From Halichondria panicea (lineage: Eukaryota > Porifera > Demospongiae > Suberitida > Halichondriidae), in the NCBI RefSeq assembly GCF_963675165.1, contig NC_087392.1, positions 5,207,942 to 5,271,941 of the forward strand: 64,000 nt of DNA, written 5' to 3'. A program made the position numbers and the translations under genes. The first letter of the stretch is position 1; the number at the start of each line of letters is the position of its first letter. The notes beneath the pieces are model-generated. The model made no database searches. It was not told the origin of the DNA and saw only the letters and a program-made list of their open reading frames with translations. Shown piece by piece: positions 1-64,000 of this stretch.

Positions 1-225
1 GATTGTGCTTGAAATTAGATGACCAATATAAAAATACTTACAAAAAAGTAACATCATTCCAGTGACAGATTTTGATTGTTAATTAATTCCCTGTTTATTT
101 TGTGGGTTTTGTGCACATCCTGCCAGGCTCATGGATTTCCAACGTGTTTTGTGCTCGAAATTATACCCCTTAGCCGGGATACCGGGAAGAGAGACAATTT
201 TGAGGGATATTCCTGGTAAGAAGGT

Positions 226-1233
226 ATGAGCTATCAGTATCAACATGAAGGGCCTCCTCCATCATATCACACGCTGCATGATCAAGGTGAGATGCTTTAC
301 ACAGCTGTAGAGGTAGGCTATATCATAATTATGAAGCTGATTGTTGTTAATTAATACAGCTCCTCCGCCTCCAGCTCCAAGACCAAGTGCCCCTCCACTT
401 TTTCCAGTGACAGATTTTGATGGGGCCAATCCACAGCCGCCAAGGGAGAATGCTCCACTGCTATCAGACACTCCTGAAGTGAATGCAGAAACGGAAGTGT
501 TCAGTCTTGAGAAGTTTGTGTTTCTATGGCTAGGAATTGGTCGTAAATATTGTGAGTAATAAAATTAGTGATAAGATTAGTGAATCGTTGGATGATTCCT
601 CACAACAAGTAGATATGTGTGCTTTTTAACAATAGCAATGTGTTAATGCTGTATTTACAGCCAGCCTGCTATAAGTTATAGTCATTGTGTGTAGCCAGAA
701 AAATGTAATTTTCATTAACGATGAACTGTTACTCACATACAGCGGGGCTGTGCCTTGTGGTGTTTTTGCTCCTATATGTCGGGGGAATTGTCATAATTAG
801 TTTTGCAGGTGAGCGTTCTTTTGCACAGCACATCCATTAACATTGTTTCTCTGATTTTACAGCACTCTTTCTTTCATTTCGGCCTTATCCAAATCCAGAT
901 CCAGATCCGTATTATTATTGTAATCCTCAACAAGGTTATATTTTGTGCCTTCTTTCTGGAGTCTTGTTCCTTTTGATTGGAAGTTACTGGCCAATTGCTT
1001 ACTGCTGGAAAAGAAGGCAGAGTCGCAACTTCACAATGCTCGGCTGCTACTCGTGTGTTTTGTCAGCTTTAATCGTCTCTTGTGTGGCAGCATTGGGTGC
1101 GACAATGGGTAGTCAATGTATTGACGTTCTTTCATTTAGTGTTTCTATCGCTATGGGAGTTGTTATTTTCATATTTTTGTGCTCTAGTGTTTGTTGTTTG
1201 TGTTGTAGCAACAAAATTGGTAGAATTTGTTAG
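226..1233 (+). CDS. PPxY/di-leucine four-helix membrane protein, array copy 1 (intact)
   Basis: I do not recognise this family. Exons read as 226-286, 360-551, 743-808 and 863-1233; all borders are GT/AG and all introns phase 1, giving 229 residues. The N-terminus is cytosolic by the positive-inside rule and has PPSY at residues 11-14, a Pro-rich stretch, and ENAPLL at 50-55, which fits the [DE]xxxL[LI] endolysosomal sorting signal. Helix 1 is about 86-112, followed by a loop rich in Pro, Asp and Tyr. Helices 2, 3 and 4 are about 132-154, 164-186 and 199-220, with a basic KRRQSR loop between 2 and 3. The tail is Cys-rich and ends in Cys. The start gives MSYQYQ, shorter than the MGERSYQYQ of other copies. 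A membrane adaptor for NEDD4-type ligases is plausible but inferred from motifs alone. Confidence 0.75.
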
Positions 1234-1639
1234 GTTAAAGAGACGGATATTTTAACTTTGTTCTTGAGGTACATGTATTCGCAAAATTTGTTTACATGGC
1301 AGCTATATAGTCTTTTAATAATCATGCGTATAATTATAGCAACATCTGTTTGCTATTCACTCACGAGTAATTTTTTTTGTTTTTTATATCGTTGGGAGTG
1401 CTGTAATTATTATAGAAGACAGCATTGCACATCATTTAATAATACAGGGACCCTTTGTGAGATTGTACCACGCCAGGTAGACATATTTACTATTGTGAGT
1501 GATAGGATCAGCTGCTGAGCAAAATCTTGTTTTCTAAACATGTTGGTCCAACTTAATCTAGCTGTAGAGTTACAACCAACCTGCTATATAGTCATTGTGT
1601 GCCAGAAGAATGTGATTTTCCATAATAAAAAAGATGATT

Positions 1640-2140
1640 GTTTAATACTCACATACAGCTGGACTCTGCCTTGTGATGTTATAATTTATGAGGCCTGAGG
1701 GAATTATCGTAATTGTTGTGACAGGGTAAGCATTTATTTTGCATATTGTATAACACAAATTCATCCATTAACAGTGTTTCTCCAATTCTTCTTTTCAGCG
1801 TTCCTCGGATCTGGTAGATACGTGTAATCTTTAACATCACATTATTAGCATTCTTTCTGGAGTCGTGTTAGAAGAAGTTGCTGGCCAAATTACTGACATG
1901 TATAGAGTGGCAACTTCACAATGCTGGACTACTATTTATGGATTTCATTTTCAGTATTGATTGTCTCTTATGTGGCAGCATTGAGTAACAATGGCAGCTG
2001 AGCTACTTGTTTTGATTGTTGTTGTTTAATACATTACAATGGGAGCTGTTGCATATTTTGTATACTCTGTTCTAGTTGTTGTGGTGTTTTTGTAGAAGTA
2101 ATGCTCAAAGTGTTGAATTGATAAAAATGGGGCGAGATTG
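1640..2140 (+). pseudogene. Array copy 2, subfamily D relic (exons 3-4)
   Basis: An exon-3-like piece lies near 1656-1724 and an exon-4-like piece near 1796-2135. The words for TLGCY-type helix 3 and for the LIVSYVAAL segment are readable, but in different frames with stops. No exon 1 or 2 is present. It is close to the relic at 18700-19270, which also sits just before an array gene, so the two were probably duplicated as a block. Confidence 0.65.
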
Positions 2141-2144
2141 TTAA

Positions 2145-2194
2145 TGATCTTTACCCAACCAGCACTCACACGCAGGCGCAGTTGCAAGCGGAAT
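2145..2194 (+). promoter_or_regulatory. Type I leader shared by array copies
   Basis: The block GATCTTTACCCAACCAGCAC followed by a CACGCAGGCGCAG word precedes the start region of copy 3. Near-identical blocks lie before the copies starting near 4686 and 19424, and a partial one at 15385-15430. It is probably core promoter or 5' UTR. Copies 5, 11 and 12 have a different leader. Confidence 0.45.
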
Positions 2195-3063
2195 ATGGGA
2201 GAAAGAAGCTATATACCAGCACAAAGATGATTATCTCATGCCGCCAAGGGAGAATGCTCCACTGCTATCAGACACTCCTGACGTGAATGCAGAAACAGAA
2301 GTGTTCAGTCTAGAGAAGTTTGTGTTTCTATGCCTAGGAATTGGTCGTAAATATTGTGAGTGATAAGATCAGCTGCTGAAGTTATGAGCAAAACTTAAAC
2401 GTTGGATGATCCCTCACAACAAGTAGATATGTGTGCTTTTTAACAATAGCAATGCTAATTACAGCCAGCTTGCTATAAGTGGTTATAGTCATTGTGTATA
2501 GCCAGAAATGTGATTTTCATTAACGATGAACTGTTACTCACATACAGCAGGGCTGTGCCTTGTGGTGTTTTTGCTCCTATATGCCGTGGGAATTGTCACA
2601 ATTATTATAGCAGGTGAGCGTTCTTTTGCACAGCACATCCATTAACAGTGTTTCTCTGATTTTACAGCATTCTTTCTCCCTTCTTCTTATCAGCTTTATC
2701 CAAATCCGGATCCAGGTCAGACTCTATATATGTATTCCTTTACAAGGTAACATTTTGTGCCTTCTTTCTGGAGTTGTGCTCCTTTTGATTGAAAGTTACT
2801 GGCCAATTGCTTACTGCTGGAAAATAAGGCAGAGTCGCAACTTCACAATGCTAGGCTGCTACTCGTGTGTTTTATCAGTATTGATTGTGTCTTGTGTGGT
2901 AGCATTGATGGCGACAATAGCATTTAGCGCGACAATGTTTCAATGTTTTGATCTTTTTTCAATTGGTGCTACTATTGCTATGGGAGTTGTTATTTTCATA
3001 TTTGTGTGCTCTAGTGTTTGTTGTTTGTGTTGTTGTAGCAACAAAATTGGTAGAATTTGTTAG
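2195..3063 (+). pseudogene. Array copy 3, 5'-rearranged and frameshifted
   Basis: The usual ATGGGAGAAAGAAGC start at 2195 runs into a stop after about 11 codons, and the first intron plus the Pro-rich part of exon 2 are deleted, fusing exon 1 to the end of exon 2. An in-frame ATG at 2238 could give a protein lacking the PPxY motif (2238-2355, then 2548-2613). Exon 4 begins at 2668, but between 2700 and 2740 it is one base out of frame with the helix 2-4 region ending at 3063. The downstream reading is otherwise well preserved. I call it a recent pseudogene; an unseen splice choice could rescue it. Confidence 0.6.
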
Positions 3064-3207
3064 TTTAGTGTTTTATTTTATTTTATGTGATTGATTATTG
3101 GTTCTGGAAGCTGTATAATGGTCACTATTAAAACGAGTGATGCAAACTGCGCTGTGCTAATACTCTCGCCATGTTTTGCTTTGCTTAGGTATTAGAATGT
3201 TTTTATT

Positions 3208-3372
3208 TACCGTATAGCGAGTAATTTTCATGGGGGAAAATATTTGTTATTCTCGTGGGCAAGCTGACCTCCACGAAAACATAGGTGTGGCTTACCGCAA
3301 TGAAAATTTTACTCCACGAAAATCATCGCTTTCGAGTTGAATGAATTTTTACCCCAGGAAAATTACCCGTAA
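3208..3372 (+). mobile_element. MITE family 2 copy (TACCGTATAGCG ends)
   Basis: A short element with inverted ends, starting TACCGTATAGCGAGTAATTT and ending in AAATTACCCGTAATA. It contains several inverted 'cacgaaa/tttcgtg' words. Relatives are at 20700-20895, 23338-23520 and 24889-25126. No coding capacity. Confidence 0.6.
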
Positions 3373-3386
3373 TATAATACATAATA

Positions 3387-3522
3387 GTTAGACACTGTTT
3401 TGGAGGTGTCTATGGGATTTAGAAGCCCAAAGGCACTGATTTAGTATCCCGAGCGTAGCGAGGGTACTACAAGTGGCTGAGGGCTTCTAAATCACATGGA
3501 CACCGACAAAACAGTGTCTAAC
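3387..3522. mobile_element. Palindromic MITE (GTTAGACACTGTTTT ends)
   Basis: The two ends are exact inverted copies of GTTAGACACTGTTTT, and further inner words (GTGTC, GATTTAGAAGCCC) also pair, so the 136-bp element folds into a long hairpin. It lies directly after a MITE family 2 copy. Confidence 0.7.
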
Positions 3523-4649
3523 TCATTTAGATACTAGTGCGCATGCCCAAACCTTGCCCCCGATGCTTGACTACAATACAATTACTTGGAAACAGAATAC
3601 TAGGTATACTAAGTAAGTTGCAGGTATACTAAGTCCCATAGTATACCTGCTCTGAGGCACTTTTCCCATGTACTTCCCATGTAGATCTTATCTACTAGTG
3701 TCTAAAATAATATAGAAGACAGTTTTAATTAATATATACGTACAGGGACCTTTTAATTTGAGTGGGTGAGGTGGCCGGTACATAATTATTGTGAGTGATA
3801 AGATCAGTTGCTGAGCAAAATAACTGGACATGTTTCTTAATCTAGCTGTACTTACAACCATAAGCATATAGAATAAGATAGATGTTACAACCAACCTGCT
3901 ATAATTATTGTTTAGCCAGAAGAATATAAATTATATATGTGATTTTCCATATTAGGATTGTTTGTTTAAAGCCACACAAAGTCAATTTGTAGTTTCTCAG
4001 GCTATTATTCCTTTTAGTCATCATAACCGAAAAACCATACAAATTTGTCTTTTTCTAATTTGAGGTCACGTGATATTTGAAAGCCATAGATAGAGTAGGG
4101 ATTGAAAACAGAAGTACCCTCGAAGTACCATCCATATATCTCCGCGGTTTTAATCGAGGCTTACTTTTTAACAAGGGCTAACATGAATAATTCATGAGAG
4201 TTGTTTTGCTCTCTGTAAGAAGTCCACGAGCAGTTCTGCTGCTAAACATCAACTTTTATCTCATACTTGAGGCCATTTGGGACACAGGACACTATTTAGT
4301 TACACAGCCTTAGCTATATCATAGGTACTATAGGAACACAAGCATGAAAAAGCACTTTGTGTACCTCTAGCTACTTCACGACAATTGAGATTGTATTTTC
4401 ATTTTCTTCATTTCCAATTGATATCTACTATCAGGGGGCATGTGATTCAGTAATGGGGGTAGCTCTGAGATGTATGCATTGAACACAATAAGTTTCCCGG
4501 GCTATTGCGGGGGTTATGAAGAATGGTCCCAGAGCCACTACGTAGACTTCATTGCAAAACATCACGTGAATCACTTCCGTTTCTAATCCCTCTCTACTGC
4601 ATGGGAGAGCCAAGTGCGAGTCTCGAATTCCAGCTCTTTGCATTACCCA

Positions 4650-4900
4650 ACCAGCACTCACGCGCAGGCGCAGTTGCACGTGGAATATGGGAGAAAGAAG
4701 CTCATGCATGATCAAGGTGAGATGCTTTACACAGCGGAGAAGTTATAAAAAAATACTGATGTTGTTAATACAGCTCCTCCAAGACTAAGTGCATGGCCCC
4801 TCCACCTTTTCTAGTGACAGATTTTGGGGCCCGGGAAGGCAATCCACACGCCAGTCCACAGTCGTCATTAAGGGTGAATGATCGAACTTAATGACTTAAC
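4650..4900 (+). pseudogene. Array copy 4, exons 1-2 relic
   Basis: The type I leader and ATGGGAGAAAGAAGC are present (ATG 4686), but exon 1 has lost its middle, including PPxY, and ends in the wrong phase. Exon 2 (from about 4773) then hits a stop after the Pro-rich start. No helix-1 exon follows; the next sequence is the divergent subfamily B copy. Confidence 0.6.
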
Positions 4901-4958
4901 CAGTTTTATACCACCTTGTGGACTGGTTAGGTTAATTTTTAAATGGAGCCTATAAATT

Positions 4959-5464
4959 TTGTTGGCACTAAGTCTCTGGAGATCTGCATGGATAGGAGCT
5001 ATAGGAGCTTCCCCGGCTATACTCTGCTTGATGGCTGGAGTTTTGTTTCTCCTGATAGGAACGTACAGATGTTTTGTGTGCGGCTGGAACAAATGTACTA
5101 AAAAGAAATTTCGTCGAAACTTTACACTCTTGGGTTGCTACTTGTGGTTTTTGCTGACAATGCTCTTCTCTCTGCCCCTGGCTATAGGCGTGGACGTCTA
5201 TGCCCACAGTGAACTCTTCCTGCATTTTCTGAGCGGGTCTTGCATGTCCAACTATACACACAACCTCGATGCTACGAGTGCTTTACAGATTTTAGGACTA
5301 ACGGCACACTGTGTCAATGCTAATGATGATAGGCCTATGATACGATCCATTTGTACATGCTGTATATGCCACTAGTTGTTGGTGGTAGCTGTGCATGTTT
5401 GTTTGTGTTGTGCAGCTCAGTTTGTTTGTGCTCATATCGTAAAATGTTGGGAAGAATTTATTAG
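4959..5464 (+). pseudogene. Subfamily B relative, last-exon region, probably broken
   Basis: The reading 4959-5375 carries a helix-2-like segment (LCLMAGVLFLLIGTY), a Cys/Trp turn, then RRNFTLLGCYLWFLL, clearly homologous to array exon 4. It replaces the array's tail with a longer loop and stops at 5375. A helix-4-like tail with VLCSSVCLCSYRK and ending GRIY lies at about 5340-5462 in another frame, so either a frameshift or an unrecognised intron separates them. No start or 5' exons are seen. A more damaged copy is at 29000-29460. Confidence 0.55.
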
Positions 5465-6030
5465 TTATGTGTCTTAGACTTAATTACTGGTTATTGTGTA
5501 GTTACCATAGTTTGTGTTAGGAATGTTTATTAGTAATTATCTCTGTTGAGTTTCCTGGAGCAGAGCCTCCCTTAGTAGTCTTTTGTTGTACAATAGTTCT
5601 TTTGTTGTAAAGAGGCCCTGCGCGTCTCTGTGCACTATACCCTGCATGCATGTTCTGTTTTGTCAGTGTGTCTTTCTGTGATCTCTATTGTTACCTGAAA
5701 CTCTGTCTAATTCAACTTGCTCGTCGCTTGCTAGCTATAGCTCAAACTGCTGTGCATCAGATCTCTTGCCAATAGAATTTGTTGAATTTGGCTAACATTG
5801 CATCCACAATAGCATGGAGGACCTTTGAATGCATGGGTGTTGCATAACGAGACACCATTGCAATTCACATTAATTGGCCATATATACATGCACTAGACTT
5901 GGTCTGGCATATCTCTTTAAGTTTTTATATTGAAATACAGTCCTTCAGAAGTTCCCCCTAAAACATTTTGGTCTCTTGTGGTAAGTTAAACAGATGCTTT
6001 TTTCAATAATTGGTACCATCTCACAATACT
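5465..6030. other. Spacer between array copies
   Basis: No gene seen. The part after about 5810 matches 29480-29620, so it is part of a block duplicated together with the subfamily B copy and the next array copy. Confidence 0.5.
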
Positions 6031-6039
6031 CTCTTTTCG

Positions 6040-6360
6040 ATATTATGGGAGAAAGAAGCTACCAACCATGGCAACACAAATGATTATCTCACGTGGAATG
6101 ATTAAGCTAGGTGAGATACTTTACACAGTTGTAGGCTATATAGCCTATTGGTACATGGTATCATGAATGCTGTTGTCAATACCGTGGCAGCCCCCAAGAC
6201 CCACCTCTTCCAGGTTTTGGGGCCCAAGAGAGCAATCCATAGCCGCCAAGGGAGAATGCTCCACTGCTACCCGACCTTCCTGAAGTGTATGCAGGAACAG
6301 AAGTGTTCAGTCTAGAGAAGCTTGTGTTTCTATGGCTTGGAAATTGGTCAGAAATATTGT
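6040..6360 (+). pseudogene. Array copy 5, exons 1-2 relic
   Basis: A start-like ATGGGAGAAAGAAGC occurs at about 6047, preceded by the type II leader. Exon 1 is scrambled, and exon 2 (about 6183-6354) keeps the ENAPLL region and FSLEK but is frameshifted. Exons 3-4 are absent; a 629-bp TG tract follows. Confidence 0.6.
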
Positions 6361-6612
6361 TTATTCTGGATGGTGTTACAACAATATTATCCCTTTGTGT
6401 ATATCGAATCGCAAAGATTGAGCCCCCACCCTCAACTAGTTGGAGCATGCAAAGACTATATACCAGCCCACAATCTTGTTTGCACACTTTTTGTTACTTC
6501 AGTGCACATGCTCTCAACCTCACTCTTCCCCATTTTTTTCACAAAATGTTTTGCACTTGTATAATTGGGGCGAGCGAAGCGAGTCCCTTCCTAGTGATGA
6601 CTGTTGCAATTT

Positions 6613-7246
<634 letters not shown>

Positions 7247-7329
7247 ATGGACCGGCACGATATTTGTTTTTTGTACCCGTGACTCTTTACCAACTTTTAC
7301 GTGAAAGCTGCGCATGGGCACAAGAGCTA

Positions 7330-7720
7330 GCTACACTCAGGAACGAAGTGGCTCAGACAAGACATAGAGACTCTTGAGGCTACAAGTACGCCTACAGCAG
7401 ATCAGAGCATCTCAGATGGTGACCTTCTGAGCCTAAGATCACACAGGTACGTCTGCAGGAGGTCACAGCAGCTTACTTCCCATGTTTCACTTCCAAGTCT
7501 TGTGTTTTTTTTACCTGCTAGCCCAACAGGACAAAACAGAGATCGAGACCAGTCACTACGACACGTCAGAGCAGCTCAGATGGAGACTTCTGAAGTTGCA
7601 CAGGCACCTTTAGACAATACAGCACTACGGCAGGTCAGACTAGCTCAGATGGAAACTTCTGAGGCCACACAGGCACGCTTACAACAGGTCAGAGCTAGAG
7701 TAGCTTACTTACCCAGCAAA
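7330..7720 (+). repeat. Degenerate minisatellite (GCTCAGATGGAGACTTCTGA unit)
   Basis: Units of roughly 65-80 bp share words such as CAGGTCAGA, CTCAGATGG and CTTCTGA; at least four are recognisable. An open reading across 7502-7747 shows the matching peptide repeat QMETSE, but no gene context supports it. Confidence 0.6.
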
Positions 7721-7749
7721 GATTGTTCACAGTATACTATCTTGTAATT

Positions 7750-8750
7750 TGGGTCCAGCAAGAAGTGATAAAATCTCCTTGCTCCTCATGTTAGTTTGTA
7801 TAGCCAGCTCTTTCATGCTGAACTTTCACTCATACATATGTTTCACCTTGAATCTTGATGTTACACCACAGTCAAAGACCACAACAACCCTACACCACTC
7901 AGAATAATTGTCACAGGTATACAGCTGGCACAGGGAAGTCGTATCTAATCCACTGCATCAGACTACTCGGTTTATATTCACTGTTAGAGTGCTTCCTCTA
8001 TAACCGGACATGAAAACTTTGAAGGTAAACCACTCCTGTTGTATAAGTTTTCACAAAGCGAGATAGGATCTATATATATACCTTGCTTAGCATAGGAAGC
8101 AAGTAGAATTGCTTGTCTCTCTTTCATTTTGGAGCAGCGTCAAGTAGAAGCAAGTCTACCGGACACTCAATTATCGTGTCCGATCAAGATTATGTAAAAC
8201 CACACCCAGACATAAGCTTCAATGTAACATTACACGCATGTGCAGAACCCCTTGTGGGTGTGTTCATGCAAAAATATCAGGCAATAGATAGATGTTCAGT
8301 ACAGTAGCTACTTCATTCATTTTGCTAAAGTCTGGACAGTATTCGGACAGTGTTCGATAATAGTAAGTATCCGGTGATAGAGGTGGCACTCTACTAATTT
8401 TATTTCATTCGATAAATAAACTTAAATTACCACATCATGCACTGTACAACAAATACACAAATTGCTCGCTCGCCCCAAACATGCTCTGCATGCTCCTAGT
8501 AATTTATGGTTGGATGATTGACTTAATTTCCTGTGATTGTCCCATAACATTATTTTATGTGGTAGTGGGTGTAGCCTTTGTCACCAGGCCGATGTTTTCT
8601 TATAGACCGCCAAGATGGTCAAATATTGTGTCTGTGCATACGTGCATGAATTCATTCTGACTCTCTCTACAGACGAGGGTGTAATTGCCTCGAGATAGTA
8701 CCGCGAGTGTCACATGCGCATGCGCATTCAGCAAAACTCTCAGGGCAGTG
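7750..8750. other. Spacer, nothing recognised
   Basis: AT-rich sequence with short open frames only. No array exon or clear transposon end was seen. Confidence 0.4.
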
Positions 8751-8760
8751 CAATGGAGAA

Positions 8761-9780
8761 ATGGGAGAAATAAGTCATAATCAAGTGCAAGGGCTTCCTC
8801 CACCACCATATAACACGCTGCATGATCAAGGTGAGATGATTTACACAGCTGTAGAGAGGCTAGATCTATTGATATCATGAATACTGTCAATACAGGTCCA
8901 AGACCAAGTGCTCCTTTTTGAGGAACAGATTTGTTGGTCCACAGCTGCTATACATTTGTTGTTGCAAGGGAGAATGCTCCACTGCTACCAGACACTTCTG
9001 AAGTGAATGCAGAAACAGAAGTGTTCAGTCTAGAGAAGTTTGTGTTTCTATGGCTAGGAATTGGTCGTAAATATTGTGAGTGGACCCGGTGCAGTGATAC
9101 CGCCGCTGTGTAAAACCTCAAACCTTTATTCTGTCACATGTCTGCCCTCGCTGTATTTAATAGTAATGCTAACTATGTAGTCATTGTGTAACCATGCAGA
9201 AGAATGCCACTCTCCATAAATGATCAACTATTGTGCTTGTACTCACATACAGCTGGACCGTGCCTTGTGGTGTTTATGCTCCTATTTTCCTGGGGCATTG
9301 GCATAATTGTTGTGACAGGTGAGGATTCATATACAGAGCACAATTCCATTAACAATGTTTCTCTGATTTAACAGTAATGGTGATTATCAAAACCAACCAT
9401 CAGCCTTTTTATGATGTCTGTCAACTCCAACAAGCTTACATTTTGTGCCTTGCTTCTGGAGTCCTATTTATTTTGATTGGAAGTTGCTGACCAATATCTT
9501 ACGGTTGGAAAAGAAGGCAGAGTGGCAACTTCACAATGCTGGGCTGCTACTCATGGCTTTTGTCAGTATTTATTGTGTCTTGTGTGGCAGCATTGGGCCT
9601 GGAACTATATGAGCAATGTGACGCCATTCTGCCACCAACAACGCTTTCGCCACCTGTTTGTCTGATGAGCTTGAAGTGTACCAGCTTTTAATTCCACTGG
9701 TTGTTGCCAGTACTATGGCAGCTGTTGTTTTTATGTTTTTATACTCTAGTCTAGTGTTGTTGTTTGTGTTGTTGTAGCAA
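8761..9780 (+). pseudogene. Array copy 6 (PPPY version), broken
   Basis: Exon 1 (8761-8830) is intact and has a perfect PPPPY motif instead of PPPSY. Exon 2 reaches a stop right after the Pro-rich start because of a deletion, though the FSLEKF region downstream is clear. Exon 3 (about 9254-9319) is intact as a helix. Exon 4 has a stop where other copies have the WPIAY tryptophan (near 9487) and later frameshifts. It shares the GLELYE word with the fragment at 12487-12790, defining a subfamily C. Confidence 0.65.
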
Positions 9781-10007
9781 AAAAACTGTTGTTAGAGAGT
9801 TGTCTATCGCTCATAATAATTATTTATGAGCCGGATTGTAAGTGAATAATTATATATAGATAGATCTAAATGGAAAATGATTATTTTGACAGTGAGGTGG
9901 GCGGGTTTTACGATCTTGCCAGTGATTAGCCTAGCCGCTGTGCAAAAAGCTAAAAATCTAAACGCTCCCTTCTGTTTCCATTTAAGCGAAAGTGCACAGC
10001 AGTTAAA

Positions 10008-11275
10008 ATGGGAGAAAGAAGCTACCAGTATCATCATGAAGGGCCTCCTCCATCATATCACACGCTGCATGATCAAGGTGAGAGCTGTAGAGGTAGTCTA
10101 GGCTAAAAGTATATTAATTTGTGTTGAGTTTGACCTTTATAAAGTTGTCATAACTTTGTCATACTTCACTGAAATTCAAAGTTTCATATACCATTGGATT
10201 CCTTGTTAAAAAGCGCTTCTATCTATATGCTGTAGAGCTAGTAAGCTCCAACCAGCTAAAAGTTAGCATTTTCCATGTAGAAGTCCCAGGCATACTTGTC
10301 CACCACATAAAGCATAAATGAAGCCATAATTGACCACATAACTTCCAGGGCCGAACTCAACACAAATAGACTTTTTTTTAGTTCTATTGGTATCATGAAT
10401 GCTGGATTGTTGTTAATGCAGCTCCTCCAAGGCCAAGTGCCCCTCCTCCTTTTTCAGAGACAGATTTTGGTACTGGTGGGGCCAATCCACAGCCACCAAG
10501 GGAGAATGCTCCACTGCTACCAAACCCTCCTGAACTGAATGCAGAAACGGAAGTGTTCAGTCTAGAGAAGTTTGTGTTTCTATGGCTAGGAATTGGTCAT
10601 AAATATTGTGAGTGATAAGATCAATGAGCAAACTTAAATGTTGGATGATTCCTCACAACAAGTAGTTATGTGTGCTTTTTTTTAACAATAGCAATGCTAA
10701 TGCTGTACTTACAGCCAGCCTGCTATTAAGTTATAGTCATTGTTGCCAGAACAATGTGATTTTCATTAACGATGAACTGTTACTCACATACAGCGGGGCT
10801 GTGTCTTGTGGTGTTTTTGCTCATATATGCCGGGGGAATTGTCATAATTATTACAGCAGGTGAGCTTTCTTTTGCACAGCACATCCATTAACAGTGTTTC
10901 TTTGATTTTACAGCACTCCTTCTCCCTCACCCTTATCCAAATCCAGATTATTATTATTGTAATCCTCAACAAGGTTATATTTTCTTCCTTCTTTCTGGAG
11001 TCTTGTTCCTTTTGATTGGAAGTTACTGGCCAATTGTTTACTGCTGGAAAATAAGGCAGGGTCGCAACTTCACAATGCTCGGCTGCTACTCGTGTGTTTT
11101 GTCAACATTATTTGTCTCTTGTGTGGCAGCATTGGGCGCAACAATCGGTCACTGTTTTGACAGTCTTTCCTTTAGTGTTAGTATTGCTATGGGAGTTGTT
11201 ATTTTCATATTTTTGTGCTGCTCTAGTGTTTGTTGTTTGTGTTGTAGCAGCAACAAAATTGGGAGAATTTGTTAG
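10008..11275 (+). CDS. PPxY/di-leucine four-helix membrane protein, array copy 7 (intact)
   Basis: Exons 10008-10077, 10422-10607, 10794-10859 and 10914-11275 join without a stop to 227 residues, with phase-1 introns as in copy 1. It starts MGERSYQY, has PPPSYHTLHD, then RENAPLL, the helix-1 exon, and the last exon with WPIVYCW and the Cys-rich SNKIGRIC end. The loop after helix 1 is slightly shorter than in copy 1 (PNPDYYYC). Intron 1 is enlarged by a MITE family 3 element. The start is set by the MGERSY word shared among copies. Function unknown; sorting and ubiquitin-ligase motifs suggest an endolysosomal membrane protein. Confidence 0.78.
10118..10367. mobile_element. MITE family 3 copy inside intron 1 of array copy 7
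   Basis: The ends TTTGTGTTGAGTT and AACTCAACACAAA are inverted repeats. The interior matches 23130-23310 in inverted orientation and part of 20565-20690. Confidence 0.6.
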
Positions 11276-11584
11276 GTTAAAGAGACAGATAATTATTTTA
11301 CATGGCAGCCAGTATTTTAATAATCGTGCGTATATAGCAACATAGAATTTGTTAGGAGGTTAAAGAGACATTTATTAATTTGTTAGATTAATTAAGTGTG
11401 TGTGTATAATTATTGTGCTTCTGGAAGCTGTAATGATCACTATTAAAATTAAAAAAATTGTGGACACTCTTTTATTCTGGACATCGTGTTTGCTCTTTCT
11501 GTATTATTTAATGTGTTTTTACAACCAACCTGCTGCTATGTAGTCATAATTAATGTGATTTTCCATAACCAATGTTTGTTATTA

Positions 11585-11974
11585 TACCGTACGGGTAGAA
11601 CATTTCGAGGTGTTTTTAATTTCACGTTTTTCGTGGGTGGCTGCAAAACACGAAAATTTCAATACTCATTCTTTCCACACGCTGTAACTTTATGGAACAA
11701 ACTTGTTAGTACGTACAATATAGAAGATATTGTTACTGTCAGTGTGTTTAAATATTTTCTGTTTAGGATGCACTTTACATCTAGCTACTAGCTAATTGTG
11801 TATACCCTATGCTATATGCTGAATTATTATAAAAAAAAAACCCTTGGAAGGCTTCGTATGCGCAAGCGAGATAGTGCCACACCCTAACTCCCCGAAATTT
11901 ACTACCTGCGAAATTTTCCAAATAAAAGAGTTGCATGAAATTTTCCACTCTCAAAATGTTCCACCCGTACGGTA
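11585..11974. mobile_element. TIR element with an internal retroelement fragment
   Basis: The left end TACCGTACGGGTAGAACATTT and right end AATGTTCCACCCGTACGGTA are inverted repeats with few mismatches. Inside, plus frame 11641-11788 encodes a peptide with SFFPHAVTLWNKL, which resembles the C-terminal end of LINE reverse transcriptases. Boundaries are good; the LINE assignment is moderate. Confidence 0.55.
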
Positions 11975-12153
11975 CACAGCTTTTGCTCATAATTTATGTT
12001 ATAAGCCCCGTTTACACCACACCTAATCCGGGTCAGATTTTTCTGAGTAGTGGGCATAGTAAAATGACCACTAATTTTTTTTGATATGAAAGTAAAGTAA
12101 AAAAATTAATTATAAAAAACAAGTGAAGGTAAAAGAGGTTGAATAAAAAACAG

Positions 12154-12438
12154 TTAGTTATGTTCTAGGTGTCCCTCGATAACCTGGACCTCGATTGGCT
12201 CAAGAAGTGCATCCTTAGCTGGTCTGTTTCGTGATGACCTGGCACCCCTAATTGCTATAATGGATGCCCTCAGTAGAGCAAAGCTCAACTGGCATCGTAT
12301 CCACCCTATCATTGTATTGTAGGGTACATCTCTCTTCTCACTGAGCATCGACGAAAGTCTCTTGTAGAATGTTGTTGCAGCTATTCCCATGCCTCCAGTA
12401 GACGAGAGGACTAGTGGTGTGAAAGTTGAGTGTTTCAC
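12154..12438 (-). mobile_element. Retroelement polyprotein C-terminal fragment
   Basis: A 94-residue reading carries FTPLVLSSTGGMG, then AATTFYKRLSSMLSEK and SFALLRASIIAIRGARSSR. This arrangement is familiar from the C-terminus of uncharacterised reverse-transcriptase-type proteins in invertebrate genomes. It is truncated upstream and sits directly against an array exon-4 fragment, so it probably marks an insertion or recombination point. Confidence 0.55.
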
Positions 12439-12486
12439 TTCCCGAATACGCTGTTCATAGTGGTGTTTAACTTTCTTTTCTAGCTC

Positions 12487-12790
12487 ATGACCACTAATTG
12501 CATTTGCTGGCCAATTGCTTACGGTTGGAAAAGAAGGCAGAGTCGCAACTTCACAATGCTGGACTGCTACTCGTGGCTTTTGTCAGAATTGATTGTCTCT
12601 TGTGTGGCAGCATTGGGCCTGGAACTGTATGAGAAACATAATGTCCTTCTGCAACCAAACAGTATCTGTTCATTTCTTGAAGATTACCAGGTTTTAATTC
12701 TACCCGTTGTTGCTAGTACTATGGCAGCTGTTGTTTTGATGTTTTTGTGCTCTAGTATTATTTTGTTGTTTGTGCTGTTGTAGCAAAAAA
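12487..12790 (+). pseudogene. Array fragment, subfamily C exon 4
   Basis: Only the part from WPIAYGW through helix 4 remains, in one open frame to a stop at 12783. It shares GLELYE with copy 6. No upstream exons are near; the 5' side is retroelement sequence. Confidence 0.65.
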
Positions 12791-14251
12791 ACTGGTAGAA
12801 TTTGTTAGAGAGTTGTACTATCTATTGCTCATGATTATGATTGTATGTTGAAACTGCAAGCTGATATTTGTGAATGGTTGCATACCCCTTTACCGTTCAG
12901 CCGCACACAATCTGGAAAGTCTGGAACAGTTCCATCACTTTAGTTTGCATCTGAGCCCAACCCACCAAATTAGCTTGATGTTATCTCCGCCCCAAATGAA
13001 GTGGCTATATAATGGCTTGTAGAGATGGGCGTGGGTCAATGGCTGTGCACAAACTAACCATCGATTTTATGCCTTGCTGCTGCCTCGATGGAAGTATGTG
13101 TGGCCTTTAAAAGCTGCACTCTGGTCAACTAAGCTGCTTAGCAAGCGTGTAGACTATTGTAGAGCTTGTGTCCACTTGTGAAGTGCCTGTGTACACAAAT
13201 GGCTTGCTGCTTCCTCTTCGAAAATATTCTATGGCTACCAAGATAGTCCAGAGGGTCTATCAATGGATACTACTCAGTCCTACATGCTATATAGCTTGTT
13301 TTAAACCTTTTTTTTTTTTTTTTTTTTACTAATTGAACAGCTCAGCACAACATCAAAGGATAATCGCATTCATGATACTATCCAATCTGCCACAGAATCC
13401 AATATCATGCAACATTCACAAGTTGATAGCACGCTCCCTCCCAGATAGTTGTTGTAAAAATTACAACATTTTGACCGGTAAAGCAGAGATACAAAAGAAA
13501 GGGGATTGAAAACGAAATTTTTACGAAATTTTTGCGTGAAGCATTCCGCGTTATAGGGCGTGGCTAAAACTACAAAGGATTATATTTATAGTCAGCATGC
13601 TCATTACCTGTCTTGACTGCTCTACAATGTGCTGTACATAGAAACAGTGAAATTGATCATTTTTAATGTTGATTTTTCTAAAAAGTAAAGAGAATTTAGC
13701 TCTAAAAAATCGACTAAGCAACGCAGCCACTATTACTAGGCAAATAAATGCTATGCAAGAAGAAATAGCCTTTACTATGAAGTCGTAGGAGGGACAGGCC
13801 CGTGGTGTGTCTAAAAGTATACTAAAGCAGTTTGAAGGACTATACTGCAAACGTTTATGAACAGTACAGCTTATTTATAGCATGAAGCCATTCTATGTAG
13901 CACTTAGATACATAATAACCAAGTCAAGCAATGTCCTTTGCTGTTTTGACTTCACAGGAGGGACAGAGAAAAGTTGACATAGAGTAATTCAAGCTAAACT
14001 CAAAAAAATTGGAAACAGAGTAAAGACAACGGACTTAGAGCTTGTCAGTGGTATAAGCTTACTTCTCTCAAGTATCTCCCAGGCCCTGAGTGATCTCTAG
14101 TGGATAGGGGAGCTAGAAACCAGGGATACAAAACCGTAGCGCAGTCCTCCATGTAATTATTTGCGAGCGCAATAATTACACGGAGTGCTTCACCGGATGT
14201 CAGTCCTTTTACATAGGGCGTGGGCGGTCGTTTCCAATCCCCGGGTAGAGT
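12791..14251. other. Spacer, no gene recognised
   Basis: Contains a T-tract near 13310 and short open frames. A 99-codon minus frame at 13551-13850 has one hydrophobic stretch but no match to any exon pattern here; I do not call it. Confidence 0.4.
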
Positions 14252-14260
14252 GTTGTGCCA

Positions 14261-15377
14261 TAGCCTCGACTCCAGCCCCTTGAATAGTGGGCCTGGTATT
14301 TACTGTTGGCGCGTGGGTGGACAATTAATTTATTATTTACCGTATTTTATCTCATTGAACGTTAAAACAGTATTTTATCTTATTGTGATAAAGAACAGAA
14401 AAAAGAAAAAGAAGAGGCTACCTCTCTCTGTATATACTGTAGACAGAGACAGCTAAGTAAAACATCAGCTCTGTAGATTTATTTATTAACTTGAGACTCG
14501 GATCGGATACACACTCAGGCGACAGTTAATCTCATCAGAAATTAGTTAAACCTGTGGGTAAAAAATAAATAAATGTGGATAAGTACAGTGGCTGTGACGT
14601 AACATAATGTGAGGACTACTTATTGACTTACACAATAGATTTACCATTGAAAGCACTATCCATTAATACACACTCAAGCAACAAGTCCGGATACACACTC
14701 AAGCAACAAGTCCCTCGGATTGTAAACACATTCAGGCCACACAGTTCTCGGATCAGATACCACGTACTTACTCTGTGACCAATTTTCGGCAAATATCACA
14801 ACAATACTTCCTTCCAGAGAGAATGGCACTGAACGTCGAACAGACACACCAACACTTTGAAGATGGCTTCACTCAGAGAAACAAGAGGAGAAATCACCAT
14901 CACAACACTTCTTTCAGAGAGAGGTGCACTGGTCCTGTCAAGCTTCACATCAATCAAGAAAGGGAGTGTCTGGAAAGCAGATGGACTTGCTCTGGGACTT
15001 GCCATAGCCGGTCGGTACGGTACCCACATAAACACCAGCGTACAGACACTTCAACGCCTCCAGCTGCTTGTCTTTCAAGACTAGACCTGGTTTTCCAACA
15101 CAGGATAACGCGTACGCGAGAGCAGAAGAGAAGGTAGCAACCATTACACAACTATTTCTTTTTTCAATGACATCATTATAAATGAAACGGATATCAATGT
15201 TTTACAAACTAATGCGGAATAAGAATACTGATAAATATACTGCAATTTACGATTACCCAGATTCTGGGTAATTCTGGCGCATGCGTAAACAGTGTATGCC
15301 ATAAAGGCTAAAAAAAAAAAAAAAAAAAAAAAAATGTATACCAGGCCGTCTTTCTTAGCGGCTTGGAATCGAGGCTA
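14261..15377. mobile_element. Mutator-like element with captured helicase fragment
   Basis: The left end is TAGCCTCGACTCCAG and the right end is CTTGGAATCGAGGCTA, an inverted pair. The element is flanked by an exact 9-bp duplication, GTTGTGCCA, at 14252-14260 and 15378-15386. Nine-bp duplications are typical of Mutator-like DNA transposons. It contains a RecQ-like helicase fragment on the minus strand and no transposase that I can see. Confidence 0.75.
14796..15144 (-). pseudogene. RecQ-like DEAD/DEAH helicase fragment, frameshifted
   Basis: Minus-strand reading from 15144 gives LKDKQLEALKCLYAG followed by VPTGYGKS, matching the Q motif and Walker A region of RecQ-family helicases. After a one-frame shift it continues as FQTLPFLIDVKL and then VVMVISPLVSL, the motif Ia region. 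Motifs II-VI are absent. It lies wholly inside the Mutator-like element at 14261-15377, so it was probably captured or is a remnant of the element's own gene. Confidence 0.65.
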
Positions 15378-15384
15378 GTTGTGC

Positions 15385-15430
15385 CAGTGAGGTGGGCGGG
15401 TTTTACGATCTTTACCCAACCAGCCTTTGT
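15385..15430 (+). promoter_or_regulatory. Array leader block before copy 8
   Basis: GTGAGGTGGGCGGGTTTTAC then GATCTTTACCCAACC, also seen in part at 9893-9915 and at 30845-30895. It lies next to the 3' duplication of the Mutator-like element, so that insertion landed in or by the promoter. Confidence 0.4.
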
Positions 15431-15483
15431 CATGCGCCAGAGGCGGGCCACGTCCATCTAAGCGAATGTGCATAAGAGTGGCA

Positions 15484-16999
15484 GTGGGAGAAAGCAGCTA
15501 CCAGTATCAACATGAAGGGCCTCCTCCATCATATCACACGCTACATGATCAAGGTGAGATGCTTTACACCGCTGTAGAGGTAGGCTATATCTATTGAATA
15601 GAATCCGCCATTGTGTCAGCTGTAGTACAGCTGATACAGTAGCGGATTCAGGAAAAGAAAAGGGGGGTTCCAAAGTCTGAAGTGTGGCGCGGCAGCACAA
15701 AATTTTTGGAGAACGCCCATGCACTGTCCCAATAAAATTTGTCAGTGGTTGATATAACAAACTTCTTCACTACTACTGCATGTAACTGTGTCTGGCCTGG
15801 AGAGTTAAACACAGTAATAGCCACATGTGGTGCTGTCTGTAACCTCAAAAATAGCTCACTCAGCCAAAACTAGTCAGCAATAAGAGAAAAGTAAAAGGGG
15901 GGTTCAATGGAACCCCTGGAACCCCTCTGGATCCGCCACTGCTAATTGGTATAATGAATACTGATTGTTGTTAATTAATATAGTACAGCTCTTCCAAGAC
16001 GAAGTGCTCCTCCACTTCCAGCTCCAAGACCAAGTGCTCCTCCACCTCCAGCTCTTCCAAGACCAAGTGCTGCTCCACCTCCACCTCCAGCTCCAAGACC
16101 AAGTGTTCCTCCACCTCCAGCTCCAAGACCAAGTGCTCCTCCTCCTTTTTCAGTGATAGATTTTGGTAGGGCCAACTCACAGCCGCCAATAGAGAATCCT
16201 CCACTGCTACCAGACACTCCTGAAGTGAATGCAGGAACGGAAGTATTCAGTCTAGAGAAGTTTGTGTTTCTATGGCTAGGAATTGGTCGTAAATATTGTG
16301 AGTGATAAGATTAGCTGCTGAAGTTATGAGCAAAACTTAAATGTTGGATAATTCCTCACAAAAAGTTGCTTTTTAACAATAGCAATGCTAATGCTGTGCT
16401 TACAGCCAGCCTGCTATAAGTTGTAGTCATTGTGTAGTCATTGTGTAGTCATTGTGTATCCAGAAAAATGTGATTTTCATTAACGATGAACTGTTACTCA
16501 CATACAGCGGGGCTGTGCCTTGTGGTGTTTTTGCTCCTATATGCTGGGGGAATTGTCACAATTATTATAGCAGGGGAGCATTCTTTTGCACAGAACATCC
16601 ATTAACAGTGTTTCTCTATTCTTTACAGCACTCCTTCTCCCTTATCAGCCTTATCAGCCTTATCCAAATCCAGATCCATATTATTATTGTAATCCTCAAC
16701 AAGGTTATATTTTGTGCCTTCTTTCTGGAGTCTTGTTCCTTTTGATCGGAAGTTACTGGCCAATTGCTTACTGCTGGAAAATAAGGCAGAGTCGCAACTT
16801 CACAATTCTGGGCTGCTACTCGTGTGTTTTGTCAACATTAATTGTCTCTTGTGTGGCAGCATTGGGTGCGACAATGTTTCAATGTTTTGATCCTATTTCA
16901 TTTGGTGTTAGTATTGCTATGGGAGTTGTTATTTTCATATTTTTGTGCTCTAGTGTTTGTTGTTTGTGTTGTAGCAACAAAATTGGTAGAATTTGTTAG
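15484..16999 (+). pseudogene. Array copy 8: expanded Pro repeat, lost start and splice donor
   Basis: Four exons are recognisable: 15484-15553, 15989-16297, 16508-16573 and 16629-16999, each open and in the usual phase. However, the start codon is GTG where other copies have ATG, and the donor after exon 3 reads GGGAGC where others have GTGAGC. Exon 2 is 309 nt instead of about 190 because a PRPSAPPPPA unit is repeated about five times. A 305-bp TIR element sits in intron 1. Two independent defects with otherwise intact frames suggest very recent loss; an upstream ATG or cryptic donor could still allow expression. Confidence 0.6.
15637..15941. mobile_element. Small TIR element in intron 1 of copy 8
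   Basis: The ends CAGTAGCGGATTCAG and CTGGATCCGCCACTG are imperfect inverted repeats. The G-rich word AAAGGGGGGTTC appears near both ends in opposite or repeated forms. No clear target duplication was found, so the superfamily is left open. Confidence 0.55.
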
Positions 17000-17285
17000 G
17001 TTAAAGAGACAGATAATTATTTTACATGGTAGCCAGTATTTTAATAATCGTGCGTATATAGCAACATCTGTTTGCAAAGTTTCATTAAAGTTACTTTTTT
17101 TTTAATTGGTACCTAAGGCCACAATTAATTTGTAGAGTGATAAGATCAACTGCTGATTGTAACGGCTGGCTTGCGAGACTGCTGTGCATTAACAATAGCA
17201 ACTTAAATCTACCTGTACTTGCAACCATAAAGCATAACAAGTCATTGTGTAACCAGAAGAATGTGATTTTCCATATTAAAATGTG

Positions 17286-17345
17286 AGTCTCACGAATCAA
17301 CCGCGCCTCTCGGTGTCCTGAGAGGTGCGGTTGATTCGTGAGACT
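17286..17345. repeat. 60-bp near-perfect palindrome
   Basis: AGTCTCACGAATCAACCGC pairs with GCGGTTGATTCGTGAGACT around an 8-12 base loop. It would form a strong hairpin in either strand and is probably a minimal MITE. Confidence 0.75.
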
Positions 17346-17351
17346 AATTAA

Positions 17352-17885
17352 AATGAAAGCACCGCAGGTGCTGATGCCTCGGTGGAGATGCTAAAGCTAC
17401 ATAACATAAAGCTACTAGAGTCTAATAGCTTTTATACACATGACATGATAAACAATTAATTTTGCTGCATGCAAACTCAAGGAGTGGGTAATGATCAACC
17501 ATGATTGTTGTTAAAAACATCGATGCCAAAAGTTCAAGTCTAAAATAGCAGAGCCTTACAGCTCTCTTCTCATTCTTGCAGCTACCAATAGCTAGCGTTC
17601 TAGTGCAAAGCTAACTACTAAGTAGAGTAGCAACACTCGGTAAACAAGTTTGGCTACGTACTCTTCTGAAAAGGCTGCAATGGCATTCCAAGTAAGCAAA
17701 ACTTGTCATAACTCGAGAACGAAGCATTATTTTGCAAATCCACGAATTAAAATCCAAGTAAACATGACTAGAAGCCTATAGAAACTCTTACTTGCACTTG
17801 ATTCATCCTTGAGCAGCTGTAGCAGTCTACACAGACAGACAGACAGACAGACAGACACACACACACACACAGACACACAAACACA
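17352..17885 (+). repeat. Segmental duplication A (pair with 22079-22966)
   Basis: Starts ATGAAAGCACCGCAGGTGCT and matches 22079 onward over several hundred bases with small differences. The 22-kb copy has a deletion corresponding to about 17660-17865. Contains AGACAGAC and CACACA tracts at 17828-17885. No gene seen. Confidence 0.7.
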
Positions 17886-18647
17886 TAGCCTCGATTCCAG
17901 GCCGCTTGAACAAGGCGGCCTGGTATACCTTGTATGCGCATGCGTGTACATTACCCCAAAAAGGGGGTAATCCGTGTATTTGTGGATACTGTCAGTAAAA
18001 TAAACCGTATACTATTTGTATTCTGATTTTACAGTCCGTTACATAGAAGTATTGTGTAAAGATGACTGAGTTCTTACGCCCTTTATTATATCAAGCCAAG
18101 TCTCTACTTAATTAACGACACCCTACACTGTAAGGCTACAGATGTTATAGGAAAGGCATGATGTGTTCCTGTGGGTCCCCTGATGAGGCTGTGGTAATAT
18201 AGACCAGGCAAGTGTTCTGCTACTAAATCTTGCCTTTATGTTCGACAAGAAGTCATTGCTGAAGATAAAGAAGCTAATGATTACTTCTAAAAGCTTTTAA
18301 TAAGCTTTAACTCGACACTCAGGAAGTTATTCACTCAAGATCTACTGATGTATTAAAGAGTCCACCACTCTTCCTAGCTGGCAGCTCTAGCTGTCTGGGA
18401 GGCTTTCTTGAACTGTCTCTTTGATAAACAGAGCTAGAAGAAGCAACACTGCTGCAGCATAATTATTCTACTTTGATTAGTGTCTCTGAAAGCTGCCATT
18501 GTGGTCACATTGTCATACGTATTATTCCCTTTTGTAACTTTGTCCGTTTTTTACAATTTGTATGATGAAATTGTTGTCAATTATTTTGCGCATGCGCATA
18601 CAAGGTATACCAGGCCGCCTTGTTCAAGCGGCCTGGAATCGAGGCTA
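17886..18647. mobile_element. Mutator-like element, 762 bp, non-coding
   Basis: Long terminal inverted repeats of about 58 bp start TAGCCTCGATTCCAGGCCG. An exact 9-bp duplication ACAAACACA flanks it (17877-17885 and 18648-18656). The related segment at 22958-22966 has a single ACAAACACA at the same place, that is, the empty site. No transposase reading frame is visible. Confidence 0.85.
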
Positions 18648-18699
18648 ACAAACACACTACCGTATACCTCGCTTGCGCATGCGCACCGAGGCATAATGA

Positions 18700-19270
18700 T
18701 GGATTGTACTCACATACAGCTGGGCTCAGCCTTGTGATGTTAACATGCTCCTATAATTATATGACTGTCAGGGGAATTATCGTAATTGTTGTGACAGGTA
18801 AGCATTTATTTGCATAAAACAAATTCATGCAATTATGTGACTGTCAGGGGAATTATCGTAATTGTTGTGACAGGTAAGCATTTATTTGCATAAAACAAAT
18901 TCATCCATACAGTTTTTTTTATTTTACAGCAATTCTTCTTTTCAGCGTTCCTCGGATCACTGAAATCCTTTAATCCTGTAATCTTTAACATCACGTACAT
19001 TATTATCATTCTTTCTGGAGTGTGTTGGGAGTTGCTGGCCAAATTGCTGACATGGATATACTGCTGGATATAAGACAGAATGGAAACTTCACAATGCTGG
19101 GCTACTTATGGTTATTGATTGTTTCTTGTTTGGCATTCGCAACAATGGCAGCTAGATCTGCTTGTTTGATATTCATTGATTGCATGCTGTTAACAATGGA
19201 AGCTGTTGTTTTTATGTTTTCAGTAAAATTAAAACACTCGAGTACAATTATAATTGAGTGTTTTTAATAA
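18700..19270 (+). pseudogene. Array subfamily D relic (exons 3-4)
   Basis: An exon-3-like sequence is partly duplicated in tandem (GGGGAATTATCGTAATTGTT occurs near 18777 and 18849). An exon-4-like part follows from about 18930 with helix-2 and helix-3 words in shifting frames. It matches the relic at 1640-2140. Confidence 0.6.
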
Positions 19271-19423
19271 TACATGGTTTATTTGTTTGTGTAATAGTAG
19301 AATTTGTAATTACTGAAAGTGTTTGTGCTCTGTTGGGAAGAATTATTTTGATAACTGTGCTAAAATTAGCCTCGATCCCAGGCCACACTGAACTGACAAG
19401 ATGGCCTTACGGGGGCGAGGTTG

Positions 19424-20458
19424 ATGATGATCTTTACCCAACCAGCACTCACGCGCAGGCGCAGTTGCAAGCGGTACCAGCACAAAGATGATTATCTCGT
19501 GCATGATCAAGGTGAGATGCTTTACATAGCAGAGAGGCTAGATATCTATTGGTATAATGAATACTGATTGTTGTTTAATACAGCTCCTCCAAGACCAAGT
19601 GCCCCTCCACCTTTTCTAGTGACAGGTTTTGGGTACCGGGAGGGTAATCCACACGTCAATCCACAACTGCTAGTTGCAAGGGAGAATGCTCCACTGCTAC
19701 CAGACACTCCTGAAGTGAATGCAAGAATGGAAGTGTTCAGTCTAGAGAAGTTTGTGTTTTTATGCCTAGGAATTGGTCATAAATATTGTGAGTGGACGCA
19801 GTTAAGTGCTGTGAAGTACATGTATGAGCAAAAAAACTTGGACACTCTGAACATCATGTCTGCTCTTTCTGTATTATTAACTGTACTTATAACCAACCTG
19901 CTGCTATATGTAGTCATTGTGTAGCCAGCTGATGAATGTGATTTCCATAAACGATGAACTATATTGTTTGTTACTCACGTACAGCTGGACTGTGCCTTGT
20001 GGTGTTTTTGCTCATATATGTCGGGGGAATTGCCTTAATTGTTGAAGCAGGTGAGCATTCATTTGCATAGCATAATTCCATTGTCTTTTATTGTTACAGT
20101 ACAGATTTTTGCTGTCACTCCTCAGGGATATTATGGTTGTAATCCTCAACAAGCTGATTTTTTATGCATTCTTTCTGGAGTCTTGTTTCTTTTGATTGGA
20201 AGTTGCTGGCCAATTGCTTACTGCTGGAAAAGAAGGCCAAGTTGCAACTTCACAATGCTGGGCTGCTACTTGTGGCTTTTGTCTGTATTGATTGTGTCCT
20301 GTTTGGCAGCATTGGGCGCAACAATGGTAGCTGCTAACTGCTCTGATCCTCTTTCATTGATTGTTGTTATTACTATGGGAGCTGTTGTTGTGACGTTTTT
20401 GTGCTCTAGTGTTTGTTGTTTGTGTTTTTTTAGCAGAAAAATTGGTAGAATTTGTTAG
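19424..20458 (+). CDS. PPxY-less four-helix membrane protein, array copy 10 (probably functional)
   Basis: Exons 2-4 (19584-19787, 19985-20050, 20100-20458) are intact and in phase. Exon 1 ends at 19511 but has lost the usual ATGGGAGAAAGAAGC by deletion. An upstream ATG at 19424, inside the former leader, is in frame with the exon-1 end, giving about 29 codons and a protein of 238 residues. That version lacks PPxY but keeps ENAPLL (after VARENAPLL) and all four helices. The last exon is nearly identical to that of copy 11 (CNPQQADFLCILSG). The start choice is inference; it could instead be a pseudogene. Confidence 0.55.
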
Positions 20459-20699
20459 GTTTAGATCTAATACAGAGACTGACTGTGATGATGAATCGAA
20501 GCTGATAGTGTTCACTCTCTATATTGAATTATGGATCAATTAAGTGCCATTCTCAACTGAGTTTCATTGGCACATGGAGCTGTTTTCTGAGGCTAGTAGT
20601 ATATGAAACTTTGAATTTCAGTGAAGTATGACAACGTTATGACAACTTTATGAAGGTCAAACTCAACACAAATAGACTTTAGTGTGGTGCAACCATTAG

Positions 20700-20895
20700 T
20701 AATCTATACCGGGTAATTTTCGTGGGGTATAATATATTCGTGGGCAGGCTCCTCCAGGAAATTTTAACGTAGGCGTGGCTTGTCGGAACGTAGTCATAGG
20801 AATGCCATGCAGCCACGAGACTAAAAACGAAATTTTTACTCGCGAATACCACTGTTTCTCGAGTTGAACGACACCCACGAAACTTACCCGCTATA
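20700..20895. mobile_element. MITE family 2 copy
   Basis: Runs from ATACCGGGTAATTTTCGTGG to the inverted end CCCACGAAACTTACCCGCTA. Closely matches 23338-23520. Confidence 0.6.
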
Positions 20896-20924
20896 CGGCT
20901 GGTATATAATTTCAGTAAACTCGT

Positions 20925-20951
20925 ACCATCTCACAATACTCTCTTTTCGAC
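20925..20951 (+). promoter_or_regulatory. Type II leader of array copies 11 and 12
   Basis: CCATCTCACAATACTCTCTT then TTCGAC directly precedes the ATG of copy 11. The same words precede the start of copy 12 (25133-25158) and the relic copy 5 (about 6027-6046). It is different from the type I leader of copies 3, 4 and 10. Confidence 0.45.
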
Positions 20952-21944
20952 ATGGAAGAAAGAGGCTACCAACACTTACAGTGGCAACACAAAGATGATT
21001 ATCTTAGGCATGATCAAGGTGAGATGCTTTACACAGTTGTAGGCTATAGCCTATGTCTATTCGTATCATGAATGCTGTTGTCAATACAGCTCTCCCAAGA
21101 CCAAGTGCCCCTCCTGCACCTCTTCCATTGACAGGTTTTGGGACCCTGGAGAGCAATCCACAGCCGCCAGTTGCAAGGGAGAATGCTCCACTGCTACCAG
21201 ACACTCCTGAAGTGAATGCAGAAACGGAAGTATTCAGTCTAGAGAAGTTTGTGTTTTTATGGCTCGGAATTGGTCATAAATATTGTGAGTGGACGCAGTG
21301 ATAAGATCAGCAGCTGCTGTGAAGTACATGTATGAGCAAAAAAATGTTATGAGCAAAAATACTTGAACACTCTGAACATCATGTCTGCTCTTACTGTATT
21401 ATTAACTGTACTTATAACCAACCTGATTTCCATAAACGATGAACTATATTGTTTATTACTCACAATACAGCTGGACTGTGCCTTGTGGTGTATTTGCTCA
21501 TATATGTCGGGGGAATTACCTTAATTCTTACAGCAGGTGAGCATTCATTTGCATAGCATAATTCTATTGTATTTAATTGTTACAGTATTGATTTTTGCTG
21601 TCACTCCTCCGGGATATTATGGTTGTAATCCTCAACAAGCTGATTTTTTATGCATTCTTTCTGGAGTCTTGTTCCTTTTGATTGGAAGTTGCTGGCCAAT
21701 TGCTTACTGCTGGAAAAGAAGGCCGAGTCGCAACTTCACAATGCTGGGCTGCTACTTGTGGCTTTTATCTGTATTGATTGTGTCCTGTTTGGCAGCATTG
21801 GGCGCAACAATGGTAGCTGCTAACTGCTCTGATCCTCTTTCATTGATTGTTGTTATTACTATGGGAGCTGTTGTTGTGACGTTTTTGTGCTCTAGTGTTT
21901 GTTGTTTGTGTTTTTTTAGCAGAAAAATTGGTAGAATTTGTTAG
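20952..21944 (+). CDS. Four-helix membrane protein with di-leucine motif, array copy 11 (intact)
   Basis: Exons 20952-21018, 21090-21284, 21471-21536 and 21586-21944 join to 228 residues, all introns phase 1. The N-terminus is MEERGYQH, with DDYLRHDQ where other copies have PPPSYHTLHDQ, so there is no PPxY. RENAPLLPDTPE and FSLEKFVFLWLG follow, then helix 1. The last exon has the short FAVTPPGYYGCN loop, WPIAYCWKRR, a Cys-rich tail with an extra FF, and the SRKIGRIC end. It is almost identical to copy 10 in exon 4, indicating a recent duplication. Function unknown. Confidence 0.75.
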
Positions 21945-22078
21945 GTTTAGATCTAATACAAACACTGACTGTGATGATGAATATAGTTTTTGTTGAATTA
22001 TGGATCAATTAAGTGCCATTCTCAACTGAGTTTCATTGGCACATGGAGCTGTTTTCTGAGGCTGCATGCTTGCTGATT

Positions 22079-22330
22079 TAATGAAAGCACCGCAGGTGCT
22101 GATACCTCGGTGGAGGTGCCAACATAAAACTACTAATAGCTAGCTTTTATACACACATTGATTATAATTATCATGATGAACATCTTTTACTGCATGCAAT
22201 CAACCAAATAGTGGGTAATGATCAACCATGATTGTTGTTAAAAACGATCTGCAAGTCAACAGAGCCTTGAGCTCTCTGCTCACTCTTGCATCTACCAATA
22301 GCTAGAGTTCTAGTGCAGAGCTAACTACTA
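22079..22330 (+). repeat. Segmental duplication B, left part
   Basis: Matches 17352-17620. Continues at 22913-22966 after the inserted TIR element. Confidence 0.7.
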
Positions 22331-22912
22331 CAGCGGTTTTCAGAGTTCTTGCATCAACAATGTCTAGAGCGGAAGTCACTTGTCACGTGATATTCCCAAA
22401 CATTTAAAGGTTGGACAACATCACGGGAGCACAAATATTGCTGAGTCAGGCAAATTTTTGTACATTGATATAAATTTTATAGACAAAATTACTGAAATAA
22501 AATTTAGTTAATCAGAGAAGTCTGAAATAAGCGTGTAGCTTTCCAGTATTATAAGGAACTATTATAAGGAACTGGTTGAAGTGGCTTGCCCCGGCCTGAC
22601 TACTCATTTTGTGTTGCTGCAAGCTGATGAGTCATACAGACAGTAGAATCTCTCTTAGCTCCAGACATCCAGTCTTGTGTTACTAATAGTAGCTCACAAA
22701 ACTATTTGAACTGCTTACAATCTCAAAGATAGCTTCAGCGGGATGCAAAAGGCTTGCAAAGGCTATTTTCAAAGGTTGATTTTCTCCTAAATCATGTATT
22801 GGAAAAAAATCGGTTTGGAATGAGGTAGAAATTCAATCTTGTTACGTAATGGTTCACGTGACAAGTACTTCCGCTCTAGACATTGCAAATGCAAGAACTC
22901 TGAAAACCGCTG
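22331..22912. mobile_element. TIR DNA element with TA duplication, 582 bp
   Basis: The ends CAGCGGTTTTCAGAGTTCTT and its inverted copy extend inward to the TCTAGAGCGGAAGT word, about 60 bp. TA flanks each end. The paralogous site at 17611-17625 has a single TA with no element, confirming the insertion. TA duplications point to the Tc1/mariner group or a related TIR family. Non-coding. Confidence 0.8.
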
Positions 22913-23129
22913 TAAATAGAGTAGTAACACTCAGTGAACACGTTTTGACACAGACACACAAACACACTACCGTATACATCGCTTGCGCATGCGCACCGAG
23001 GCATAAATGATTTCATAGTCATATCCTTACCTTACTGTGGTTACAAATGTGGTTACAAGTCACAAGTTTTACTGCATCTAAAAGCATTGAGTTCGTTGTC
23101 AATTATGGCTTCATTTATGCTTTATGTGG

Positions 23130-23320
23130 TTGATAAGTTTGCCTGGGACTTCTCCATGGAAAATGCTAACTTTTAGCTGGTTGGAGCTTACCAGCTCTAC
23201 AGCATATAGATAGAAGCGCTTTTTAACAAGGAATTCAATGGTATATGAAACTTTGAATTTCAGTGAAGTATGACAAAGTTATTATGAAGGTCAAACTCAA
23301 CACAAATAGACTTTAGTGTG
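23130..23320. mobile_element. MITE family 3 copy (5'-truncated)
   Basis: Inverted match of the element in intron 1 of copy 7, ending AACTCAACACAAATAGAC. Confidence 0.55.
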
Positions 23321-23337
23321 GTGCAACCATTAGTTAA

Positions 23338-23520
23338 TCTATACCGATAGCGGGTAATTTTCGTGGGGGTAAAATATTTGTTATTTTCGTGGGCAGGTTA
23401 ACCTCTTAACGTAGCCGTGGCTTATCGGAACGTAGGAATGCCGTGCAGCCACGAGACTAAACGAAATTTTTACTCACGAATACCACTGTTTCTCGAATTT
23501 TTTACCCCACGAAACTTAAT
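23338..23520. mobile_element. MITE family 2 copy
   Basis: TATACCGATAGCGGGTAATT start and CACGAAACTTAAT end; near-identical to 20700-20895. Confidence 0.6.
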
Positions 23521-23594
23521 TTCAGTAAACTCGTACCATCTCACCATAAGATATGAAACGCCTCCGTAAACGGACGTTTGGGCTGGGATGATGA

Positions 23595-23690
23595 TAGCCT
23601 CGATCCCAGGCCAATCCGTCTCCAATTGAACGCTAGGTCGCCTCCTTGGAGGCGACCTAGCGTTAACAGATCGGCCTGGGATCGAGGCTA
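23595..23690. mobile_element. Mutator-like mini-element, 96 bp
   Basis: TAGCCTCGATCCCAGGCC at the left and its inverted copy at the right, with an inner perfect palindrome around CCTCCTTGGAGG. Flanked by the 9-bp duplication GGATGATGA. Confidence 0.85.
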
Positions 23691-23699
23691 GGATGATGA

Positions 23700-24816
23700 T
23701 TGCCTCGGATGTAACGGTCTAGTATACGAATTTTTCCAAATAAAAATGGCTACTGAAAGTGTGTTTCTAGTTGTTCCAGCTCTGAGAGCGTCTCAGATGA
23801 CTTTTGAAAATTTCTGACAGAGAATGATGATGATGGAGGCTTGACAATAACAAGAATACACTTTACATGTGCATTCTGGGATTTAATATAGCACAAAATA
23901 TTATTATTATTTAATAACAAAAACTATGTGTCTAGATAGATTGGAAATGAATGAATCATGATAATGCTTGGCTATAATAGCTGATGTGGAGTACGGGCTT
24001 TGACATAGACATGTGGACGTCACATTCTCGTGTCATTCTTTCACCAGTCAATGAATGGTTCCTTCTTCTCGCGAGGCATTGTCTGAGGTGTAGTCTGGCT
24101 GCAAAACATAAGCAAACAGTTAAGTATGACATTGTAACTACTATAATAATTATACGAACGAATAATAATTATGTAGCTATAATTTCATAATCGAAAAATA
24201 ATAAATAATCAACAACAATTCATTGAGAGCGTGAGTTTTTAGTACATTTGAACTTGCTTTTTAGCCAAACTAAGACATGTGCATCAATAAAACTTTGTGG
24301 ACCCAGTGAACATGCTCTTACTCTACGCAATAAAACTTAGTACAGACATTCAACAAATGTGGTTCAAGAAATCAACTGACACAAAGAAGGACACTTTAAA
24401 ACACCTTCAACTGTTTGTAACCGATAGTTAAAGCATACACAAGGTCAAAAGTAAGTGGACCCAGTACCTATACCTACTGGCTAACTACTACACAAAAAAT
24501 AAACACAGTAATTCTTTTCAAACAGCAGATCAACTAACACAAGTTATTAAAAGAGTGAATATAGCCATTTTCAGCTCCACAAATCAGCTACAACGCTCTA
24601 ACTGGAACAATCATAACTTTACAGACCTAGTTAAAGCCAATCATAGTGGTATCACTTCAGCTTTCAATCGTAGACTCTTGTGACAACAGATTCTTTGCTT
24701 GCCAGTAGCTCTTCATTTTCTGGTAGATCTAGCTGTGAGACAATCCTCCTCCCAGCAAAACTCCGGATACTAGATCTGGAATCACTGTAATCTAGAGGCG
24801 TTTCATATCCTTATAG
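23700..24816. other. Spacer, nothing recognised
   Basis: AT-rich sequence with only short open frames and no array exon or element ends found. Confidence 0.4.
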
Positions 24817-24876
24817 TAGCCTCGACTCCAGCCCCTTGAATAGTGTGCCTTTCTCAGCGGCCTGGAATCGAGGCTA
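24817..24876. mobile_element. Mutator-like mini-element, 60 bp
   Basis: Ends TAGCCTCGACTCCAG and CTGGAATCGAGGCTA; flanked by ATCCTTATAG on both sides (10 bp). Confidence 0.8.
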
Positions 24877-24888
24877 ATCCTTATAGTA

Positions 24889-25126
24889 TACCGTATAGCG
24901 CGAAATTTTCGAGGCACTTATATTTCGTGGAATGGCCTCTAAAAACCATTTCGTTGCACAATGTTCGCGGAATGACTGCTTACCGGAAGCCACGCCTTTA
25001 AATATTTGCACGATAGCAGGTAATTCTAATTAAAGAACAATTTTCGTGGACTTAATTTTCGTATAGAATTCTAACCCACGAAATCCGCGAAAATTAAGCC
25101 CCTCGAACATTTCGCGCTATACGGTA
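24889..25126. mobile_element. MITE family 2 relative, 238 bp
   Basis: TACCGTATAGCGCGAAATTT at the left and its inverted copy at the right end (AAATGTTCGAGG variant inside). Ends just before the type II leader of copy 12. Confidence 0.65.
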
Positions 25127-25158
25127 TATCTATGATCACACAATACTCTCTTTTCGAC

Positions 25159-26395
25159 ATGGAAGAAAGAGGCTACCAACACTTACAGTGGCAACACAAA
25201 GATGATTATCTTATGCATGATCAAGGTGAGATGCTTTCACACAGTTGTAGGCTATATATTACAGCCTATGTCTATTCGTATCATGAATGCTGTTGTCAAT
25301 ACAGCTCTCCCAGGACCAAGTGCCCCTCCTGCACCTCTTCCAGTGACAGGTTTTGGGACCCTGGAGAGCAATCTACAGCCGCCAGTTGCTAGGGAGAATG
25401 CTCCACTGCTACCATACACTCCTGAAGTGAATGCAACGACAAAAGTATTCAGTCTAGAGAAGTTTGTGTTTCTATGGCTAGGAATTGGTCATAAATATTG
25501 TGAGTGATAAGATTAGCTGCTGAAGTTAGGCCATGCAAAGTCAATTTGCAAGCCCTCATGCACGCTTGGTTTGGTAGCCTCAGTCCCAGGCCGCACTTTC
25601 TTCTGAGAGTGGGCCTGGTAACGACTGTTTGCGCATGCGCTAATCTCACTCCGGTATCTGGGTGCTTTGGACATAACATCGTATTATATACTCAGTAAGT
25701 CACAACGAACGGAAGTGGATTGAAGGAAGTAGATAGGACGTTTGATTTCTAGCCCATTTGATAGCATTCTGATAGCTGCCCGTAGCCTGCTATATATGCT
25801 ATAACAAAAGACTCACAGCCTGCAACAGTGTGACAATAAAGTAAAAGCCTATCGACAGGCCACGCCCATCTAATACTAACCTTGGTGAAAGTTTGCAAGA
25901 CTCTATCAGAAAGAAAATACCTGTGCTACAAACCTACAGCTCTAGCTATCTCTAGCTATATTGTAGCTCTGTGTATGACTTTAATATTATGGTCTGCACA
26001 TGTATACCGTAATTATTCTTAAAAGCGAAACACGGATGACGGATCAAAGGGATGCTTAAAATGTCAGTATCATGGGAAATTGTACGGGAAAAACATCCAA
26101 TAATTTGGCGCATACGCAAGCAGTCAGTAGCAGGCCTTCTCTTTGTTGAAGGCCGGTGAAGGAGGCTAGGAATTTGGCAGCTTTCCTTTGTTTGTCATGA
26201 ATATAAAATAAATTATGCACTTCCGCTTATTGAGGTGTGTTTTCAATCCGCTTGCTAGTTTAGGAATAATAGTGTGTGTGCTTTTAATGCTATAATGTTG
26301 TACTAACTTACAGCCAGCCTGCTATCTACTCTTGATTATAACAAGAGTAGATAAGAGTAAGACTGTAAGAGTGTTGAACTCTCCGTGTGTGTGTG

Positions 26396-26427
<32 letters not shown>

Positions 26428-28738
26428 TGCGTGTAGACTGCTACAGCTGCTCAAGGATCAATCAAGTTCTAGTCATGTTTTACAAACTCGTGTTTAGATG
26501 ACACACTAGCACTGCCTGTACAGTATCAGGAATTGCGCAATCAGCATGTGCGGTTTCTGGGAAGTGTTGCTAATAATATTATATATAATAGCACTGAAAT
26601 GCTAACCGTGAAATGCTAACCCTCGGCTGTTGACATGAATAAATAGAGGAGTGCTGCACAATAATAGAATGTATACATGTATTAAAATAGAGATTGGTAA
26701 AGGATCACTTCAGCTGCAAATGTGTAGCTCTACCTCGAATAAAGGTCGCGTGTAAAGCTGTAGAGCTAGCCAACGTGCAATTTCAACTAAGCTTCTTAAT
26801 TAGCTTTTGCTCGCTTTTATACGACAACGAAGCTTTAACATCAAAATCTTCCACTGTTTAAACTAAGAACTTGTTATGTGAAGGCTATACATGCTGTAAA
26901 TGCAGTGCTGTAGCAGCCAGGTGAGCAGGCTCAGCTGTCACAAATAAACAAACAAACTAGAGCACTAAAGTGCAAACCCTCGGCTGGTGACATGATAATA
27001 AAGAAACCAGAAGAGCGATAATACAGTGCATGTAGCATGTATGACTAGCACAGCAACTCAAGAGCAATAAACTAAACCATACTGGAGGCATGCTGTGGTA
27101 CATGTCACATTAGACATGTACTGTGGACTGGGATCACAGCAAAGAAGCCTGGAGTGTTAGACTTAGAGAGGTATGGCTCCTGCCAGGCTGGAGTATAGGA
27201 TCCAGAGTCAGCCAACAACCAGTCACAATTTTAGCTTTCTACTCAATTGTTTCTGGTACGGATCACTTCAGCCGCAACTACGTAATCAAGGCCACGTGTA
27301 GCTAGCTACTAGCTGCCAAAGTGCAAGTTCAAGCTTCTTAGCTTTTGCTCGACAAAAAAGCTTTAACATCATAATCTGCCACTATTTAAATCAAGATATT
27401 GTTCTGTGAAGGCTATACATGCTGTAAACGCAGAGCTGTGGTACCCAGGTGAGTAGATATATACCTGTGACAAACAAACAAACAAACTAGAGCACTAAAG
27501 TGCAAACCCTCGGCTGGTGACATGATAATAAAGAAACCAGAAGAGTGATAATGCAGTGCATGTAGCATGTATGACTAGCAAGAGCAACTCAAAAGCAATA
27601 AAACTAAACCAGACTGGAGGCATGCTGAAACTTTGAGTGCTAGTGGTATACATGTCACATTAGACATGCACTGTGGACTGGGATCACAGCAAAGAAGCCT
27701 GGAGCGTCAGACTTAGAGAGGTATGGCTCCTGCCAGGCTGGAGTATAGGATCCAGAGTCAGCCAACAACCAGTCACAATTTTAGCTTTCTACTATAATTA
27801 TATCAATTATTCCTGGTACGGATCACTTCAGCTGCAACTACGTAATCAAGGCCACGTGTAGCTAGCTGTAGCTGCTTCAAGCTTCTTAGCTTTTGCTCGA
27901 CAATGAAGCTTTAACATCAAAATCTGCCACTATTTAAACCAAGATATTGTTGTGTGAAGGCTATCTATGCTGTAAACGCAGCGCTGTGGCATCCAGGTGA
28001 GTAGATATACCTGTGACAAACAAACAAACAGACCAACAGACTACTATACCCGTGGCCGCCCACGCGCCTCGGGTAACAAACAAACAGCAGACCAACACAC
28101 TACTATACCTGTGGCCGCCCACGCGCGCCTCAATAACAAATTAGAATTAGTGATGCCCCAGGAGCAGTCTTATCTACTCTTGGTTATAATGTGATTTTCA
28201 TTAACGATGAACTGTTACTCACATACAGGGGGGCTGTGCCTTGTGGTGTTTTTGCTCCTATATGCCGTGGGAATTGTCACAATTATTTGGTCAGGTGAGC
28301 GTTCTTTTGCACAGCACATCCATTAACAGTGTTTCTCTATTCTTTACAGCACTCTTTCTTTCATTTTGGCCTTATTCAAATCCAGATCTGTATTGTAATT
28401 ATAATCTTCAACAAAATTATATTTTGTGCCTTCTTTCTGGAGTCTTGTTCCTTTTGATTGGAAGTTACTGGCCAATTGCTTACTGCTGGAAAATAAGGCA
28501 GGGTCGCAACTTCAAAATTCTAGGCTGCTACTTGTGTGTTTTGTCAGTATTAATCGTCTCTTGTGTGGCAGCATTGATCGCGACAATGGCATTTGTCGCG
28601 ACAATGTTCGGTAGTCGATGTTTTGACAGTCTTTCACTTGGTGCTTCTATCACTATGGGACTTGTAATTTTAATATTTTTGTGTGGCTCTAGTGTTTTTT
28701 TTTATTTTTATAGCAACAAAATTAGTAGAATTTATTAG
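25159..28738 (+). CDS. Array copy 12, split or chimeric four-helix gene
   Basis: Exons 1-2 (25159-25225, 25305-25499) are nearly identical to copy 11. Helix-1 and last exons in the right phase occur only at 28229-28294 and 28350-28738. Joined across a 2.7-kb intron they give 238 open residues with correct GT/AG borders. The distal exons belong to a different subtype: a longer helix 3-4 loop, a changed tail with FFYFYSNKISRIY, and Ser to Trp at the exon 2/3 junction. The two halves may therefore be one working chimeric gene, or two truncated relics with unrelated breaks. The large intron holds a degenerate Mutator-like element and a tandem repeat. Confidence 0.45.
25575..26168. mobile_element. 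Degenerate Mutator-like element
   Basis: Left end TAGCCTCAGTCCCAGGCC and right end GGCCGGTGAAGGAGGCTA are imperfect inverted repeats with GCGCATGCG words inside each. Target duplication is not exact, so it is older or the partner ends are mis-assigned. Confidence 0.4.
26383..26433. repeat. (GT)n followed by (GCGT)n microsatellite
   Basis: A GT run grading into GCGTGCGT units. Confidence 0.9.
26600..28020 (+). repeat. Tandem repeat, about 530-550 bp unit
   Basis: Two full units (about 26945-27475 and 27476-28015) share blocks such as GCACTAAAGTGCAAACCCTC, GGACTGGGATCACAGC and TATGGCTCCTGCCAGGCTGG. A degenerate third unit lies at 26600-26940. The shared 60-residue open frame (MDWDHSKEAW) reflects the duplication, not a gene. 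Confidence 0.75.
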
Positions 28739-28999
28739 GTTAAAGAGACGGATATTTTAAGTGTGAATTTATGTGTTGATTATTGTGATTCTGGAAGCTG
28801 TATAATGGTCACTATTAAAACGAGTGATGCAAGCTGCGCTGTGCTAATGCCTCTCGCCATGTTTTGCTTCGCTCAGGTATTAATTATAAAAGACAGCATT
28901 GCACATTATTTAATTAATGCAGGGAGTGAGCCAGGGACCCTTGGTGGGTGAGGTGGGCGAGATTGTAAATACCACGCCGTGGTATGGGCTCCATTTAAA

Positions 29000-29460
29000 T
29001 TAATTAATATAACCAGTCCACAAGGTGGTTTATTTACTGATTCACTCCGTATCCTAGGTGATGTTCAGTATATAAGTTTTGTTTCTTTTGACAGATGTTT
29101 TGCATGCGGCTGGAATAAATGTACTAAAAGAGATTTCGTCGAAACTTTACACTCTCGGGGGTTTCTGCAAACAATGCTCTTCTCGCTACCCCTGGCTATA
29201 GTATAGGCGCGGGTGCTTCCTGCCTTTTCTGAAAGGCATATCCAACTACACATAACCTCGATGCTACGAGTGCTTCACAGATTTTAAGACGGCACACTGT
29301 GTCAATGCTAATGATGATAGGGCTATGATACGATCCATCTGTACATGCTGTATATGCCACTAGTTGTTGGTGGTAGCTGTGCATGTGTGTTTGTGTTGTG
29401 CAGCTCAGTTTGTTTGTGCTCATATCGTAAAATGTTGGGAAGAATTTGTTGAATCTGCAT
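29000..29460 (+). pseudogene. Subfamily B relic, second copy
   Basis: Matches 4959-5464 with many lesions: the helix-2 region is deleted, RRNFTLLGCY has become unreadable, and the loop is shortened. The tail words TCCICH and AAQFVCAHIVKCW match the 5.4-kb copy. Confidence 0.65.
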
Positions 29461-29640
29461 GGCTAAAATTCATTTTTAATAGCATGGAATTATCATTGGG
29501 ACCCTTTGAGTGCATGGGTGTGCATACGATCTCTTTGGAAGTACAGTCCTAGAACTTCCTCCTACAAAAACAAAATCTTTTGTGGTATTAAACAGATGCT
29601 TTTGGTCAATTAAATGGACTAGATGGTATACCATCTTATT

Positions 29641-30628
29641 ATGGGAGAAAGAAGCTACCAACGGTGGCAACACAAAAAAGAGAAGAAAAATCTCACGCGG
29701 CTGATCAAGGTGAGATACTTTGCACAGTTGTAGGCTATATACTCTTATCATATCTGTGTTGTCAATACAGCCCCTTTTCCAGGGACAGGTGAATTGGGGC
29801 CCAGGAGAGCAATCCGCCATGCAGCCACCAAAAGGGAGAATGCTTCTGAGTCCACTGCTACCAGACACTCCTGAAGTGAATGCAGAAACGGAAGTGTTCA
29901 GTCTAGAGAAGTTTGTGTTTATAATTATGGCTAGGAATTGGTCGTAAATATTGTGAGTGGACCCAGTGCAGTGATACCTATGGTTAGGAATTGGTATTGT
30001 AAGTTTATTCTGCATGGATGGTTGTTACAACACTTATAGACATGTCTGCTCTTTGTGTATTATGATTACTTTAATTATTAGTTACTGCGTAACCAGAAAA
30101 ATGTCATTCTCCATAAACGATGAACTATTGTGTTTGTTACTCACGTATATACAGCTGAACTGTGCCTTGTGGTGTTTTTGCTCATATGCCTGGGGCATTG
30201 TCTTAGTTATTTTTACAGGTGAGTATTATTTTGCATAGCACAATTCCATTGTTTCCGATCTGAACTGAATCTCTCATGTCTCGATGCTACTATAAGGGTA
30301 GGTTTACAACACAAAGTTATGTTCTTTGCATTCTTTCTGGAGTTGTGTTCCTTTTGATTGGAAGTTACTGGCCAATTGCTTACTGCTGGAAAAGAAAGGT
30401 GAGTCGCAACTTCGCTGCTACTCGTGGAAGTTGTGGCTTTTTTCAGTATTGCAGATTGTCTCCTGTTGGCAGCATTGGGCGCAACGTTAACACTGGAAGC
30501 TCAATAATTATTATGATTATTACATCGTGTGCTATTAGTACCGCTATGGACTATGGTAGCTGTTGTTTTGATGTTTTTGTGCTCCAGTGTTTTGTGTTGT
30601 TGTAGCAAAAAAACTGGAAGAATTTGTC
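29641..30628 (+). pseudogene. Array copy 14, frameshifted
   Basis: Exon 1 starts ATGGGAGAAAGAAGC at 29641 but lacks PPxY and ends in phase 0. Exon 2 (about 29770-29950) keeps PLLPDTPEV and FSLEKFVF, then an insertion shifts the frame. The helix-1 exon is at about 30153-30219. The last exon (from about 30300) has IGSYWPIAYCWKRK but a scrambled helix 3 and 4. Confidence 0.65.
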
Positions 30629-30958
30629 AGCTAGCTTATGGAGACTGGAAAGAACTTTCCATGAAACTATATAGATTTAGTTACACAATGACTACACATG
30701 TACAATGACTAAGTGTGAAGCTAATGAACTCTTGGTGAAGCTGATGTGTCCACTGAAAAATGGAAGCTATATTATTATAGTGGCAAGCAGAGTGGCAAGA
30801 GTACATGAATATTCATGTACTCCTGATAGTGGCTATTATCCAGTAAGTGGGCGGGTAGGTGTGATTTTATTAGCTACGATCTTTACCTAACCATAGCATG
30901 ACTCAAGATGAAAACTGTTCACACAAAAATATCATTACATTGCACAATGTCACACAGG

Positions 30959-32390
30959 TCAGTCATCGACATGTCTTGCCCCCAGGGCTAATAAACAAGC
31001 ACAATAAGCTATACACAAAATCAGAACAGCTACACAATAACATACGATGAGTACACCAAATGGAAGTTCCACCATTTTACAATGAGACAGTACATTCACT
31101 GTAGTTCCGTTCACCATATCCGGAGGTGGTTGATCTGGACCAATCGGATATATCCGTGTAAACACGACCACAGTCCCAGCGATTGTGATGCAGATGTACA
31201 GAAACAGTACACAATAGGCAACACAAAATATTCCAAAGGGTAGGTCGTGATTGTCTTTGACCCAGTGGTAGCCACAACACAGACAGCCGAGTGTTATAGA
31301 GAGAGTGGCCACTAGGAACAGGTACACTACAGCTCCATTCAACTCAGGGCACTCCATTATACCACCATACACTGTATAGACAGACAGAGGGAGAGTGGAG
31401 CAGTTGAGTGGTACAGATACTATTATTTAGACAACGTATAATTATAGGCTAGGAATGAAATGACACAGAGAAAGGGGAGCATAAGTAATGGTTGAGTGAG
31501 TGTACAGTTGGACAACGTAGACAGACTAGGAATGAAAGGGCAAACAATTCACTGATCTCTGGTTATGTATATAGCTACCTGTCAGTAAAATGATGAGGAG
31601 TCCTCCTCCGAACAGGAGAGCATTGAGAAGGATGCAACCAACCTCTGTATGGGTATAGCAGTTAGACACACAACACAACCTCTGTATGGTATAGCAGTTA
31701 GACACACAACACAACACACTGGGTGCACAGTGCTATTAATAACAATACTTTTCTACACTACTGGGGAGATCAGCAGGTTCTAATATTTCCCGAAACCTAC
31801 GAGGGCTGATTGACATTGATTGGTGACTCACTCGTTTGAGATAGTAAGAACCACATATCACACCAAGTCTGACAAAATCCTCTCTTTCTCTTCTTACTGT
31901 CTCCATCTTCGTCGTCCATACTCGGCAGCAGTCTCCTTGTAACTGTGAGGAGAGTGGTGGGGGCGGTGTGTGAGTGTGTGGGTGGATGGTTACACACTTA
32001 CCTAGTTGTCTCCTCTGTGGATGATACGCATCATTGGCTGAACCAGGCGTCTGTGGACCAAAGTATGACAGGGTTAACGTCAATATAATACCCGGGAGGG
32101 GTGGGGGCAACTCAATTATGACTTTAATTATAAGAGGTTAATTTTTCAATATTACCGGAGGGAGGGTGACTCAACTATCACTCTATGTATGTGGCAATGT
32201 ATACAGCTAGATATATTATAGGCAGTGTGACCTGTAGTCTTGGCAGTAGTGGTGCATGGTCCTCCTTAGAGAGACCACCTTCCTTGACGTTGATAGATGG
32301 ACCTCCAGTGTTGAAACCTTCCTCCTCAGAGGAAAGAGATTTAACAAGCTCAGGCTCAGCTCCTCCACCAGATCTGAACCTGGCTGTCAT
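30959..32390 (-). CDS. Divergent four-helix membrane protein, same exon plan as array
   Basis: Exons on the minus strand: 32390-32232, 32050-32002, 31942-31832, 31644-31579 and 31371-30959, giving 265 residues. The fourth exon is exactly 66 nt, phase 1 on both sides, and encodes a helix (CILLNALLFGGGLLIILLTG), just as in the array genes. The cytosolic first exon ends with EDHAPLLP (residues 43-50), matching the array's ENAPLLP di-leucine. The last exon holds three more helices, with GCLCCGYHW after helix 2 and an Asn-Gly-Thr glycosylation site in the last outer loop. No PPxY is seen. The first donor (CAG|GTCACA) is weak, and exon 3 could be read in another frame with a different acceptor. Sequence identity is low; the shared plan and motif support common descent. 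Function unknown. Confidence 0.6.
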
Positions 32391-32762
32391 GATGATCTGA
32401 TTCCAGCTAGCCGGCCTTGGAGACTGCAAAGATAGTCGAGTCTTAGAACTTTATGCTAGTAGAGTCACATGCACTCGAACTTTGACCTCGGAACCTTTTG
32501 CCCTTTCATATTCCAAACACGGAAAGCCGCGGCATGACCTCAAAACATGTAGACATGTAGGTAATTACAATTTTAATGGGGGTGTTGCTATTTATTATAC
32601 CATATACATGTATACACATTGACTGTAATAATGATGTGCAATTCAAAATATTGACAGTATAATATATACATCATTGTACTAGAAACAGCATGGTGGGATC
32701 AGAAAATGCTACAACACACAATTGCGAGCAAATACAAACAAATACACAAACAGTCAGTTGTC

Positions 32763-47199
<14,437 letters not shown>

Positions 47200-47671
47200 G
47201 GGGAGTTCTTCTATTATGAATCGACTGTTCTCTTGACAATACTTCTTAATGACAAGCTATCAAAACTTCCTTAGATCTCAATCATCTTAGGATGGTCCAA
47301 CTCTCTACACAGTGATTAGGGCGCTTGCTTGGTGTAGTACTATACTGTAGAGATACAATAGCTCTAGCTAGCTTTTGAGACAGCTAGCTATCTCAACACA
47401 GTTTTTGTCGCAACTTGAGTTAATTAATTATGTAGATTGTGGACCAGATAAGGGACATTCTCTGCATTGTTGCGGTCTGTGCCTAACCACCATGAAGCTA
47501 ATGCTAATCACATGCACAGCCCCGCCCCCCTCCTTTGATCCACTGTTTACCAGAAGCTGTGTAAAGCTAGCTAGCTAGCCTATTCTGCCAGTGAAAGCAA
47601 CGATAGAGACATCCCTAGAAGGAGCTACAGGTGAACAGTTGTACCCTGGGACTAGTTTGAAGGTATCAAGA
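47200..47671. promoter_or_regulatory. Intergenic region between two divergent genes
   Basis: The 472 bp between the start codons of the DH-PH-RA-RhoGAP gene and the aminopeptidase must hold both 5' ends. No TATA box at a convincing place. An open frame continues upstream of 47672 to about 47591 but has no ATG. Confidence 0.5.
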
Positions 47672-55614
<7,943 letters not shown>

Positions 55615-55846
55615 TGTCTTAGTGTCTCACTTTTATATTAATTTGTGCTTGTGCTTGTGTTTGTATTGTCCATGTACCCTTCCTTGCTTCAACACTGCTA
55701 TGCAGATTCTTACTATGGTTCTATGAATCACATTATGATGGCTAGATAGATATTATGAGGTAATGATGTGATGGTCATGCAGATAGCTTTATAGCTGAGC
55801 TTGCTAATTGGCTCTAATTGGCTAGCTACTTGATCCACTTTATACA

Positions 55847-56903
55847 ATGGGTAACTGCATAGACTCCAGTACCATTGATGGCTCCTCCAGTAATAGGAGC
55901 AGCCGTGCTGACCAACCACTGAAGGTGAGGGTTTGCAATGAGGACTAAATCTATATACATAAATATGCATGGAGCTCTCTTTTACAGCTAGAGCTCTAGT
56001 TGTAACTCTAGCTAGAGCTCTAGCTGTAGCTCTAGCTAGACTAGTAAACTGTATACTGTAGTTGTACATGCTAAAGCTGTGTGATTGTTTGATAGTGGTG
56101 TGTTGTTTGTCATTTAGCGTGACTCTGAGAAGAACAGTCTGTTATCTGCCACCACCCAGCAATCATACGGGACCGAGACTCAGCGGACACCACCCCCCAC
56201 CCAGTCGCCACGGCTACAATTACCCGCTGTATCTCTGTCCAAGTCCACTGCTAAACCTATCGGACAGTTTAGGTTCCTCGATCGAAAGTACTCCGTGACA
56301 ACGCCAGAATGTGGCGTCACTGACATTGACGAGGTGTTTAAGAGTGTGTGTGAGCGATATGACATTGCAGTGATCAATAGGGAAAAGATTGACGAAGCTC
56401 TGACATTGTTCAAGACCATTCTGGACATGGAGCTCGACACTTCACTGGAGGAATGCTTTACTGCTTGGAAGGAGTTTCTGGTCAACCCGCAATTCATCGT
56501 GAACTGCATAGAGGCCACGGGTGACGTCAAGGATATTCGAGTCAGAGCTGATGATATACCTAAAGTCAGACGCAAAGCTCAGAAGCATATTCGAGATCTA
56601 TTGGATGCCTGCCACTTGTTTTTGCAGCAAAGAGAATTTCTGCAGCGAAATATTATGGATGATTTGTCTAAATTGGAGGATTTAGCACGGGATCTGCATA
56701 ATATTGCCAACCATGCTAAACTCAGCTCCTCGCAGAAGAAACATCTTGAAAAGAATTTCTCTGGAGGTCAAGCAATGGTGGCTACATTTCCTGAGACCAT
56801 TGAACTTTTCTGGAGACAAACATACAGTCTTGTGCACGACATCAACACCTCCGTACATGTGCTGGATGGAGTGCCTGGACCAGAGTCTGCTGATCTACGA
56901 TAA
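55847..56903 (+). CDS. Predicted N-myristoylated helical protein
   Basis: Two exons, 55847-55924 and 56118-56903, phase 0 junction, 287 residues. The start MGNCIDSS fits an N-myristoylation signal (Gly2) with a nearby Cys3 that could be palmitoylated, so it is likely held on the inner face of the plasma membrane. Residues about 25-85 are polar and Ser/Thr/Pro-rich. From about 100 to the end it is mostly alpha-helical and charged (e.g. SVCERYDIAVINREKIDEAL; DLSKLEDLARDLHNIANHAK), without heptads clear enough for a long coiled coil. I do not recognise a family. The single well-placed intron and the absence of stops argue for a real gene. It starts 233 bp after the aminopeptidase stop on the same strand. 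Confidence 0.7.
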
Positions 56904-57096
56904 GATAACACTAACTAGCTAACAGCTGCTGCTATAATTATATTTTAGTGCATGGCTATTCTCGTTATCTGTGTGACAGTTGTGTACATGTGTACATGTG
57001 TGTACAATGATCATTGTGAAGTCATGTGTGCATTGTTCTACTGGGAAGTGGACCTATACCACGCGTTACTTTCCAAAAAGTACTTTAGGTACTTAC
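56904..57096. other. 3' spacer
   Basis: No gene seen; ends at a Mutator-like mini-element. Confidence 0.4.
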
Positions 57097-57154
57097 TAGC
57101 CTCGATTCCAGGCCGATTAAAATACGTATTTTAATCGGCCTGGAATCGAGGCTA
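57097..57154. mobile_element. Mutator-like mini-element, 58 bp
   Basis: A perfect palindrome with TAGCCTCGATTCCAGGCCG ends and only AATACGTATT-type core, flanked by the 9-bp duplication GGTACTTAC (57088-57096 and 57155-57163). Confidence 0.88.
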
Positions 57155-57895
57155 GGTACTTACATGTAGCACCACACATCCTGTTAGTTTATACGTATAG
57201 CTACTATAGTGTACACGCAGTATTATTAAAAAACAATCTGGTGTATGGGAAGAAAAAAGCCGTTTGCTACTGCCTAATGAAAGACAGTAGGAACTCTATA
57301 ATTATTGTGATAATTATGCTTGTGTTGTTTTTTTTTGGTTTTTTATTCGCTGCAGGGGTGAACACGAATGATCCAATTACAATAACTATGTACGCTTCGC
57401 AATTTTGTAAACTAATTGATGTTAAAAGTAAAACCTATTTACATGGTGATCTTCGATATTACAATGTTGCAATTAAGGAACGAATAATTAGTGAGTGGTC
57501 ACGTACTTGGTAGTGATTGCAGAAAGATCAAGGAGGAGCGAGCTGGTAGCTGGTAACCAAGCAACAATAATTATGATGGGTGTGGGGACAAGGCTAATTA
57601 ATGTACCAAGCAACAATATTATGATGGGTGTGGGGACAAGGCTAATTAATGTACCAAGCAACAATATTATGATGGGTGTGGGGACAAGGTTAATTAATGT
57701 ACCAAGCAACAACATTATGATGGGTGTGGGGACAAGGCTAATTAATGTACCAAGCAACAATATTATGATGGTGTGGGGACAAGGCTAATTAATGTACCAA
57801 GCAATATTATGATGGGTGTGGGGGCAAGGTTAATTAATGTCCCTAAATTAATTCACGATTATTGTACAGTTCAGAGCAATTTAACATCAGAGCAA
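57155..57895. repeat. Spacer with a 44-48 bp tandem repeat (about 57570-57835)
   Basis: Unit with ATTATGATGGGTGTGGGGAC and AAGGCTAATTAATGTACC repeated about six times. Before it, a hydrophobic open frame at 57241-57513 has no ATG at its start and no support. Confidence 0.8.
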
Positions 57896-57980
57896 AAGTT
57901 GACAAAAATAGAAACATCTGCACACACTCGTCTGCAGAACACAGATTGAGAGAGCATGCATCATACACCATTGCCAACTT
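57896..57980 (-). promoter_or_regulatory. SECIS element, type II, 3' UTR of the selenoprotein gene
   Basis: On the minus strand: lower stem AAGTTG (57980-57975) with CAACTT (57901-57896). SECIS core ATGA at 57964-57961 faces GA at 57918-57917, allowing tandem G.A pairs and a U.U pair. Upper stem TGCATGC.CTC pairs with GAG.GTGTGCA (two wobbles, one mismatch). An unpaired AA at 57947-57946 lies 13 bases after ATGA. A further small stem TCTG/CAGA with a 7-base loop closes the top, which makes it type II. The element starts 35 bases after the stop codon. Confidence 0.85.
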
Positions 57981-58015
57981 CAGCTATTAAAGTTGACACA
58001 GATTGCTCAAAGTTT

Positions 58016-58960
58016 TTAGGGCTTGTGTGCTTTGTTGACTTGCTCCAAACACTCCAATAGATTGGTAACGTCAGGACGATCGTACTGTTCCTTGCTTCTA
58101 TACATGTAGACAGCAGTTCCCTCTGAGTCGCTAATGAAGTCCCCTCCAATCACAGTGACGTCATCTCCTGGCCAGGCAAACCGATCGACCCTACCACCAA
58201 CCACAGCCTCAGCATAACCAATAAATACCTTGAGGTCCCAGGCCACGCTGACCAGTCGATGGAGTCCAATATGTCTGTACAACTGCAGGTCTTGATCCAA
58301 TAAAAGTGGGAGTGAGCAATCGTACTCTTTAAACCATCTCAGCCCCCCTTCCCGATTTCCACTAGCAACCACCACCACTTGACAGCCCAATTTGTTGAAA
58401 TCACCCAGCTGTGCTTCGACGGCTGCAATGTGATTGGTTCACGGGCGTCATACATAGTGTTTGCGGAGTATAAACAGCGTATAGGGTGTCTTCTCCACAC
58501 AGCTCTTCAGAGACACAGTGTCACCAGACTTAGTTTCAACGAGTGCTATATCCATTGGAAACTTCTCCCCGACATCAATTACATCCAAAGCCGTCTTTTC
58601 TTCGTATGACGTCATTTCTTGATCGAGCTCACTGATCAAACCGACCCATTTTTCCTCGGCGGCTAACAACTCTTCCACATTTTCTTGTACTTCAACATCA
58701 GAGAACATGCCAGCCCACAATGACTCCAACTCTCTCCTGCTCTTGACTCCAGCCGTTCGTAGACAGGCCACATAGAGGTTGACCGGGTAGACACACATCA
58801 AACCATGCGGATCATCTGATCCACGGGACTTGACAAAGTCGTTGATACTTGGAGATGCTTCTATTGCTTTGCGCCCGTCTTGCACCATGCTGCTAAGTCC
58901 TTTAGTTAGTGTCTGCACAGCTTGCAGCAGGCAGGATCTGAGCTCAGTGTCTGCAGACAT
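58016..58960 (-). CDS. SELENOL: Selenoprotein L-like, UxxU thioredoxin-fold protein
   Basis: One exon, 314 residues when two in-frame UGA codons are read as selenocysteine: 58450-58448 (Sec171) and 58441-58439 (Sec174). The reading continues in the same frame on both sides, ending at a TGA at 58018-58016. Around them the sequence is TLFILRKHYV-U-R-P-U-TNHIAAVEAQL: a beta strand then the redox motif and a helix, as in the peroxiredoxin-like 2 / AhpC-TSA group. VVVVASGNREGGLRWFKEY and LPLLLDQDLQLYRHIGL follow, typical of that fold. Residues 1-140 are an acidic, helical N-terminal part. UxxU is the hallmark of SelL, where a diselenide can form. A SECIS lies just downstream. The enzymatic substrate is unknown. 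An ordinary gene caller would split this into two truncated proteins. Confidence 0.9.
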
Positions 58961-59140
58961 CTTTTAGTCCATTAGCTAGGTATAGGGTTGCATCACGGAG
59001 AAGTGATAATTACGCCTATGACCTTTGTCCCTTGTCGCGTTTGATCTTTGACCCTTGCTTCTTTCACATTGTGAATAAATTCTCTTCTTGCTATTAAATT
59101 CTAGCACTGTTTCTTGTACAAATAGAGCTACTATTGGGGC
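58961..59140. promoter_or_regulatory. Short divergent promoter, selenoprotein L / SAP18
   Basis: Only 180 bp separate the two start codons, so the genes probably share a bidirectional promoter. The region has repeated TTTGACCCTTG / ACCTTTGTCCCTTG words at 59020-59060. Confidence 0.5.
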
Positions 59141-60055
59141 ATGGCTGATCTTAGCCCTAGAGAGAGAAAGTCAAGGTCTCCAGTAAATACTGTGAGGAAG
59201 TCAAAATCTCCAGTAACTATGAGGAGGTCAAGATCTCCTGTAACTATGAGGCGGTCAAAATCTCCTGTAACTGCTGCGAGGAGGTCACGATCACCAGCAG
59301 CTCTGAGGAGGGAAGCCAGGAACAGCAACATAGACAAGGAACCACCTCCTTTGGTGGACAGAGAAAAGGTGACTATCCTACTCACAGACAAGCAGTCCGA
59401 TTCATTATCCCCCCTCATATCATGCAGACATGTCCTTTGCTATTGAGGGTGTTTTGCAACGTTGGGAGGCACCATCGCCCTGACGAGTTCACTAGACATA
59501 GAGTGCCCTCCAATGAGCTGCAGATATACACATGGTGAGTTGTGTGTACACATACGTTACATCTGAATGCTTTATAGTACACAAATGGCCGTTTAATTAT
59601 AATACCATTCTACAAACCCAGCTAAGCGCTTCTTTTTTGCTCGAATCGGCATACCTCAAGGTGACATATTTTCGCGAGTATTAATTAGAAATGCTATGAA
59701 TAACATTAATTTCATTACTAGGCTCTCGTTAATTTCTTGTACTAGAACAGCTCGGCCTGCCACGGTTCCACTCTCATGTATTGACCCCCCCCCCAGGCTT
59801 GATTGCAGTCTGAGGGAGCTGATGTCACTGATTAGAGAGGTCAACCCGGACACCCGGCCCAAGGGCACTCAGTTCTCCTTCTCCACTGTGTACCCTGACA
59901 TGCGTAGGGGGGGCTATCGACTCAAGGAACTAGGTAAGACGCTCTCTGGCAAGAGGGGAATGGATGATGATACGACTCTCTACTCCAGAAAGTTTAAGAT
60001 TGGGGACTTTGTTGATGTTGCTGTAATACCAAGGTCAAGGAACAGACCCTATTAA
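59141..60055 (+). CDS. SAP18: SAP18, Sin3/ASAP complex subunit with RS/SP-repeat N-terminus
   Basis: Exons 59141-59368, 59428-59534 and 59797-60055 give 197 residues. From VDREKTCPLLLRVF to the end it closely follows SAP18: GRHHRPDEFTRHRVPSNEL, QIYTW, LRELMSLIREV, GTQFSFSTVYPD, GGYRLKELG and the final NRPY. SAP18 is a ubiquitin-like-fold subunit of Sin3-HDAC corepressor complexes and of the ASAP/PSAP splicing complexes with RNPS1 and acinus or pinin, in the nucleus. The family is normally about 150-170 residues; here the first 60 or so are an SR-like tract, with RRSRSPVTM-type units repeated about six times. This resembles splicing-factor RS domains and may be phosphorylated. An alternative start is unlikely because the repeats are in frame and follow ATG directly. 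Confidence 0.93.
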
Positions 60056-60588
60056 ACTTTCTCTGACTGTTAGTCGTTGATTACTTTCAACTCTTGAATT
60101 TGTACTCATTGATATATCCTATGTACAATGGTAAAACTGTTACATTCATTGTACAATTCCATGTGCTGAGTTATTGAGGGCGGCTTGAAATCAAATCATT
60201 TCGCTTAGCAAAAATAAAATCGCAAAAAAGTCTGCTTGACTGCGCGAAACATTTGTAATAAATACGACAGAACGGCAGATTGCTCAATCATGACACACCC
60301 CCTCTTTGCTTGTACTAACTTGTGGTAGAAAAGCTTGTAGCTATACAAGCAGCTGCTATATAATAAAGCTTCTAAGTTAAATAGCAGCCTAGCCTAGCTT
60401 CTAATATTCCAGTTATTTAGTGGCTATCTCTGCAAGACTCTCCAAACAAACACTGTGGTTGCTCGCTCACACTGGTGGTCTATAAAGAGCTGAGTATGCA
60501 TCTCCTATTGTAAGGCTACAATACCTCAACTGATAACAATAAGTGCTACACACCCACAACACTGACTGACTGACTGGACAAGACAAGT
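60056..60588. other. Spacer between SAP18 and afadin
   Basis: No gene seen. It must contain the SAP18 3' end and the afadin promoter; ACTGACTGACTGAC occurs at 60560-60575, just before the afadin start. Confidence 0.5.
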
Positions 60589-63500
60589 ATGGCTAGTGCA
60601 AAGAGAGTCAGTCGCGAGGCGTACGAAGATCTGTGCAGACTTATTCAGCATTGGAATGAAAACAGACTCGAACTGTTCGAGATTAGCGTGCCAAATGAGG
60701 TACTGACTCAAGTGCTAGTGCATTCTGGTACCTTTGTGCTGTGTGGTGGCTGGAGTTCATGCTTTAGTCCGTGTGTCTATTATCATGGCTGATGCACATC
60801 TCAACGAGATAGCATTATTAAAGGGAAAAGCACACTGTAAACTGGTATTGTATTAGCTCTTTCTCTGTTGATATCTATAATAGTAGTGCACCAGTCAGTT
60901 ACTCTGCATTAGGATGGTTGGTATCCTCTCCTGATTATAATCAGCTCCCCTCAGCTGCAGTTGGTTATTTAGAGTTACCTCATATTTCACGGTACACGAG
61001 CACCTACTTTGTTGTGGCTGTCACTAATAAGGTGACAGGTCAGTTAGCAGTCCTGCTGCTAAATGCGTCGAATTAATGGCATTCATTAATTGTGGCAGAT
61101 GAATGTATTATTATGTAGTAAACAACTCTTCAAGTGGGGTGAGGGTTCACACTAATGCAGCACACACCTCTCTCATTATTACCCCCTCCCCACACACCTC
61201 TCTCATTATTACCCCCTCCCCACACACACACAGAATCTTGATTTTGAGGGCATCATGAGGTTCTATTTCCAGAACAACAGCTCTGCTAAAGGCTCTGATA
61301 CGGAGAAGGTGGCCACCAAGTGTATCCGTGTCTCCAACTCTGCCACCACTGAAGTGGTTATCAGAGCACTAGTGCAAAAGTTCCGACCTGACATGCGAAT
61401 GCTATCCAGCCACTCCTATGCTCTGTACGAGGTCCATGCCAACCAAGGTGAGGGGGTTGCTATTGAATTGGAGCTATAACTTGTAGTAGTTGTGTTTGTA
61501 TGTGTGTGTGTGTTCCTTTGAGTAGCGACTTACTTCCTTGCGAGCTTTGTACTGTGGCTATAGTCTATCATTGTTGAGTGTAGTCAATGGTGGGTAGTTT
61601 AAGTGGATGTTGGGTGAACCTTCCTCCCAGCAGAGACTGTTATAACTTCCTTCTCTCTGGTCTCAGGTTACACCAAGTGTTCCCTCCATTCACGTTTCCC
61701 CATTGTTGTGGGGCAGGGTATGCCATGGTAGACTGGCTACACTCTCAACCCGCCAGTGTGTTGTTTTGATAGACAATGTCCAGAGCTACTAATGTCTACC
61801 ACACCAGCACAGGTGGTGATAATCAATTAGTGGTAGCCATGACAATTACTGCAGGCAATGTCTGCTGACTATGTACTGGATAGGTGATCAGTGTGCTGTT
61901 TCATTAAACACAGACCATTAGTTTTTGAATGAATGAGACTAAAAATGGAGTGCACGCCCTATCGATAACAAGTTGTATCTTTAATGAAACCTATCCTGTA
62001 ACGTATATGTCAGCTTACTATCAACAGTATAGGGCAACACACTGCATTGACATGTGTGGCTGGGGAGGTGCACGCTTCCCAGTGGTACAGGTTCTGTGTG
62101 TGACTGCATTGACATGTGTGGCTGGGGAGGTGCACGCTTCCCAGTGGTACAGGTTCTGTGTGTGACTGCATTGACACGTGTGGCTGGGGAGGTGCACGCT
62201 TCCCAGTGGTACAGGTTCTGTGTATGTTGTGTCATGCTCCTAATCAGATTATGTTGCTAGGAACTCTTCTAATAGACCTCTAATTTCTAGTGTAAACAAT
62301 AATATTGTTTGTACAGCCGCTACCTAAAGCTGTGTAATGATGTCAACTTCCCTGATTATAGAGAACTGGTGGTAGACTATTCCCCGATGCAAGTGATCTA
62401 TATCCTTTGTTTTCCCTGTGACAGATGTCCCTCCTGTATGAACTAAGTGTTCTAAACATGCTCCCCAGCATCTGACACCTCATCTCTGAAGCTTGTTATG
62501 TATTGTAATACGATAACGTTTATATAAGTCAAGGTTTTCACTATCTTCTAAGCCAATCATTTGAAAGGATTTCTCGTCAATAGTTATTATGTCAACAAAA
62601 GCATTGTCTTGCTGTTTCACTCTTGCTTCATACATAACCTACGTAACTATCGTATGACCTTATTATTGTTTGACCATAACTTGGGTTTGGATTGTAGAAT
62701 TTGATGATTTTCTGAAAGCTTACAATGAGGCCTTTCAGATGACATGCTTAACGCACAAATCTTGATAGGACTTGGTTGTGCATTTCCCCCATCATCCCAC
62801 GATATTTTTGACACCACTTATAAACAGAGCTCACTTTTAAGTTTTCAGAAAAGCAAAGAAAATGGACTGTTTTGTTTAAGCAATGGGGCCTTTGTTCCAC
62901 GTGATACATGCGTGTTATAGCAGCTGTCTCTAATTAGCCCACCTACATTCTATATAGGTGTCCCATTACCATCAATATAATAATGAGCAATAACCTGTAC
63001 ACTCAACTGTATCAAGAAGTATAATCATGTCCACTGTTAAATCAGGTCCCAGTGTTAATTCTAGAGCATATGCTTGTAATTAAATACATTCAATTGATGT
63101 TCTTGTCAGCGTAGTCGGTGTGTGGGAGTGACCTTTGAGTCCGTGTTGTTAGTTTTGTAGTTCTCACATAGTACAGATTGTTTAGCCTCAAGTGCTTGTG
63201 TACAATAGAGAGCGTGGAGCGTGGTAGTCGGTTCCTGACCAGCAAACAACACTTGTAGTGCTTCCACTCACCAGCAGATATTTGCTGCCCGACATAAGAA
63301 CAAGCACTTGTAGCATAACTGGACCTTGTTCCCGTGTGTCCGCTTCTTGTAACCATGCATAATGAACATGTCCTGTGAGTGGTGTGGCATTTATTGGACA
63401 TGTGTCGAATTTTGTGTTGCATTTGGCGAGAAGAGTTGCCTAATTCAATTAGCACAGCTGTATTTTCGTATGGCCACTTTAAGTGACTGGGCTGTGTGGT

Positions 63501-64000
63501 CTCTTTGTACTAGCAGTTATGCCAGCTTATAGAATCCCTTTCCAGCATTCTAGGAACATAGTAAGTAGTTGCAATTGTGTATTACAAAATGCCAGCTAGA
63601 GGTCAAGTTACAGTGTCAACAGATTGTCTAGTCCTCTCCTCCCACAGGCTATAGTTTCATGAAAATGCAACTACTACCAAATCAACCATTTCCGTCACAT
63701 ATACAGTACATGTATCCAACCCCCCCTGTACACTTACTGTGCTAACTCTTACACTGACATACACACACCCATCCTCTACAGATGAGAGGAGACTGGAGGC
63801 CAACGAGAACCCTCTCCTAGTACAGCTGGGTTGGTCACGTGATGACAGAGACGGAAGGTTCCTGTTAAGATCAGAAACTCACTCAAAATCAAGCCAGAAA
63901 TCTGACAAAAAAGTTCAGAAAAAACGAGTTGCACGACGTGGAAAGAAAACGTCTAAAAAAGAAAGAATCGAAGTTGAAGGCAGTAAAGATGAAGAGGATG
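60589..64000 (+). CDS. AFDN: Afadin, N-terminal part (cut by window end)
   Basis: Three exons are inside the window: 60589-60699, 61234-61447 and 63782 to the edge. The protein starts MASAKRVSREAYEDL and has the afadin N-terminal signature HWNENRLELFEIS. The first Ras-association domain follows: GIMRFYFQNN, then ATKCIRVSNSATTEVVI, FRPDMRMLSSHSYALYEVH, DERRLEANENPLLVQLGW and DDRDGRFLLRSE. After the RA domain the sequence becomes basic and Lys-rich, as in vertebrate afadin. Afadin links nectin-type adhesion receptors and Rap/Ras signals to actin at cell junctions. The second RA, FHA, DIL and PDZ domains would lie beyond the window. Confidence 0.93.
62043..62222 (+). repeat. Tandem repeat of about 58 bp, three units, afadin intron 2
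   Basis: Unit with CATTGACATGTGTGGCTGGG and AGTGGTACAGGTTCTGTGTG. Nearly identical units suggest recent origin. Confidence 0.9.

Follow-up and report, generated by a model that had tools for sequence, protein, structure and literature searches.

This locus raises the question of whether two adjacent open reading frames of Halichondria panicea are in fact one selenoprotein gene, in which two in-frame UGA codons would be read as selenocysteine (Sec). The 64,000-nucleotide stretch of DNA that was analysed (hereafter the window) contains, on its minus strand from 58960 to 58016, a single frame of 314 codons which is closed by a TAA (58018-58016) and whose only internal stops are two TGAs, at codon 171 (58448-58450) and codon 174 (58439-58441). 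When these are translated as Sec, the 314-residue product carries U171-R-P-U174 in the context HYVURPU, a UxxU motif located inside the redox domain. The coding sequence (58016-58960, minus strand) apparently consists of one exon, the alignment with its paralogs being near full length, and a TAA two codons 5' of the ATG indicates that the frame starts there, unless an upstream exon exists. GC content at the third codon position is 0.51 both before and after the UGAs. A plain ORF listing yields two fragments instead (58448-58960 and 58016-58390), with plain translation ending at residue 170. The preliminary description of this DNA, which proposed one continuous frame broken by two UGAs at a U-R-P-U site and predicted that naive annotation would split the gene in two, was thus correct on both points. 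The spacing of the UGAs alone means little: the window has 14 stretches of 250 codons or more that are free of TAA and TAG, and in two of them TGAs stand three codons apart; the second case belongs to the terminal part of a RhoGAP-domain ORF, where the TGA is the normal stop. It is therefore the conservation past the UGAs that decides. Head to head with this gene, an ORF on the plus strand (59141-59446) is composed of 27-base repeats coding for RRSKSPVT-like SR repeats, and is followed by a SAP18-like ORF (59696-60055).

A SECIS-like element was found downstream of the stop codon (57897-57981, minus strand). Helix I begins at 57981, which is the 35th base past the stop, and ends at about 57897; it encloses an AUGA core (57964-57961) 51 nt past the stop, a helix II with a single mismatch in its 11 positions, an apical AA (57947-57946), a mini-stem and the 3' GA (57918-57917). 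In a consensus scan, whose rule was home-made after the hairpin had been seen and is uncalibrated on known SECIS elements, the hairpin scored 40.7 and the next best site in the window, both strands included, 28.5. A 6 Mb model sequence generated from the dinucleotide frequencies of the window (first-order Markov) contained no site scoring at least 40 and three scoring at least 35. The minimum free energy of the hairpin corresponds to a z-score of -2.77, one of 200 shuffles being equally stable. Rfam returned no match at gathering level anywhere in the window, and no SECIS family was reported for positions 57800-58100 even at E-values up to 10. Within the first 600 nt past the stop, a region assumed to be 3' UTR, there is one SECIS-like site, with two readings of its helix length. 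A hairpin with the features of the SECIS that had been described earlier, which starts 35 bases after the stop and has an ATGA core, an unpaired AA and an apical mini-stem, is present, as judged by the scan score and with Rfam silent. About 55 bases beyond it lies a minisatellite (57556-57840) with six copies of a 48-bp unit and 95% matches.

The read-through protein can be divided into an N-terminal helical region (residues about 1-124; 58589-58960, minus strand), which is modelled as helices with pLDDT below 50 at residues 36-57, and a peroxiredoxin/thioredoxin-fold domain (residues about 125-314; 58019-58588, minus strand). The latter is delimited by Pfam AhpC-TSA and AhpC-TSA_2, by NCBIfam SelL_rel_redox (residues 141-305), by an AlphaFold2 model and by structural matches. 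Both Pfam families exceed their cut-offs, AhpC-TSA_2 being the best Pfam match. The whole protein matched SelL_rel_redox (NF040769) with an E-value of 8.5e-29 and 100.4 bits, which is below the curated cut-off of 120; the fragment 3' of the second UGA matched this family unaided (4.6e-21), and residues 1-170 matched no NCBIfam family. Since the same model also matches, below its cut-off, in 7 of 14 prokaryotic control genomes, weak matches to it mean little, but the E-values obtained here are not weak. When compared with this prokaryotic model, the redox domain aligns over positions 8-173 of 173, while the window protein scores below the cut-off and has about 120 additional N-terminal residues as well as two Sec. 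AlphaFold2 predicted a peroxiredoxin fold in which U-x-x-U lies at a helix start, in the position of CxxC, with the mean pLDDT of the five models spanning 71.9 to 48.0. Sequence searches of solved structures gave weak matches only (ResA, E-value 0.2 with the single protein and 0.014 with the alignment).

A whole-genome search with the window protein identified three genes, on contigs C16 (the window copy), C9 and C15. The C9 paralog (C9:5962994-5963893; L013:1989-2945, minus strand) has two UGAs, encodes USPU and is 36% identical to the window copy, while the C15 paralog (C15:5547674-5548639; L014:2148-3137, plus strand) encodes UGPC and is 32% identical over the unspliced frame. The first UGA is aligned in both paralogs; the second is UGA in C9 and UGC (Cys) in C15. 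There are therefore homologues that carry U or C at each of the two positions, the absence of which had been named as an argument against a selenoprotein. The C15 gene has a likely 51-nt intron (GTATGC...TTGTGCAG) of 17 codons in frame, as read by eye and from the alignment gap. In all three pairs the part downstream of the UGAs is better conserved than the part upstream (44 versus 28%, 40 versus 30% and 34 versus 29% identity) and codon position 2 differs least; the strand TLFIL is invariant across the three copies. With NF040769 the paralogs scored 119.2 and 74.9 bits, so that all scores are below the 120-bit cut-off and the window protein is a relative of this subfamily rather than filed in it. 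A SECIS-like site with a GTGA core was detected 48 nt past the stop in C9 (score 41.4). None was detected in C15 by the strict scan; a relaxed rule (any letter before TGA, no first pair), under which 6 Mb of random sequence yields five sites scoring at least 35, located one with a TTGA core 51 nt past the stop (score 36.0). Folding of the whole stretch was unusual for C15 (z-score -3.57) but not for C9 (z-score -1.15, 29 of 200 shuffles as stable).

We also looked for the components of selenocysteine synthesis in the genome. A tRNA-Sec gene on C17 scored 73.4 bits, above the gathering score, and ARAGORN assigned it the anticodon UCA; the tRNA-Sec model matches all 14 control genomes, above the cut-off in five of them. 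Three further matches to this model above the gathering score coincide with tRNA-Ser genes, and a tight tRNA-Ser cluster with anticodons UGA and CGA was noted at C8:5704687-5706891. SepSecS is represented by eight consecutive exon matches on C2, none of which is above the cut-off singly and one of which contains a TAG. For selD/SPS2, both exon matches on C7 are weak (32 and 29 bits) and come from a model that matches all 14 control genomes. About 0.6 kb upstream of the C7 match at 3583425-3583598 (minus strand; L029), we observed LKGUGCKVP with an in-frame UGA. We take this to be the SPS2 motif, on which the SPS2 identity rests, and the SPS2-like enzyme that makes Sec thus seems to be a selenoprotein itself. 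Among the other loci examined, seven long open frames with Peptidase_C1 (papain-like) domains are clustered at C8:493345-521186, within the 30 loci examined of 77 matches. In one Peptidase_C1 frame (L046) the active-site Cys is replaced by Ser (CGSSWAF); this Ser stands in another context than that of the silicatein-type active site, which was not seen among these 30 of the 77 matches.

Could splicing take out the two UGAs and so leave a protein without selenocysteine? A 31-nt GT-AG pair (GTATGA...TTGCAG) would indeed excise both UGAs, but its removal shifts the frame and the product stops at residue 196. In all, 216 GT-AG pairs 30-300 nt in length would take out both UGAs; 65 of them stay in frame, and each of these 65 deletes the active site. 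The shortest of those in frame (45 nt) deletes 15 residues, VURPUTNHIAAVEAQ. A strong-looking donor, TCA/GTGAGC, is common to four in-frame pairs, the shortest of which spans 210 nt and ends in ...CACATTGCAG. This pair (GTGAGC...TTGCAG) would delete residues from about 110 to 179 and with them much of the redox domain, TLFIL included. Also in favour of splicing is the C15 paralog, whose likely intron is elsewhere in the gene. However, any excision of this kind leaves the SECIS unused, and we consider it very unlikely that the UGAs are spliced out.

The protein might also belong to another family of peroxiredoxin-like selenoproteins, either SelU/PRXL2 or the AphC-like proteins of sponges, and not to SelL. 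Its best Pfam match, AhpC-TSA_2, also covers PRXL2 and is common to both. In contrast, SelU/PRXL2 is defined by an RFG-type motif that holds UxxC or CxxC, whereas the window protein has UxxU in HYVURPU. A separate and differing exon, or exons, on C3 (L018; C3:7040899-7041171, minus strand, and a few hundred bases upstream) does contain an in-frame UGA within RFGUVMCR, a UxxC, and we take it to be SelU3/PRXL2B-like. The designation peroxiredoxin-like 2, which the preliminary description had used, is thus right as far as the AhpC-TSA_2 match goes, but it is loose, since the best specific family is SelL-related and the SelU3/PRXL2B-like exon is a distinct locus. AphC-like selenoproteins have been described in sponges (PMC3473315). 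Against membership in such a family, the best specific match of the window protein is SelL-related, and a Sec pair two residues apart served by one SECIS is how SelL is described in PMC3473315 and PMC3316567. We therefore hold a family assignment outside SelL to be highly improbable; SelL is the best reading of the predicted protein, by way of the SelL-related profile.

Even less probable is a decayed gene, in which the UGAs would have arisen as nonsense mutations, with only a relic left downstream of them. Such a gene would explain why plain translation halts at residue 170, but not why the remaining codons of the 314 contain no in-frame stop, nor why the portion past the UGAs is the better conserved one. 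Furthermore, UGAs occupy the same columns in a paralog that is only 36% identical, and a SECIS-like hairpin is found at nearly equal distance in three of three copies. Bacterial contamination was ruled out by the 5.8 Mb contig, the SAP18-like ORF nearby, the eukaryotic-type 3' hairpin and the presence of Wnt genes, which are not known outside animals and mark this genome as an animal one (ten Wnt matches above the cut-off in this genome, none in the 14 prokaryotic control genomes), and a genome-wide reassignment of UGA by a 913-residue RhoGAP ORF in the window that ends at UGA.

Altogether, one frame through the UGAs, a SECIS-shaped 3' hairpin, conservation on both sides, a pair of paralogs and part of the Sec machinery lead us to predict a functional nuclear animal selL gene, with a probability that we put at roughly 0.94 on this sequence evidence. 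The initial proposal, that the gene encodes a selenoprotein L bearing UxxU and is followed by a SECIS on its 3' side, is therefore supported, by the URPU site, the SelL-related best specific match and the SECIS-like hairpin. In the proposed mechanism the SECIS would recruit SBP2 and EFsec with Sec-tRNA(UCA), and both UGAs would be read as selenocysteine from this single element. The product would be a peroxiredoxin-fold redox protein in which Sec171 and Sec174 may be reversibly linked by a diselenide where the active-site helix begins, replacing the CxxC of thioredoxins. In zebrafish, SelL is cytosolic. SelL-like proteins in which one or both Sec are replaced by Cys reportedly exist (Shchedrina et al. 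are said to have described them in 2007), and a UxxC member such as the C15 copy would then not be new in kind.

As for its known relatives, the window protein shares with SelL/SELENOL of fish and aquatic invertebrates the Sec pair two residues apart, the single SECIS and a thioredoxin-like redox domain; in this comparison by published description, we saw no defining difference. SelL has been presented as a diselenide protein of aquatic organisms (PMC2397514) and counted as a family common to prokaryotes and eukaryotes (PMC2398784). It has been found in Ciona ESTs (PMC2874816), and among vertebrates it is restricted to fishes; one SECIS serves two Sec (PMC3316567). The suggestion that finding the family in an early-branching animal would widen its range is not supported, because SelL was already tabulated in 2012 for Amphimedon, Trichoplax, Nematostella, Capitella and Branchiostoma, with one gene per genome, while Lottia had none (PMC3473315). 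Copy number does differ, with three genes here versus one per genome in five of the six invertebrates of that table. The SECIS core of Aq.SelL from the sponge Amphimedon queenslandica, a member of the same family in just the kind of early-branching animal that had been proposed, is given as GUGA in PMC3473315, as compared with AUGA in the window copy and GUGA in the C9 paralog. Among the open-licence papers listed by our searches, we saw no report of three SelL genes in one animal. Scans of the genome contig collection gave 14 pattern matches with the single protein and 231 with the three-copy alignment, none of which was confirmed as a relative. The two scans of viral contigs were similarly negative, with 184 pattern matches and no confirmed relative in one and no pattern match in the other, and the plasmid and phage collections gave no match. 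The window gene is a further record, ordinary for SelL, in a family already known from sponge to fishes.

Gene callers split such genes, and their correct annotation needs both UGA read-through and a SECIS. Natural diselenides are rare, and for the question of why aquatic animals retain them, two UxxU genes and one UxxC SelL gene in a single genome provide a usable comparison; the three-gene set merits the attention of specialists. We lean, at somewhat better than even odds, towards an old three-gene SelL family that splits redox chemistry between two diselenide proteins (URPU in the window copy, USPU in C9) and one selenenylsulfide protein (UGPC in C15). Every gene of the set would have a SECIS-like hairpin of its own, nearly equally far from the stop, with AUGA, GUGA and UUGA as respective cores. 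If true, one animal would offer a natural series for the benefit of a diselenide versus a selenenylsulfide, and the set would let one ask whether read-through of one or two UGAs is tuned by the nucleotide that precedes UGA in the core.
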